A DNA stretch of 64,000 nucleotides from Sphaerisporangium album. Lineage in GTDB: Bacteria > Actinomycetota > Actinomycetes > Streptosporangiales > Streptosporangiaceae. The notes beneath the pieces were generated by a model. That model saw only the letters and a program-made list of their open reading frames with translations. It was not told where the DNA came from and made no database searches. The stretch's first letter is position 1; each line of letters opens with the position of its first letter. Positions 1-64,000 of this stretch are shown piece by piece. A program made the position numbers and the translations under genes. Where the stretch lies: positions 62,001 to 126,000 of the forward strand of contig NZ_QOIL01000007.1 of assembly GCF_003323745.1 (NCBI RefSeq), read 5' to 3'.

Positions 1-1520
1 TCGTTGTAGTACGCGCGGTTGTTGAACATCACGACCAGTAGCGGCAGCTCGTACCTGCTGGCCACCCAGAGCGCGCCCACGTCGAACATCAGGTCGCCGT
101 CGGGCTGCAGGTCGACCACCAGGCGGCCGGTACCCTTGTGGGCGAGGGCCACGCCCAGCGAGATGCCGATCTGGGTCGCCGTCCCGAGCTGCCGGCCGGG
201 GTGCCGGTGCGGGCGGTCGAAGTCCCAGGTACGCAGGGCCCATTCGGCGGCGGTTCCGGCGGTGAGCACCCAGTCGTGCTCCCGTACCACGTCCCAGACC
301 TCGGCGGCGAGCCGGGCGGTGGACACCGGTGTGTCCCCGGCCCGCTTGTCCGCGTCCCTTCGCCAGCCTTCCCAGGTGTCCCGGTGCAGGTCGCGCAGTT
401 CCTCGCGCCACCGTTCCCGCTGCGCCTGCCGCGACGGCGGCTCTTGCGCGAGGATGTTGCGGCACTCTTCCAGCAGCAGCGGCAGCACCACCGAGGTGTC
501 GGCGGTGACTTGCAGGTCGGTCGGGACCAGCTCGGCGTAGTCCTCGCTCCACGAGGAGATGCCCACGTCGTTGAAGCCCAGGTCGAGGATGGTGGTGCCA
601 GCGGCGAGGCGGGAGGTGATGCGCCGGGTGGCGGACTCCAGCCGCTGGGTCGCCTTGCCCATGTCCTTCACGTCGACGAACAGCACGGAGTCAGCGCGCT
701 CCAGCGTCGCCGAACCGGTCACGTTGAGCTCGTGCCGATTGGGGAAGTTCAGCCGCCAGTGGGTCTCGACCGCGCCGATCCCCACCTCCTCGGCCAGGCG
801 GACGAGGGTGTCGAAGGATTCCGGGTGCCTGCCCGGATGGCCGAGGACCATCACCGGGCGGTCGGCGGCGCACAACCGCTCCGCGAGGTCGCGCAGTGCC
901 GTCGGCTCGGGGCCCAGCGCCGAGGGCAGCGCGGCGAGGCGGTCCAGGTCGTGGAGGGGCACCTGGTTACTCACCCGGTCCTCCTGGAGACCGGCGTCGA
1001 GTGCGATGTAGACCGGACCGGCCGGTTGCTCGCGGGCGATCCGGTGGGCGCGGGCCAGGATGGCCGGGACCGAGGCGAGCGAGCGTGGCTCGTGGTCCCA
1101 CTTGGTGTAGGCGCGTACCGCTTCGCCCTGCACGTTGGCGGAGTGGATCCAGTCGATGTTGGGGCGGCGGCGGACGTGGTCGGCGGGGCCCGAGCCGCCC
1201 AGGACCAGGACCGGCGTGCGGTCGATGTAGGCGTAGTAGACGCCCATGGTGCCGTGCAGCAGCCCGACGAGGTCGTGCAGGATGACCGCCATCGGCTCGC
1301 CGGTCACCTTCGCGTAACCGTGTGCCACGCCCATCGCGATCTTCTCGTGCGGGCACTCGATCATGGTGATCTCGTCGCCGCCGTAGTTGACGAGCGAGTC
1401 GTGCAGGCCGCGGAACGACGAGCCGGGGTTCAGCGCGACGTACTTGAGGCCGAGCCCACGCAGCACGTCCACCATCACGTCCGAGCCCCAGACCGGCTCG
1501 GAGTAGGGCGCGTAGTTCAC
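1..1520 (-). CDS. Thiamine-diphosphate-dependent enzyme (acetolactate synthase / 2-oxo-acid decarboxylase type), 3' end cut by window edge
   Basis: About 506 residues are visible. The gene runs off the left edge inside the cofactor domain. The N-terminal PYR domain has an NPGSSFRGLHDS stretch and a HEK motif whose Glu (about residue 59) is the likely activator of the TPP aminopyrimidine. The C-terminal PP domain shows a QPDGD metal/diphosphate motif followed by NNRAYYN. Closest in style to acetolactate synthase, benzoylformate decarboxylase and other 2-oxo-acid enzymes; the substrate cannot be read. It is paralogous to the TPP enzyme at 2995-4770. The GTG start overlaps the stop of the aldehyde dehydrogenase gene as GTGA, so it is the sixth gene of an operon read leftward. 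A decarboxylase feeding an aldehyde to the neighbouring dehydrogenase is a reasonable inference. Confidence 0.85.
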   Translation of the reverse strand, partial: MNYAPYSEPVWGSDVMVDVLRGLGLKYVALNPGSSFRGLHDSLVNYGGDEITMIECPHEKIAMGVAHGYAKVTGEPMAVILHDLVGLLHGTMGVYYAYIDRTPVLVLGGSGPADHVRRRPNIDWIHSANVQGEAVRAYTKWDHEPRSLASVPAILARAHRIAREQPAGPVYIALDAGLQEDRVSNQVPLHDLDRLAALPSALGPEPTALRDLAERLCAADRPVMVLGHPGRHPESFDTLVRLAEEVGIGAVETHWRLNFPNRHELNVTGSATLERADSVLFVDVKDMGKATQRLESATRRITSRLAAGTTILDLGFNDVGISSWSEDYAELVPTDLQVTADTSVVLPLLLEECRNILAQEPPSRQAQRERWREELRDLHRDTWEGWRRDADKRAGDTPVSTARLAAEVWDVVREHDWVLTAGTAAEWALRTWDFDRPHRHPGRQLGTATQIGISLGVALAHKGTGRLVVDLQPDGDLMFDVGALWVASRYELPLLVVMFNNRAYYN

Positions 1521-2956
1521 CACAGGGTCACCGTCACGGTCTTCTCGCGGGTGTAGGACACCAGCTCCTCCAGACTGTTCTCTTTGCCAAGGCCGCTGCT
1601 CTTCCAGCCGCCGAAGGGTGTACCGGTCGGGCGCCTGCCGGTGCCGTTGACGTAGACGTAGCCCGCTTCCAGCGCGGCGGCGGTGCGGTGCGCCGCCGAC
1701 ACGTCCCGGGTCCAGACGTTGGCGGTCAGGCCGAGCGGGGTGTCGTTCGCCCGGCGCACCACGTCGTCGACGTCGCGCCAGGTGAGCAGGGACATGACCG
1801 GCCCGAAGATCTCCTCCCGGACGACGGTCATCGTGTCGTCGAGGTCGGTGAACAGGGTCGGCTCGACGAAGAAGCCACGCGACCGACCGACCGGGCGTCC
1901 GCCGCCGTACGCTACGGTGACGCCCTCCCGTCTGGCTGTGTCGAGGTATCCCAGGACCCGTTCGTAGTGGGCCCGGAAGGCGAGCGGCCCGACCTGGGTG
2001 TCCTCCCCCATCGGGTCGCCGATGCGCAGGCGGGCCAGTCGTTCGACGAGCGCGTCCTGGAACCGCCCGGCGATGTCGGCGTGCACGTACAGGCGGGAGG
2101 TGGAGCCGCACGACTGCCCGGCGCACCGGGCGATGTTCATTCCGGCGATGGCGGCCGTGGCGGCCCGGTCAACGTCCACGTCGGGGAAGACGATGAGCGG
2201 GTTCTTGCCGCCGAGTTCGAGGGTGACATGCTTGATCCCCTCCGCCGCGCCTCGGAGCACCGCACGGCCGGAGGAGACGGAGCCGGTGAAGGCGATCCGG
2301 TGCACGTCGGGGTGGGCGACCAGCGCGGCGCCAGCCGCCGTTCCGGTACCGGTGATCACGTTGAGCACGCCGGGGGGAAGTACCTCGGCGGCGATCCTGG
2401 CCAGTTCGAGCGCGGACAGCGACGACTGCTCGCCCGGCTTGAGCACGACGGTGTTGCCGGATGCGAGCGGCGCGGCGACCTTTCCCGCGGCGAACTTGAA
2501 CGGATGATTGAACGGCACGATCCGGGCCACCACCCCGTACGGCTCACGCACCGTGTACGACAGCGTGTCGGGTGCGGGCGGGGCTGTACTGCCCCGGGCT
2601 TCGGGCGCCAGGCCCGCGTAGTAGCCGATCTCGGCGGCCGCGCTGGTCACGTCGGCGCGCATACCGGCCAGCGGCAGACCGGCGTCGCGGACGTCGACGC
2701 GGGCCAGTTGTTCCGCCTCGTCCTCGATACGCCGGGCCAGCTCCCGCAGCATGACGCCACGGCGGGCCCAGCCGAGGTCGCGCCAGCCGGGGGCCGCCTC
2801 GCGGGCAGCGTCCACGGCGGCCTCGACGTCCGCCGCACTGGCGGCGGGAACGGTCGCGATGAGTTCTTCGCTGGTCGGGTCTACGGCCTCGATCCGATCT
2901 CTGGCATCCACCCAGGCGCCGCCGACGTACATCAGGCGGTGCGGCACATCGTTCAT
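1517..2956 (-). CDS. Aldehyde dehydrogenase (NAD(P)-dependent, ALDH superfamily)
   Basis: 479 residues, normal for the family. It oxidises an aldehyde to a carboxylate with NAD(P)+. Visible are the oxyanion Asn in PFNHPFKF (N150), the general-base Glu in LELGGK (E247) and the catalytic Cys in GQSCGS (C283). The upstream ATG at 2998 would overlap the preceding gene as ATGA, but the ATG at 2956 has a strong GGGAGG seven bases before it and begins where family similarity begins, so 2956 is preferred. It lies between two TPP-dependent enzymes, which suggests that it oxidises an aldehyde released by 2-oxo-acid decarboxylation in the island's pathway. The physiological substrate is unknown. Confidence 0.9.
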   Translation of the reverse strand: MNDVPHRLMYVGGAWVDARDRIEAVDPTSEELIATVPAASAADVEAAVDAAREAAPGWRDLGWARRGVMLRELARRIEDEAEQLARVDVRDAGLPLAGMRADVTSAAAEIGYYAGLAPEARGSTAPPAPDTLSYTVREPYGVVARIVPFNHPFKFAAGKVAAPLASGNTVVLKPGEQSSLSALELARIAAEVLPPGVLNVITGTGTAAGAALVAHPDVHRIAFTGSVSSGRAVLRGAAEGIKHVTLELGGKNPLIVFPDVDVDRAATAAIAGMNIARCAGQSCGSTSRLYVHADIAGRFQDALVERLARLRIGDPMGEDTQVGPLAFRAHYERVLGYLDTARREGVTVAYGGGRPVGRSRGFFVEPTLFTDLDDTMTVVREEIFGPVMSLLTWRDVDDVVRRANDTPLGLTANVWTRDVSAAHRTAAALEAGYVYVNGTGRRPTGTPFGGWKSSGLGKENSLEELVSYTREKTVTVTLW

Positions 2957-2994
2957 CGCGGAACCTCCCGACGCGAGGCCGGGCTCGGCCGGGC

Positions 2995-4770
2995 TCATCG
3001 GGGGGCCACCCGGGCGTGGACCACCGCAGTCGCGCCCTCGCGGACCGCCGCGAGCGCGTTCCGCAGCGCTGGACCCAAATCGTCCGGATCCTCGACGGGG
3101 CCAACGGCCCAGCAGCCGTACGAGCGGGCCAGCGCGGCGATGTCGACGGCCGGGTCCGCGATGCGCATGCCGATCCAGCTGTTCTCAGCCGGGCGGCCCC
3201 GCTCCTTCGCCACCTCCGCCTGGTGCGGCTCGTCGTTGTAGAAGGAGCTGTTGTCGTTGACCACGATGAGGGCCGGTATCCGGTAGTGGGTGGCGGTCCA
3301 CAGCGCACCGGCGGCCATCAGCAGGTCGCCGTCGCCGATGATGCCGACGGCGAGCTGGCCCCGGTCGCGGGCGGCGAGCGCTCCGCCGATCAGTGCTCCG
3401 GGCCCGTAGCCGACGCCGCCGCCCCCGGAGTGGCCGAGGTAGGAGCCCGCGCCCGGTAGCTGCCAGAGCCCTTCCGGCCAGGTCCGGGTGTTGCGCAGGC
3501 AGAGCAGGTGGTCGACGTCGCGGACCGCCTGCCACACCTCGCCGACGAGCCGGGCCGGAGAGATGCGCCGGTCCCCCCAGCGGGCCTCGACGGCCTCGCG
3601 TTGCCGGCGTCGCAGCCGGGCCGCGCGCTCGCGCACGGCCTCACGGCGGGCCGCTGCGGCGGCCGGTTTCACCCGGTCGGCGAGCGCGTCGAGCAACATC
3701 CGCAGACCGAGCAGCGGATCGCTGAGCAGCGCGATGTCACGCGGGTACGGCGCGGCGCCGGTGTTGCTCCAGGAACGCAGGCCGAGGTCACCGTGGGACA
3801 GGTCGATGACCACCCGGGCGTCCGCCGAGTGTTCGGGTCCGCCGTGGCGCGGACCACGCGGACGCGGGTTCAACATCGTGGCCGGGTCGACGACGTCGAC
3901 GGCCAGGACGACGTCGGCCTCGTCGATGACGCCCCGGTCACCCGTGCAGTTCTGCGGGTGGGCGGTCGGGAGCGCGGTCACGTTGCGGTCGTCGTGGTAG
4001 GCCGCGCCGAGCAGCTCCACCAGCGCGGCCAGCAGCGGGGTCGCGGCCGGGTCGAGCGCGACCCGCCCGGCGATCACGACGGGGCGCTCGGCGGCGGCGA
4101 GGGCGTTCGCCGCCTCTTCCAGGATGGCCGGATCCGGTCCGAAGGCCGGTGCGGGAAGGTACGCGCGGGGGCCGGGCAGGGGTGGAACCACGTCCAGGCG
4201 TTCCTCCTGGCCACCGGCGTCCAGCGAGACGTACGCCGGACCGCGCGGTGCCGACAGCGCCCGCTGCCGGGCCCGCAGCAGGTCGGCGGCGAACGCCCCG
4301 GCCGTGGCAGGTTCGGCGTCCCAGACCACGAAGTGGCGGACCAGCTCCGCCTGGGTGGTGGCGGAGTGGATCCAGTCGACGGCGCGGCGCAGCGCCGGGT
4401 CGGCCGGGCCACTGCCGCCGAGCAGCAGCAGCGGTGTGCGGTCGCACCAGGCGTTGTAGACGGCCATCGAGGCATGCATCAATCCGACGAGGTCGTGCAC
4501 GGCGGCCACGCCGAGCCGTCCGGTGGCCTTGGACCAGCCGTGGGCGAGCGAGACCGCGATCTCCTCGTGCAGGCAGAGCAGCAGCTGCGGGTTCCGGTTG
4601 CCGCCGTGGTTGACGACCGAGTCGTGCAGACCCCGGAAGGACGAGCCGGGGTTCATCGGCAGGTACGGCACGTCGAGCGCGTGCAGCAGGTCGACGACGA
4701 TGTCACTGCCCCAGCCCGGTAGCCCCCGCGTCGGCGGCAGGCCCTCCGGCCGCTCCACGTCGGGGTTCAT
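2995..4770 (-). CDS. Thiamine-diphosphate-dependent enzyme, paralogue of the gene at 1-1520
   Basis: 591 residues. The PYR domain carries the NPGSSFRGLHDS stretch shared with its paralogue and a HEE motif with the catalytic Glu at about residue 69. The C-terminal domain has a canonical GDGD motif followed 20-odd residues later by NDNSSFYND for Mg-TPP binding. An open frame continues upstream of the gene, but the ATG at 4770 overlaps the ATPase stop as ATGA and marks where homology starts. Two paralogues in one operon could form a hetero-oligomer or act on successive 2-oxo acids; the sequence does not decide. It is flanked by a TRIP13-like ATPase upstream and the aldehyde dehydrogenase downstream. 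Confidence 0.87.
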   Translation of the reverse strand: MNPDVERPEGLPPTRGLPGWGSDIVVDLLHALDVPYLPMNPGSSFRGLHDSVVNHGGNRNPQLLLCLHEEIAVSLAHGWSKATGRLGVAAVHDLVGLMHASMAVYNAWCDRTPLLLLGGSGPADPALRRAVDWIHSATTQAELVRHFVVWDAEPATAGAFAADLLRARQRALSAPRGPAYVSLDAGGQEERLDVVPPLPGPRAYLPAPAFGPDPAILEEAANALAAAERPVVIAGRVALDPAATPLLAALVELLGAAYHDDRNVTALPTAHPQNCTGDRGVIDEADVVLAVDVVDPATMLNPRPRGPRHGGPEHSADARVVIDLSHGDLGLRSWSNTGAAPYPRDIALLSDPLLGLRMLLDALADRVKPAAAAARREAVRERAARLRRRQREAVEARWGDRRISPARLVGEVWQAVRDVDHLLCLRNTRTWPEGLWQLPGAGSYLGHSGGGGVGYGPGALIGGALAARDRGQLAVGIIGDGDLLMAAGALWTATHYRIPALIVVNDNSSFYNDEPHQAEVAKERGRPAENSWIGMRIADPAVDIAALARSYGCWAVGPVEDPDDLGPALRNALAAVREGATAVVHARVAPR

Positions 4771-5636
4771 ACCGCCACCGCCAGGATGTCGTCGGCGGTG
4801 AGGCGTTCGGGATCGGCGGCCAGGTCGGGCCGCCGCGCCACGGCGGCGAGCACGGTCTTGCGCATCCGGCGGCCGTCGTATCCGGCGCAGGCGGTGGCGA
4901 GCTTGGCGTGCAGTGGCGTGTCCTCGGCCAGCGGCCGCAACCCCGGCCAAAGGGTGGCGAGTTCGGCCAGCGACGAGGCGACGATGCGGGCGAGGACGTC
5001 GGTGTCGGGCAGGTCGAGCTCCAGTACCAGGTCGGCGCGGGACAGGAACGCCTCGTCGACGGCCCCGGTGAGGTTGGTGGTGGCGAGCAGCAGCAGGTGG
5101 GGGCACGCGTCGCGGAGCAGATCGAGACCGGCCAGGACGGCGTCGGTGGCGCGGTGCACGTCGACCGGGTTGGTCTCGAAGGACGCGGCGCTCCGGCGTA
5201 CGGCGAGGGCTTCCACCTCGTCGACGAGCACCACGGTGTGCGGGCGGCGGGCGGCGAGTTCGGGCAGGGTCTCGGTGAAGAGCCGCCGGACGGCGCGCTG
5301 GCTCTCGCCGAGCATTTCGCTGGGGAGCGAATGCGGGTCGATCTCCACGAACGTGGTGGCGCCACGGGCGGCGACCGCGACGGCCGCCGCCTGGGCCAGG
5401 CCCTGGCACAGGGTCGTCTTGCCGGTGCCCGGTGGCCCGGAGAGGACCACCAGGCCGTGCGGCGGCCCGGAGAGCGACCGGAGCGCCCGCCCGTGGCGCA
5501 GCACGAGGACGGCGGTGCCGAGCAGGCGCTCCTTCGTCCCCGGTGGGACGATCATCGAGTCCCAGGGCCCGTCGTGGTGGTCGGCGGGCAGGGCGTGGAT
5601 GCCGCTGATTCCCGGCGGCAAGCGGAGGTCGGCCAC
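4767..5636 (-). CDS. TRIP13/Pch2-like AAA+ ATPase
   Basis: 289 residues from a GTG lying three bases after the cupin gene's stop. Walker A is GPPGTGKT (67-74), followed by TLCQGLAQ; Walker B is VVLVDE with D139/E140, extended as DEVEAL; sensor 1 is N188 in ATTN; R200 in SRAD is a probable arginine finger; a sensor-2 like GRRMRK lies at 255-260. The block order and flanking words (HSL..E, DEVEAL, AVLAGLD, ATTN...AF..RADL) match TRIP13/Pch2 rather than MoxR, CbbX or FtsH. TRIP13 family hexamers unfold HORMA-domain partners; bacterial members (Cap6) are known from CBASS defence. No HORMA, CD-NTase or effector gene is in this window, and the gene is fused by tight spacing to metabolic genes. It may act as a dedicated remodeller of a neighbouring enzyme (inference). 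Confidence 0.85.
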   Translation of the reverse strand: MADLRLPPGISGIHALPADHHDGPWDSMIVPPGTKERLLGTAVLVLRHGRALRSLSGPPHGLVVLSGPPGTGKTTLCQGLAQAAAVAVAARGATTFVEIDPHSLPSEMLGESQRAVRRLFTETLPELAARRPHTVVLVDEVEALAVRRSAASFETNPVDVHRATDAVLAGLDLLRDACPHLLLLATTNLTGAVDEAFLSRADLVLELDLPDTDVLARIVASSLAELATLWPGLRPLAEDTPLHAKLATACAGYDGRRMRKTVLAAVARRPDLAADPERLTADDILAVAV

Positions 5637-5639
5637 GGG

Positions 5640-6707
5640 TCAGGGCCAGGTCGGGCGCTGCGGCGCGGGCCAGTCCACGGTGCCGGGATCGCCGGCCTGC
5701 CGATCGCGGATGTGCGTCGGCGGCTCCTCGAAGAGCACGATCGGGTCGCACAGCGCCCGCATCGTTTCGAGCAGGCTGTCGAACATGTGGATCCGCACCA
5801 CCTTCGCGGTGCGTTCCGGGTCGTCGTTGAAGTGCTGGTGCCACAGGAAGTGGTCGACGACGATGAGGTCACCCTTGCGCCACGGGTGCACCGTGCCGCC
5901 TTCCGGCTCGGTGCCCAGGTAGGTGTGGCCCTGCCCCTCCAGTACGTACAGCCACGCCTCGCCGGGGTGGCGGTGCATGGACTGTCCACGGTGCGGGGCG
6001 ATTTCGAACATCGCCATGGTGATGCCCGACGCCTGGTAGCCGATGGCACGGTCGAGTAGGAAGGTGGTACGCGTGCCGCGCGGGGTGTTGACGAGTTCGA
6101 GATCGTCCCAGCTGGTGTGCAGCCGTCCGGCACGGCGGGTGGACTGCTCGCGGCCGAGCCTGCGGACCCGTCGCGCGTACGGGTCATCACCGTCGAGGTT
6201 CGCGGTGAACTCGGGCCGTGGCGGCAGGTCCCGGTACGGGGTGTGCCCGGCGTCTTCCACGAGTGACATGCCCATGGTGGCGAGCAGCGGTTCGCTGGAG
6301 AAGGTGAGGTAGCGCGCGTTCGCGGATCCGTCGTTGCCGGTGCGGTGCCAGGCCCAGGCGGGGAGGTGCAGCGAGTCGCCGGGCCCCCATTCGATGCGCT
6401 GCCCGTCGATCTCCGTCCATCCGTGGCCGGCGACGACCAGGACCATGGCGTCCCACGAGTGCCGGTGGACGGTGGTGACGGTGCCGGGCGCGAACTCGTG
6501 GGCGAGGGCGTCCATGGTCCGGGTGGGACGGTCGCCGTCAGCCCCGACGTAGACGCCGATGCGGCTGCCGCGTGAACTGTCGTGCAGGGTGACGTCGGCG
6601 AGGGACACCACGTCCCGGCGGTTGCTCCGCCAGTCCTCAATGAACTTCGCCCGGCGGGTCTTCTGTACCTCGTAGTGGCTGACGCCGGTCGTCGTCCGCG
6701 TGGTCAC
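5640..6707 (-). CDS. Double-cupin protein B (bicupin, gentisate-dioxygenase-like fold)
   Basis: 355 residues. Two cupin barrels are visible. The first has VHRHSWDAMVLVVAG and a later WAWHRTG; the second has MHRHPGEAWLYVLEG and a later FLWHQHFND. Both keep the His/Glu pattern that binds Fe or Mn. Bicupins include gentisate and 1-hydroxy-2-naphthoate ring-cleaving dioxygenases, so ring cleavage is a candidate role, but isomerase or non-catalytic roles are not excluded. The GTG start at 6707 is chosen because GGAGG lies seven bases upstream; an open frame continues further but has no such signal. It is followed directly by the TRIP13-like ATPase and preceded by cupin A with a 106-base gap holding a possible operator. 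Confidence 0.83.
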   Translation of the reverse strand: MTTRTTTGVSHYEVQKTRRAKFIEDWRSNRRDVVSLADVTLHDSSRGSRIGVYVGADGDRPTRTMDALAHEFAPGTVTTVHRHSWDAMVLVVAGHGWTEIDGQRIEWGPGDSLHLPAWAWHRTGNDGSANARYLTFSSEPLLATMGMSLVEDAGHTPYRDLPPRPEFTANLDGDDPYARRVRRLGREQSTRRAGRLHTSWDDLELVNTPRGTRTTFLLDRAIGYQASGITMAMFEIAPHRGQSMHRHPGEAWLYVLEGQGHTYLGTEPEGGTVHPWRKGDLIVVDHFLWHQHFNDDPERTAKVVRIHMFDSLLETMRALCDPIVLFEEPPTHIRDRQAGDPGTVDWPAPQRPTWP

Positions 6708-6720
6708 GAAAGTACCTCCA

Positions 6721-6733
6721 ATGGACTTACCAA
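6721..6733. promoter_or_regulatory. Candidate FadR/GntR-type operator copy 1
   Basis: ATGGACTTACCAA (TTGGTAAGTCCAT on the minus strand) matches the TGGTnnnnCCA-like palindrome found before other units of this island. It abuts the Shine-Dalgarno sequence of cupin B, so a bound repressor could block transcription into, or initiation at, the downstream half of the operon. One of five similar sites; the match is imperfect. Confidence 0.4.
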
Positions 6734-6813
6734 AACGGTCGGCCGCCCGGCGACGGCCGTCAGCGAATCCACCGTGGCGTCCGCGCGCAACCAGTCGTCG
6801 TACCCCAGTGTGG

Positions 6814-7824
6814 TCAGGCCGAAGTGCCCCCCGGCCGGTCGGAGGCCGGCTCGAAGTAGTGCACAGTGTCGTAGCCGAGGTGCTTGAAGACGCGGTTCTG
6901 CGCGTTGAACAGGCGCAACGGGGTGCCGTCGGCGGCGAACAGCTGGCAGACGTGGTTCTGCGGGACGTACAGGGTGTCGCCGCGCGTGATCTCGTACCGC
7001 TTGGGCTCCAGCGCGATGCGGGCGTAGTACTTCTCCGCGATCTCGGCCTCGACCTCCCACTGCAGGGCGTAGCCGGAGCCGTCCAGGACGTAGTACACCT
7101 CGTCGGCCATCTTCCAGTACTTGCCGCTGTGGCCACCGGCCGGGATGTCCAGCTCGAAGGCGTCGGTGCTGAAGATGCGCCCGTCGGTGCGGTCCGGCGA
7201 GGCCATGACGCGAACCCGGCCCAGCGTGGTGTCCTCCCAGACCGTGTCGGCGGGTGAGATGACCTTCTTGCGGTCCAGCACGCCCGGCGTCCAGATCCGC
7301 GACCAGTCCTCGCGCGGGCCGAACTCCTCCGGGCGGTCGATCGGCCCGGAGCGTCCCTGCTGGATCAAGCCCATGAACATCCAGGTGCACTTCGCCTTCA
7401 CCACCAGCGCGACGGCCCGCTCCGGATAGGGGTTGAAGTGCCGGTGCACCGAGTCGGTGTGTACGTAGACGAGGTCGTCCTTCGCCCAGTCATAGCGCTG
7501 GTCGTCGTGGATCTCATAGCCGCGCCCCTCGAGGATGTAGAAGGCGGCCTCGTTCTGGTGGCCGTGGCCGTGATTGGACGACTCGGGCGGCAGCTCGACG
7601 AAGTGGACCTGGATCGTCTGGGTGAGGAACTCCTCGTCGCCTGGGCCGATGCGCCACCAGGTGCGGCTCTTCTCGCTGTCACCGGAGTGCCCCACCTTCG
7701 CGTCGTCCACGACGACGCTGTCGTCGCGGACCCGGTCCACGGCGAGCTGGCGGCTGCGGAACTCGCCGAGGCCGTAGGTCTGCGACGTCAGGCCGCGTAC
7801 GAAAACACGTCCACTCTTTCCCAA
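6814..7824 (-). CDS. Double-cupin protein A (bicupin)
   Basis: 336 residues. The first cupin motif is HGHGHQNEAAFYILEG (about 85-100) with a later HRHFN; the second is GGHSGKYWKMADEVYYVLDG with a later PQNHVCQLF. The metal-binding His/Glu pattern is well kept in barrel 1 and partly in barrel 2. It is the first gene of the leftward operon cupin A - cupin B - TRIP13-like ATPase - TPP enzyme - aldehyde dehydrogenase - TPP enzyme. It is related to but clearly distinct from cupin B, so the two may form a hetero-oligomer or act in sequence. Proposed role: aromatic ring-cleavage or tautomerisation step. The exact reaction is not recognised. Confidence 0.83.
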   Translation of the reverse strand: MGKSGRVFVRGLTSQTYGLGEFRSRQLAVDRVRDDSVVVDDAKVGHSGDSEKSRTWWRIGPGDEEFLTQTIQVHFVELPPESSNHGHGHQNEAAFYILEGRGYEIHDDQRYDWAKDDLVYVHTDSVHRHFNPYPERAVALVVKAKCTWMFMGLIQQGRSGPIDRPEEFGPREDWSRIWTPGVLDRKKVISPADTVWEDTTLGRVRVMASPDRTDGRIFSTDAFELDIPAGGHSGKYWKMADEVYYVLDGSGYALQWEVEAEIAEKYYARIALEPKRYEITRGDTLYVPQNHVCQLFAADGTPLRLFNAQNRVFKHLGYDTVHYFEPASDRPGGTSA

Positions 7825-7882
7825 TGCCCTCTCCCATTCCTCATCGACCGCGCTCGTATCGCAGCTCGATCGGACTGGGCGA

Positions 7883-7895
7883 ATGGTATAACCGT
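7883..7895. promoter_or_regulatory. Candidate FadR/GntR-type operator copy 2
   Basis: ATGGTATAACCGT, a near-palindrome of the ATGGTnnnACCAT type. It lies 59 bases upstream of the cupin A start. A further half-site-like TCTACCA follows at once. Confidence 0.45.
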
Positions 7896-7965
7896 TCTAC
7901 CAGACGTGGCAAGGTCGGCCGTATTCGCCCACCGGCGCTATCGACGCGAGTTCCGTTATGGTTAT

Positions 7966-7978
7966 ATGGTTAGTCCAT
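7966..7978. promoter_or_regulatory. Candidate FadR/GntR-type operator copy 3
   Basis: ATGGTTAGTCCAT is a palindrome with outer arms ATGG/CCAT. It lies about 40 bases upstream of the ferredoxin GTG start, a position expected to overlap its promoter or transcription start. Confidence 0.5.
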
Positions 7979-8015
7979 TGGCTGTATGATCCGGCGCTGC
8001 GAAAGGACTGTGATA

Positions 8016-8339
8016 GTGCCTACGGTCACCTTCGTTTCCATCGATGGATCCCGCCATACGGCAGACGCCCGGGTCGGCGAGTCGGTGATGGCCGCGGCCG
8101 TCCGCAACGGCGTCCCCGGCATCATCGGGGAGTGCGGCGGCAACGCCTCGTGCGCCACCTGCCATGTCTACGTCGGCGAGGACTTCATGCCGCTGGTCGG
8201 CCCGCCCGGCGACCTGGAGGACGACATGCTCGACCTCGCCGTCTCCGACCGGCGGCCGACGAGCCGCCTGTCCTGCCAGATCAGCGTGACCGACGCGCTC
8301 AACGGCCTGGCCGTCGAGACGCCGAAGGAGCAGCCGTGA
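8016..8339 (+). CDS. 2Fe-2S ferredoxin (adrenodoxin/putidaredoxin type)
   Basis: 107 residues. Cluster ligands are C40, C46, C49 (motif CGGNASCATC) and C87 (SRLSCQI), the spacing of vertebrate-type and bacterial mono-oxygenase ferredoxins. The GTG at 8016 follows AAAGGA at good spacing and begins a normal N-terminus; the upstream ATG at 7986 adds ten unlikely residues. It overlaps the ferredoxin reductase gene as GTGA. The pair most likely carries electrons from NAD(P)H to the Rieske oxygenase at 16174-17460, the only evident terminal oxygenase in the window. Confidence 0.92.
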   Translation: MPTVTFVSIDGSRHTADARVGESVMAAAVRNGVPGIIGECGGNASCATCHVYVGEDFMPLVGPPGDLEDDMLDLAVSDRRPTSRLSCQISVTDALNGLAVETPKEQP

Positions 8340-9568
8340 CCGGCGGCGTTCTGGTCGTCGGGGCCAGCCAGGCCGGTGTGCAGCTGGGGGCCTCATTGCG
8401 CGAGCACGGCTACGACGGGCCTGTCACCCTGGTCGGCGCCGAGCCGCAACCGCCGTACCAACGGCCTCCGCTGTCCAAGGCCTACCTGGGCGGCGCCGCC
8501 GACTCCGCCTCCCTCGAACTGCGCGACCAGGCATTCTATGCGAACAGGCGGATCGACCTGCTGCCCGCGGAACGAGTCACCCATATCGGACGCGGTACCG
8601 CGCTCACCGACCAGGGGCGCGTGCTCGACTTCGACCACCTCGCCCTGACCGTCGGGGCGCGAGCGAGACGGCTCACCGTCCCGGGCTCCGACCTCACCGG
8701 CGTCTGCTATCTGCGCGACCTCGCCGACGCCGCCCTGCTGCGCCGCCACCTGACCCGGGCTCGCCACGTAGTGGTGGTCGGCGGCGGCTTCATCGGGCTG
8801 GAGGTCGCGGCGGTCGCCCGGTCGGATGGCCGCAGTGTCACCGTCGTCGAGGCGGCCCCGCGGCTGATGGCCCGGGCGGTGGCCCCCACGGTCTCGGAGT
8901 TCTACCGGCACGCCCACGCCCGTCGCGGCACCGAGGTGCTGCTCGGGGCGCAGCTCACCCGGATCGACGGCGAGCACGGCCGGGTCGCTGGGGTCAGCCT
9001 CGCCGACGGCACCCGGCTGCCCGCCGACCTGGTCGTCGCGGGTGTCGGCGTCGTGCCCCGCACCGAGCTCGCCGAACAGCTGGGCCTGGCCTGCGACGGC
9101 GGAATCGTCGTGGACGAGTTCGCCCGGACCAGCGACCCGTCCATCGTCGCCGCCGGGGACTGCACGGTGATGCCGAATCCGGTGACCGGCGAAGGCCGGG
9201 TACGCCTGGAGTCGATGCCGAACGCCATCGCGCAGGCCCGGGTCGCCGCCGCCACGCTGATCGGCAAGGCGCGGCCGTACGCGGACGTGCCGTGGTTCTG
9301 GTCCGACCAGTACGACCTCAAGCTGCAGATCGCCGGTGTCGCGGACGGCTACGACCAGGTCGTCGTACGCGGCGAGCCGGAGAGCGAGGCGTTCTCGGCG
9401 CTGTACTACCGTGGCGGCGAGCTCCTGGCCGTCAACGCGGTCAACCGCACCGCCGACTACCTGGTGGTACGCAAGGCGCTGGCCAGCCGCACCCCGCTCC
9501 CTGCGGACCGGGCCGCGCACGCCGACGTACCACTCAAGGACCTGCTCGTCGCGACCCCCGCTCCCTAG
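8336..9568 (+). CDS. NAD(P)H-dependent FAD ferredoxin reductase (rhodocoxin/putidaredoxin reductase type)
   Basis: 410 residues from a GTG overlapping the ferredoxin stop (GTGA). An FAD-binding GASQAG near the N-terminus, an NAD-binding VVVGGGFIGLEVAA near 140-155, an ATG-like segment with AAGDCTVMPNPV for FAD, and a C-terminal reductase domain beginning around DVPWFWSDQY identify the oxygenase-coupled flavoprotein reductase family. It reduces the adjacent ferredoxin. Its TAG stop shares the palindrome CTAG with the stop of the convergent ligJ-like gene, leaving no space for a terminator between them. Confidence 0.93.
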   Translation: MTGGVLVVGASQAGVQLGASLREHGYDGPVTLVGAEPQPPYQRPPLSKAYLGGAADSASLELRDQAFYANRRIDLLPAERVTHIGRGTALTDQGRVLDFDHLALTVGARARRLTVPGSDLTGVCYLRDLADAALLRRHLTRARHVVVVGGGFIGLEVAAVARSDGRSVTVVEAAPRLMARAVAPTVSEFYRHAHARRGTEVLLGAQLTRIDGEHGRVAGVSLADGTRLPADLVVAGVGVVPRTELAEQLGLACDGGIVVDEFARTSDPSIVAAGDCTVMPNPVTGEGRVRLESMPNAIAQARVAAATLIGKARPYADVPWFWSDQYDLKLQIAGVADGYDQVVVRGEPESEAFSALYYRGGELLAVNAVNRTADYLVVRKALASRTPLPADRAAHADVPLKDLLVATPAP

Positions 9569-10587
9569 AGCCCGGCCGCCCTGAGCCGGGCGTCGAGGCG
9601 GGGGTACACCCGCCGCGCGTTGCCCTCCAGTACCTTCGCCCGCGCCTCGTCCGGCAGGTCGAGGTTGTCGACGTAGCGCTTGGTGTCGTCCCAGTGGTGC
9701 CCGGTCTCCGGGTCCACGCCGCGGACGGCGCCGAACATCTCGGAGGCGAACAGGATGTTGTCGATGTCGATGACCCGGTGCAGCAGGTCGATCCCGGCCT
9801 GGTGGTAGACGCAGGTGTCGAAGAAGACGTTGCGCATGACATGCTCCGCCAGCGGCGGCCGGCCGAGCCGGTCGGCCAGCCCCCGGTAGCGGCCCCAGTG
9901 GTACGGCACCGCGCCGCCGCCGTGCGGGATCACGAAGCGCAGGGCCGGGAAGCGGCCGAACAGGTCACCCTGGAGCAGTTGCATGAACGCGGTGGTGTCC
10001 GCGTTGAGGTAGTGCGCGCCGAGCGCATGGAAGTTGGGGTTGCAAGATTCCGAGACGTGGATCATCGCCGGTACGTCCAGCTCGATCATCGCCTCGTACA
10101 GCGGGAACCAGTACTCGTCGGTCAGCGGCTTGGCGGTCCAGTGACCACCGGACGGATCCGGGTTGAGGTTGCAGCCGACGAAACCCATCTCCTCCACACA
10201 TCGACGCAGCTCCGCGATCGATTCGTCCAGCGATCCGTTCGGCGTCTGCGGCAGCTGGCAGACCGCGGCGAAGTGCCGAGGAAAGAGCTCGACCACCCGG
10301 TGCACCAGGTCGTTGGAGACCTGTGCCCAGGCGCGGGCGGTGGCCGGGTCCGGAACGTGGTGCGCCATGCCCGACGCCCGTGGCGAGAAGATCATCAGGT
10401 CGCCGCCCCGCTCGCGCAGCAGCCGGAGCTGAGTGCCCTCGATGCTCTCGCGGATCGCGTCGTCGCTGATTCCGGCGAGCCGTGGTTCCGGGCGACCCCG
10501 GTCGGCCAGCCGGGCCAGCTGGTCGTCGCGGAAGGCCCCGAGCGCGACCGGTGCGGTGGTGTAATGGCCGTGGCAGTCGATGATCAT
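9565..10587 (-). CDS. ligJ: 4-oxalomesaconate hydratase, LigJ-like amidohydrolase-family enzyme
   Basis: 340 residues. LigJ hydrates 4-oxalomesaconate to 4-carboxy-4-hydroxy-2-oxoadipate in the protocatechuate 4,5-cleavage and gallate pathways. Visible metal-site features are the N-terminal DCHGH, a His in MIHVSES, the His of PHGGGAVPYHWGR and the Glu of LFASEMFG, which stands where LigJ has its key Glu. NPDPSGG, LTDEYWFPLYE and a HWDD segment also fit LigJ rather than gamma-resorcylate or ACMS decarboxylases of the same superfamily. It overlaps the ligK-like gene as ATGA, so the last two pathway steps are translationally coupled. Confidence 0.85.
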   Translation of the reverse strand: MIIDCHGHYTTAPVALGAFRDDQLARLADRGRPEPRLAGISDDAIRESIEGTQLRLLRERGGDLMIFSPRASGMAHHVPDPATARAWAQVSNDLVHRVVELFPRHFAAVCQLPQTPNGSLDESIAELRRCVEEMGFVGCNLNPDPSGGHWTAKPLTDEYWFPLYEAMIELDVPAMIHVSESCNPNFHALGAHYLNADTTAFMQLLQGDLFGRFPALRFVIPHGGGAVPYHWGRYRGLADRLGRPPLAEHVMRNVFFDTCVYHQAGIDLLHRVIDIDNILFASEMFGAVRGVDPETGHHWDDTKRYVDNLDLPDEARAKVLEGNARRVYPRLDARLRAAGL

Positions 10588-11273
10588 TCGTCCGGTTCCT
10601 GATCGAGGTAGGTGAGTCCTTTGCGGGTGAGACGCTCCCGCATCCCGCCGACGTCGACGCTGAGTTCTCCGGCCAGGTAGCGGGCCCGGGAGGCGGCCTC
10701 CTTCTCCTCCCGCTCCCGCGCGGCGGCCAGGACTCCGGCGGCCCTGCGGCGTGGCACGACCACGACCCCGTCGTCGTCGGCGATGACCACGTCACCGGGG
10801 CGTACCAGCGCACCGGCGATGACCAGCGGGGTGTTGACGTCGCCGAGGGTCTCCTTGACGGTCCCCGTCGCGGAGACGTACTTCGACCAGACCGGGAAGC
10901 CCATCCGGGTCAGCTCGGCCACGTCCCGGCACCCGGCGTCGATCACCAGTCCGCGTACTCCGCGTACCTGGAGCGCGGTGGCGAGCAGCTCGCCGAAGTA
11001 ACCGGCCTCGGACGGCGAGGTGGGGGCCACCACCAGGAGGTCGCCTTCGCGGCACTGCTCCACCGCGACGTGGATCATCCAGTTGTCCCCGGGCGGCACG
11101 CTGACCGTAACGGCGGGGCCGCAGGCACGGGCGCCCGGGTAGATCGGCCGCAGGCGTGCGTCCAGCAGGCCGGTACGTCCCTGCGCTTCGTGGATGGTCG
11201 CGACGCCCAGCGAGGCGAATCCCTCCACTGTCGATTCGTCGGGGCGGCGGATGTCTCGGACGACGATGCTCAT
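10584..11273 (-). CDS. ligK: 4-carboxy-4-hydroxy-2-oxoadipate aldolase / oxaloacetate decarboxylase, LigK/GalC-like (RraA fold)
   Basis: 229 residues. The family cleaves 4-carboxy-4-hydroxy-2-oxoadipate to pyruvate and oxaloacetate. Diagnostic stretches are GYFGELLATAL, the DAGCRDV metal/substrate loop, WSKYVSATGTVKETLG and GDVVIADDDGVVVVP near the C-terminus. An RraA-type RNase E regulator is unlikely given the aldolase DAGCRDV motif, the length and the ligJ partner. A GGGGAG-like ribosome site precedes the ATG. It sits 15 bases after the alcohol dehydrogenase stop in a three-gene leftward operon. Confidence 0.88.
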   Translation of the reverse strand: MSIVVRDIRRPDESTVEGFASLGVATIHEAQGRTGLLDARLRPIYPGARACGPAVTVSVPPGDNWMIHVAVEQCREGDLLVVAPTSPSEAGYFGELLATALQVRGVRGLVIDAGCRDVAELTRMGFPVWSKYVSATGTVKETLGDVNTPLVIAGALVRPGDVVIADDDGVVVVPRRRAAGVLAAAREREEKEAASRARYLAGELSVDVGGMRERLTRKGLTYLDQEPDE

Positions 11274-11288
11274 CTCACTCCCCCTGGG

Positions 11289-12398
11289 TCAGGCGTTCGG
11301 CAGCACGGAGACGTGGATGGCGTCCGGGTCGCCCTGTCCGGCGACCGTCCGGACCGCGCTGTCCACGTCGTGCAGGCCGAACGTGTGCGTGGTGAGCAGA
11401 TCCAGCGGGAAGCGGTCCGAGGCCAGTTGCGCCAGGGCCAGCTCGCAGGCCCGGTAGCTGTGCCCGCGGGCGCTCTTGATGGTGATGGCCTTCTCGGTCA
11501 CCTTCTTGACCGGGAAGTCGGGGAAGGCGGCCATCTCCCCCTGGATCAGCAGCGTCCCGGCCCGCCGTTTCAACGCGTCGATGCCGAGCAGGACGGGGGC
11601 GACACCCGCGCCCGACGTGCAGTCGAGCACCACGTCAACGCCCTTCCCCCCGGTGAAGTCCATGATCTGCTCCAGCGGGTCGTGCGCCTGGACGTCGATG
11701 ACGTGGTCCGCCCCCAGGGTCCTGGCGAGCTCCAGCCGGGCGGCGTCCCGGGTCGTGCCGGTCACGATGATGCGCGAGGCCCCGGCCTGCTTGCACGCGA
11801 CGGTCTGGGCCAGGCCCTGCTGTCCCGGCCCCTGGATGAGCACCGTCGAGTCGTAGCCCACACGCGCGTCGAACAGCGCCCACTCGATGCCGTTCGACAT
11901 CGGCGTGGCGATCCCGGCACGCTCCGCCGAGACTCCGTCGGGCACCTTGTGCAGGACGGCGTTCCACGGCAGGTACATGTACTGGGCGAAACCGCCCCAG
12001 AGGTGGTACGGGTTCTCCGCCGAGGTGTAGCCGTAGCGGCGCGCGTCCGGGTTGGTCCGCCAGTCGGTGTCCTCACAGTGGCGGTACTCGCCGAGGTGGC
12101 ACCATTCGCACCGGCGGCACGGCACGTAATGTTCGACGAAGACGCGATCGCCCTCGGTCAGGCCTTGCCGTTCCCGGAAGGTACGACCGGCGCGAGCGAT
12201 CACGCCGACGTTCTCGTGGCCCATGATGACCGGATCCTTGATCACCGGCTGGCCGTACATCTTGACGTCGGTGCCGCAGATGCCGGCCACCTCGACCTTG
12301 AGCAGCGCGCCGTCGTCGGGAATGTCCGGCATCGGGTATTCGCGGAACTCGGTCGTGCCAGGGGCCGTGCGCACGGCCGCCAGAACATGCTCTGCCAT
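11289..12398 (-). CDS. Zinc-dependent alcohol dehydrogenase (MDR superfamily)
   Basis: 369 residues. Catalytic zinc ligands are C41 in CGTD and H61/E62 in GHE; structural zinc ligands are C94, C97, C100 and C108. A Rossmann glycine motif is seen in IQGPGQQGLAQ. It oxidises an alcohol or reduces an aldehyde with NAD(P). First gene of the operon with the ligK- and ligJ-like genes; a GAGGAAGG ribosome site precedes its ATG. In a protocatechuate-type pathway an oxidoreductase is needed to oxidise the semialdehyde formed by ring cleavage (LigC does this in Sphingobium); this unrelated enzyme could act there or on a side chain of the substrate. Substrate unknown. Confidence 0.85.
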   Translation of the reverse strand: MAEHVLAAVRTAPGTTEFREYPMPDIPDDGALLKVEVAGICGTDVKMYGQPVIKDPVIMGHENVGVIARAGRTFRERQGLTEGDRVFVEHYVPCRRCEWCHLGEYRHCEDTDWRTNPDARRYGYTSAENPYHLWGGFAQYMYLPWNAVLHKVPDGVSAERAGIATPMSNGIEWALFDARVGYDSTVLIQGPGQQGLAQTVACKQAGASRIIVTGTTRDAARLELARTLGADHVIDVQAHDPLEQIMDFTGGKGVDVVLDCTSGAGVAPVLLGIDALKRRAGTLLIQGEMAAFPDFPVKKVTEKAITIKSARGHSYRACELALAQLASDRFPLDLLTTHTFGLHDVDSAVRTVAGQGDPDAIHVSVLPNA

Positions 12399-12445
12399 GG
12401 ACCTTCCTCATCTCAACGGTGCGGGTCACTCTAGCTTAAGGTCTT

Positions 12446-12458
12446 ATGGTAATACCAT
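12446..12458. promoter_or_regulatory. Candidate FadR/GntR-type operator copy 4 (perfect palindrome)
   Basis: ATGGTAATACCAT is a perfect 13-base palindrome around a central A. It lies in the short divergent region between the alcohol dehydrogenase operon (minus) and the decarboxylase-like gene (plus), and it overlaps a TAATAC that could be a -10 box for the plus strand. It is the best copy of the motif in the island. Confidence 0.6.
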
Positions 12459-12481
12459 CATGCGTGGTACGGTCTCGCACC

Positions 12482-13417
12482 ATGGCGCTCGTACCGCTCA
12501 CCGCCGTGACCCGTGCCCAGGGCAACAACGCCGCCCTCAAGGACGGCTCCGTCACACCCGAAGGCTTCGCCCTCGACTTCCACGAGGTGCCCGTCCTGGT
12601 CCAGGCGTTCCGCCGGATGGTGCGCACGCTGGAGTTCGACGTGTGCGAGATGGCGATCACCACCTACCTGTGCGCGAAGGCACACGGCAAACCCTTCACG
12701 GCGCTGCCCGTCTTCCTGGTACGCGGGCTGCACCACGGCGCGATCCTGCGCGGCGGCGATGTCCACACGCCCGCCGAACTGCACGGTCGGCGGGTAGGCG
12801 TCAACCGCGGCTACACCGTCACCACGGGCGTGTGGGCACGCGGCATTCTCGCCGAGGAGTACGGCGTCGATCTCGGCCAGGTGACCTGGGTGCGCTCCGG
12901 CGACGAGCATGTGGCCGAGTACCGGCCGCCGTCCAACGTGGCAGACGTGCCGCCCGGGTCGGAGCTGGAGACGATGCTGGCCGACGGTGAGCTCGCCGCG
13001 ACGGTCGGGGTGGAGGCGGACACGTTTCCGACCCTCATCCCCGACGCCGAGGAGGCCGCCTTCGACGCGCTGCGCCGCCGCGGCCTCTACCCCATCAACC
13101 ACCTCGTGGTGGTCAAGGACGCGCTGCTCACGGAGCATCCCGGGCTCGCGCCCGCCCTCTTCGAGGCGTTCGCCGAAGCCAAGCGGCGGTACGTGGACCG
13201 CCTCCACCAGGGCGCGATCGAGGCGCCTACCCGGATCGACCGGATGCACCGGCGGGTGATGGACATCACCGGTGACGATCCGCTGCCGTACGGCATCGGC
13301 CCGAACCGGCCGATGATCGAGGAGCTGATCCGGCATGCCGTACAGCAACGGATCATCGACAGTCCGCCCGCCGTGGAGGAACTCTTCGCGGAGAGCACCC
13401 ACAAGCTGATCGCCTGA
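12482..13417 (+). CDS. 4,5-dihydroxyphthalate decarboxylase-like protein (Pht5 family, periplasmic-binding-protein fold)
   Basis: 311 residues from ATG 12482. GTG at 12464 is an in-frame alternative, and no clear Shine-Dalgarno is present, so a leaderless or short-leader mRNA is possible. The pattern ALKDG..TPEGFALDF, FRRMVRTLEFDVCEMAITTYL, the GVNRGYTVTTGVWARGIL segment, SELETMLADGE and DDPLPYGIGPNRP..EE follows 4,5-dihydroxyphthalate decarboxylase along its length. That enzyme converts 4,5-dihydroxyphthalate to protocatechuate. There is no signal peptide, so it is not an ABC binding protein. Together with the phthalate-dioxygenase-like Rieske enzyme it points to phthalate or a similar aromatic dicarboxylate. 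Confidence 0.82.
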   Translation: MALVPLTAVTRAQGNNAALKDGSVTPEGFALDFHEVPVLVQAFRRMVRTLEFDVCEMAITTYLCAKAHGKPFTALPVFLVRGLHHGAILRGGDVHTPAELHGRRVGVNRGYTVTTGVWARGILAEEYGVDLGQVTWVRSGDEHVAEYRPPSNVADVPPGSELETMLADGELAATVGVEADTFPTLIPDAEEAAFDALRRRGLYPINHLVVVKDALLTEHPGLAPALFEAFAEAKRRYVDRLHQGAIEAPTRIDRMHRRVMDITGDDPLPYGIGPNRPMIEELIRHAVQQRIIDSPPAVEELFAESTHKLIA

Positions 13418-13428
13418 GGAGGTGCGCC

Positions 13429-13881
13429 GTGCGGATCGTCATCGCCGCCGACCACAACGGAGTCGCCATGAAGCGGCGGCTCACCGCCTGGCTCGCGGGG
13501 CAGGGCCACCAGATCGACGACCGGGGCACCCACGGGGACGATGTCGTGGACTACCCGGCGTTGTGCGCGTCCGTCGGGGAAGAGGTCACCAGCGGCCGGG
13601 CCGAGCGCGGGATCATGATCGGCGGCACTGGTGGCGGTGAGGCGATCGCCTGTAACAAGATCCGCGGCATCCGCGCCGGGCTGTGCCACTCGGTGTTCCT
13701 CGCCGAGATCTCCAGCGCCCACAACCGCAGCAACGTGCTCGTCATCGGCGCCAAGGTGATCGACGAGGAGGAGGCCGTGCGGATCACCGAGGTGTGGCTC
13801 ACCACGCCGTTCAAGGGCGGGGTACACCTGCGGCGACTCGAACAGATCGAGGCGCTGGAACGCGGCGATCCACTCGCCTGA
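13429..13881 (+). CDS. RpiB/LacAB-family isomerase
   Basis: 150 residues from a GTG preceded by GAGGAGG. RpiB-type enzymes interconvert aldose and ketose phosphates. The ADHNG N-terminus, the GGTGGGEAIACNKIRGIRA loop and HNRSNVL are family hallmarks. E71 stands where actinobacterial RpiB uses a catalytic Glu instead of Cys. It lies 11 bases after the decarboxylase-like gene and is surely co-transcribed, so it may catalyse an isomerisation in the aromatic pathway rather than serve the pentose phosphate route. The true substrate is unknown. Confidence 0.82.
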   Translation: MRIVIAADHNGVAMKRRLTAWLAGQGHQIDDRGTHGDDVVDYPALCASVGEEVTSGRAERGIMIGGTGGGEAIACNKIRGIRAGLCHSVFLAEISSAHNRSNVLVIGAKVIDEEEAVRITEVWLTTPFKGGVHLRRLEQIEALERGDPLA

Positions 13882-13916
13882 CAGCCGAATCGGCCGGCCC
13901 GCGTTCGCGTCAGCGA

Positions 13917-14771
13917 TCAGACTTTGTTCGCCTCCAGGAACGCGAGCACCCGGGCCGGTGCGCTCCGCTCCGTCTGCTCGCTCAGCGGCGCGTCCCAGTA
14001 CTCCGCCTGTGGCAGGCATTCCTGCAGGTAGCGGGCCGCGGACGGCGCGTGCGAGGTGTCCTCGCCGGGGACCACCAGCGCTGGAACGTCCAGCTGCATG
14101 AGGTCCTCCGGCTCGGCCCCCGGCGCGGTGTCCCGGTCGAAGAGCAGCCGGGCCATACCGGCCACCAGCGCGGTGTAGCGGCCGGTGTCCAGCCGCGTGT
14201 ACGCCTCGGCGAATCCCGGATCTCGCCGCAGCACGTTCGCCCACGGACCAAGGCGCGGATCCTGGGTGAAGGGCGCTTCAGTGGTACCGGCGAGGGCGAC
14301 GACCTGCGCCAGGCCGTGCTCGGCGACGTACGCCAGATGACGGCCGAGCCGCTCGTGCTGGGTGAGCCGGTATCGGGGGCCACCGGCCGGGGAGTAGAGC
14401 ACCATGCCCGCCACCGCCTCCGGATAGGCGACCGCGAACGTGGTGACGATGGAGCAGCCGACGCAGCCGCCCATCAGATGTGCTCGCGCGAAACCAAGGT
14501 GGGCGAGCAGGCCCTTGCCCTGCACCGCGTAGTCGCGCCAGCCGATGCGCTGCACCCGCCCGCCGGACCGCCCGGACTCGCGCTTGTCGAAGGTGATGCA
14601 GGTGTACCTGGTGGCCAGGTGGTCGAGCAGCTTCAGCCGCCGGTAGACACCCTGCGACCGCCAGTTGTCCCGGACGGCGTTGAAGCCACCGGGCGAGAAC
14701 ATGAGCAGCGGCGGCCCGTCACCGATCGTTTCGTAGTCGGTGACGATGCCGTCGATGAGGGCGGTGGGCAC
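13917..14771 (-). CDS. Alpha/beta hydrolase with Cys at the nucleophile position
   Basis: 284 residues from a GTG with GGAG upstream. The fold is shown by PLLMFSPGG, CITFDKRESGRS and the nucleophile elbow. The elbow reads MGGCVGCS: the residue at the Ser position is C103, as in dienelactone hydrolase. A conventional C-terminal catalytic His is not obvious; the segment after VVPGEDTSHAPS ends in WDAPLSEQTERS. Possible roles are hydrolysis of a lactone (such as a pyrone dicarboxylate, replacing LigI) or C-C bond cleavage; both are inference. Last gene of the Rieske operon and convergent with the rpiB-like gene. Confidence 0.8.
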   Translation of the reverse strand: MPTALIDGIVTDYETIGDGPPLLMFSPGGFNAVRDNWRSQGVYRRLKLLDHLATRYTCITFDKRESGRSGGRVQRIGWRDYAVQGKGLLAHLGFARAHLMGGCVGCSIVTTFAVAYPEAVAGMVLYSPAGGPRYRLTQHERLGRHLAYVAEHGLAQVVALAGTTEAPFTQDPRLGPWANVLRRDPGFAEAYTRLDTGRYTALVAGMARLLFDRDTAPGAEPEDLMQLDVPALVVPGEDTSHAPSAARYLQECLPQAEYWDAPLSEQTERSAPARVLAFLEANKV

Positions 14772-14811
14772 GGCAAACTCCGTTCCAGTGAGGTGGACGC
14801 CCGGGCCGCCG

Positions 14812-15633
14812 TCAGGCGCGCAGGCCGCCTTTGATCTGCTGCCCCGCGCGGACGTCGGCGGCGTAGGCGGCGATGGCGTCATGGCTGATCCGGGCGACGT
14901 TCGCGTACGTCTCGGGCGGGTCGTCCAGCGCCGATTCCGCGTACCCGATCGCCGCGGTGGCCATCCGTATCCGCCCGTCCAGCCACGGTCCGCCGCCGTG
15001 CCCCCCGACCACCGGGATCGACACCGCGCTCGCCACGGCGGCACCGGCGACGGGGCCGGAATTGGTGAAGTTCAGCAGCGCCGCCCCTGCGGCCTCCAGC
15101 CGCTTGGCCTCCTCGACGAGGGCCTCGGTCATCTCCGCCGGAACCTGCGCGCCGGAGCCCGGATTGGCCGAATATCGCAGGCCGTAGCGCAGCGCCGTCT
15201 GCGGCGTGATCCCGAACTGGGCGAAGACGGGGATACCGGCACGGTCGACGGCCGCCACCGCGTCCAGATGGTCGCCGGCGCCGTCCAGCTTCACCATGTC
15301 GACGCCGGTTTCCTTGACGAGCCTGATCGCGGCTCGTACCGCACTGACCGGCCCTTCCTGGAGCGGCCCGAACGGAAAGTCGCAGCTGACCAGCGCCCGG
15401 GTGACCCCCCGCCGTACCGCCTGGGCAACGACGATCATCTGGTCCAACGTCACCTCGAAGGCGTTCGGCTGCCCCCAGAGGTTTATGCCCACGGTGTCGC
15501 CCACCGAGACGATATCCACGCCAACCCGGTCGACGATCCGGGCCATCTGGTAGTCCCACGCCACCACACCGACGATCTTCCTGCCCGCCCGCTTCATCGC
15601 CTGCAACGAAGGGACCGTAACCTGGCTGCTCAT
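14812..15633 (-). CDS. PanB-like aldolase (3-methyl-2-oxobutanoate hydroxymethyltransferase family), role probably catabolic
   Basis: 273 residues. PanB adds a hydroxymethyl group to 2-oxoisovalerate in pantothenate synthesis. Here WDYQMARIVDRVGVDIVSVGDTVG, LDQMIVVAQAVRRG, DFPFG and VKLDGAGD follow the PanB TIM barrel with its Mg-binding acidic residues. The usual GHIGLTPQ is changed to AQFGITPQ and the C-terminal half is diverged (GGHGGGPW). With that divergence and its operon position after a Rieske oxygenase, a role as a 2-oxo-acid aldolase in the aromatic pathway is more likely than vitamin synthesis (inference). Confidence 0.75.
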   Translation of the reverse strand: MSSQVTVPSLQAMKRAGRKIVGVVAWDYQMARIVDRVGVDIVSVGDTVGINLWGQPNAFEVTLDQMIVVAQAVRRGVTRALVSCDFPFGPLQEGPVSAVRAAIRLVKETGVDMVKLDGAGDHLDAVAAVDRAGIPVFAQFGITPQTALRYGLRYSANPGSGAQVPAEMTEALVEEAKRLEAAGAALLNFTNSGPVAGAAVASAVSIPVVGGHGGGPWLDGRIRMATAAIGYAESALDDPPETYANVARISHDAIAAYAADVRAGQQIKGGLRA

Positions 15634-15655
15634 TGTCGACCTTTCGTATCCGGCT

Positions 15656-16171
15656 CTAGGCCCGCAATGCCGTAAGCACTTCGGTCACGTCGTTCTCGTC
15701 CTCGGTCACCAGCAGGACGCGAGCGTGCGGGCGGAGCGCGGCGACGGCCAGCCGGGTGTCCTGCCCGTGGGCCAGCACCAGACCAGCGGTCATGATCCCT
15801 CTCAGCGTGCAGGCGTCGCCGACCGCGGAGGCGACCGCGGCGCCGTCGTTCGCCGTGGCGACCATGACGGCCGCGTCCACCGCGACCAGCTCGTCACTGA
15901 GCCACGACTCGGATCCGTCGACCGACCGCAGGACGACATCCGCGACATTGCGCTTGCCCTCGGCGACGGGCGCCGGCGCGGCCTGCGTGAAGAAGCGCGC
16001 GTTGCTCCACTGCCCCTCGGCGGTACGGCGGACGACGGTGGCCGCCGCTTCGTCGAGCGCCACGACGCGGGTGGCCCGGGCGGGGGCGATCGTTCTGTTG
16101 ATCCTGAAGCGGGCCTCGGCCGCCGTGGCGGCCCGGGCGCAACTGTTGAGCAGGATCGGCTGGCCGGTCAT
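15656..16171 (-). CDS. Protein of unknown function in the Rieske operon
   Basis: 171 residues from the ATG at 16171. A GTG at 16177 would overlap the Rieske stop as GTGA and is an equally good start. Not recognised. It has alternating hydrophobic strands and Ala-rich helices suggesting an alpha/beta fold, with VVALDEAAATVVRR, AVMVATANDGAAVASAVGDAC and VLLVTEDENDV as likely strand-loop-helix units, and no signal peptide or membrane segment. Placed directly between the oxygenase and the PanB-like aldolase, it is probably a pathway component or an oxygenase accessory; nothing in the sequence fixes which. Confidence 0.65.
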   Translation of the reverse strand: MTGQPILLNSCARAATAAEARFRINRTIAPARATRVVALDEAAATVVRRTAEGQWSNARFFTQAAPAPVAEGKRNVADVVLRSVDGSESWLSDELVAVDAAVMVATANDGAAVASAVGDACTLRGIMTAGLVLAHGQDTRLAVAALRPHARVLLVTEDENDVTEVLTALRA

Positions 16172-16173
16172 CG

Positions 16174-17460
16174 TCACACCGACGCCTGCGGGACGCCCGG
16201 GGTAGCCGTCACGGCGTCGCGGCACGCCTCAAGGAAGGACTCCTCCCGAGGCAGGACAACGGCGGCCGACCGTACCCGATGGTGCGCCGGGTCGACTCCG
16301 GGCGGGGTCGCCCCCTGATCCCGGAGCGCGATCGCCGCCTTGCGCAGCTTCTGCCGCGCCTTGATGATCCCGCTGTCGGCCGCGACCAGTCGCTCCTTGG
16401 TACGGTCGACGACCGGGCCCATGCTCTCCTGCAGCGAGGCGTCCTGGATCGCGATGCCCTTGATCCCGGAGTAGTGCTCGCCGCGCCGCTGCGCCTCGCG
16501 GTCCATCAGGTAGTCGTTGTCCTTGTTGCGCGCCGGCCGGTACGTGCCCGGAATGTTCTCGCTGTGCACGCCGAAGCCGTCCATCATGGCCTGCCGTTCC
16601 GCCTCGGTCAGCGGGCGGATCGGGTGGTAGTCGAACGTATAGACCCAGCAGTTCTGGTCGTCGATCGGCACCCAGAAGTGCCCGTGCACCGGATGGTCAC
16701 CACGCGGCGGGACCATCGTGAAGCTCGGCATGATCCACGGCGTGATGCGCCAGTAGTACGTGCCGTCCTCTGCGTTGCGCCGAGCCCCGACGAACAGACC
16801 GCCGTCGGCCTCCGCGACCTCGAAGAACGGCTTGCGGTCGTTCAGGTTGTACTGGTTCCCCCGGGCGCCCTTGAACAGCGGGTCGGTCTTCAACGCGCCA
16901 GAGTGCAGCCAGGAGACGTGGCTCGAATCGATGCCGCCCTCCAGTGCCTGCAGCCAGTTGCACTCCTGCCACCGCTTGGAGGTGAAGGTCTGCTCCGCCG
17001 GCACCTGGGCGAACTCGAACTCGGGAAGGCCCGGCCGCTTCGCCGGGTCCCCCATGTACGTCCACAGGATGTCCCCGACCTTGACCAGCGGGTACGCGGT
17101 GAGCTTGACGTTGCTGCAGAAGTTGCTGTTCTCCGGCTCGGAGGGCACCTCCAGGCACTGGCCGGTCACGTCGTATTTCCAGCCGTGATAGCTACACCGC
17201 AGGCCGCCCTCTTCATTGCGGCCGAACCACAACGACGCTCCCCGATGGGCGCAGAACTCGTCGATCAACCCGTACCGGCCGTCACTGTCGCGAAAAGCGA
17301 TCAGGCGCTCGGAGAGGATCTTCACACGCACGGGCGGGCAGTCATCCTCCGGCAGTTCCTCCGCGAGCAGAGCAGGAATCCAGTACTGCCGGAACAGGGC
17401 GCCCATGGGCGAGCCCGGCCCGGTCTGCGTCAGTAGCTCGTTGAGCTCCTGTCTGAGCAT
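16174..17460 (-). CDS. Rieske non-haem iron oxygenase, phthalate 4,5-dioxygenase-like alpha subunit
   Basis: 428 residues. The Rieske cluster is bound by C70/H72 (CAHRG) and C89/H92 (CSYHGW); mononuclear iron ligands are D178, H181 and H186 in the DSSHVSWLH segment. TGPGSPMG..FRQYWIPALLAEELPE at the N-terminus and KRWQECNWLQALEGGIDSSHV are typical of the phthalate 4,5-dioxygenase oxygenase group, which lacks a beta subunit. Such enzymes cis-dihydroxylate, hydroxylate or demethylate aromatic acids. The expected FMN/2Fe-2S reductase is absent; the ferredoxin and reductase at 8.0-9.6 kb are the likely electron donors. First gene of a leftward four-gene operon. Confidence 0.9.
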   Translation of the reverse strand: MLRQELNELLTQTGPGSPMGALFRQYWIPALLAEELPEDDCPPVRVKILSERLIAFRDSDGRYGLIDEFCAHRGASLWFGRNEEGGLRCSYHGWKYDVTGQCLEVPSEPENSNFCSNVKLTAYPLVKVGDILWTYMGDPAKRPGLPEFEFAQVPAEQTFTSKRWQECNWLQALEGGIDSSHVSWLHSGALKTDPLFKGARGNQYNLNDRKPFFEVAEADGGLFVGARRNAEDGTYYWRITPWIMPSFTMVPPRGDHPVHGHFWVPIDDQNCWVYTFDYHPIRPLTEAERQAMMDGFGVHSENIPGTYRPARNKDNDYLMDREAQRRGEHYSGIKGIAIQDASLQESMGPVVDRTKERLVAADSGIIKARQKLRKAAIALRDQGATPPGVDPAHHRVRSAAVVLPREESFLEACRDAVTATPGVPQASV

Positions 17461-17706
17461 CCGCTGTCCTTCCGCTGGTGCCGTCCGTCACCACCTTAGG
17501 GGCTAATCATCATACCATTCGACAGTTTACGCAAGACGGCACCAACACAGGTGAGACGCACCCGGCGGCGAACGACGCCCGGTACGGACGGGGTCCTGAT
17601 CGACGTGACGCCGAGCAACACGCTACGGTTCATCGGCGCCGGCGCGAACGTGGGCCTGCCCTCCCGGCCGCTTGGCGGCGCAGGAGAGTGTGTGCCCCGC
17701 CACCGC
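17461..17706 (-). promoter_or_regulatory. Promoter region of the Rieske operon with degenerate operator copy 5
   Basis: 246 bases upstream of the oxygenase. At 17506-17518 the minus strand reads ATGGTATGATGAT: one good ATGGTA half-site of the island motif and a poor second half. TATGAT within it could be the -10 box. The remainder, toward 17706, shows no recognisable gene. Confidence 0.4.
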
Positions 17707-19485
17707 TCACGGCTTCAGCTTGAGCCTCTTCCTCGACGCACCCGGGAACACGACGACCAGGTGCTGCTCCTCTCCCGCGTCGTCGACCCGCACGTAGACA
17801 CGGAGCCGGTAGCGGCCCTTCCCCGCGATCGCCAGGTTCGGCATCGGGGCACCCGCGCCCACCTCTCCGCCCTCGCCCATCTCCGGCACGGTGAGCCGGC
17901 CGCTGCGGCTGACGATCGACACCTCGTTGACCTGATCCCACCCGGCTGTCCGCTGTGGCGGCGAGGTGCGGAAGGCCTTCACTGTAAGGCACAGATCAAC
18001 GACGTCTTCGACATGCCCGATGAGCACCGCGCCGCCGGCCACCCCGATGCGGGCGCTGTCGTCGTAGACCTTGTCCATCGCCTGCTCCGCCTCGGCCCCT
18101 TCGTCTCTGGGGTCGTGGACCAGATAGCCGGGATCGCCGTCGACGAACAGGAAGTATTTGGCCGTGGCCTGGACGGCACCCTTCGTCCGGGGCCACGGGT
18201 CGCGGCACTTCGCGTTCTGCTCGGCGATGTAGGCGGCGTTCGCCGCCTTCGTCTCCGCAGTCGACCGCAGCAGCTCGGGATGGGTCGCGCCGACGATCTC
18301 CGGGCAGACGTGGACGAGGTCCCACGGGTCCGCGCCCCAGGCGGGCCGCGCGCTCCCGGCTCGCGTCAGAATCGCCTCCTGCTCGTCGCGGTCCTTCGTA
18401 CGGCACAGCGCCCGCCCATACGCGAGGATCTCTTGGTCCGACAGGCTGTCCGGGAACATGGGCGGGACCCCGCCCTCTATGCTCCGCGCCCGGCACAGGA
18501 ACGCGGCGTCGCGTTCCGCGGGTTTCAGGTCGCCGAAGCCGGGCCTGTCGTAGCAGTCCATCGACCAGCCGGTGTAGGTGAGGCGCGGGGTCTGCTCCGG
18601 GTGGATCAGTGCGATGATCGGCACCACGGCCACGGCGGCCACCGCGACACGGATCACGCGCCGGAGCGCGGGAGGAAGGTCCGCCGGGCGGCCCTCAGCG
18701 GGCAGTTCCCGGGCTGTCGCCGCGATCCACACGGTGCCGACGAGCCCCACCGCGTCCATCATGACCGGCGTCGCAAGATTGCCGCTGGAGATCCTTCCGA
18801 CGAAGAGAACGTTGAGCGGGATCACCAGCGCGTAGACGCCCACCGACAACCACCCGGCGACCTGCGTGCCGCGGCTCCACCGGCCGTCGCGCCGCTGCCC
18901 GACGACCGTGATGATGGTCGCCGCCACTCCGCCCAGTATCAGGCCCAGTTCGACGATGCCGCCCGATGCGAGCTCTGGGAGGTCGAGTTCGTCGAGCAGT
19001 TCGTTGGCCATCCCGGCCAGCTCGACCGCGAACATCGCTCCGGCCGCCGCGCGCAGCATGCGGGACCGCCAGCGGATGACGAGCAGGTAGAGGACGTCGA
19101 TCGCAGTCCAGAGCGCGAGCTGGAATGCCGCATCGACCGCGTCGGGGAGCAGCGCGATCGGGTACCACAGCACGAGGGCGTACGCCACCGCCAGATACAG
19201 CAGTCGGCGCAGCGCCTTCGCCCGGCGGTCCAGCGGTCCCGGCGCGGGGGCACGCAGGATCAGCCACAGGAGCGCGGCCTTCACCAGGGCGGCCACGAGC
19301 AGCGCCACAGTCGTCGGGGTGTCCAACCCGCCGCCGGGCGCGTAGAACTCCGCATAGGCCGGCGGCGACCATTCGACGGCCACCCAGAGCCAGGCGTCGC
19401 CGAGCACCAGGCCCGCGACCGCCGCCGCAAGAACCAGACCTACTAATCCGATCCTAATAATCCGCCAAACACTATCCGCAAGCAC
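17707..19485 (-). CDS. Polytopic membrane protein with large C-terminal domain, unknown function
   Basis: 592 residues from a GTG. The N-terminal half has about seven hydrophobic segments: one starting near residue 10, others around 60-75, 90-110, 120-140, 180-200, 205-225, and a last one near 275-295 ending VVPIIALIHPEQ. After it comes a roughly 290-residue, presumably extracytoplasmic region with several Cys (MDCYDRPGF, FLCRAR, ALCRTK, HVCPEI, AKCRDPW, DLCLTV) that could form disulfides, ending in a beta-rich part. No family is recognised. It is separated from the catabolic island by the Rieske promoter region and transcribed in the same direction; no functional link is evident. Confidence 0.75.
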   Translation of the reverse strand: MLADSVWRIIRIGLVGLVLAAAVAGLVLGDAWLWVAVEWSPPAYAEFYAPGGGLDTPTTVALLVAALVKAALLWLILRAPAPGPLDRRAKALRRLLYLAVAYALVLWYPIALLPDAVDAAFQLALWTAIDVLYLLVIRWRSRMLRAAAGAMFAVELAGMANELLDELDLPELASGGIVELGLILGGVAATIITVVGQRRDGRWSRGTQVAGWLSVGVYALVIPLNVLFVGRISSGNLATPVMMDAVGLVGTVWIAATARELPAEGRPADLPPALRRVIRVAVAAVAVVPIIALIHPEQTPRLTYTGWSMDCYDRPGFGDLKPAERDAAFLCRARSIEGGVPPMFPDSLSDQEILAYGRALCRTKDRDEQEAILTRAGSARPAWGADPWDLVHVCPEIVGATHPELLRSTAETKAANAAYIAEQNAKCRDPWPRTKGAVQATAKYFLFVDGDPGYLVHDPRDEGAEAEQAMDKVYDDSARIGVAGGAVLIGHVEDVVDLCLTVKAFRTSPPQRTAGWDQVNEVSIVSRSGRLTVPEMGEGGEVGAGAPMPNLAIAGKGRYRLRVYVRVDDAGEEQHLVVVFPGASRKRLKLKP

Positions 19486-19717
19486 GGGACGCGATCTTAG
19501 TGCGGCATCGCCGTACAGGCGCCTCCCACCTGGACGCGGACCGGGGCCACGCCTTCGGCACCCTCCCCCCCGGCCTGAACCTCGCCGCGATCATCGACAG
19601 AGCCACCGCCAAGATCGACTGACAAAGATCAGAAGCGAGTCCGACGAGGCGTCACGAGCCTCCGACAGGCTCGGCCGGTCCACCAGGCGAAGATCATCCG
19701 CTGGCAGAAGCGCCGGT

Positions 19718-20740
19718 CTAGCGCGCCGGTGACGTACTCGCCCGGAGAACGAACCGAGGAGGCACGACATGGCTCTCGCGCACGTACGGCTCTCCCGCCT
19801 CGATCTGCCGCACCAGCACGTCGATACTGCGCCTGCCCACGGCCCCGAAGTCCTGCCTGATCGTCGTCAAAGGAGGCGAGAAGAACTCCGACTCCGGGAT
19901 ATCGTCGAACCCAACGATGCTGATCTGCCCCGGAACCCTCACCCCCTCCTCCATGAAAGCCCGCAACACACCCAGCGCCATCTGATCGTTCGCGACGAAC
20001 ACCGCCGTCACCTCACCCGTCATCGCGGTCAGCCGCTGCCCGGCCCGATAACCCGAACGCGGACTCCAATCACCGGCCAACGGCTCAGGAACCGCACGAC
20101 CCGCGGCCGCCAAAGTCTCACGCCAGCCCCGCACACGCCCCTCGGCCTCCAGCCAATCGGCCGGCCCACCCACATGCCACACCGTCTCATGCCCCAACTC
20201 CAGCAGATGACGGGTCGCCAGCACCGCACCCTCCACCTGATCCACACTCACCACCGACACCCCGCCCGCCTGACCCCCCTCCACCGCCACCGCCGGCATA
20301 CCCCTCGGCACATCCGCCAGCGCCTGCGCCGCCGAACGCTGCGGAGCCACCACCACGATCCCATCCACACCCTGCTCGGTCAGATAACCGATCGCCTCAC
20401 GCACCCCCGCCCTGTCGATCGTCCGCAGGCTCACGATGCTGATGAAATAACCCGCCTCCCTCGCCGCCCGCTCGATACCGTAAACCGTGCTCGCCGGACC
20501 ATAGAGCGTCGTATCGAAACTCACCACGCCCAACGTACGAGAATGCCTCGTCACCAGAGCACGCGCGACGAGATTACGCCGATACCCCAACTGGTCGATC
20601 GCACTCAGCACCCGCGTACGCGTCTCCGCACTCACACTCGGATGATCATTGAGCACCCGCGAGACCGTCTGATGCGACACACCCGCCACCTTGGCCACAT
20701 CCGCCATCACCGGCGCGCGACGCCTCGCCTGAGGTCCCAC
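19718..20740 (-). CDS. LacI-family transcriptional repressor, copy 1
   Basis: 340 residues. An N-terminal helix-turn-helix (MADVAKVAGVSHQTVSRVLN, about 12-31) is followed by a hinge and a periplasmic-binding-like effector domain ending EFFSPPLTTIRQDF. Start: GTG 20740 (or the adjacent TTG 20743) after GGAGAGG. The protein is nearly identical to copy 2 (37360-38382), differing by Q/E at residue 4 and in the last few residues, which lie outside the repeat. It prefers G- or T-ending codons (GCG, GTG, GAT), unlike the C-ending style of its neighbours, which suggests acquisition. It follows the mmsB-like permease by 96 bases and probably senses arabinose or a related sugar. Confidence 0.9.
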   Translation of the reverse strand: MGPQARRRAPVMADVAKVAGVSHQTVSRVLNDHPSVSAETRTRVLSAIDQLGYRRNLVARALVTRHSRTLGVVSFDTTLYGPASTVYGIERAAREAGYFISIVSLRTIDRAGVREAIGYLTEQGVDGIVVVAPQRSAAQALADVPRGMPAVAVEGGQAGGVSVVSVDQVEGAVLATRHLLELGHETVWHVGGPADWLEAEGRVRGWRETLAAAGRAVPEPLAGDWSPRSGYRAGQRLTAMTGEVTAVFVANDQMALGVLRAFMEEGVRVPGQISIVGFDDIPESEFFSPPLTTIRQDFGAVGRRSIDVLVRQIEAGEPYVRESHVVPPRFVLRASTSPAR

Positions 20741-20790
20741 CAACCGCCCCTCTCCTACCGCCTTCTCACACGGCCCAGTAGAACTGTGAG
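19741..20790 (-). repeat. 1,050-bp direct repeat, copy 1 (contains lacI copy 1)
   Basis: Matches 37383-38432 in the same orientation at a constant offset of 17,642. Two substitutions were seen (20731 G versus 38373 C; 20762 C versus 38404 T). The repeat covers nearly the whole lacI gene and its leader up to the operator. Beyond 20790 the copies diverge but still share a GCGTCAAGCAC word with small indels. Confidence 0.95.
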
Positions 20791-20797
20791 TTAACCA
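20785..20797. promoter_or_regulatory. Damaged LacI-type operator upstream of lacI copy 1
   Basis: TGTGAGTTAACCA corresponds to TGTGAGCGTTAACA before lacI copy 2 but lacks the central CG, so the two half-sites are two bases too close. This probably weakens autoregulation of copy 1. Confidence 0.45.
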
Positions 20798-20836
20798 TGG
20801 TGCGTCAAGCACCCGCACGTCACGGTCCCGTCACCG

Positions 20837-22039
20837 TCACCTGGACTTGTTCTTGTTGTAGACGTCGAACGCGACGGCGAGCATGAGCACTCCGCCCTTG
20901 ATCGCCTGCTGCCAGTCCACGCCAAGGCCCAGCAGCGACATGCCGTTGTTCATCACGCCCATCACCAGGCCGCCGACGATGGCGCCGACGACCGTACCCA
21001 CGCCGCCGGACGCCGAGGCGCCCCCGATGAAGGCCGCGGCGATGGCGTCGAGTTCGAAGTTGGTACCCGCCTTGGGGGTGGCGGCGTTGAGCCGGGCCGC
21101 GAACATGAGCCCGGCGAGGGCGGCCAGCACGCCCATGTTCACGAAGACCCAGAACTTCGTCCTCTTGGTCGCGATGCCCGACAGCTGGGCGGCCCGCTCG
21201 TTCCCGCCGACCGCGTAGACGTGGCGGCCCATGACCGTGCTGGTCATGACGAATGAATACGCCACCGTCAGCACGATCACCACCAGGCCGACGATCGGCA
21301 ATCCCTGATAGACCGCCAGCACCCACGTGAAGGCGCCGATCACCACGACGATGGTCACGGCCTTCAGGACGAACCACCGCAGATCTGGCACGCTCAGCCC
21401 GTAGACACGGCGCCTGGCGCGCGAGCGCCAGTCGTTCCAGACCAGCACGCCGGCGGCGGCGATCCCGAGCAGGACCGTCGCCAGGTGCAGGTCGTCGCCG
21501 CCGAACTCGGGCACGAAGCCGGACCCGATCTGGCGGAACCCGGCCGGGAAGGGCGCCAGCGACTGGCCTTGGAGCACGACCATGCTGAGGCCCCGGAACA
21601 GCAGCATGCCGCCCAGCGTCACGATGAACGCCGGGATACGCATGTAGGCGACCCAGAAGCCCTGGAATGCGCCGATCAGGCCGCCGGCCGCGAGCGCCAG
21701 GACCACGACCACGGGCCATGGCAGCCCCCAGCTCACGATCCCCACGCCGGTGAGCGCGCCCACCAGGGCCGCGACCGAGCCCACCGACAGGTCGATCTCC
21801 CGGTTGATGATCACCAGCATCATGCCGATGGCCAGCACGAGCACGTAGCCGTTCTGCATGATGAGATTGGTGACGTTCAGCGGCTTGAGCAGGATGCCGT
21901 CGGTGAGCAGCTCGAACAGCACGACGATGACCACCAGGGCCCCGATCATGCCGTACTGGCGCAGGCCGCCCCGCGAAGGCCGCCCATCGGATCCCCGCGA
22001 CGACGCCGGGGCGGCCTGGAGACGGTCGAGCAGGGTCAT
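20837..22039 (-). CDS. mmsB: Sugar ABC transporter permease (MmsB/GguB-type)
   Basis: 400 residues. A polytopic inner-membrane permease of the ribose/xylose class; [18 protein letters not shown] and [12 protein letters not shown] are the class hallmarks, the latter being the cytoplasmic loop that contacts the ATPase. The ATG at 22039 overlaps the ATPase stop as ATGA; an open frame extends upstream but is only ATPase sequence out of frame. It forms the channel of the ChvE-MmsAB importer encoded by 20837-24678. Confidence 0.92.
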
Positions 22040-23571
22040 GGGGTCACCGCCACAGTGTTCGTCATCAGCCTCATCACGGCCTCCTGTGTCGCGTCCCGGC
22101 GGGCGAGTTCGCCGGTGATCCGGCCCTGGCTCATCGCGTAGACGCGATCGCACATGCCCAGGAGCTCCGGTAGCTCGGAGGAGATGAGCAGCACGCCCTT
22201 CCCTTCCGCGGCCAGCCCCTGAATGATCGAATAGATCTCGTATTTGGCGCCCACGTCGATGCCCCGGGTCGGTTCGTCGAGGATGAGCACGTCGGGATCG
22301 GTGTAGATCCACTTGCTGAGCACGACCTTCTGCTGGTTGCCGCCGCTCAGGTCGCCGACCTTGGCGAACACGCTCGTCGCTTTGATCCGCAACCGCTCCA
22401 GGAAGCTCTCGGCGTCGGCCACCTCCTTGTGCAGGTCGATGACCGAACGCCGGGACACCCGGTGCGGGTTGGCCAGCGTCACGTTGCGCCGGATGTCCTC
22501 CTCCAGCAGCAGGCCCAGCTCCTTGCGGTCCTCGGTGACGTACGCCAGGCCCGCGTCGATCGCCTGGCCCACCGTGTGGACGTGCAGCTCGCGCCCCTCC
22601 TTCCGAAGGACGCCGCTGATCCGGGACCCGTACGACCGGCCGAACACGCTCATGGCGAGCTCGGTTCGTCCGGCGCCCATCAGCCCGGCGATGCCCACGA
22701 TCTCGCCGCGCCTCACCGTCAGGCTCGCGTCACGGACGACCTGACGGTCGGGCATGGTCGGGTGGAAGACGTTCCAGCCCTCGATCTCGAACAGGACCTC
22801 GCCGATCTCCGGCGTCCGGGGAGGATAGCGGTGGTCGAGGTCGCGCCCGACCATGCCCTTGATGACGCGGTCCTCGTCCACCCCCTCGGCCGTCCGCAGC
22901 GTCTCGATCGCACGGCCGTCCCGCAGGATCGTGATCGCGTCGGCCACGGCCATCACCTCGCCGAGCTTGTGGGAGATGAGGATCGAGGTGATGCCGTGCT
23001 CGCGCAGGTCTCGCAGAAGCTGGAGCAGGTTCTGGCTGTCCGCCTCGTTCAGCGCGGCGGTCGGCTCGTCCAGGATGAGCAGCTTCACGTCCTTGGCCAG
23101 CGCCTTGGCTATCTCGACGAGCTGCTGTTTGCCCACGCCGATCGAGCCGACGGTCGTGTCGGGATCCTCGCGCAGCCCGACCTTGTCCAGCAGCCGGACC
23201 GTCTCGACCGAGGTCACGTGCCAGTCGACCACGCCGCGCCTGGCCCGCTCGTTGCCGAGGAAGACGTTCTCCGCGATGGACATGCCGGCAATGAGGGCCA
23301 GCTCCTGGTGGATGATGACGATGCCCGCGGCCTCGCTCTGCCGCAGTCCCTTGAACGCACAGGGTTCGCCGTCGAGAAGAATCTCGCCTTCGTAGGTGCC
23401 GTGCGGGTAGACCCCGCTCAGCACCTTCATCAACGTCGACTTACCAGCGCCGTTCTCCCCCACGAGAGCGTGGACGGTACCGCGCTCGACGCTCAGGTTC
23501 ACGTCGTCGAGCGCGCGGACACCGGGAAACTCCTTGGTTATCCCCCGCATCCGGAGGATGTGATCGGCCAT
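22036..23571 (-). CDS. mmsA: Sugar ABC transporter ATP-binding protein with two ATPase domains (MmsA/GguA-type)
   Basis: 511 residues. Domain 1 has Walker [10 protein letters not shown], and Walker [14 protein letters not shown]; domain 2 has a degenerate Walker A (GLMGAGRTE), signature LSGGNQQK and Walker [13 protein letters not shown]. This tandem arrangement with one weak site is typical of carbohydrate CUT2 transporters. It lies between the binding-protein gene (21 bases away) and the permease gene (ATGA overlap). It energises import of a monosaccharide, probably arabinose, xylose or galactose by homology and context. Confidence 0.93.
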
Positions 23572-23592
23572 CTGCCGCCTCTTCCACCGACC

Positions 23593-24678
23593 TCAGCCGT
23601 TGAGCTCGGTCTCGGTGTAGTAACCGCCGTCCACCAGCACCTGCTTGTAGTTGTCCTTGTCGACCGACACGGGATCGCACAGATAGGACGGCACGGACTT
23701 GACGCCGTTGTTGTAGTCGCGGGTGTTGTTGACCTCGGGCTTCTTGCCCTGGATCACGGCGTCGGTCATCTTCGTCGCGACCGTGGCGAGCAGGCGGAGG
23801 TCCTTGTAGACGGTCTGGGTCTGCTCACCCGCGATGATCGACTTGACCGAGGCCAGCTCGGCGTCCTGGCCGCTGATGATCGGTAGCGGCTTGCCGGCCG
23901 AGCCGTACCCGACGCTCTTGAGCGCGGAGATGACGCCGATGCTGATCGCGTCGTACGGCGAGAGAACGGCATCCACCTTTTCGGAGGTGTAGCTGCCGCT
24001 GAGCAGGTTGTCCATGCGCGACTGCGCCGTGGCACCGTCCCACCGCAGGGTGGCCACCTGCTCCATCTTGGTCTGCCCGCTGCGCACGACCAGCTTGCCG
24101 GAGTCGAGGTACGGCTTGAGCACGGACATGGCGCCGTTGAAGAAGTAGACGGTGTTGTTGTCGTCCGGCGAACCGGCGAACAGCTCGATGTTGAACGGCC
24201 CCTTGCCGTTCTTCAGCCCGAGCTTGTCCACGATGTAGCCGGCCTGCAGCACGCCCACCTGGAAGTTGTCGAACGTGGCGTAGTAATCGACGTTGGGGCT
24301 CTTCATCAGCAGGCGGTCGTACGCGATCACCGGGATCTTCTGGTCGGCCGCCTGCTGCAGCACGTCGGTGAGCGCCGAGCCGTCCACCGCCGCGACGACG
24401 AGCGCTTTGACCCCCTTGGTGATCATGTTCTCGACCTGGGAGACCTGCGTCTCCACCACATCCTCGGCGTACTGCAGGTCGGTGTCGTACCCCAATGCCC
24501 TGAACTGCTTCACCATGTTGTCGCCGTCCTTGACCCACCGCTCGGACGACTTCGTCGGCATCGCGATGCCCACGGTTCCCTTGCCCTCGCCACCCGCCGG
24601 CGACTCGCCGCCGCTGCCGCAACCTGCGGCCAGCACCAGGCAGGACGCCACCACCAGGGCGCCCATCCATCCGCGCAT
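23593..24678 (-). CDS. chvE: Sugar ABC transporter substrate-binding lipoprotein (ChvE-type)
   Basis: 361 residues from ATG 24678, which follows GAGGAG at eight bases; an ATG 33 bases upstream is less likely. The signal peptide ends in a lipobox LVLAAGC, so the protein is a membrane-anchored lipoprotein outside the cell. The mature part ([57 protein letters not shown]) is the ChvE/multiple-monosaccharide-binding type. Two LacI-type operators upstream tie this operon to the arabinose regulon. Confidence 0.92.
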
Positions 24679-24848
24679 GACAGAATCTCCTCTGAAATGG
24701 TTTCGTTTCACGCGTCCCGCCGGGGCCTAGACCGGCGGGACGCGGCTTTCCCCGCGCGTAAGGTCAAGGGGTCATGCCTCTGCTCCCCTCACGCCTAGTG
24801 GGGCTCGACCATCCCTGCCCACCACTTGTTACGGCCAAGTTGCCTGAA

Positions 24849-24862
24849 TGTTCGCGTTAACA
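24849..24862. promoter_or_regulatory. LacI-type operator
   Basis: TGTTCGCGTTAACA, one mismatch from the window consensus TGTTAGCGTTAACA. Paired with the site at 24928-24941, 79 bases apart centre to centre. Confidence 0.65.
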
Positions 24863-24927
24863 ATCAGGAGTGTCAAGGGGTGGGCCGTCCCCCTGCCGCT
24901 GGCCTGCACACTTTCCCGCACGTGGGG

Positions 24928-24941
24928 GGTTAGCGTTAACA
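24928..24941. promoter_or_regulatory. LacI-type operator
   Basis: GGTTAGCGTTAACA, one mismatch from the window consensus. It lies upstream of the chvE-type operon. Confidence 0.65.
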
Positions 24942-24988
24942 ACACATGATCCGTTGATCGGCAGCTCCGTTCTCGTGTTCCCTCGAGG

Positions 24989-25042
24989 CGCGGTGAGCCC
25001 TGGATCCTGCGGAGATTTCCGCCGAGTCCCGGGCTCACCGCG
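24989..25042. other. 12-bp inverted repeat with 30-base spacer
   Basis: Arms CGCGGTGAGCCC (24989-25000) and GGGCTCACCGCG (25031-25042) are perfectly complementary. It sits between the esterase terminator and the operators. It could be a second terminator, or a protein-binding inverted repeat. Confidence 0.6.
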
Positions 25043-25055
25043 CGGCTGTCGTGCG

Positions 25056-25085
25056 TTCCACCGGGGCGGTGGCGCCCCGGTGGAA
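25056..25085 (-). terminator. Hairpin terminator after the secreted esterase
   Basis: Arms TTCCACCGGGGC and GCCCCGGTGGAA form a perfect 12-bp stem with a six-base loop, starting 7 bases after the esterase stop. No U-tract, as is common in actinomycetes. Confidence 0.7.
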
Positions 25086-25092
25086 CCCCGCT

Positions 25093-28676
<3,584 letters not shown>

Positions 28677-28760
28677 CCCCAGAGGTCCACGTCAGTCCAT
28701 GTGCCGCTGTGCGGAAGATGGACGCCGACGCGAGAGCCCGGGATCTTTGAACCGCCTTCT

Positions 28761-28791
28761 CGTCCAGCGGCCTGCCCAAGCCCGCTGGACG
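28761..28791. terminator. Bidirectional hairpin terminator between GH54 gene and araA
   Basis: Arms CGTCCAGCGG and CCGCTGGACG form a perfect 10-bp stem with an 11-base loop between two convergent genes. Confidence 0.75.
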
Positions 28792-28825
28792 GATCGGAGG
28801 TCGGCGGGATTAGAGCGTTCCGGGG

Positions 28826-30310
28826 TCAGCGGAGCGCCTGCGCGAGGCGGTAGTAAGCCTGGTTCCATCGCAGTTCCTTGGCGAACCGGCGCGGGGTGGT
28901 GTCCTCGTCGATGACCAGCAGTTCGACGCCGAGCATGTCGGCGAAGTCGGTGAGTTCCTCCACCCCCACTGCGGCGGACAGCACGGTGTGATGCGGTGCG
29001 CCCGCCGTGAGCCAGGACTCGGTGGAGGTGCGCAGGTCCGGGCGGGGCCGCCAGACGGCGCGGGCGACCGGCAGGCTCGGCAGCGGCTCAGGCGGCTCCA
29101 CCACGTCGATCACGTTGGCCACCAGCCGGAACCGCTCCCCCATGTCGGCGAGGCCGGCGACCACGGCGGGGCCGGGCGCGGCGTCGAACACCAGTCGCAC
29201 CGGGTCCTCGCGCCCGCCGATGCCCAGCGGGTGGATCTCGCAGGACGGCGTGCCGGCGGCGATGCTCGGGCAGACCTCCAACATGTGGGCGCCGAGGATC
29301 AGCTCTTCGCCCGGCGTGAGGTGATAGGTGTAGTCCTCCATGAACGAGGTGCCGCCGGGCAGCCCGGCCCCCATGACCTTCAGCGTGCGCAGCAGCACCG
29401 AGGTCTTCCAGTCGCCTTCGCCGCCGAAGCCGTAGCCGTCCGCCATGAGCCGCTGGACGGCCAGGCCCGGGAGCTGGCGCAGGCCGCCCAGATCCTCGAA
29501 GTTCGTGGTGAACGCCTTGAATCCGCCGCCGTCCAGGAAATGCCGCAGGCCCAGCTCGATGCGGGCGGCGTACCGCAGCGAGTCGTGCCGGTCGCCGCCG
29601 ACCCGCAGCTCGGGGGCGATCCGGTAGAGGTCCACATATTCCTTGACCAGGGCGCTCACGTCGGCGTCGGCGGTCGCGTTCACCGCCTCGACCAGGTCGT
29701 TGACGCCATAGGTGTTGACCGACACGCCGAACCTGAGCTGGGCCTCGACCTTGTCGCCCTCGGTCACGGCCACGTCGCGCATGTTGTCGCCGAAACGGGC
29801 CAGCCGCAGCGAGCCGACCTCGGCCCGCCCGGCCGCGGCCCGCGCCCACGTCGTGATCCTGGCCGCCACGGACGGGTCGCTCACGTGCCCGGCGACGGTC
29901 TTACGGGGCACGCCGAGCCGGGACTGGATGTAGCCGAACTCACGGTCGCCGTGCGCCGCCTGGTTGAGGTTCATGAAGTCCATGTCGATGGTGGCCCACG
30001 GCAGCTCCCGGTTGGCCTGGGTGTGCAGGTGCAGCAGCGGCTTGCGCAGCGCGTCGAGCCCGGCGATCCACATCTTCGCGGGGGAGAAGGTGTGCATCCA
30101 CGCGATCAGCCCTACGCACTCGTCGTCGGCGTTCGCCTCCAGGCACACGCCGCGGATGGCCGCCGCGTCGGTGAGCACGGGATACCAGACCAGCTCGAAC
30201 GGCAGCGCCTCGCCCAGCCTGCGGGCGATCTCACCGGACTGCTCGGCGACCTGGCGCAACGTGTCCTCGCCATAAAGACCCTGGCTGCCGGTCAGGAACC
30301 AAATCTTCAC
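28826..30310 (-). CDS. araA: L-arabinose isomerase
   Basis: 494 residues, the usual length. It converts L-arabinose to L-ribulose with Mn2+. The N-terminus [75 protein letters not shown], and the downstream Glu and His residues ([30 protein letters not shown]) are hallmarks of AraA. The GTG at 30310 follows GAGGAG and overlaps the araD stop as GTGA. Last gene of the long arabinose operon read leftward from lacI copy 2. Confidence 0.97.
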
Positions 30311-30984
30311 CCGTGACTCCTCTGTCCGTAGACGTTCTGGTAGCGGTCGTACAGGCGGTCCACGTCGCCCGGCGCGATGGGGACCGGCTCGCCGAGCTGG
30401 CGTGCCACGTGCACCGTGCGGGCGACGTCCTCGCACATCACGGCCGCTTTGACGGCAGCCTCAGAAGACTTCCCGATCGTGAAAACGCCGTGGTTCCGCA
30501 TGAGGACCGCGGGGGAACGGTGGCCGGCCAGCGTGGAGACGATGCCCTTGCCGATGTCGTCGCCGCCGATGAGCGCGAACGGCCCGACCGGGATCTCGCC
30601 ACCGAACTCGTCGGCCATCGCGGTCAGCACGCAGGGGATCGGCTCGCCCCGCGCGGCCCAGGCGGAGGCGTAGGTGGAGTGGGTGTGCACCACGCCGCCG
30701 ACCTCGGGCATGTGCCGGTAGACGTAGGCGTGGGCGGCCGTGTCGCTGGACGGCGCGAGATCGCCCTCGACGAGGTCGCCGTCCAGGTCGCAGACCACGA
30801 TCGACTCGGGCGTCAGGTCGTCGTACGACACGCCGCTCGGCTTGATGACGAACAGGTCCCTCCCCGGCACGCGGCCCGACACGTTGCCCGCCGTCCACAC
30901 GACCAGCTCGCCTCTCACCAGCTCGGCGTGCAGGCGGCACACGGTCTCCCGCAGCTCCTTGATCACACGCTCCTCCTCGTTCAC
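30307..30984 (-). CDS. araD: L-ribulose-5-phosphate 4-epimerase
   Basis: 225 residues. A class II aldolase-fold, Zn-dependent epimerase giving D-xylulose 5-phosphate. [44 protein letters not shown], the zinc-ligand motif [12 protein letters not shown] and [11 protein letters not shown] are visible. GTG 30984 overlaps the araB stop as GTGA; a second GTG six codons further in is a less likely start. Confidence 0.96.
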
Positions 30985-32630
30985 GCGCCCGCCTCGTTCC
31001 TGATCGCCCGCAGCCGGTGCAGCAGCCCGCCGTCGGCGAAGTGGTCGTGCAGCCGGCGGTACTCGGCGTACAGCCGGTCGTAGACGTCGGCCCTCTCCTT
31101 GTCGGGCACGTACGCGCAAGCCCAGCGCCTGCCCATGGCCGCCGCGGCCGTGGGAATGTCGGGGTACTCCGCCGCGGCGACGGCGGCGTGGATCGCCGAG
31201 CCCAGGGCGGGCCCCTGGTCCGACCCGATCACCGACAGCGGCCGTCGCAGCACGTCGGCGTAGACCTGCAGGACGAAGCCGTTCTTGAGCAGGCCGCCCG
31301 CGACCACGAACTCCTCGACCGGCACCCCGGCCGACTCGAACGTCTCCACGATCATCCGGGCGCCGTAGGCGGTGGCCTCGATGAGCGCGCGGTAGACGTC
31401 CTCCGGCCTGGTCGCCAGCGTCTGGCCGACGATCACGCCGGACAGGTTGTGGTCCACCAGCACCGACCGGTTGCCTCCGTGCCAGTCGAGCGCGACCAGC
31501 CCGTGCCCCCCGACCGGCTGCGCGGCCGCCAGCTCGGTCAGGTACTCGTGGATGCCGAGCCCTCGCTGCGCGGCCCGCTCGGCGTACCACGAGGGGACCG
31601 AGGTCTCGACGAACCAGGCGAAGATGTCGCCGACGGCCGACTGTCCCGCCTCGTATCCCCACAGACCGGGCACGATGCCGTCCCGGACGACCCCGCACAT
31701 TCCCGGCACCTCCGCGAGCCGGTCGGAGTTCATGACGTGGCACGTGGAGGTGCCCATGATGGCGACCATCCGGCCCGGCAGCACCGCGTCGGCCGCCGCC
31801 GCCGTCACGTGCGCGTCCACGTTGCCGACCGCTACCGCGATCCCCTCGGGCAGCCCCGTCCACGCCGCGGCCCGCGCGGTGAGCCGGCCGGCGAGGCCGC
31901 CGAGCGGGGCGAGCTCCTGCCCCAGCTTGGCGGTGAACCCGGCGAAGGCGGGGTTCACCGCGGCCAGGAACTCCTCGGAGGGGTACCCGCCGTCCTGGTG
32001 GATTGCCTTGTAGCCCGCGGTGCAGACGTTTCGCGTCTCCACGCCGCACAATTGCCAGATGATCCAGTCGGCGGCCTCGATCCAGCGATCCGCCCTCGCG
32101 TAGATCTCCGGATCCTCCTCCAGGACCTGCAGGCCCTTGGCGAACGCCCACTCAGAGGAGATCTTGCCGCCGTACCTGGACAGCCACGGCTCGCCGCGCT
32201 CGGCCGCGATCGCGTTGATGCGGTCGGCGTGCGGCTGGGCGGCGTGGTGTTTCCACAGCTTGGGCCAGGCGTGCGGCCGATCGGGCAGGATCTCGCACAA
32301 CGGCGTGCCGTCCGACGTGGCCGGCAGGACCGTGCAGGCGGTGAAGTCGGTGCCGATCCCCACGACGGCGGACGCGGGCACCTGAGCCGCCGCCAGCGCC
32401 TTGGGCACCGCGTGCCTCAGCACGTCGATCCAGTCCGCCGGCGCCTGCAGGGCCCAGTCCGGGCCCAGCCCGACGCCCGATCCCGGGAGCGCCTCCTCGA
32501 TCACCCGGTGGGCGTACTCGTGGACCGCGGTGCCCAGGTCGGCACCATCGCGCACGCGCACCACGACCGCACGGCCGGACAGCGTGCCGAAATCGACGCC
32601 GACGACGACCCGATCGCTGTTAGCGTTCAC
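30981..32630 (-). CDS. araB: L-ribulokinase
   Basis: 549 residues. FGGY-family kinase phosphorylating L-ribulose. VVVGVDFGTLSGRAVVV (phosphate loop), GIGTDFTACTVLP, KHHAAQPHADRIN, ISSEWAFAKGLQ, MGTSTCHVMN, GYEAGQSAVGDIFAWF and VAGGLLKNG are AraB signatures. The GTG start at 32630 overlaps a LacI-type operator, so the repressor could act as a roadblock at this point inside the operon. Confidence 0.97.
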   Translation of the reverse strand: MNANSDRVVVGVDFGTLSGRAVVVRVRDGADLGTAVHEYAHRVIEEALPGSGVGLGPDWALQAPADWIDVLRHAVPKALAAAQVPASAVVGIGTDFTACTVLPATSDGTPLCEILPDRPHAWPKLWKHHAAQPHADRINAIAAERGEPWLSRYGGKISSEWAFAKGLQVLEEDPEIYARADRWIEAADWIIWQLCGVETRNVCTAGYKAIHQDGGYPSEEFLAAVNPAFAGFTAKLGQELAPLGGLAGRLTARAAAWTGLPEGIAVAVGNVDAHVTAAAADAVLPGRMVAIMGTSTCHVMNSDRLAEVPGMCGVVRDGIVPGLWGYEAGQSAVGDIFAWFVETSVPSWYAERAAQRGLGIHEYLTELAAAQPVGGHGLVALDWHGGNRSVLVDHNLSGVIVGQTLATRPEDVYRALIEATAYGARMIVETFESAGVPVEEFVVAGGLLKNGFVLQVYADVLRRPLSVIGSDQGPALGSAIHAAVAAAEYPDIPTAAAAMGRRWACAYVPDKERADVYDRLYAEYRRLHDHFADGGLLHRLRAIRNEAGA

Positions 32631-32631
32631 A
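32618..32631. promoter_or_regulatory. LacI-type operator overlapping the araB start codon
   Basis: TGTTAGCGTTCACA, one mismatch from the consensus, overlapping the first codons of araB. Either an internal promoter operator or a roadblock site. Confidence 0.6.
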
Positions 32632-32667
32632 CCATCTCCAAACTCGACGACATTGGCTGGGCAACGG

Positions 32668-33648
32668 CTACCGCCTCCTGGCCGTGATCAGACGCTGCAT
32701 GAGGATGAAGGCGAACAGCAGTAGCCCGATGAAGATCCGCGTCCACCACGAGCTGAGCGTGCCCTCGAAGCTGATGATCGTCTGAATCAGGCCGAGCACG
32801 AGCACGCCGAGCACGGTGCCCAGCAGATATCCGGAACCGCCCGTCAGCAGCGTGCCGCCGATGACGACCGCGGCGATGGCGTCGAGCTCCATCCCGGCCG
32901 CGTGCAGGCCGTACCCGGACAGCATGTAGAAGGACAGCAGCAGGCCGCCGGACGCCGAGCAGAAGCCGCTGATCGCGTACACCGTGACCTTCGTGCGGGC
33001 CACCGGAAGACCCATCAGCATCGCCGACTGCTCGTTGCCGCCGATCGCGTAGACGTTGCGGCCGAGTCGCCTGAAATGCAGCACGTACACCGCTACCAGC
33101 ACCACCACGGCGGCGACGACCACGCTGGGCGAGATCCACAGGTCGCCGCCGAGGTCGATCCGCGTCTGGGCGAAGGCGGTGAACGCCGGGTCGTCGATGG
33201 GGATCGACGCCGTGCCGATCACGTAGCACAGGCCGCGGGCCAGGAACATGCCGGCCAGCGTGACGATGAACGGCTGGATCTCGAAGTACTGGATGATCGC
33301 GCCCATGCCCAGGCCAAGGACCGTGCCGATGACCAGCACGAGCGCCATGACCGGCCAGGGAGACCAGCCGTCCTTCAGCAGCGTCGCCACGACCATGGTC
33401 GACAACGCCACCACCGAGCCGACCGAAAGGTCGATGCCGCCCGTGAGGATCACGAAGGTCACCCCGACGGCCACGACCAGCAGAAACGCATTGTCGATGA
33501 AGACGTTGAGTATGACCTGGCCGCTGGCGAACCCCGTGTACCTGACCCCGCCGGCCAAGAACATCCCGGCCAGCAGCAGCGCCGTGACCAGGATGGGGAC
33601 GTACTTGCGGGGCAACGCGCCGAGGCCTGGGACGGTCATGGTGGTCAT
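32668..33648 (-). CDS. yjfF: Furanose ABC transporter permease, YjfF-like
   Basis: 326 residues, polytopic. [17 protein letters not shown] and the ATPase-contact loop GRNVYAIGGNEQSAMLMGL identify the RbsC/YjfF class. ATG 33648 overlaps the preceding permease stop as ATGA; earlier in-frame sequence is the other permease's DNA in another frame. With the YtfT-like protein it forms a heterodimeric channel, as in the E. coli galactofuranose system. Confidence 0.9.
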   Translation of the reverse strand: MTTMTVPGLGALPRKYVPILVTALLLAGMFLAGGVRYTGFASGQVILNVFIDNAFLLVVAVGVTFVILTGGIDLSVGSVVALSTMVVATLLKDGWSPWPVMALVLVIGTVLGLGMGAIIQYFEIQPFIVTLAGMFLARGLCYVIGTASIPIDDPAFTAFAQTRIDLGGDLWISPSVVVAAVVVLVAVYVLHFRRLGRNVYAIGGNEQSAMLMGLPVARTKVTVYAISGFCSASGGLLLSFYMLSGYGLHAAGMELDAIAAVVIGGTLLTGGSGYLLGTVLGVLVLGLIQTIISFEGTLSSWWTRIFIGLLLFAFILMQRLITARRR

Positions 33649-34715
33649 GCGTGGACCCTCACCTTCTCTTCCGCCACCGGGGAGACGCCGGCGGGCCGGC
33701 GACGGCGTACGACCTTCGCGCGGAAGGCCGGGGACTGCAGCAGGCAGACGACGGTCACCACGAGCGCCTTGAACAGCAGCGTCGTTTCCGGCGGCACGCC
33801 GATCGAGTAGATCGTGGTGGTCAGCGTCTGGATGATGAGCGCGCCGAGCACGGTGCCGCCCAGCGAGAACCGGCCGCCCGACAGCGGCGTGCCGCCGATC
33901 ACGACGGCGAGGATCGCGTCCAGCTCGATCCACAGCCCGGCGTTGTTGCCGTCCGCGCTGGAGACGTTAGAGCTGATCATGAGCCCGGCGATGCCCGCGC
34001 ACAGCGCGCAGAAGGTATAGACCGTGATGACCACACCGCGCGCGCCGATGCCGGCCAGGCGGCTCGCCTCGGCGTTTCCGCCCACCGACCTGATGAGCAG
34101 GCCGAGGGCGAGCCGCCGGGTGAGGAAGGCGGTGAGCGCCAGCACGACGAGCACGATGATGATCCCGAACGGGAGCGTGAGCCAGTACCCTCCGCCGATC
34201 AGCTTGTACGGCGAGCTGTTGACCGTGATGATCTGGCCGCCGGTGATGAGCTGGGCCAGGCCACGTCCGGCGACCATCAGGATCAGCGTCGCGATGATGG
34301 GCTGGATCCCGACGGCGGCGACGAGCACGCCGTTCCAGGCGCCGAGCACGAGCGAGAGCAGCAGCGCGACACCGGCCGCGCCCAGCACGCCGCCCACCGA
34401 GTCCTGGTCGCCCAGGTCACTGATCTGCAGGCAGGCGAGGGCGCCGGAGATCGCCACGACCGAGCCGACCGACAGGTCGATCCCGCTGGTCGCGATCACC
34501 AGCGTCATGCCGAGCGCGACGAGGATCAGCGGCGCGCCGAACCTGACGATGTCGATGAGGCTGCCGTAGAGATGGCCCTCCTTGACCTCGATGCTGAAGA
34601 AGTGGTCGGTGAAGACCACGTTGAGCAGCAGCAACGCCACGAGGATCACGACAGGCCAGAAGAGGCGGTGCCGGAGGAGGGTGAGGGGGCCGGAGGAGGT
34701 GGGGGACACGGTCAT
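33645..34715 (-). CDS. ytfT: Furanose ABC transporter permease, YtfT-like
   Basis: 356 residues, polytopic. [19 protein letters not shown], the loop RSVGGNAEASRLAGI and LDAILAVVIGGTPLSGGRFSLGGT are class features. ATGA overlaps link it to the ATPase gene on one side and the yjfF-like gene on the other. A high-affinity importer for arabinofuranose or galactofuranose is inferred from homology and the araBAD context. Confidence 0.9.
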   Translation of the reverse strand: MTVSPTSSGPLTLLRHRLFWPVVILVALLLLNVVFTDHFFSIEVKEGHLYGSLIDIVRFGAPLILVALGMTLVIATSGIDLSVGSVVAISGALACLQISDLGDQDSVGGVLGAAGVALLLSLVLGAWNGVLVAAVGIQPIIATLILMVAGRGLAQLITGGQIITVNSSPYKLIGGGYWLTLPFGIIIVLVVLALTAFLTRRLALGLLIRSVGGNAEASRLAGIGARGVVITVYTFCALCAGIAGLMISSNVSSADGNNAGLWIELDAILAVVIGGTPLSGGRFSLGGTVLGALIIQTLTTTIYSIGVPPETTLLFKALVVTVVCLLQSPAFRAKVVRRRRPAGVSPVAEEKVRVHA

Positions 34716-36223
34716 GACGCGGCTCCGCTCGCGATCGTCTCCGTCAGGACCTCGGAGGTCAGGCCCTCGTCGTTGTCCACCTCGGCCACGAGCCTGCGGT
34801 CGCGCAGCACCCCGACCTTGTGGCTGAGCCGCAGGACCTCCTCCAGCTCGGCGGAGATGAACAGCACCGCCATCCCGCCGTCGGACAGCTCGGCCACCAG
34901 GCGCTGGATCTCCGCCTTCGCGCCGACGTCGATGCCGCGGGTCGGCTCGTCCAGGATGAGCAGGCGCGGCTCCAGGATCAGCCAGCGGGCCAGCAGCACC
35001 TTCTGCTGGTTGCCGCCGCTCAGATTCTGGACGAGCTGCTCGGGGTCGGCCGGGCGGATGTTCAGCGCGGAGATGTACTTGGCGACCAGCTCGTCCTGCC
35101 GGCGCCGGGGAAGCGGCCGTGTCCAGCCGCGGGCCGCCTGCAGCGCGAGGACGATGTTCTCCCGGACGGTGAGGTCGGGGACCAGCCCCTCCTCCCGCCG
35201 GTTCTCCGAGCAGAAGGCCAGATTGCGGTGGATGGCCGCCCGGGGGGTGCGCAGGTTGGCGGCTTCCCCGGCGATCCGCAGGGAGCCGGTACCGGCGTGG
35301 TCGGCGCCGAACAGCAGGCGGGCGAGCTCGGTGCGGCCCGAGCCGAGCAGGCCGGCGAGGCCGACCACCTCACCCTCGTGGATGGTGAGCGTGAACGGCT
35401 CGATGGCGCCGGCCCGTCCGAGGTCCCTGGCCTCCACCAGCGGCCCGGTCTCCCGCGCGAGCGGCCTGCCCTCCAGCCGCTCCAGGTCGGCCAGCTCGCG
35501 GCCGATCATCTTCCCGACCAGCTCGACCTGGCTCAGCTCGCTGGTGAGGTACTCCCCCACGAGCCTGCCGTTGCGCAGGATCGTCATCCGGTCGGCGATC
35601 TCGTAGACCTGGTCGAGGAAGTGCGAGACGAACAGGATCGCGATGCCCTGTTCCTTGAGCCGCCGCATCACCCGGAAGAGCTGGGCCACCTCACCGGCGT
35701 CGAGGCTGGAGGTCGGCTCGTCGAGGACGAGCACCTTGGCCTCGACGTCCACGGCGCGCGCGATGGCCACCATCTGCTGGACGGCCAGGGAGTACGTCGA
35801 CAGGGCGGCGGACACGTCGAGGTCGAGGTCGAGACGGTGCAGCAGTTCACCGGCCCGGTGCCGCATCCGCTTCCACCGGATGTGGCCGAGGCGGCGCGGT
35901 TCCCTGCCGATGAAGATGTTCTCGGCGACCGAGAGGTTCGGGCAGAGATTGACCTCCTGGTACACGGTACTGATCCCGGCCTGCTGGGCGGCCAAGGGGC
36001 TGGAGAAGGCCGCCGGCCGCCCCTCCAGTTCCATCTCGCCGTCGTCGATGTCGTACACGCCGGTCAGCACCTTGATCAGGGTGGACTTGCCGGCGCCGTT
36101 CTCTCCCATGAGTGCGTGGACCTCGCCGGGCAAGAGCCGGAAGTCCACGCCGTCCAACGCCTTCACGCCGGGGAACCGCTTACCGATCCCCCTCATCCGC
36201 AGGATCGGCCCGGGGGGTGCCAT
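34712..36223 (-). CDS. ytfR: Furanose ABC transporter ATP-binding protein with two ATPase domains, YtfR-like
   Basis: 503 residues. Domain 1: Walker [10 protein letters not shown], Walker B VLVLDEPTSSLD. Domain 2: degenerate Walker A (GLLGSGRTE), signature LSGGNQQK, Walker [13 protein letters not shown]. The STVYQEVNLCPNLSVAENIFIGREP segment follows the YtfR pattern. A GAGGAG ribosome site precedes the ATG. It lies 70 bases after the binding-protein gene, with a hairpin between. Confidence 0.93.
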   Translation of the reverse strand: MAPPGPILRMRGIGKRFPGVKALDGVDFRLLPGEVHALMGENGAGKSTLIKVLTGVYDIDDGEMELEGRPAAFSSPLAAQQAGISTVYQEVNLCPNLSVAENIFIGREPRRLGHIRWKRMRHRAGELLHRLDLDLDVSAALSTYSLAVQQMVAIARAVDVEAKVLVLDEPTSSLDAGEVAQLFRVMRRLKEQGIAILFVSHFLDQVYEIADRMTILRNGRLVGEYLTSELSQVELVGKMIGRELADLERLEGRPLARETGPLVEARDLGRAGAIEPFTLTIHEGEVVGLAGLLGSGRTELARLLFGADHAGTGSLRIAGEAANLRTPRAAIHRNLAFCSENRREEGLVPDLTVRENIVLALQAARGWTRPLPRRRQDELVAKYISALNIRPADPEQLVQNLSGGNQQKVLLARWLILEPRLLILDEPTRGIDVGAKAEIQRLVAELSDGGMAVLFISAELEEVLRLSHKVGVLRDRRLVAEVDNDEGLTSEVLTETIASGAAS

Positions 36224-36250
36224 GCGGCGCTCCTCTCCTCGTCGCCGGCG

Positions 36251-36280
36251 AGTCGCCCCCGTGCGGGAACGGGGGCGACT
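36251..36280 (-). terminator. Intra-operon hairpin between ytfQ-like and ytfR-like genes
   Basis: Arms AGTCGCCCCCGT and ACGGGGGCGACT form a perfect 12-bp stem with a six-base loop, directly after the binding-protein gene. Such hairpins commonly give partial termination or mRNA protection, so that binding protein exceeds membrane components. Confidence 0.7.
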
Positions 36281-36293
36281 CGTCTCGTCCGGA

Positions 36294-37286
36294 TCAGTAC
36301 TTGCGGTTGGGCAGTGCCTGCTTCGCCTGGTCCTGGGTGAAGGTGGTCTCCTCGGTCACGACACGCGGCGGGACCTGCTCACCGTTCACGACCTTCTTGG
36401 CCAGGTCCATGAGTTGCGGGCCGAGAAGCGGGCTGCACTCGACGATGTAGTTGATCTTGCCGTCGGCCAGCGCCTGCATGCCGTCGTGGACGGCGTCCAC
36501 CGAGATGATCTTGATGTCCTTGCCGGGCACCTTGCCGGCGCCCTCGATGGCCTCGATGGCACCGAGGGCCATGTCGTCGTTGTGGGCGTACAACACGTCG
36601 ATCTTCGGGGTGGACTTCAGGAAGGCGTCCATGACCTCCTTGCCCTTGGCCCGGGTGAAGTCGCCGGTCTGCGAGGCGACGATCTTGAACTTGGGGTCGG
36701 CCGAGATGATCTCCTGGAAGCCCGACTTGCGGTCGTTCGCGGGCGCGGAACCGGTCGTCCCCTCCAACTGGACGATGTTGACCGGGTCCTTGCCGTCCTT
36801 GTACTGGTCGACCAGCCACTGGCCGGCCTTCTTGCCCTCCTCGACGAAGTCGGAGCCGAGGAAGGTCTTGTACAGGCTGGTGTCGGGCGAGTCCACGGCC
36901 CGGTCGGTGAGGATGACCGGGATCTTGGCGGTCCGCGCCTCCTTCAGCACCGTGTCCCACCCGGACTCCACCACCGGCGAGAAGGCGATGACGCTGACCT
37001 TCTGCTGGATGAAGGACCGGATCGCCTTGATCTGGTTCTCCTGCTTCTGCTGGGCGTCGGAGAACTTCAGCTCGACGCCCGCCTCCTTGGCGGACTCCTG
37101 GACCGACTTGGTGTTGGCGGTACGCCAGCCGCTCTCCGCGCCGACCTGCGAGAAGCCCATAACGATCTTCCCGCCGGACGGGCCGCCGGCGTCGCCCCCG
37201 GACGAGGCGTCGTCGGAGCCGCCGCAACCGGCCACCGTCAGCGCCGTCATCCCGGCCAGCAGTAACAGGGAGATCCTCTTCACCAT
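36294..37286 (-). CDS. ytfQ: Furanose ABC transporter substrate-binding lipoprotein, YtfQ-like
   Basis: 330 residues from ATG 37286 with GGAAAGGA upstream; an ATG 33 bases further lies inside the operator and is unlikely. Lipobox LTVAGC. The mature protein matches YtfQ closely: MGFSQVGAESGWRTANT, DAQQKQENQIKAIRSFI, ILTDRAVDSPDTSLYKTFLGSD, QTGDFTRAKGKEVM and YAHNDDMALGAIEAIE. E. coli YtfQ binds galactofuranose and also arabinofuranose, fitting a regulon that releases arabinofuranose outside the cell. Confidence 0.94.
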   Translation of the reverse strand: MVKRISLLLLAGMTALTVAGCGGSDDASSGGDAGGPSGGKIVMGFSQVGAESGWRTANTKSVQESAKEAGVELKFSDAQQKQENQIKAIRSFIQQKVSVIAFSPVVESGWDTVLKEARTAKIPVILTDRAVDSPDTSLYKTFLGSDFVEEGKKAGQWLVDQYKDGKDPVNIVQLEGTTGSAPANDRKSGFQEIISADPKFKIVASQTGDFTRAKGKEVMDAFLKSTPKIDVLYAHNDDMALGAIEAIEGAGKVPGKDIKIISVDAVHDGMQALADGKINYIVECSPLLGPQLMDLAKKVVNGEQVPPRVVTEETTFTQDQAKQALPNRKY

Positions 37287-37304
37287 GGGGGGTTCCTTTC
37301 CTGA

Positions 37305-37318
37305 TGTGAACGTTAACA
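37305..37318. promoter_or_regulatory. LacI-type operator before the ytfQ-like gene
   Basis: TGTGAACGTTAACA, a consensus match located about 20 bases upstream of the ytfQ-like start codon, downstream of lacI copy 2. Confidence 0.7.
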
Positions 37319-37359
37319 TTCATTCGCTGCCAACGTTCTGCATGTCTTCCGCGGGCGAA

Positions 37360-38382
37360 CTAGCGCACCCGAGCCGTGCTGGCCCGGAGAACGAACCGAG
37401 GAGGCACGACATGGCTCTCGCGCACGTACGGCTCTCCCGCCTCGATCTGCCGCACCAGCACGTCGATACTGCGCCTGCCCACGGCCCCGAAGTCCTGCCT
37501 GATCGTCGTCAAAGGAGGCGAGAAGAACTCCGACTCCGGGATATCGTCGAACCCAACGATGCTGATCTGCCCCGGAACCCTCACCCCCTCCTCCATGAAA
37601 GCCCGCAACACACCCAGCGCCATCTGATCGTTCGCGACGAACACCGCCGTCACCTCACCCGTCATCGCGGTCAGCCGCTGCCCGGCCCGATAACCCGAAC
37701 GCGGACTCCAATCACCGGCCAACGGCTCAGGAACCGCACGACCCGCGGCCGCCAAAGTCTCACGCCAGCCCCGCACACGCCCCTCGGCCTCCAGCCAATC
37801 GGCCGGCCCACCCACATGCCACACCGTCTCATGCCCCAACTCCAGCAGATGACGGGTCGCCAGCACCGCACCCTCCACCTGATCCACACTCACCACCGAC
37901 ACCCCGCCCGCCTGACCCCCCTCCACCGCCACCGCCGGCATACCCCTCGGCACATCCGCCAGCGCCTGCGCCGCCGAACGCTGCGGAGCCACCACCACGA
38001 TCCCATCCACACCCTGCTCGGTCAGATAACCGATCGCCTCACGCACCCCCGCCCTGTCGATCGTCCGCAGGCTCACGATGCTGATGAAATAACCCGCCTC
38101 CCTCGCCGCCCGCTCGATACCGTAAACCGTGCTCGCCGGACCATAGAGCGTCGTATCGAAACTCACCACGCCCAACGTACGAGAATGCCTCGTCACCAGA
38201 GCACGCGCGACGAGATTACGCCGATACCCCAACTGGTCGATCGCACTCAGCACCCGCGTACGCGTCTCCGCACTCACACTCGGATGATCATTGAGCACCC
38301 GCGAGACCGTCTGATGCGACACACCCGCCACCTTGGCCACATCCGCCATCACCGGCGCGCGACGCCTCGCCTCAGGTCCCAC
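37360..38382 (-). CDS. LacI-family transcriptional repressor, copy 2
   Basis: 340 residues, near-identical to copy 1 (one visible substitution, Q to E at residue 4, and different last residues ASTARVR versus ASTSPAR). HTH at about 12-31. The GTG start follows GGAGAGG. It heads the arabinose operon (ytfQRT-yjfF-araB-D-A) and has an intact operator just upstream, suggesting autoregulation and arabinose-responsive repression of the whole regulon. Codon usage (GCG, GTG, GAT rich) differs from neighbouring genes, pointing to recent acquisition followed by duplication. Confidence 0.92.
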   Translation of the reverse strand: MGPEARRRAPVMADVAKVAGVSHQTVSRVLNDHPSVSAETRTRVLSAIDQLGYRRNLVARALVTRHSRTLGVVSFDTTLYGPASTVYGIERAAREAGYFISIVSLRTIDRAGVREAIGYLTEQGVDGIVVVAPQRSAAQALADVPRGMPAVAVEGGQAGGVSVVSVDQVEGAVLATRHLLELGHETVWHVGGPADWLEAEGRVRGWRETLAAAGRAVPEPLAGDWSPRSGYRAGQRLTAMTGEVTAVFVANDQMALGVLRAFMEEGVRVPGQISIVGFDDIPESEFFSPPLTTIRQDFGAVGRRSIDVLVRQIEAGEPYVRESHVVPPRFVLRASTARVR

Positions 38383-38432
38383 CAACCGCCCCTCTCCTAC
38401 CGCTTTCTCACACGGCCCAGTAGAACTGTGAG
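37383..38432 (-). repeat. 1,050-bp direct repeat, copy 2 (contains lacI copy 2)
   Basis: Same orientation as 19741-20790; two substitutions seen. Recombination between the copies would delete 17.6 kb containing both sugar importers, araBAD and the two secreted enzymes. Confidence 0.95.
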
Positions 38433-38440
38433 CGTTAACA
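38427..38440. promoter_or_regulatory. LacI-type operator upstream of lacI copy 2
   Basis: TGTGAGCGTTAACA, a consensus match. The right end of the 1,050-bp repeat cuts through this operator: the left half lies inside the repeat and the right half outside. Confidence 0.65.
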
Positions 38441-38628
38441 CCACGTTGCGTCAAGCACGCGCCTGTTACGTTCGGAACACGCGAAGCCCTGGCACGCGCC
38501 GATCCGCCCACGCGCTCGCCGCCGCGCGGGGTGCGAAGTACGTCACCCAGCCGCTACGGGCGGGAAACCCCGGGGTAACGGGCCGGGGCTGTCATGAGAG
38601 GGACTCATCGGGTCAGACGGTGAGGCGC
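38441..38628. promoter_or_regulatory. Divergent spacer between lacI copy 2 and the guanidine riboswitch
   Basis: 188 bases that must hold the promoter of the guanidine operon. No clear -10/-35 pair and no gene were identified. Confidence 0.4.
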
Positions 38629-38718
38629 ACCTAGGGTTCCGCTCTCGTGACGAGGGGCTGGTCCGAGAGGTGCAGGCGGCCTAGGCCGCTCCACGGCGGG
38701 ACAAAAACCCGGGAGACA
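38629..38718 (+). ncRNA. Guanidine-I riboswitch (ykkC class)
   Basis: The conserved blocks of the class occur in order: CTAGGGTTCCG at 38631, CTGGTCCGAGAGG at 38658, and CCACGGCGGGACAAAAACCCGGGAGA ending near 38716, with variable stems between. It lies 50 bases upstream of the ureohydrolase gene. This aptamer senses guanidinium and turns on guanidine metabolism and transport. The following leader can form a small GCCTC/GAGGC hairpin upstream of the ribosome site, a possible expression platform. Confidence 0.92.
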
Positions 38719-38765
38719 GTCATGTCGGCTGCCTCCTGAGTGAGGCGTTCTCGAAAGGGACTGCC

Positions 38766-39956
38766 GTGGGCCATCTCCACGACAACTACGGACCCGAGGC
38801 CCGCTACGCCGTCGAGCGCGAGGCGGAGCTTCCGCTCACCATGCACCGGCGCGAGATCGAGCGCGGGCTGGAGTACGGCCTTCAGGGCGCGGACTCGATC
38901 GTGGACCGGACGATTCCGACGTTCTCGCGCGGCGAGCTGCCGCACTTCGCCGGGATCAACACGTTCCTGAAGGCGCCGTACCTGGAGGACGTGCGCCGCT
39001 GCGGCGAGTACGACGTGGCGGTGCTGGGCGCGCCGTTCGACGGGGGCACGACGTACCGCTCGGGGACCCGGTTCGGGCCGCAGGGCATCCGCAAGATCTC
39101 GGCGCTGTACGGCCCGTACAGCTTCGAGCTGGGCGTGGATCTGCGCGAGTCGATCACGATCGCCGACCTCGGGGACATCTTCACGATCCCGGCGAACATC
39201 GAGAAGACGTTCGACCAGATCAGCAAGGCGGTGTCGCACGTCTACGCGAGCGGGGCGTTCCCCGTGGTGCTGGGGGGCGACCATTCGATCGGGTATCCGA
39301 CGGTCCGCGGCATCGCCGAGCATGTTTCCGGAAATGTCTGAATCATCCACTTCGACCGGCACGTCGACACCCAGGAGACCGACCTCGACGAGCGCATGCA
39401 CACCACGCCGTGGTTCCACGCGACCGACATCCCCAACGTGCCGCCGAAGAACCTCGTGCAGATCGGCATCGGCGGCTGGCAGGCGCCCAGACCCGGCGTG
39501 AAGGTCGGCCGGGAGCGCGGGACGACCATCATGACCGTCACCGACTGCGTCGAGATGGGCATCGAGGCCGCCGCCGAGCGCGCCCTGGAGGTCGCCTGGG
39601 ACGGCGCCGAGGCCGTGTGGCTGTCGTTCGACGTCGACTGCCTGGACGCCGCGTTCGTCCCCGGCACCGGCTGGCCCGAGCCCGGCGGGTTCCTCCCCCG
39701 CGAGGTGCTCAAGTTCATCCAGCTCATCGCCGACGCGCGGCCGCTCGCCGGGATCGAGGTGGTCGAGTGCGCCCCGCCGTACGACAACGCCGAGATCACC
39801 GCGCTCATCGCCACCCGCGTCATCTGCGACACCCTCGGGTGCCTGGTCCGCGCCGGCCACCTCCCCAAGCCGCCCGGCGCGCGCCCCGCGCGAGGCGGCT
39901 CCCACGACCAGCCCGGCGACACCGCGCCGGACACGCACGAGAGGGGAGCCTCGTGA
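38766..39956 (+). pseudogene. gdmH: Guanidine hydrolase-type ureohydrolase (GdmH-like) interrupted by one in-frame TGA
   Basis: The whole 396-codon frame is open except for TGA at 39339-39341 (codon 192). The first part has GAPFDGGTTYRSGTRFGPQGIR and the GGDHS metal motif; the second resumes at once as IIHFDRHVDTQETD, then SFDVDCLDAAF and the C-terminal ECAPPYDN. Relatives carry Gly at the stop position, so one G-to-T change (GGA to TGA) explains it. Metal ligands are needed from both halves, so the truncated 191-residue product should be inactive unless there is readthrough or the base is a sequencing error. The riboswitch upstream and importer downstream argue for guanidine hydrolysis rather than agmatine. 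GTG start with AAAGGGA upstream. Confidence 0.85.
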
Positions 39957-40957
39957 TGCGCAGGCGCCTCGTCCAGCCCGCCGCCTCAGCCGTCCTCGCC
40001 GTCCTCGCCCTGCTCACGACGTCCTGTGCCGCCGGGAAGGACGCCGCGCCGTCCGCCTCGGGCGGCGGGTCGAAGATCACTCTGGGGTTCAGCGCCTGGC
40101 CCGGCTGGTTCCCCTGGCAGGTGGCGCAGGAGAAGGGCCTGTTCGCGAAGAACGGCGTCCAGGTCGAGCTGAAGTACTTCGACAACTACACCGACAGCCT
40201 CAACGCCCTGGCCACCGGGAACATCGACGCCAACAGCCAGACGCTCAACGACACCCTCGCCTCGGCGGCCGGAGGCGCCAAGGAGACCGTCGTCCTGGTC
40301 AACGACAACTCGACCGGCAACGACCAGATCATCGCCCGCGACGGCGTGAAGACCCTGGCCGACCTCAAGGGTAGGACCGTGGCCGCCGAGCAAGGCACCG
40401 TCGACCACTACCTGCTGCTGCTCGCCCTGCGGAAGGCGGGCCTGACCGAGCGTGACGTGAAGTTCCAGCCGCTGCCGACCGACGCCGCGGCCGCCGCGTT
40501 CGTCGCGGGGCAGGTGGACGCGGTCGGCGTCTTCGCCCCGTTCACCACCACCGCGCTCAAGCGGCCGGGCAGCACGGCGATCAGCAGCTCCGCCGACTTC
40601 CCCGGCGCGATCCCCGACCACCTGGTCGTCACCAGGGACCTGCTCGACCGGGACGCCGAGAGCGTGCAGGCGCTGGTGAACACCTGGTTCGACACCCTGG
40701 CCTGGATCTCCGCCAACCGGGACGAGGCCCTGGCGATCATGGCGAAGCGGGCGGGGGTGGGCGTCGCGGACTACGAGACCTACGACAAGGGGACGTCGAT
40801 CTTCACGCTGGAGCAGAACCGGGCGGCCTTCGCCTCCGACCTGCCCGCCCGCGCCAAGCAGATCGCCGACTTCCTGGTCGCGGGCAAGCTGGTGGACGCG
40901 GCCCCGTCCCTGGACGGGCTGCTCGACGCGCGGTTCGTCCAGGCGGTGCAGCCGTGA
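39956..40957 (+). CDS. ABC transporter substrate-binding lipoprotein (NMT1/TauA/SsuA type), probably guanidine
   Basis: 333 residues. Signal peptide with lipobox LTTSC (C24). The mature part ITLGFSAWPGWFPWQVAQEKGLFAKNGVQVELKYFDN is the nitrate/taurine/aliphatic-sulfonate binding-protein class. Its ATG shares one base with the ureohydrolase stop (TGATG), and a GGGGAG lies upstream. Position in a guanidine-I riboswitch operon suggests guanidine or a related guanidino compound as ligand. Confidence 0.88.
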   Translation: MRRRLVQPAASAVLAVLALLTTSCAAGKDAAPSASGGGSKITLGFSAWPGWFPWQVAQEKGLFAKNGVQVELKYFDNYTDSLNALATGNIDANSQTLNDTLASAAGGAKETVVLVNDNSTGNDQIIARDGVKTLADLKGRTVAAEQGTVDHYLLLLALRKAGLTERDVKFQPLPTDAAAAAFVAGQVDAVGVFAPFTTTALKRPGSTAISSSADFPGAIPDHLVVTRDLLDRDAESVQALVNTWFDTLAWISANRDEALAIMAKRAGVGVADYETYDKGTSIFTLEQNRAAFASDLPARAKQIADFLVAGKLVDAAPSLDGLLDARFVQAVQP

Positions 40958-41907
40958 CCCCGCACCCGGCCGCCACGCAGGCGGGCGAGACGGCCGACCA
41001 GAAGCCCGACCCGGTGACCGGCCCCGACCCCGGCCCCGTGACCGGCCCCGTGACCGGCCCCGTGGGCGACACCGCGACGGGGCCCGTGGACGGCGGGGCG
41101 ACCGGCCTGGCGCCCCCGCGCCCGGGGCGGCGGATCCGGCCGTTGAGCGGGTCCGTGACCGCCCGCACGGCCTGGACGCTGCGGGCCCTGTCGGTGCTCG
41201 GCCCGCTGGCCGCCTGGTGGGCGCTGAGCGCGAGCGGGGCGGTCAACCCCGCCTTCCTGCCCTCCCCCGCCGCCGTGTGGGACGCGGGCGTGCGGATGGC
41301 CGTCAGCGGCGACCTGTGGTCGGACCTGGCGGCGAGCCTCGGCCGTATCGGCCTGGGCTTCCTGCTCGCCGTGCTGATCTCGGTGCCGCTGGGGTTCACG
41401 ATGGGCGCCCTGCCCTGGGCGCAGGCCCTGCTGGAGCCGATCGTCGGCCTGCTGCGCTACCTGCCCGCCTCGGCGTTCATCCCGCTGCTGATCATCTGGC
41501 TCGGCATCGGCGAGGCGTCCAAGGTGGCGCTGCTCGTGCTCGGCGTGGTGTTCTTCAACACCCTCATGACCGCGGACGTCGTGCGGCGGGTCCCCCGGCG
41601 GCTGCTGGAGGTCTCGGCGACGCTCGGCGCGGGCCGCCCGCGGGTCGCCGCGCGCGTCGTCTTCCCGTACGCCCTGCCGGGCATCATCGACGCGATGCGG
41701 GTCAACGCGGCGGCCGCCTGGAACTTCGTGGTCGTGGCCGAGCTGATCGCGGCCACCTCGGGCCTCGGGTACCGCATCACCCGTGCCCAGCGGTTCCTGC
41801 AGACCGACCGCATCTTCGCGATCCTCGTGGTGATCGGCCTGATCGGGCTGACCATCGACGTGACGCTGCGGCTGCTGCGGGCCCGCGTCGGCAGGTGGTC
41901 CGCGTGA
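40954..41907 (+). CDS. ABC transporter permease (TauC/SsuC type) with repetitive N-terminal extension
   Basis: 317 residues from a GTG overlapping the previous stop (GTGA). About 80 N-terminal residues precede the first membrane helix and include short GPVTGP repeats encoded by tandem GTGACCGGCCCC units near 41040-41065. The remainder is a standard permease with about six helices and the LEVSATLGAGRPRVAARVVFPYALPGI coupling loop that contacts the ATPase. It forms the channel of the putative guanidine importer. Confidence 0.9.
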   Translation: MTPHPAATQAGETADQKPDPVTGPDPGPVTGPVTGPVGDTATGPVDGGATGLAPPRPGRRIRPLSGSVTARTAWTLRALSVLGPLAAWWALSASGAVNPAFLPSPAAVWDAGVRMAVSGDLWSDLAASLGRIGLGFLLAVLISVPLGFTMGALPWAQALLEPIVGLLRYLPASAFIPLLIIWLGIGEASKVALLVLGVVFFNTLMTADVVRRVPRRLLEVSATLGAGRPRVAARVVFPYALPGIIDAMRVNAAAAWNFVVVAELIAATSGLGYRITRAQRFLQTDRIFAILVVIGLIGLTIDVTLRLLRARVGRWSA

Positions 41908-41938
41908 CCGCCGTCCCCGCGCGCCCGAGGAGGGTTTC

Positions 41939-42706
41939 GTGACGTTGCGCCTGGAAGGGCTCGGCAAGGAGTTCGTCCCCGGCCTGCCGGTGCTGGAAGG
42001 CATCGACCTGACCGTCGAGCCCGGCGGTTTCGTCTGCGTCGTGGGCGCCAGCGGCTCGGGCAAGTCCACGCTGCTCTCGCTGATCGCCGGGCTGACGCGG
42101 CCGACGGCCGGGCGGGTCCTGCTGGACGGCCAGGAGGTCACAGGTCCGGGTCCGGAGCGCGGGCTGGTGTTCCAGACCGCCTCGCTGTACCCGTGGCGGA
42201 CGGTGGCGGGGAACGTCGCCTTCGGGCTGGAGGCGATGGGCATGCCCCGGGCGCGCCGGGACGCGCGGGTGGCCGGGCTGCTGGACGAGGTGGGCCTGCG
42301 CCACCTGGCCGGAGCGCTGCCCGGACGCCTGTCGGGCGGCCAGCAGCAGCGCGTGGCGATCGCCCGGGCCCTCGCCTGCTCGCCGCGCGTGCTGCTGCTG
42401 GACGAGCCGTTCGGCGCGCTGGACGTGCAGACGAAGGAGGACATGCAGGTGTTCGTCCGCCAGGTGTGGCGGGACGTCGGCACAACCGTGATCATGGTGA
42501 CCCATGACGTCGAGGAAGCGGTCTTCCTGGGGCGGCGGGTCATCGTCCTGTCCTGCGATCCCGGGCGCGTGGCCCGCGACCTCGCCGTCGACCTCCCCGC
42601 CGACCGCACGCTCGCGGACAAGCGCTCGACGGCGTTCCTCGCGTTGCGCGTGGAGGTGGAAGATCTCGTCCGTGCCGAGCACCGCGCCCATCAGGCGCGC
42701 GTGTAG
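41939..42706 (+). CDS. ABC transporter ATP-binding protein (TauB/SsuB type)
   Basis: 255 residues. Walker A GASGSGKST, Q-loop VFQTASLYPW, signature LSGGQQQR, Walker B VLLLDEPFGALD and switch His in VTHDVEEA are intact. GTG start with GAGGAGG five bases upstream. Completes the importer after the binding protein and permease. Confidence 0.93.
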   Translation: MTLRLEGLGKEFVPGLPVLEGIDLTVEPGGFVCVVGASGSGKSTLLSLIAGLTRPTAGRVLLDGQEVTGPGPERGLVFQTASLYPWRTVAGNVAFGLEAMGMPRARRDARVAGLLDEVGLRHLAGALPGRLSGGQQQRVAIARALACSPRVLLLDEPFGALDVQTKEDMQVFVRQVWRDVGTTVIMVTHDVEEAVFLGRRVIVLSCDPGRVARDLAVDLPADRTLADKRSTAFLALRVEVEDLVRAEHRAHQARV

Positions 42707-42747
42707 GTTCGGCTAGGAATCACCTCAGTATCGAAGGGATGATCGCA

Positions 42748-43176
42748 ATGGCGACGACACGTACCGCGACCACGCAGTGGAAGGGCCCCCTGATCCACGG
42801 CTCCGGCACCGTCTCGCTCGACACCTCCGGAGTCGGGACGTTCGACGTCACGTGGGCCTCGCGCTCGGAGGAGGCCAACGGCAAGACCAGCCCGGAGGAG
42901 CTGATCGCGGCGGCTCACTCGTCCTGCTTCTCGATGGCGCTCTCGCACGGCCTGGCCCAGGCGGGCACGCCGCCGCAGAGCCTGGAGACGAAGGCCGACG
43001 TGACCTTCCAGCCTGGCGAGGGCATCACGGGCATCGTGCTGTCCGTCCGCGCGCAGGTCGAGGGCATCTCCGCGGAGGACTTCCAGACCGCCGCCGAGAC
43101 CGCCAAGGCCAACTGCCCGGTCAGCAAGGCCCTGACGGGCACCACGATCACCCTGAACGCCGAGCTGCTCGGCTGA
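42748..43176 (+). CDS. OsmC-family peroxiredoxin-like protein
   Basis: 142 residues from ATG 42748, nine bases after GAAGGG; the ATG at 42739 sits too close to that site. OsmC/Ohr proteins reduce organic hydroperoxides with two Cys; here they are in AAHSSCFSMAL and AKANCPVSKAL. The TSPEELIAAAHSSCF order is that of OsmC proper. Cytoplasmic. It follows the transporter by 41 bases but is probably an independent unit ending at the hairpin at 43190. Confidence 0.92.
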   Translation: MATTRTATTQWKGPLIHGSGTVSLDTSGVGTFDVTWASRSEEANGKTSPEELIAAAHSSCFSMALSHGLAQAGTPPQSLETKADVTFQPGEGITGIVLSVRAQVEGISAEDFQTAAETAKANCPVSKALTGTTITLNAELLG

Positions 43177-43189
43177 GCACGGCCCCGAG

Positions 43190-43217
43190 GCCCCCGCGCG
43201 CCCCGGCGCGCGGGGGC
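43190..43217 (+). terminator. Hairpin terminator after osmC-like gene
   Basis: Arms GCCCCCGCGCG and CGCGCGGGGGC make an 11-bp GC stem with a six-base loop, 13 bases after the stop codon. Confidence 0.8.
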
Positions 43218-43566
43218 TGCACCATGTCCGCTTCATACCTATCTGTGTAGTTAACTGATGGTAAAGGCGGTATATACAAAAATGTCCGTTTGCGTGTACG
43301 TTGTTGACCCTCCGCCGGGTCGGCGCCCAGGAGGAGAGGCCCCGGCCTCACCCACCTCGGGAGCGTCCGGCGGGCACTCTCACCTGGCGGGAAGGCCCTG
43401 GAAAATCAGGCCCGCGGCCCTACTATCGACAGTAGAGCCGGAACTCACAGCCAGGGACGCGGACGGAGCCTTCAGGGAGGGAACACGAGGCACCGGATCA
43501 CGAGAGGGAAACAAGCCACGCGATCGAGCGGCACCGCGGACCGTTCCTTGACCACAATGAGGCTAC
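43218..43566 (+). promoter_or_regulatory. Promoter/leader region of glgX
   Basis: About 350 bases. 43228-43305 is unusually AT-rich for this window and contains a TATATA near 43270 that could be a -10 box; the rest is GC-rich leader. A 97-codon open frame from 43258 looks non-coding in composition. No RNA element was recognised. Confidence 0.45.
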
Positions 43567-45699
<2,133 letters not shown>

Positions 45700-45727
45700 G
45701 CCGCGCGCCCCCGGCGACGCGGAGGAC

Positions 45728-48463
45728 CTAATCGCCGGGACAGGAGCCGCCCTGCCAGGTCGAGGGATCGCTCTGGTCCGGGAGCCGCCCGCACGCCATG
45801 AGCGTGTCGACCTTGCCGCCGGTGGGTCGCAGGATGTACACGGCCTTCCTCGCGGGGAACCTGTCGTTCTTGTTGAGCGTCAGGACACCGGACGCGCCAA
45901 GATAGTCGACGACTCCGGGATCGTAGAGCTGGCCGTAGACCTCGTTAGGCCCGAAGCTCCCGTCGGGGTACTTCGGATACGTTCCGTTGACGGCCTGAGA
46001 GACGACGCGGAGCGCGTCGTATCCCCCGGCCGCGTCGGAGTTCGCCTGACCGGCCGGGAACCGGTCCTTGAACTGGCTGGAGAAATGGTCGTAGCCGTCA
46101 TTGCCCGCCCCGGCGCCCCCCGCATTGAATCCCACGTAGTACAGGTTCATGAACGAGTAGGCGTTCTCCGCGAGAGCCGGATCTTCGAGGAACTTCGCCG
46201 GGGGGCTCTCGGCGAGGACGTCGATCTTCGTGTCGTTCATGTGGCATTCACCGATGCTCTGCATGGTGCCGAGCAGATCGGGCATCACCGCCGATCGTCC
46301 CGCGTACACGACGAAGGCCCCGGAGTTCCGGGCCCGCGCGCAGATCCGCCGTGCGACGCCGTCGGTACTCGGACCGTTGTCCTTCTCCGAATACGCGACC
46401 TCCTCGACCGTCGCCCCGTAGGCCGTGTACGCCTCGGTGAACTTGGTCATCAGGTCCTTGCTGAAGTAGGTGTCCTCCGGGTCGTACACCACCACCGCCG
46501 GCCTGGTGGTCGAGGCCGGCGCGTGGTGAGCGAGGAACTCCGCGATCACCTTGGCGATCCGCCGGTTCTGCGGCGACACCTGGAAGTAGCGGTCGGGGGC
46601 CTTGTCGAGCATCTCGCTGCCGGTGACCGAGATGCCCACCACGGGGATCTGCGCCGCGTCCAGTTCCCCGATCGCCCGCAGCGATTCCGGGCGGCTCTGC
46701 GTGATGCCGATGACGGCGGCGATGCGGTCGTGGTCCTTCCGCTTGATGATCTCCTGGGCCACATCCGGCCCGTCGGAGTTCTGCGCCCCGTAGGCGAAGT
46801 ACTGGCCGGCGTTGGCGATGAGCAATCGGATGCGCATCGGCCGCTTGACCTCCTGCCTGTTCAGCTGCGCCTGGGCGATGATCGCTCCACGCAGTCCCTG
46901 CAGGCCGTTCGGGGCCGTCTCTCCCGAATCGGTGCTCACGCTGAGCGGTGCGAAGAACACCACCGACCGGTAGGGCTTTCCCTCCTTCTCGACCGCGCGG
47001 TTCTGCTCGGAGACCTTCTGCTCCAGATCTCGCAGTTCCTGCCCCTTCTCACCGGCCGCGAGGCTGCACTCCTGGCCGTCGGTGACCCCGACGATCTCTC
47101 CGGTCGTCACCTCCTGGCAGGCCGACGGCCGCCACGGGTGGACGGCGAAGAGCGCGCCGGCCACCAGCGCCAGCGGGACCAGCATGGACAAGATCGGACG
47201 CACGTAGTCGCCGTGGCGGTTCTCCCGCGCGGGCACCTCGAACGTGGTGCGCAGCCACTGCTCGGCCGCCCCGTCGTCGTCCTCCTTCGAGAGCGGCACG
47301 ACGTACACGCCCCCGGCCGGCAGGCCGGTTGAGCGCCCGGCGTACAGGTCGCGCACCTGGACGGCGAGGTCGTCCGGCCGCTTGGACTCGGGGTCCGGGG
47401 TGAGGGCGACGGCGTAGGAAGGCACCTTGCCGGTGAGCGCGCCGAGTACCAGCAGGGGCGGGGGTGAGGGCGGAGGAGAGGACGAGGCGGACGAGCCGGT
47501 CTCGCCCGCGCTGACGTAGTTGTCGAGGAAACGCCGGCTGGGGCTGTCCTCGTCGCCGACCGTGGCGAGCAGCACGACGAACGGCCAGGGCCGGCGCACG
47601 CGGTGCACCCACAGGCGTGAGGGGCGCGCGGCCTCGTCAAGATCCCTCATCAGGGCCATCAGCAGGATCCGCTGCGTCAGGACGTCGTCGTGCCGGACAT
47701 CCCCGTCCGCGGCCAGTTCCATGGCGACCTTGAGGAAATCGCGGCCGGGAATCCTGAGCCGTGCTCCCACCCAGCGCCAACTTCGGCTACGGCCGAGCCA
47801 CACCCCGTAGACCCAGCGCGGTACGCCGACGACCAGCATCTCGAACAGCTTGAGCAGCACCCCGGTGAGCGCGTTCCTTCCGCCCGCCTCCGCGAGGCTC
47901 GCCAGCCGGCCGAGCCAGGGCCGCCTCTCCGTGAGGTCCTCGTACAGCCGGTCACGCAGCCGCCGGCGCGCCCCGCTTCCGCCGCCGACGCGGGTACCCA
48001 GAATGGCGTGGAGCGTCTGGTAGCGGGACAGCCGGAGCGTCCCGCTCCCCGGCGGCATCGAGCGCTCCAACTGCGCGGCGATCGTCGAGACGACGCGGAT
48101 ATGCGGCTCGGCGCCGCCTTCGTCGTCATCTCGGGCGCCGCCCCGCGTCAGCGCGGCGTCCTCGACGTACGCGTGCGGGACCAGCCCCACCATGCCCGCC
48201 GAGCGGCGGCGCAGCCGGTCCCGGTAGACGGTGATCATCCGGCTCGCCGCGCCGTCCGTCCCCTCCCCCTCGGCCGGCTCCTCCGCCGCCTGAGGGCCGG
48301 TCCCGGCCTCACGTCGTAAGAGGACGACCGGCAGCCTGCGCGTGGCCGGGCGCTCCACGGCGACGTCGTCGATCCGCATGAAGAGGTACTGGACATTGCG
48401 CGGCAGAGGCGGCTCGCCCTCTTCGCCCGTCTCGTCCGGGACAGGACTGGCTGGTGTCCGCAC
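45728..48463 (-). CDS. Membrane-anchored receptor-like protein: cytoplasmic NTPase-like region, one TM helix, extracellular type-1 periplasmic-binding domain
   Basis: 911 residues from GTG 48463, five bases after AGGAGG; an ATG at 48481 overlaps that ribosome site. The first ~420 residues are cytoplasmic: LPVVLLRREAGTGPQ looks like a P-loop strand whose GKS/T is lost, and a later WPFVVLLATVGDEDSP strand is followed by a Ser/Pro-rich linker. One TM helix lies at about 422-444 (PILSMLVPLALVAGALFAV). The outer part from about 500 is a branched-chain-amino-acid receptor-type binding domain (VVFFAPLSVST, VIGITQSRPESLRAIGELD, IPVVGISVTGSEML, NDGYDHF, GGYDALRVVSQAV). No transporter partners are nearby; a sensory role is inferred. 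Confidence 0.8.
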   Translation of the reverse strand: MRTPASPVPDETGEEGEPPLPRNVQYLFMRIDDVAVERPATRRLPVVLLRREAGTGPQAAEEPAEGEGTDGAASRMITVYRDRLRRRSAGMVGLVPHAYVEDAALTRGGARDDDEGGAEPHIRVVSTIAAQLERSMPPGSGTLRLSRYQTLHAILGTRVGGGSGARRRLRDRLYEDLTERRPWLGRLASLAEAGGRNALTGVLLKLFEMLVVGVPRWVYGVWLGRSRSWRWVGARLRIPGRDFLKVAMELAADGDVRHDDVLTQRILLMALMRDLDEAARPSRLWVHRVRRPWPFVVLLATVGDEDSPSRRFLDNYVSAGETGSSASSSPPPSPPPLLVLGALTGKVPSYAVALTPDPESKRPDDLAVQVRDLYAGRSTGLPAGGVYVVPLSKEDDDGAAEQWLRTTFEVPARENRHGDYVRPILSMLVPLALVAGALFAVHPWRPSACQEVTTGEIVGVTDGQECSLAAGEKGQELRDLEQKVSEQNRAVEKEGKPYRSVVFFAPLSVSTDSGETAPNGLQGLRGAIIAQAQLNRQEVKRPMRIRLLIANAGQYFAYGAQNSDGPDVAQEIIKRKDHDRIAAVIGITQSRPESLRAIGELDAAQIPVVGISVTGSEMLDKAPDRYFQVSPQNRRIAKVIAEFLAHHAPASTTRPAVVVYDPEDTYFSKDLMTKFTEAYTAYGATVEEVAYSEKDNGPSTDGVARRICARARNSGAFVVYAGRSAVMPDLLGTMQSIGECHMNDTKIDVLAESPPAKFLEDPALAENAYSFMNLYYVGFNAGGAGAGNDGYDHFSSQFKDRFPAGQANSDAAGGYDALRVVSQAVNGTYPKYPDGSFGPNEVYGQLYDPGVVDYLGASGVLTLNKNDRFPARKAVYILRPTGGKVDTLMACGRLPDQSDPSTWQGGSCPGD

Positions 48464-48697
48464 CGCACCCTCCTGGGTCATGCCGCGCGCCGCGCGGATC
48501 CGGCTGGATCTCAGGTCACGCCGTGCCGGCCCCTCGCGGCCCCACCGACCCGTTTCCTCCGAGGCACTCCGCAGACGGCGCGGTGACTCTACGCACTGCG
48601 CAGCTCACGTGTCGCGATATATGCCAAAATGTTGCTTCGCATCCGTCCCGCGATCCCTGCGCGTACACTCCAACCCGCCTGTGCCAAGGTAGAGAGC

Positions 48698-49420
48698 GTG
48701 CGACGCATCCTGCCCGCCCCCGCCGACGACGTGAACCTCGCCGAGGCGTACGCCTACCCGCGCGGCGAGTGGCTGCGCATCAACATGGTGGCCGGAGTCG
48801 ACGGGGGCGCCTGGCTGAAGGGGCTCTCCGAGGGCCTCTCCGGCCCGGGCGACCGCCGCCTCTTCGGCGTCCTGCGGGCGCTGTCGGACGTCGTGCTGGC
48901 CGGCGCGGCGACCGTCCGCACCGAGGGGTACGGCCCGGCCCGCCCCCGCGCGTCCTGGCCGGACCTGCGCTCGGGACGCCCGCCCGCCCCGCCCATCGCG
49001 GTCGTGACCCGCAAGCTCGACCTCGACCTCGGCAGCCCCCTGTTCACCGAGGCGCAGCCCTACGCCAGGACCATCGTGATCACGACCGAGAGCGCCCCCA
49101 AGGACCGGCGCGACGAGGCCGCCAGGAACGCCGAGGTCATCGTCGCGGGAGACGAGCGGGTGGACCTGCCGGTGGCGCTCGCCGGGCTGCGCGAGCGGGG
49201 TCTCGGCCAGGTCCTTTGCGAGGGCGGCCCCCGCGTCAACGCGCAGCTCGCGGCGGCCCGCCTGGTGGACGAGCTGTGCCTCACGATCAGCCCGATCATG
49301 GCCGGAGGGGACGCCGCGCGCATCCTCAACGGCCCGGCCTCGCAGCTCCGCCTGCATCTCGCGCACGTCCTGGAGGAAGAAGGCTTCCTCTTCTGCAAGT
49401 ACACCCGGGAGCCGCTATGA
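48698..49420 (+). CDS. RibD C-terminal-type pyrimidine/dihydrofolate-like reductase
   Basis: 240 residues from GTG with AAGG eight bases upstream. The family (RibD_C, bacterial DHFR-like) reduces aminopyrimidine or similar substrates with NADPH. VLAGAATVRTEGYGPAR, QVLCEGGPRVNAQL and DELCLTISPIMAGGDAARIL are the family blocks. Stand-alone copies in actinomycetes are separate from riboflavin operons, and the substrate here is unknown. Its stop overlaps the DNA ligase start as ATGA, an unusual pairing that suggests coupled expression. Confidence 0.85.
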   Translation: MRRILPAPADDVNLAEAYAYPRGEWLRINMVAGVDGGAWLKGLSEGLSGPGDRRLFGVLRALSDVVLAGAATVRTEGYGPARPRASWPDLRSGRPPAPPIAVVTRKLDLDLGSPLFTEAQPYARTIVITTESAPKDRRDEAARNAEVIVAGDERVDLPVALAGLRERGLGQVLCEGGPRVNAQLAAARLVDELCLTISPIMAGGDAARILNGPASQLRLHLAHVLEEEGFLFCKYTREPL

Positions 49421-50517
49421 CCCTTCCCGCCCAGCCCGTCCCCGAGATGAACCTGCCGGTCGTCCCGCCCGTGGCGCCGATGCTCGCCAAGGCGATCAAG
49501 AACGTGCCGCCACAGAACGGCACCATGCTGTACGAGCCGAAATGGGATGGCTTCCGGTGCATCGTCTTCCGCGACGGCGACGAGGTGTACCTCGGCAGCC
49601 GCAACGAACGTCCCTTCAACCGCTACTTCCCCGAGCTGATCGAGGCGGTGAAGCGCGAACTGCCCGAGCGTTGCGTCCTCGACGGCGAGATCGTCCTGCG
49701 CCGGGGCCAGATCCTCGACTTCGACGCGCTGCAGCAGCGCATCCACCCGGCCGCCTCCCGGGTGCGGCTGCTGGCCGAGCAGACCCCGGCGTCCTTCATC
49801 GCCTTCGACCTGCTGGCCATCGGCGACGAGAACCTCATGGAGACCCCGTTCGGCGAGCGCCGCGCCCGCCTCGTCGGCGCGCTGGCCGGCGCGGGCGACC
49901 TGATCCGCCTGACCCCCGTCACCAGTAACGACGAGCGGGCGGCCGAGTGGTTCGAGATGTTCGAGGGGGCGGGGCTCGACGGCATCGTCGCCAAGCCCTC
50001 CGACCAGCCGTACGAGCCGGACAAGCGCACGATGCTGAAGGTCAAGCACGAGCGCACGGCCGACTGCGTCGTCGCCGGTTACCGCGAGCACAAGTCCGGG
50101 CCCATCGTCGGGTCGCTGCTGCTCGGGCTGTACGACGCGGCGGGCGTGCTGCATCACGTCGGCGTGTCGGCGTCGTTCCCGATGAAGCGCAGGGCCGAGC
50201 TGATCGACGAGCTGAAGCCGTACCTGCTGGCCGACCTCTCCGCCCACCCGTGGAACTCCTGGATGTCGCAGGACGAGAACACCACCCAGCGCATGCCCGG
50301 CGCGATCTCCCGGTGGAGCGCCGGCAAAGACCTCTCGTTCATCCCCCTCGAACCACGGCTGGTCGTCGAGGTGGCCTACGGGCAGATGGAGGGGCAGCGT
50401 TTCCGGCACACCGCCCACTTCCGCCGGTGGCGCGTCGACCGGACGCCGGAGTCGTGCACCTACGAGCAGCTCGAACGGCCGGTCGACTACAACCTGGACG
50501 ACATCCTGGCGCGCTGA
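49417..50517 (+). CDS. ligC: ATP-dependent DNA ligase (LigC type)
   Basis: 366 residues. The adenylation motif KWDGFR gives the active Lys, followed by SRNERPFNRYFPE, LDGEIV, FIAFDLL, GLDGIVAKP and the second nucleotidyl-transferase Lys motif LKVKHERTADCVV; an OB domain with RFRHTAHFRRWR follows. It seals nicks using ATP. LigC enzymes act in minor repair pathways, often near LigD-type polymerase genes; one lies at 58967-59971, but no Ku gene is in the window. Confidence 0.93.
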   Translation: MTLPAQPVPEMNLPVVPPVAPMLAKAIKNVPPQNGTMLYEPKWDGFRCIVFRDGDEVYLGSRNERPFNRYFPELIEAVKRELPERCVLDGEIVLRRGQILDFDALQQRIHPAASRVRLLAEQTPASFIAFDLLAIGDENLMETPFGERRARLVGALAGAGDLIRLTPVTSNDERAAEWFEMFEGAGLDGIVAKPSDQPYEPDKRTMLKVKHERTADCVVAGYREHKSGPIVGSLLLGLYDAAGVLHHVGVSASFPMKRRAELIDELKPYLLADLSAHPWNSWMSQDENTTQRMPGAISRWSAGKDLSFIPLEPRLVVEVAYGQMEGQRFRHTAHFRRWRVDRTPESCTYEQLERPVDYNLDDILAR

Positions 50518-50539
50518 GCGCCGCCCGGGGCGGACGCGG

Positions 50540-50570
50540 AGAGGGACATGAGTGGTGCTCATGTCCCTCT
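50540..50570. terminator. Bidirectional hairpin terminator between ligC and the repeat-protein gene
   Basis: Arms AGAGGGACATGAG and CTCATGTCCCTCT make a perfect 13-bp stem with a five-base loop between convergent genes. Confidence 0.85.
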
Positions 50571-50605
50571 GGTGCGCGATCGGAGCCGATGGCCCGGGGG
50601 GGCCG

Positions 50606-51202
50606 CTAGTCCCTGCCGCCGAACCTGTCTCGCTCCGACCTGCCGATCCTCTCGGAACTTCTGCCGCGCTCCATCCGCTCGGAGAACCGGCCGCGCTCCG
50701 AACCTCGGCCGCGCTCCATGCGCTCGGAGAACCGGCCGCGCTCCGAACCTCGGCCGCGCTCCTCCCGCTCGGAGAACCGGCCGCGCTCCATCCGCTCGGA
50801 GAACCGGCCGCGCTCCGAACCTCGGCCCCGATCCTCCCGCTCGGAGAAGCGGCCGCGCTCCGAGCCTCGGCCCCGGTCCATACCGCGGTCCCGGTCCATC
50901 CGCTCGGAGAACCGGCCGCGCTCCGAACCTCGGCCGCGCTCCATGCCGCGGTCCCGGTCCATGCCGCGGTCCCGGTCCATCCGCTCGGAGAACCGGCCGC
51001 GCTCGGAGCCCCTGTCCCTGCCGTAGCCGTCGTCGTCGTAGCCGTCCGAGTACCCCACCGTCGAGGCGGTCACGGCGCCGGCGGCGACCACCGGCCTGGT
51101 CATGGAGGGCTGTGCGGCGGATGCCTGGGCGGCTCCGGCCGACCAGAGAGCGAAGGAGATGGCCGCCGGCCCGAGAACCATCAGGCAGCGTTTGCTGACC
51201 AT
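50606..51202 (-). CDS. Secreted Arg/Glu/Ser-rich tandem-repeat protein
   Basis: 198 residues from ATG 51202, with AAAGGA upstream. A signal peptide (MVSKRCLMVLGPAAISFALW.., cleavage near AQASAAQ) is followed by about 25 ordinary residues and then roughly 130 residues of repeats built on GSERGRFSERMERGR and DRDRGM variants, highly charged and surely disordered. Not recognised. RG/RGR-like repeats could bind nucleic acid or polyanions outside the cell. The DNA repeats (45-base units) are near-identical, implying recent expansion and possible length variation between strains. Confidence 0.7.
   Translation of the reverse strand: MVSKRCLMVLGPAAISFALWSAGAAQASAAQPSMTRPVVAAGAVTASTVGYSDGYDDDGYGRDRGSERGRFSERMDRDRGMDRDRGMERGRGSERGRFSERMDRDRGMDRGRGSERGRFSEREDRGRGSERGRFSERMERGRFSEREERGRGSERGRFSERMERGRGSERGRFSERMERGRSSERIGRSERDRFGGRD
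50640..51020. repeat. Tandem minisatellite within the repeat-protein gene
   Basis: Roughly 45-base units containing CGGAGAACCGGCCGCGCTCCG-like cores, with interspersed 18-base CGGTCCCGGTCCATGC units, repeated over about 380 bases. All stay in frame. Confidence 0.85.
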
Positions 51203-51346
51203 GGCCGATTCCTTTCGTCGCGGGCCACCCACGTCGATCGTCCGGACGTCGCGGTGGCCTCCTTGGCGTTTCGACCACAGCCTTACGGGCCGTCCGCCAC
51301 CGCACCGTGACTCCGACGTGACCGGCGAGCGACTCCCCCGCCCGCC

Positions 51347-52081
51347 TCAGGGCTGAGCCACCGCGCGAAGTCCGGCGACGAGATCGCTCACCAGGGGGGT
51401 CGGCCGGAGGCGCAGCTCGGTCTCGAGCAGGCGCTCGTACCGCTCGTAGTCGCGCAGCGCCTCGGCCTGGTTCCCCTCGGCGAGATGGGCGCGGATCAGC
51501 GCGGCGTGCGAGCTCTCGCGCAGGGGCTCGGCGCGGACGGCCACCCCGGCGGCGGCGACCGCGTCGGCGAAGCGACCGGCCGCGATGAAGTCCTCCGCGA
51601 GGGCCTCCAGGGCGTGCAGGCGGAGCTGGTGCCAGTCCTCGGCCTCCCGGACCACCCAGTCCTCGTACCAGCCGGGCAGCAGGTCCACCGACAGGCTCTC
51701 GACGGAGTCCGCGCTGAGGTCCCGGACGGGGGTGGGCGTGTCGGGGTCCAGGACGCGGCGCGCCAGCGACCGCGCCTCCTCGATGTCCACCCCGGCGTCC
51801 TGGCTCAGGCGCACCTCGGTGGCGCCGACGTCGAGTATCTGCCTCCCGGCCCCTTCGAGCCTGGCCAGGGCGGACCGGAGGCTGGAGTACGCGCGCCGCT
51901 CGGGCCGGTCCGGCCACAGCGTGCCCGCCATGAGGGTACGGGGGACGGCCTGGCCGCAGAGCGCGACGAAGGACAGAAGGCGCTCGGATCCACCCGAGAC
52001 CGTCACCTGCTCGTCCCCGGCCAGCAGCCGGAAGCCGCCCAGAAGAACGACCCGCAGCGCGGGCCGGTCGCCGCTCTCCAT
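51347..52081 (-). CDS. SARP/BTAD-type transcriptional regulator
   Basis: 244 residues from ATG 52081 (GAGG ten bases upstream; GTG 52099 is an alternative). An N-terminal winged-helix DNA-binding part (LRVVLLGGFRLLAGDEQVTVSGGSERLLSFVAL, then TLWPDRPERRAYSSLRSALARL) is followed by a bacterial transcriptional activator domain (DLLPGWYEDWVVREAEDWHQLRLHALEALAEDFIAAGRFADAVAAAGVAVRAEPLRESSHAALIRAHLAEGNQAEAL). Short SARPs usually activate secondary-metabolite genes; none are nearby. No target can be named. Confidence 0.88.
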   Translation of the reverse strand: MESGDRPALRVVLLGGFRLLAGDEQVTVSGGSERLLSFVALCGQAVPRTLMAGTLWPDRPERRAYSSLRSALARLEGAGRQILDVGATEVRLSQDAGVDIEEARSLARRVLDPDTPTPVRDLSADSVESLSVDLLPGWYEDWVVREAEDWHQLRLHALEALAEDFIAAGRFADAVAAAGVAVRAEPLRESSHAALIRAHLAEGNQAEALRDYERYERLLETELRLRPTPLVSDLVAGLRAVAQP

Positions 52082-52320
52082 AGTTGCGCTGCCTCTCACG
52101 TGGAAAGCGAGTCGTCTGGTAAGCAGCCCCTCCCGTCGCCGTTCCTCCCCGCTATGTACCCCGGTTCGTGGCGGTTCGTCCGGTTATGCGCATCGTTTGC
52201 GGAACAGAGGCGCACCGGCGGCGGCGCGCCACCGTCACGCGCCCGTCATGCCGGGGTGACGGGGGCCGGGGGACGCTCACGGTGCCGCCATCTTCCGCGG
52301 CGGCACGAGAGGAGACCTCC

Positions 52321-52629
52321 ATGAGGAGAAACGTCTTTGCCGCGCTCGTCCTGAGCGGCGCGTTCGTCCTGCCCGCGGCCGCCACTGCGGCGCAGGCGTC
52401 GGTACCCTCCGATGACCTGGTCAACGGCGGCTACGAATCCCTGACGGCGTGCCAGAGCGCCATCCCCGAGATCCAGCAGCAGGGGTACTCCGCTCAGACC
52501 CTGGTCTGCAAGGCCTACTCCAGCACGTCCGCCGAAACCCCCGGCCAGATATGGGGCGTCTACCGCACCGGGTCCCTCAGCGAGAAGACCGCCGGCGAGA
52601 TGACGACCAGCGAGATTCCGTCCGAGTAA
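52321..52629 (+). CDS. Small secreted protein of unknown function
   Basis: 102 residues from ATG 52321 after GAGGAGA. Signal peptide of about 27 residues (ALVLSGAFVLPAAATAAQA), mature protein about 75 residues with two Cys (LTACQSAIPE and TLVCKAYSS) likely joined by a disulfide. No family recognised. It is divergent from the BTAD regulator. Confidence 0.7.
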   Translation: MRRNVFAALVLSGAFVLPAAATAAQASVPSDDLVNGGYESLTACQSAIPEIQQQGYSAQTLVCKAYSSTSAETPGQIWGVYRTGSLSEKTAGEMTTSEIPSE

Positions 52630-52970
52630 CCGGAGATCCGCACCACACCCCGGCCAGGCCTGACCCGCCTGGCCGGGCTGCGCCTATGACCTCGCTCGGC
52701 TCAGGCGGGTTCTGTGCGCCTTCGAGTCGGTGTTCTTCCGCCGCCCCCCGCACCGCTGTGCCTGTGGCCTCGCTCCGCTCGGCGGGGTCGGGGCGTCGCG
52801 GAGGCGGCGGAAGACCGGCGAGGACCTGCTGTACGGCCTGCTGTGCGACGGCTCCAACCCGTCGGTGCGCCTGGTGCGGCAGGGCGGCGTGGACGTCCGC
52901 CGCCTCGGCTCCGAGCTGAGCTCGCCCCGCCTGGCCGCCTGAGCCCGTCATGGCGGGCGTCCCCGCCGGG
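52630..52970. other. Gene-poor stretch with possible Clp N-domain remnant
   Basis: 341 bases. On the plus strand 52814-52942 encodes TGEDLLYGLLCDGSNPSVRLVRQ... ending at a TGA, resembling one half of a Clp amino-terminal repeat (G-E-x-LLxGLL, then VxRLVxxGVDVxxL). The preceding sequence has no matching first half and no start signal, so if real it is a decayed fragment. A GGCCAGGC/GCCTGGCC-type hairpin at about 52653-52680 may end the small secreted gene. Confidence 0.3.
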
Positions 52971-54323
52971 CTACCCGGCGGGGTGCAGGACGGCCGCGAG
53001 CTCGGGGATGCGGGCGCGGTAGCCGTCCAGCAGCGAACGGGCCACCGACACCGAGTCCACGAGCGGGTGGGAGGCGAAGGCCCGCACGGCGACGGCCGCA
53101 GAACCGGTCACGGCGGCCTCGATGACGAGCTGCTCGACGGCCTTGACCTGCTGGACGAGCCCGAGGAACTGGCCGGGCAGCGGCCGGGTCGCCAGCGGGC
53201 GCACCCCGCCGGGGTCCACCGCGCACGGCACCTCCACCACCGCCTCCGGGGGCAGCCCGGGGACCGCCGTGCCGTTGCGCACGTTGAGGATCATGGTGGC
53301 GGTGCCGCCCCGAGCGATCGTGGTCATCAGCGCGAGCGCGATGCCCTCGTACCCGCCCGCCGCGAGGTCGACGGCGTCGCGCTCCCCCGCCCGCGCGGTC
53401 TCGCGGGTCTCGGCCATGTAGGACGCGTCGCGCTCCCGGCGGGCGCGCCGCCAGGCGTCCAGGGCGTGCCCGGGGTCGCGCGCGACCGCCGCGTAGAACT
53501 CCGTCTGCTGCCGCACCAGCGCCTCGCCCCGGGTCTGCGGGGCGCCGCCGACGGCGGCCACGGCCTCGCGGGTGAAGTAGTAGTAATAGAGGTATTCGTT
53601 CGGCAGCGCGCCGAGCGACCGCACCCAGTCGGGGCCGAACAACCGCGCCTCCTCCACCCCCTTGAGCGCCGTGTCGTCGGCGAGCAGGTCGGACAGGACG
53701 TCCCGCCCGTCGTGGACGAGGCCGCGCAGCCAGCCGAGGTGGTTCAGCCCGACGTAGTCGGGGGCGGCCCGGCCGGGGTCCACGCCGAGGGACCGCGCGG
53801 CCCGGCGGACCAGCCCCAGCGGGGAGTCGCAGATGCCCACCACACGGTCGCCCAGCACCCGCTGCATGGCCTCGGTGATCATGCCCGCGGGGTTGGTGAA
53901 GTTGATGACCCACGCCCGGGGGGCCACGGCGGCGACGCGCTCGGCGACCCGCAGGGCCACCGGGATCGTCCGCAGCCCGAACGCGATGCCTCCGGGGCCG
54001 ACCGTCTCCTGGCCGAGCAGCCCGAGGCCGAGAGCGACCCGCTCGTCCGCCGTGCGTCCCTCCAGGCCGCCGACGCGGATCGCCGAGAAGACGAAGTCGG
54101 CGTCGCGCAGCGCGTCGTCCAGGTCGGTGGTGGCGCGGACGCGCGGCGGGTCGTCGCGCCCGGCGGCGAGCTGGGCGCACACGTGGCCCATGGCCGACAG
54201 GCGCTCCTCGGACAGGTCGTACAGGACGACCTCCTCCACCCGCGGCCTGCCGGTGTCGCCCAGCAGCGCGCCGTACACCAGCGGGACGCGGAAACCGCCA
54301 CCACCGAGGATGGTCAACCTCAT
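52971..54323 (-). CDS. 6-phospho-beta-glucosidase (GH4 family)
   Basis: 450 residues. GH4 enzymes hydrolyse phosphorylated disaccharides by an NAD+/Mn2+ redox mechanism. An N-terminal Rossmann motif (LTILGGGGFRVPLVYGALL), SAIRVGGLEGRTADERVALGLGLLGQETVG, VINFTNPAGMITEA, ICDSPLGLVRRAA with the metal-ligand Cys, and GLNHLGW with the metal-ligand His are visible. ATG 54323 is preferred over an in-frame ATG 42 bases upstream. It lies 43 bases after the DeoR regulator in the same direction. No PTS genes are present, so the phosphorylated substrate may be made by the PfkB-type kinase encoded divergently. Confidence 0.92.
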   Translation of the reverse strand: MRLTILGGGGFRVPLVYGALLGDTGRPRVEEVVLYDLSEERLSAMGHVCAQLAAGRDDPPRVRATTDLDDALRDADFVFSAIRVGGLEGRTADERVALGLGLLGQETVGPGGIAFGLRTIPVALRVAERVAAVAPRAWVINFTNPAGMITEAMQRVLGDRVVGICDSPLGLVRRAARSLGVDPGRAAPDYVGLNHLGWLRGLVHDGRDVLSDLLADDTALKGVEEARLFGPDWVRSLGALPNEYLYYYYFTREAVAAVGGAPQTRGEALVRQQTEFYAAVARDPGHALDAWRRARRERDASYMAETRETARAGERDAVDLAAGGYEGIALALMTTIARGGTATMILNVRNGTAVPGLPPEAVVEVPCAVDPGGVRPLATRPLPGQFLGLVQQVKAVEQLVIEAAVTGSAAVAVRAFASHPLVDSVSVARSLLDGYRARIPELAAVLHPAG

Positions 54324-54366
54324 GCTCGCTCCTCGCGCTCGCCCCGCCGCCTCGCGGCGCGGCATT

Positions 54367-55125
54367 TCATGTCAGCAGCACCTCGGCGCCCGCCTCGCCG
54401 AGCGCGCGCAGGGTCGCCTCGTCGGCGCCCTCGTTCGTCACCACGGCGTCGAGCTCGTCCGGCCCGCACACGCGCAGTGCGCCCGAGCCGGGAAACTTGT
54501 GCCGGTCCACGACCAGGACGACCTGCCCGGCCGCCGCCATCATGGCCCGCTTCAGGGGGACCTCGGCCACCGTGGAGTCGGTGACCTGCCCGTCGGGCCG
54601 CACGCCGCTGGCGCTCAGGAACAGGCGGTCGACGCACACCTGGCGCAGGGCCTGCTCGGTGAGCACGCCCACGAGGGAATGGTAGGCACGGCGCAGCATG
54701 CCGCCGAGCACCAGCACCTCGACCGCCGGGTCGCCGCGCAGCACGTCCAGGACGGCCATGCTGGAGGTGACGACGGTGACGGGCCGGTCGCGCAGGTGGT
54801 GGGCGACCCTGACCGTGGTCGTGCCGATGTCGAGCAGGACGACGTCGCCGTCGCGCACGAGCCCGGCCGCGCGGGCGGCCACGGCGTCCTTGTGACTCTC
54901 GTCCACGGCGGCGACCTCGGCGAAGGGCAGGTCGACGTCGGCGTCGTCATGGGCCAGCGCCCCGCCGCGCACGCGCCTGAGCGTGCCGTCGCGGTCGAGG
55001 AGTTCGAGATCGCGCCGGATCGTCGAGGGGCTGACGCCGAGCTGCGCGGCGAGGTCGCGCACGCTGGTCGCCCCGGCGAGACGGACGCGCCGCATGATCT
55101 CGGCATGCCGGACGCGCTGGAGCAC
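54367..55125 (-). CDS. DeoR-family transcriptional regulator
   Basis: 252 residues. N-terminal winged HTH (TSVRDLAAQLGVSPSTIRRDLELLDRDGTLRRVRGGAL) and a C-terminal sugar-phosphate sensor domain of isomerase fold with LLDIGTTTVRVAHHL, VVTSSMAVLDVL, LGGMLRR and DSTVAEVPLKRAM. Such repressors respond to phosphorylated sugars. It precedes the GH4 gene and is divergent from the PfkB-type kinase; repeated TGCGCAC words between are its likely operator. Confidence 0.93.
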   Translation of the reverse strand: MLQRVRHAEIMRRVRLAGATSVRDLAAQLGVSPSTIRRDLELLDRDGTLRRVRGGALAHDDADVDLPFAEVAAVDESHKDAVAARAAGLVRDGDVVLLDIGTTTVRVAHHLRDRPVTVVTSSMAVLDVLRGDPAVEVLVLGGMLRRAYHSLVGVLTEQALRQVCVDRLFLSASGVRPDGQVTDSTVAEVPLKRAMMAAAGQVVLVVDRHKFPGSGALRVCGPDELDAVVTNEGADEATLRALGEAGAEVLLT

Positions 55126-55259
55126 TCGAGGATCGTATCAGTCATCTACGAGCACAACTAAGCAAAAATGCGCACCATCGTCCGTCGACTCTTGATATGG
55201 GCGACCAAAACATGCAAGAGTGCGCACATTCTTCGCGCCGTCGAGGAGGACTCACTTCC
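55126..55259. promoter_or_regulatory. Divergent control region with repeated TGCGCAC words
   Basis: 134 bases, locally AT-rich. AATGCGCACCAT (55167-55178) and AGTGCGCACATT (55219-55230) are similar sites 52 bases apart between the DeoR gene and the kinase gene, fitting a DeoR-type repressor that controls both directions. Confidence 0.5.
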
Positions 55260-56408
55260 GTGTCTGTCCAGGCCTACGACCCACTCGCCGCTCTACGCAG
55301 TCCAGAGGGGCCGGAGTTCGACGTGTTCACCGCCGGCACCGTGTTCCTGGACATCGTCTTCACCGGGCTCCAGGCGATGCCCGCCGCCGGCACCGAGGTG
55401 TGGGCCGAAGGGATGGGGTCCTGCCCCGGAGGCATCGCCAACCTCGCCATCGCCGCCAGCCGCCTCGGGCTGCGCACCTCCATGGCGGCCGCGTTCGGCG
55501 ACGACGACTACGCCGACTTCAACTGGCGCATCCTGTCCGAGCAGGAATCCGTGGACCTGTCGAGATCGCGCCGTTTCAAGCAGTGGCACTCCCCCGTGAC
55601 CGTCTCCATGGCCGTCAACCGCGACCGCAGCATGGTGACCCACGGCCACCCCTCGCCCATGGCCGCGACAGAGATGATCGGGCGTCCCCCGCGCTCCAGC
55701 GCCGTGATCGCGCCTCTGTCCTTCGAGGAGCCGCTCGGCAGCTCCGACTCGTGCACCTGGGCCGACCAGGCCCGCAAGGACGGCGCGCTGATCTTCGCCG
55801 ACGTGGGCTGGGATCCCTCGGAGACCTGGGCCCCCTCCCTGCTCGACCAGCTGGAGGTCTGCCACGCGTTCATGCCGAACGCCGTCGAGGCCATGGCCTA
55901 CACCAACACCGAGACGCCCCGCGAGGCTCTGTACGCCATCGCCGACCGCGTCCCGCTGGCCGTGGTGACCGACGGGGCCAACGGCGCCATGGCCATCGAC
56001 TCCATCACCGGCGAGGAGGCGTACGTCCCGGCGCTTCGGGTGACCGCGCTCGACCCGACCGGCGCCGGGGACGTCTTCGGGGCCGGGCTCGTGCTCGGCA
56101 CCCTGGCCCACTGGCCGCTCGCCGACCGCCTGGCCTTCGCGGGGGTCTGCTCCGCGCTCGCCGTGCAGCAGTTCGGCGGGTCGCTGGCCGCGCCGGGGTG
56201 GGGGGACATCGCCGACTGGTGGCACGACGTGCGGGAGGCCTCGGGTCGCAGCGGGGCCTACATCGAGTCGCTCGCCCGCCGCTACGCCTTCCTGGACAAG
56301 CTGGTGCCCACCGTGCCGGTGGGGGCCGTGCGGCGGGCGGCCGCCACGATGTCCCTGCACGCCGACGTCTCCGCCGGGGCCGAGCCGGTCGACAGGCAGG
56401 GGGGCTGA
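55260..56408 (+). CDS. PfkB-family carbohydrate kinase
   Basis: 382 residues from GTG 55260, ten bases after GAGGAGG. N-terminal FDVFTAGTVFLDIVFTGLQAMP and GMGSCPGGIANLAIAASRLG form the substrate site; the C-terminal DPTGAGDVFGAGLVLG has the anion hole and catalytic Asp. It phosphorylates a sugar or nucleoside with ATP. About 60 extra C-terminal residues exceed the usual ~310-330. Divergent from DeoR and GH4, it may supply the 6-phospho sugar that GH4 needs (inference). Confidence 0.9.
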   Translation: MSVQAYDPLAALRSPEGPEFDVFTAGTVFLDIVFTGLQAMPAAGTEVWAEGMGSCPGGIANLAIAASRLGLRTSMAAAFGDDDYADFNWRILSEQESVDLSRSRRFKQWHSPVTVSMAVNRDRSMVTHGHPSPMAATEMIGRPPRSSAVIAPLSFEEPLGSSDSCTWADQARKDGALIFADVGWDPSETWAPSLLDQLEVCHAFMPNAVEAMAYTNTETPREALYAIADRVPLAVVTDGANGAMAIDSITGEEAYVPALRVTALDPTGAGDVFGAGLVLGTLAHWPLADRLAFAGVCSALAVQQFGGSLAAPGWGDIADWWHDVREASGRSGAYIESLARRYAFLDKLVPTVPVGAVRRAAATMSLHADVSAGAEPVDRQGG

Positions 56409-56553
56409 CCGCGGCCACGGCCCCACCGTCCCCGTTCTTCCCATCGCTCACGGGAATAGCCCGCCCACGGCCGGAGTTCTCGCGCCTGGGCCCTCCGGGC
56501 CAGGGCGTCCTCCCGCGCCTGATCACGCGGACGAACGAATGTGAAGGAGCATC

Positions 56554-57393
56554 ATGACGACATGGCCCGCGCTCGGCAAGGTGGGGGTGTGGCGCGCGGC
56601 GTCACAGGTGACGCCCGCCCTGGCGGCCTCGCTCGAAGAGCTCGGCTACGGCGCGATCTGGCTCGGCGGGTCGCCGGGCGGCGACCTGCGCATCGTCGAC
56701 GAACTTCTCGCCGCGACCTCCACGCTGACCGTGGCCACCGGCATCGTCAACATCTGGCAGGACGACCCCGCGACCGTCGGCGCCGCCTACAACCGCGTCT
56801 CGGACGCCCACCCCGGACGTTTCCTGCTCGGCGTCGGCGCCGGGCACCGCGAGGCCACGGCGCGCTACACCAAGCCCTACGACGCGCTCGCCGCCTATCT
56901 CGACGGGCTGGACGCGGCGGGGGTGCCGGTCGAGGGCCGGGCGCTGGCCGCGCTCGGGCCGAGGGTGCTGCGGCTCGCCGCGGACAGGAGCGCGGGCGCC
57001 CACCCGTATCTCACCACGCCCGAGCACACCCGGCAGGCGCGGGAGATCGTCGGCGCGGGGCCGTTGCTCGCGCCCGAGCAGAAGGTGGTCGTGTCCGGCG
57101 ACATCGAGCACGCCCGGAAGATCGCGCGCTCGACCGTGGCCTTCTACCTCAAGCTCACCAACTACACCGCGAATCTTCGCAGGCTCGGCTTCGGCGACGA
57201 AGACCTGTCGGGTGAGGGCAGCGACCGGCTCGTCGACGCGCTCGTCGCCCTGGGCGAGCCCGAGACGATCAAGCGGCGCGTCGACGAGCACCTCGCCGCG
57301 GGAGCCGACCACGTGAACGTCCAGCTCCTGACGGCTGACGGGGAGGACCCGCTGCCCGGGTACCGCGCCCTGGCCGGGGTGCTGTTCGCCTGA
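56554..57393 (+). CDS. LLM-class F420-dependent oxidoreductase
   Basis: 279 residues. Luciferase-like monooxygenase fold: LEELGYGAIWLGGSPGGDLRIVDELLAATSTLTVATGIVNIW, HPGRFLLGVGAGH, and a C-terminal FGDEDLSGEGSDRLVDALVALGEPETIKRRVDEHLAAGADHVNVQ. Members from actinomycetes usually use coenzyme F420; the substrate is unknown. AAGGAG lies four bases before the ATG. 145 bases after the kinase gene, possibly a separate unit. Confidence 0.9.
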   Translation: MTTWPALGKVGVWRAASQVTPALAASLEELGYGAIWLGGSPGGDLRIVDELLAATSTLTVATGIVNIWQDDPATVGAAYNRVSDAHPGRFLLGVGAGHREATARYTKPYDALAAYLDGLDAAGVPVEGRALAALGPRVLRLAADRSAGAHPYLTTPEHTRQAREIVGAGPLLAPEQKVVVSGDIEHARKIARSTVAFYLKLTNYTANLRRLGFGDEDLSGEGSDRLVDALVALGEPETIKRRVDEHLAAGADHVNVQLLTADGEDPLPGYRALAGVLFA

Positions 57394-57411
57394 GCCGATC
57401 TGGCGTCCGTA

Positions 57412-57444
57412 CGCCGGACGGGGCACCGCGAGCCTCGTCCGGCG
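57412..57444 (+). terminator. Hairpin terminator after the LLM oxidoreductase
   Basis: Arms CGCCGGACG and CGTCCGGCG (9 bp, 15-base loop), 18 bases after the stop. Beyond it, around 57510-57560, short GAGCCGCTAGAAGACG-like words are repeated. Confidence 0.6.
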
Positions 57445-57555
57445 GCGGAAACGGACGGACAGGCTGCCTGTGAGCCCGCGAGAGCCTCTGGCAGCCTCCG
57501 GAAGACGAAGCCACTGGAACGCGGAGCCGCTAGAGGCCGCTAGAAGACGGAGCCG

Positions 57556-57768
57556 CTAGAAGACGATGTGCCAGCCGAACCAGACGAGGAAGCCGATCAG
57601 GGCGGCGCTGGTGGCGAGGCGCCAGTGCTTGACCGGGTAGATGCCGAGCCACGCGCGCAGCCGCTCGGACAGCGTGTCGCCCTCTTTCTTGTTGAGCAGC
57701 GCCCAGGTCTCGAGGATCGCGAACGAGCCCAGCGCCAGACCGGCCCACCACAGCCAGACCGTGTTCAT
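57556..57768 (-). CDS. Small membrane protein, two TM helices, unknown function
   Basis: 70 residues: an N-terminal helix (WLWWAGLALGSFAILETWALL), a basic/acidic loop NKKEGDTLSERLRAWLGIYPVKHWR, and a second helix (LATSAALIGFLVWFGWHIVF). Both hydrophobic segments and the even composition support a real gene. The ribosome site is weak (AAGG rather far upstream). No partner is evident. Confidence 0.7.
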   Translation of the reverse strand: MNTVWLWWAGLALGSFAILETWALLNKKEGDTLSERLRAWLGIYPVKHWRLATSAALIGFLVWFGWHIVF

Positions 57769-58019
57769 CGGTCAGTCCACCGCCTTGATCACACGGCTCG
57801 GCCACCGTACCCCGAACACGATAGCCGCGAGCGGCGCCGTCGGCGATAGGTGATCGGCGCGGGCCCTGCCGGGCTGGACGCGCCTGGGCCGGCCGGGCAT
57901 GCGCTCACGGACCCGAGGCCCGGGCGGGTCCGTCAGCGGCTCAGCAGCTTCCGAAGCTCCCCGGCGATCTGCAACCGCTCGTGTCCCAGGGCGCGGGCGA
58001 GGGCGACAACGTCCGCGGG

Positions 58020-58853
58020 CCTCAGGCGGCGCACGAGGCCGAGGAGATCGCCCGCCGGCTGGAGGATCCCGCGCTGCTGGCGTTCGCCCTCAACGGGGTG
58101 TTCATGCAGTCCTGCACCCGGGCGGGCCTCGCGTCGCGGCGAGACGAGATCGGCGCCGAACTGGTCGCGCTGGCCGCCCGGCACGGCCTCGTGACCTTCG
58201 AGGTTCTCGGGCATCTGATCCGGCTGCAGGCCCGCGGCGCGCTGGCCGACTTCGCGGCGGCCGACGAGCACGCCGCCGCCGCCGACCTGCTGGCCGAGCG
58301 CCACGAACGGCCGCTGGTGGGCGTCTTCACCGAGTGGTACCGCGCGCTACGGCTTGCCGCCCACGGGCGGCTCGCGCGCGCCGAGGCCGCCTACGTCGAG
58401 GCCGCCGCCCGGTTGGAGGGTGCCGGGATGCCGGGCGTGGAGCGCGGCCTGCCGCCGCTCACCCGGCTGTGCCTGCGCCTCGCGGGCCGCCCGTCCTCCG
58501 CGCGGGAGACGGCCGAGGCCGTCGACCCGGCGGCGGACTGGGGTCCGTACCGTCCCTGGGCCGAGCCCTTCTTCTCGCTGCGCGCGGGCCGCCACGCCGA
58601 GGCGCGGGCGGCGCTGCGCGCCCTGCCGGAGCCGCCCGCGGACCTCCTGTACGAGGCACTGTGCTGCCTGGAGGCGGCGCCCGCCCTGGTTCTCGGGGAC
58701 CGTGTGGTGCTGGAACGGGTACGCGCCCGCCTGCTGCCCGCCGCGGGAGAGCTCGCCGGCGCCGGCAGCGGCTTGATCACCCTCGGTCCCGTGGCCGGCT
58801 GGCTCACCACCATCACCACCGCGCTCGACCGCTGGACGTCCCCGTCCACCTGA
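58020..58853 (+). pseudogene. 5'-truncated C-terminal part of an AfsR/BTAD-type regulator
   Basis: About 277 residues of helical repeats (HEAEEIARRLEDPALLAFALNGVFMQSCTRAGLASRRDEIGAELVALAARHGLVTFEVLGHLIRLQARGALADFAAADEHAAAADLLAERHERPLVGVFTEWYRALRLAAHG..) that match the C-terminal TPR-like half of large AfsR-type regulators. The DNA-binding, BTAD and NTPase parts are missing upstream; homology begins abruptly near 58020 with no ribosome site. It is probably a remnant rather than a working gene, although the frame itself is intact to the stop. Confidence 0.65.
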
Positions 58854-58966
58854 CTGACGCGGCGACCTCGTCAGGCGGAGGCCAGCGCCTCGGTGGGAGC
58901 CAGGCCAGCGACGGCATGCGGCCGGCAACGCCACCATGAGGAGCCGGTGCGGGCCGGGCGCGGACG

Positions 58967-59971
58967 TCACCCGTTTTCGGGCCTGGCCTTGCTGGGCTGG
59001 ACGCGCTTGGGCTCGCCGGGCATCTTCGGGTAGTTGGGCGGGTAGGGCATGTCGCCGCGCTCGTCCTTCGCGTACCGCTCCAGGAGCGGCTCGATGGTGA
59101 ACGCGCGGTCGTCGATCTCCCTGTGGACGTCGCCGAGCTCGGCGAACCGGGGCGGGACCGTGCGGATGTCGAAGTCGCGCGGGTCGACGTCGGCCAGCTC
59201 CTCCCAGGTCACGGGCGTGGAGACCGGGGCGTGGGGTTTGGCGCGGACGGAGTAGGCGCTGGCGATGGTGCGGTCGCGGGCGTTCTGGTTGTAGTCGATG
59301 AAGACCTTCTCGCCGCGTTCCTCCTTCCACCAGGCGGTCGTGGCGAGGTCGGGACGGCGGCGCTCGACCTCGCGGGCGAGCGCGATGGCGCTCTGGCGCA
59401 CCTCGGTGAAGGACCAGTCGCGCTGGATGCGCACGTTGATGTGGATGCCCCGGCTGCCGGAGGTCTTCGGGAAGCCGCGCATGCCGAACTCGTCGAGGAT
59501 CTCGCGGACGACGAACGCGGCGACCCGCGCGTCCTCGAAGCCGGTGCCGGGCTGGGGGTCGATGTCGATGCGCAGCTCGTCGGGATGCTCGACGTCGTCG
59601 GCGCGGGTGGGCCAGGGGTGGAAGTCGATCGTGGCCAGGTTGGCGCAGTAGGCGATCGCGGCCACCTCGGTCACCCGGAGGGCGTCGGCCGTGCGCCCGC
59701 TCGGGAAGCGGATCGTGACGGTCTGCAGCCACTCGGGATGCTTGGGCGGGATGCGCTTCTGGTAGATCGCCTCGGTGGCCACCCCGTCGGGGTGGCGCTT
59801 GAGGTAGGTCGGGCGGTCTCTGAGGGCGCGCAGCGCGCCATCACCGACGGAGACGTAGTACTCGACCAGGTCGCGCTTGGTCGCCCCGATCTCGGGGAAA
59901 TAGATCTTGTCCGGGTTCGTGACCTTGATGACCCGGTCTCCGACATTGAGCTCGATGAACGGCGACGCCAT
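58967..59971 (-). CDS. LigD-type DNA polymerase/primase domain protein
   Basis: 334 residues from ATG 59971 (an ATG 30 bases upstream is an alternative). Archaeo-eukaryotic primase fold as in LigD: NPDKIYFPEIGATKRDLVEYY, the acidic pair in LRIDIDPQPG, FPKTSGSRGIHI, and VFIDYNQNARDRTIASAYSVRAKPHAPVSTPVTWEEL. It adds nucleotides during end joining or gap repair. It stands alone, without ligase and nuclease domains; the ligase partner may be LigC at 49417-50517. No Ku gene was seen. Confidence 0.93.
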   Translation of the reverse strand: MASPFIELNVGDRVIKVTNPDKIYFPEIGATKRDLVEYYVSVGDGALRALRDRPTYLKRHPDGVATEAIYQKRIPPKHPEWLQTVTIRFPSGRTADALRVTEVAAIAYCANLATIDFHPWPTRADDVEHPDELRIDIDPQPGTGFEDARVAAFVVREILDEFGMRGFPKTSGSRGIHINVRIQRDWSFTEVRQSAIALAREVERRRPDLATTAWWKEERGEKVFIDYNQNARDRTIASAYSVRAKPHAPVSTPVTWEELADVDPRDFDIRTVPPRFAELGDVHREIDDRAFTIEPLLERYAKDERGDMPYPPNYPKMPGEPKRVQPSKARPENG

Positions 59972-60301
59972 GTCTCCGACCGTACCCGCCGGCGGTGACA
60001 AAAAGCAGGTGGGGGACGGTCCGTCCCGGAGCGCCTCGGTGGCGGACCGTGCGCTCGGACGGGACGGACCCCCCGGGATCGCCCGCCGGGCGGGCGCTGA
60101 CGTTTCACCCGTCCGGCGACCTCCCCGAACGGCGCGCGGAAGCGGGGATGTACCGGCGATCTTCCTCGTAGGAGGTGATCAGCCCCCATACCGGTGAAGA
60201 CGCCGGAAGCGGGCCGGAAGGATGCTCGGCGCGGAAAGCTTTCCGCCGGGACGACGGTCCGTATACGCACCCGGGGTTGTCTCCGGAATCGGGCCGCCCG
60301 G
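59972..60301. other. Gene-free stretch upstream of the LigD-type gene
   Basis: 330 bases. It includes the inverted repeat at 60018-60070 and otherwise no convincing gene; open frames here lack ribosome sites. Confidence 0.5.
60018..60070 (-). terminator. Inverted repeat upstream of the LigD-type gene
   Basis: Arms GGTCCGTCCCG and CGGGACGGACC are perfectly complementary over 11 bp with a 31-base spacer; flanking G and C runs extend the pairing. It could terminate the upstream small gene or fold in the leader of the LigD-type gene. Confidence 0.5.
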
Positions 60302-60433
60302 TCATTCCGGGCGGCGTCGCCGGGGTTTGGGCGGTTTCATGACCCGCACCCGGGTCCTGCCACAGATCTCGCATCGCTGCGTCACCACCTGGCCGATGGC
60401 CTCGATGGTCTCCCACCTGTGGCGTATGTGCAC
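60302..60433 (-). CDS. Small CxxC protein, possible zinc-binding
   Basis: 43 residues if it starts at GTG 60433, which follows GGAG. VHIRHRWETIEAIGQVVTQRCEICGRTRVRV ends in a basic, Pro/Arg-rich tail. A single CEIC knuckle with a nearby His resembles half of a zinc ribbon. The order HRW...V.QRC..CGR.R reads as a coherent small domain, but the length is too short to be certain. Confidence 0.4.
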   Translation of the reverse strand: MHIRHRWETIEAIGQVVTQRCEICGRTRVRVMKPPKPRRRRPE

Positions 60434-60648
60434 AGAGCTCCAGACCGAACGAAACCAGAGTCTGCGGGTGGTGCACCCTGAAGCGTCTGTACCCGCGCAT
60501 GACGCGGCCATGCGCCGTTCGTTACTCTTCGCACCCGGCCGATCACTCCGGCGGAGGAGCCGGTCCGCGGGCCGGAACCATGGCCTTACCGCGGCCTTGC
60601 CACGGCCTTACCGCGGCCCTTCCCGGCCCGTGGAGAGGTACGGCTCGG

Positions 60649-61050
60649 TCAGCCGGCCGGTTCGAGGCGGAGGGAGACGGAGTTGATGCAGTACCGGTCG
60701 TCGGTGGGGGTCGGGTAGCCCTCACCGTGGAAGACGTGCCCGAGATGGGAGTCACAGCGGGCGCACCGGACCTCGACGCGCACCATGCCGAGCGAGCGGT
60801 CCTCGATCAGCGTCACGGCGTCGGACCCGGTCGGCTCGAAGAACGAGGGCCACCCGCAGTGGGAGTCGAACTTGGCCTCGGAGCGGAACAGCTCGGCCCC
60901 GCAGGCGCGGCAGGAGTAGACCCCCACGGTCTTCGTGTCGACGTACTCCCCGGTGTACGGACGCTCGGTGCCCGCCTGGCGCAGGACGCGGAACTCCTCG
61001 GGGGACAGCTGGACGCGCCACTCGGCGTCGCTCTTGACCACCTTTTCCAT
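60649..61050 (-). CDS. msrB: Peptide-methionine (R)-S-oxide reductase MsrB
   Basis: 133 residues. Reduces methionine-R-sulfoxide in proteins. Two CxxC zinc pairs (CRAC and CARC), the substrate loop [13 protein letters not shown], and the catalytic Cys in DRYCINS are present. [29 protein letters not shown] is standard. Its own unit; 137 bases of GC-rich CCGCGGCCTT-type repeats follow its stop. Confidence 0.97.
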
Positions 61051-61153
61051 GCCCCCAGCCTATGCGGGCCCGGCCGAGGCCGCCGTCCGCGGACGTGCGC
61101 CGCGGGGACACGTAAGGACTCCGTCATTCCTCGCGCGCCCCCGGGCGCCCCGC

Positions 61154-61810
61154 CTACTTGGGAGACGGGGCGGACAGGCGGCAGGAGGTGTCGTCCGGGC
61201 CGAGGATGTTGGCGAGGACCGGGTTGCCGTTCTGCCCGTACTTCGCCTGCACGAACACCACGGGGCTCTGGTCGCCGACCTCCTGGAGCAGGTACTCCAT
61301 GCCCCGCTTGCACAGGTCGATCGCGGCCTTGGAGTTGTGCGCCGACTGCGGCAGGTCGGTGTAGATGCGCAGGTACTTCCCGGTCGTCCTGATGTCGGTG
61401 ACCCGCTTGAGGGCCTTGTCCTTCGCCCACCGCTGCTTGAAGTAGCTGATCGCCTTGCCGTCGGTGTGCCGGCTCGGCCCCGACGCGGTGTCGGCGGGGT
61501 CGCGCGGCTTCTTCTTCGCCTTCTTGGCGGGCGCGGCGTCCGCGGCCGTGACGTCAGGACCGGCCGTGACGCCCGGGTCCGCCGGGACGGACGGCGAGGC
61601 CGTACCGCCGGTCGGCGCACTCGGCGCGGGCGCCGCGGCGGCGCCGTCCTGGGGACGCGCGAACACCGCGACGACGGCCAGGACCGCCACCGCTACGGCG
61701 GCCACCCCGGAGAAGATCTCCAATAACAACGCACGGCGGCCCTTGCGCCGCCGGTGCCCCCCTCGCCTGGAACGTGCCAGGCCATTGCCCCTGTTCACCC
61801 TCTGCCTCAC
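61154..61810 (-). CDS. Membrane-anchored or secreted protein of unknown function
   Basis: 218 residues from GTG 61810; other GTG/TTG starts upstream are possible and no ribosome site decides. A basic N-terminus (RSRRGGHRRRKGRR) precedes one hydrophobic segment (IFSGVAAVAVAVLAVVAVFA), then an Ala/Pro/Thr-rich linker and a C-terminal domain (KAISYFKQRWAKDKALKRVTDIRTTGKYLRIYTDLPQSAHNSKAAIDLCKRGMEYL, CRLSAPSPK) outside the membrane with two Cys. The extracellular domain type is common in actinomycetes but has no known function to me. Confidence 0.7.
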   Translation of the reverse strand: MRQRVNRGNGLARSRRGGHRRRKGRRALLLEIFSGVAAVAVAVLAVVAVFARPQDGAAAAPAPSAPTGGTASPSVPADPGVTAGPDVTAADAAPAKKAKKKPRDPADTASGPSRHTDGKAISYFKQRWAKDKALKRVTDIRTTGKYLRIYTDLPQSAHNSKAAIDLCKRGMEYLLQEVGDQSPVVFVQAKYGQNGNPVLANILGPDDTSCRLSAPSPK

Positions 61811-61935
61811 GTCGACACGGGAATCACCCCGAGTATGCCAAAGATCGCGGACCCGCGTGGGTTGTTCCCGCAATATCAGACATGGTTACTTTTGGGGTGT
61901 CAGTGACAGACGTCCCGTTTAGGGGGAATCAGCGG

Positions 61936-62640
61936 TCACGGCAGGGCGGTGACCAGCTCCTCCAGCGGCTTGCGGGTGCCCGTGTAGAACGGCACCTCCA
62001 GCCTGGTGTGCCGGCGAGCCTCCGACGCGCGCAGGTGGCGCATCAGGTCGACGATGCGGTGCAGCTCGTCGGCCTCGAACGCGAGGATCCACTCGAAGTC
62101 GTTGAGCGCGAACGACGCCACCGTGTTCGCCCGCACGTCGGGATAGTCACGGGCCAGCCTGCCGTGCTCGGCGAGCATGGCGCGGCGCTCGGAGTCCTCC
62201 AGCAGGTACCACTCCAGGGAGCGCACGAACGGGTACACGCACACGTAGCCGCGCGGCTGCTCCTCGGCGAGGAACGCCGGAATGTGCGACTTGTTGAACT
62301 CGGCCGGCCGGTGCAGCGCCATGACCGACCACACCGGCTCGCTGGCGCGGCCCAGGGACGTGCGCCGGAAGCGCCCGTAGACCTCCTGCAGGTCCTCGGG
62401 CGCGGGGGCGTGCCACCAGAACATGTAGTCGGCGTCGGCGCGGAACCCCGCCACCTCGTAGGCGCCGCGCGTCACGACGTCCTTCTCCGCGGCCTGCGAG
62501 AGCACGGACTCGACCTCGTGCGCGACGTCCTGCCGGTCGCCCGGCAGCGGCTCGCGCACCCGGAAGACCGACCACATGGTGTAGCGGATGACCTGGTTGA
62601 GATCGCGGGCCTTGGGCCGCGCGCCGCTCTCCGTCGTCAC
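61936..62640 (-). CDS. hemQ: Coproheme decarboxylase HemQ/ChdC (chlorite-dismutase-like)
   Basis: 234 residues. In Gram-positive bacteria it decarboxylates coproheme III to haem b. [110 protein letters not shown] and [17 protein letters not shown] are clear family blocks. It follows cgoX by 81 bases in the same direction. Confidence 0.97.
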
Positions 62641-62721
62641 TTCAACTCGCCTTCCATCGGAGCGTTCGTCGTCCCGGCGCCGTTCGTCCCGGCGCCGCTC
62701 GTCACCATCGCGTGGGACCGC

Positions 62722-64000
62722 TCAGCGGGCGCCGGCCGCCGGGTGGTCCTCCCGCCATTCTCCCTCGCGCCGCTCGGCGAGGTACGCGAGGATGCCCGCC
62801 GCCGCCGTACGCGCGGTCGCCACGCACGCGGGCACGCCGAGCCCGTCGTAGGCCGCGCCGCAGACCGCCAGCCCCGGCTGGACGGCCACGGCCGCGCGGA
62901 CCCGCGCCACCCGGTCCAGGTGGCCCACCTCGTACTGCGGCAGGGCGCCGCCCCAGCGGGTCACCCGGCTGTCCAGGGGCAGCCCGCGCACGCCCATGAC
63001 CTCGGCCATCTCCCCCATCGCCAGGGCGACCAGCTCGTCGTCGGCGCGCTGGAGCAGGTACTCCTCGCCGAGGCGGCCGATGGAGCAGCGCAGCAGCAGC
63101 GCGCCGGGATCGGCGTCGGCCAGGTGGGGCCACTTCACCGTGCTGAACGTCACCGCCTTGACCGGACGCCCCTCGACCGGGGGCACCAGGTAGCCGCTGC
63201 CGGACGGCGGCTCGGGGAACGCCGCGCGCGGGTAGGCCAGTGTGATGATCGCCATGCTGGCGTACTCGACGCGGGCGAGCTCGGCGGCGGCCTTGGGGAC
63301 CTCGGCGGCGAGCAGCCGGGCCGCGGCCGGGGCGGGCACCGCGACGACCACGGCGTCGGCCTCGACGACCTCGGGGGATCGCGTGGGACCGGTCAGCAGG
63401 CGCCAGCCCTCGGGCGTGCGCCGCAGCTCGCGCACCATGACGCCGGTCCTGATCTCGGCGCCCGAGGCGCGGGCCACGGCCTCGGGCAGGGCGCCCATGC
63501 CGCCGCTCAGCGTGGTGAAGACCGACCCGGCGTCCTTCGGGGCGTCGCCGGCGATGCCGCGCGCGGCCCTCAGCAGCGAGCGCTCGGTGCGGGCCACGGC
63601 CGCGATGTGCGGCATGGTGGCGTCCAGCGAGAGCGTCTCGGCGCGGCCGGCGTAGACCCCGCCGAGCAGCGGCTCGACCAGGCGGTCGACGACCTCGCCG
63701 CCCATGCGCGCGCGGACGTAGGCGGCCACGGACACGTCGGAGCTGATCAGCGTCGCGGGAAGGATCTGGTCGAACGGCACCCGGGCCAGCCCGGCCGGCG
63801 AGAGGATGCCCGAGCGCCCGAGCTCGGCCAGGTCGGCGGGGACGCCCATGACCTGCCGCTTGGGCATGGCCCGCAGCGCTCCCCTGCTGTACACCGAGGC
63901 GCCGACGGGCGCGGGGTGGACGAGCTCGCCGCCGAGGCCGGCGGCGCGGGCCAGATCGCGACCTTCGGGACGGCGGGCCAGCATCGCCTCGGCGCCCTCG
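62722..64000 (-). CDS. cgoX: Coproporphyrinogen III oxidase CgoX/HemY (FAD), 5' end beyond window
   Basis: About 426 C-terminal residues are visible; the N-terminal FAD GxGxxG lies outside. GELVHPAPVGASVYSRGALRAMPKRQVMGVPADL, VDRLVEPLLGGVYAGRAETLSLDATMP, SVFTTLSGGMGALPEAVARASG and the final GLAVCGAAYDGLGVPACVATARTAA FAD-binding segment identify the HemY family. In actinomycetes it oxidises coproporphyrinogen III to coproporphyrin III, with HemQ finishing the pathway. Confidence 0.95.
   Translation of the reverse strand, partial: EGAEAMLARRPEGRDLARAAGLGGELVHPAPVGASVYSRGALRAMPKRQVMGVPADLAELGRSGILSPAGLARVPFDQILPATLISSDVSVAAYVRARMGGEVVDRLVEPLLGGVYAGRAETLSLDATMPHIAAVARTERSLLRAARGIAGDAPKDAGSVFTTLSGGMGALPEAVARASGAEIRTGVMVRELRRTPEGWRLLTGPTRSPEVVEADAVVVAVPAPAAARLLAAEVPKAAAELARVEYASMAIITLAYPRAAFPEPPSGSGYLVPPVEGRPVKAVTFSTVKWPHLADADPGALLLRCSIGRLGEEYLLQRADDELVALAMGEMAEVMGVRGLPLDSRVTRWGGALPQYEVGHLDRVARVRAAVAVQPGLAVCGAAYDGLGVPACVATARTAAAGILAYLAERREGEWREDHPAAGAR

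Follow-up and report, generated by a model that had tools for sequence, protein, structure and literature searches.

The gdmH gene in the window (that is, the whole stretch of 64,000 nucleotides of Sphaerisporangium album DNA analyzed here) is a broken allele, its frame of 396 codons being interrupted by a single in-frame TGA at codon 192. We consider it probable, at roughly 70%, that a very recent opal mutation private to this strain of a soil actinomycete has converted a riboswitch-controlled gdmH into a null allele. As the sequence stands, the frame stops ahead of five of the six metal ligands of the enzyme, and the frames of the adjacent importer are open. The underlying event is most likely an inactivating mutation of an ordinary kind, or else an error in base calling, rather than a new way of decoding UGA. 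The features of the locus are collected in table 1.

Table 1. Features of the gdmH locus and their positions in the window
Feature	Positions	Strand	Evidence or remark
Guanidine-I riboswitch aptamer	38620-38717	+	RF00442, 82.3 bits, E 3.8e-13; gathering score 63
Shine-Dalgarno-like GAAAGGGA upstream of the GTG start	38753-38760	+	Sequence; identical in the window and the three genus copies aligned with it
gdmH, whole frame	38766-39956	+	Start GTG 38766, natural stop TGA 39954-39956; 396 codons, single internal stop
gdmH, 5' part, 191 codons before the premature TGA	38766-39341	+	Retains one of six metal ligands (His173)
Internal in-frame TGA, codon 192	39339-39341	+	Gly in relatives (GGC in four close genus copies)
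gdmH, conserved 3' part after the premature TGA, ending in the natural TGA stop	39342-39956	+	Five of six metal ligands; PF00491 match; dN/dS 0.008 versus L004 over codons 193-372
Shine-Dalgarno-like site of the substrate-binding protein gene	39940-39948	+	Sequence
ABC importer substrate-binding protein	39956-40957	+	TIGR01728, 223.4 bits (cut-off 163.5); start overlaps gdmH stop (TGATG)
ABC importer permease	40954-41907	+	PF00528; frame open; matches the G005 and G007 copies without a stop
ABC importer ATPase	41939-42706	+	PF00005; frame open

Identity of the interrupted gene and its surroundings

An earlier note on this DNA had described a guanidine hydrolase frame that is open except for the TGA at codon 192, preceded by a guanidine riboswitch and followed by an intact importer, and each of these elements was recovered in our analysis. 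The reading frame itself bears out the first point, and a single match to the Arginase family (PF00491, residues 83-356) spans both sides of the TGA. When the product is compared with solved structures, the guanidinases come out nearer than other arginase-family enzymes: 9FEK scores 712 bits and 7ESR 570 bits, the next entry being proclavaminate amidinohydrolase at 187. The guanidinase of Nitrospira inopinata (9FEK) aligns across the TGA over residues 4-367 (E 1.4e-213), and that of Synechocystis (7ESR, 7OI1) over residues 11-369 (E 3.4e-170); both differ from the window in having Gly where the TGA lies.

The available text of the study of the N. inopinata enzyme (PMC11410670) prints the positions of the metal ligands and of the Thr, His, Trp and Glu residues proposed to act on guanidine. 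We mapped these onto the window through the 9FEK alignment, taking the number in the paper as the chain number minus 2, an offset at which all ten residues match in type. Carried over to the frame of the window in this way, His173 is the only metal ligand before the stop, whereas Asp197, His199, Asp201, Asp289 and Asp291 lie after it; likewise Thr96 precedes the stop and His212, Trp303 and Glu334 follow it, so that the whole set of six ligands and four catalytic residues is present only when the frame is read across the TGA. By its sequence, the gene is an actinobacterial nickel-dependent guanidine hydrolase. Since the stop removes five of the six metal ligands and three of the four proposed catalytic residues, neither fragment should work. 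The product of 191 residues should be incapable of binding the two metals, and restarting at Met211 (ATG, codon 211) would give a protein that lacks Asp197, His199 and Asp201.

The riboswitch claimed earlier is matched well over its gathering score, and no second RF00442 match turned up in the 9.3 Mb assembly, for which 150 of the 249 candidates from the first look were scored. The same element, again above the gathering score, lies beside gdmH in the four copies from the same genus (L003-L006). Between the riboswitch and the start codon, positions 38731-38746 read GCCTCCTGAGTGAGGC, a possible hairpin spotted by eye that may be part of the expression platform.

The importer is intact insofar as the frames of the substrate-binding protein, the permease and the ATPase are all open. 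The overlap of the gdmH stop with the start of the substrate-binding protein gene (TGATG or ATGA) recurs in L003, L004, L005, L006 and L007, and a GA(G/A)AGGGGA site stands ahead of that start in the window and in L003-L006, being absent from L007. In 25 of 31 loci, the window copy (L001) included, gdmH is followed by the genes of the substrate-binding protein and the permease, with the ATPase next in 19 of those 25, the other six ending before its position; the remaining 6 of the 31 loci have no importer match. The substrate-binding protein diverges far faster than gdmH among the genus copies, with dN/dS values of 0.24-0.30 versus 0.03-0.08.

Codon 192 in relatives and selection on the frame

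All 84 related loci with at least 55% identity encode Gly at codon 192 (45 GGC, 36 GGG and 3 GGA), as the earlier note had stated for relatives in general. These loci include three duplicate pairs (L003/L035, L006/L032 and L007/L059). One search confirmed 559 loci, of which the top 80 were used; the best named matches to the gene belong to Sphaerisporangium, Microbispora, Acrocarpospora and Herbidospora. The count passed over 11 loci on the minus strand, of which L005, L008, L009, L010 and L011 were read separately and all have Gly, while L014, L015, L020, L024, L028 and L031, which are agmatinase-like, were left out of the reading. Agmatinase-like loci show Gly, Ala or Ser at this codon. A family search over 341 genomes gave, among the matches listed and leaving out those at 43% identity or less, 66 GdmH-like loci for comparison: 64 have Gly, one has the codon deleted and one is the window itself. 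Thus none of the relatives compared, either the 84 loci at 55% identity or more or the 65 other family loci, carries a stop at codon 192. Eleven genomes of the genus were covered, the window's included; five hold a copy at 93% identity or more, and one more holds a relative at 57%. A plasmid search gave 649 records, of which 10 show 60-80% identity.

A split of the enzyme into two genes as the normal state, which the earlier note had named among the findings that would overturn its reading, was looked for in the 65 other family loci and not found: 64 have Gly at codon 192, and from codon 16 to codon 354 the best-matching stretch of each locus is free of stops (L259 and L261, which are broken in other ways, are counted among these). 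Nor is an internal stop common to relatives, as counts of one TGA had hinted, for these are the natural stops at codons 373-385 in L003-L007, and no early stop occurs in the other family loci.

The nature of the base change is less simple than had been proposed. A single substitution suffices only from a GGA ancestor, a codon found in 3 of the 84 relatives, whereas the nearest copies, the four close ones of the same genus (L003-L006), all have GGC; TGA is therefore two changes away unless the lineage went via GGA. This gap requires an extra step, either silent or from Gly to Cys, and counts against the null-allele reading.

The frame shows coding constraint up to very recent times. In comparison with the genus copies, dN/dS of gdmH is 0.031 (L004), 0.048 (L005), 0.053 (L003) and 0.075 (L006), and downstream of the stop, over codons 193-372, the differences from L004 amount to 34 synonymous and one nonsynonymous. 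At the 213 codons that are unanimous in the four genus copies, the changes private to the window are 19 synonymous ones and no nonsynonymous one, as counted from that unanimity without a fitted tree. Given the 137 synonymous and 502 nonsynonymous sites of these codons, a wholly neutral branch would have been expected to accumulate 69 nonsynonymous changes; finding none limits the neutral share of the branch to at most about 4%, a rough bound. Gln40 of the window is absent from the four genus copies, in which the codon varies. Changes of this kind imply that the lesion is very recent, an artefact, or tolerated, the same three options that the earlier note had left standing, and the missing decay fits all three equally; nothing in it supports readthrough specifically.

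Error, readthrough and recoding as alternatives

The strongest competitor of the recent null allele is an error in base calling or assembly, in which case codon 192 of the strain would truly encode Gly and its gdmH would be normal. We regard this as unlikely, yet as a serious candidate: the assembly is a draft of 9.3 Mb in 62 contigs, the stop is present in one genome only, and relaxed selection on gdmH is not seen. Against it, TGA lies two bases off the GGC of the genus, and a single wrong base would suffice only if the codon had previously become GGA. Among 15 codons that are GGC in all four genus copies, the window has GGC in 11, GGG in three and TGA in one, with no GGA. There is no homopolymer at the TGA site. 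Furthermore, long frames of relatives match 10.7 kb of the window (30 of 159 open reading frames), and within this part gdmH is the one gene whose frame looks broken. Thirteen matches in this check showed a stop or a change of frame, and by our reading of the coordinates and of the open frames, three of these are gdmH, seven are minus-strand matches facing genes of the plus strand and three run across stretches before the start of a gene. It is on account of the two-base difference and the intact appearance of other nearby genes that we rank the null allele above an error.

Functional readthrough, in which tRNA-Trp or another near-cognate tRNA would read the UGA and so yield full-length GdmH at a low level, appears considerably less probable than an error. 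Coding constraint does persist past the stop, and the base that follows UGA is A, a context favourable to readthrough in E. coli. The authors of PMC7918605 argue that readthrough is frequent where a conserved bacterial gene contains an in-frame stop. The same text describes such stops as widespread and short-lived, reportedly persisting over short evolutionary times; its cases resemble the present one in that a gene under apparent constraint has a single in-frame stop, and differ from it in that the stops retained there are common to orthologues of at least two species, whereas here the stop occurs in a single genome. The TGA is common to none of the relatives compared. All the GdmH relatives counted have Gly at the site, with Gly, Ala or Ser in agmatinase-like loci, and a Trp at residue 192 would probably harm the enzyme, the metal motif HFDRHVD beginning just three residues on, at His195. 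The RNA 3' of the stop is also structurally unremarkable, with no stimulatory structure detected (z 0.96; 166 of 200 shuffles fold equally well or better).

The tRNA complement likewise argues against readthrough by a dedicated suppressor. All 58 tRNA matches in the genome were read, and none of them has a UCA anticodon. The tRNA-Trp has a five-pair anticodon stem, G24 and A9 (in our own numbering), and thus is without the suppressor changes discussed in the available text of PMC13092985, from which the criteria for an altered tRNA were taken. A suppressor tRNA of either sort, the candidate we looked for in the genome, was consequently rejected. A more elaborate form of the idea, namely that a usefully read UGA acts as a translational throttle, the guanidine-induced operon making much importer and little hydrolase, is in our estimation even more doubtful than readthrough itself.

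Selenocysteine insertion, or reassignment of UGA in the organism, can practically be set aside: the stop is indeed UGA and both of its flanks are conserved, but the models of SelB and tRNA-Sec stay below cut-off and UGA terminates neighbouring genes. In the assembly, which is 99.4% complete, the best match to SelB (TIGR00475) is a frame of 401 residues with 202.9 bits, under the cut-off of 242.25, which we read by its size as probably EF-Tu. For tRNA-Sec (RF01852), with 150 of 2010 first-look candidates scored, the five matches are all below cut-off and correspond to the tRNAs Ser(CGA), Ser(TGA), Gly(TCC), Thr(TGT) and Gly(CCC). Of six genes checked for their natural stop, five end in TGA (gdmH, substrate-binding protein, permease, OsmC and GlgX) and the ATPase in TAG. 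Taken with the normal tRNA-Trp and the lack of a UCA tRNA, these results make selenocysteine or suppressor decoding very unlikely. The earlier note had reached the same conclusion on selenocysteine from the position being Gly and not Cys; the conclusion holds, and the decoding machinery provides a better argument for it than the residue.

Consequences of a null allele and other broken copies

If gdmH is a fresh null allele, active guanidine hydrolase would no longer be made. Synthesis of the importer may drop too, because translation would end well before the natural gdmH stop, which overlaps the start of the substrate-binding protein gene. On induction, the strain would thus be capable of guanidine uptake but not of hydrolysis by the GdmH route. 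At most, the locus represents a naturally occurring allele of gdmH that is null or leaky, the guanidine operon being intact in other respects. Studied beside a sibling strain whose gene is unbroken, it could reveal the cellular effect of importing guanidine without hydrolyzing it. It also carries a caution, in that a lone in-frame stop from a single draft assembly is poor ground for calling recoding.

A second intact gdmH in the genome was considered and rejected, the sole other match being 40% identical over 77-365, with Ser at codon 192 as in agmatinase-type loci. For the alternative route of the urea carboxylase type, searched in the genome with one model (TIGR02712), nothing scored over cut-off, and we read the matches below it as partial and biotin-carboxylase-like. 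The genome retains urease alpha and one transporter of the SMR family. A literature search combining Sphaerisporangium and guanidine returned nothing on the topic, as judged by titles and the openings of abstracts.

Three other gdmH-like copies are broken, L259 and L261 from the same family and L011 from another family of the order. They weakly suggest that the gene is useful under some conditions only. All three come from draft genomes, in which errors are possible too, and at about 51-62% identity to the gdmH of the window they belong to a more distant group, which limits the support that they lend to a null allele. L261 (G294:C442:24000-26000, at about 571-1478) has a deletion of approximately codons 106-193 together with a frame change, and L259 (G295:C578:25700-27500) has a frame change near codon 270. 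In L011, where gdmH lies on the minus strand, the frame changes near codon 130, and this locus also has a match to the guanidine-III riboswitch (RF01763, 41.5 bits) at 841-900 of the plus strand, opposite to that of gdmH.
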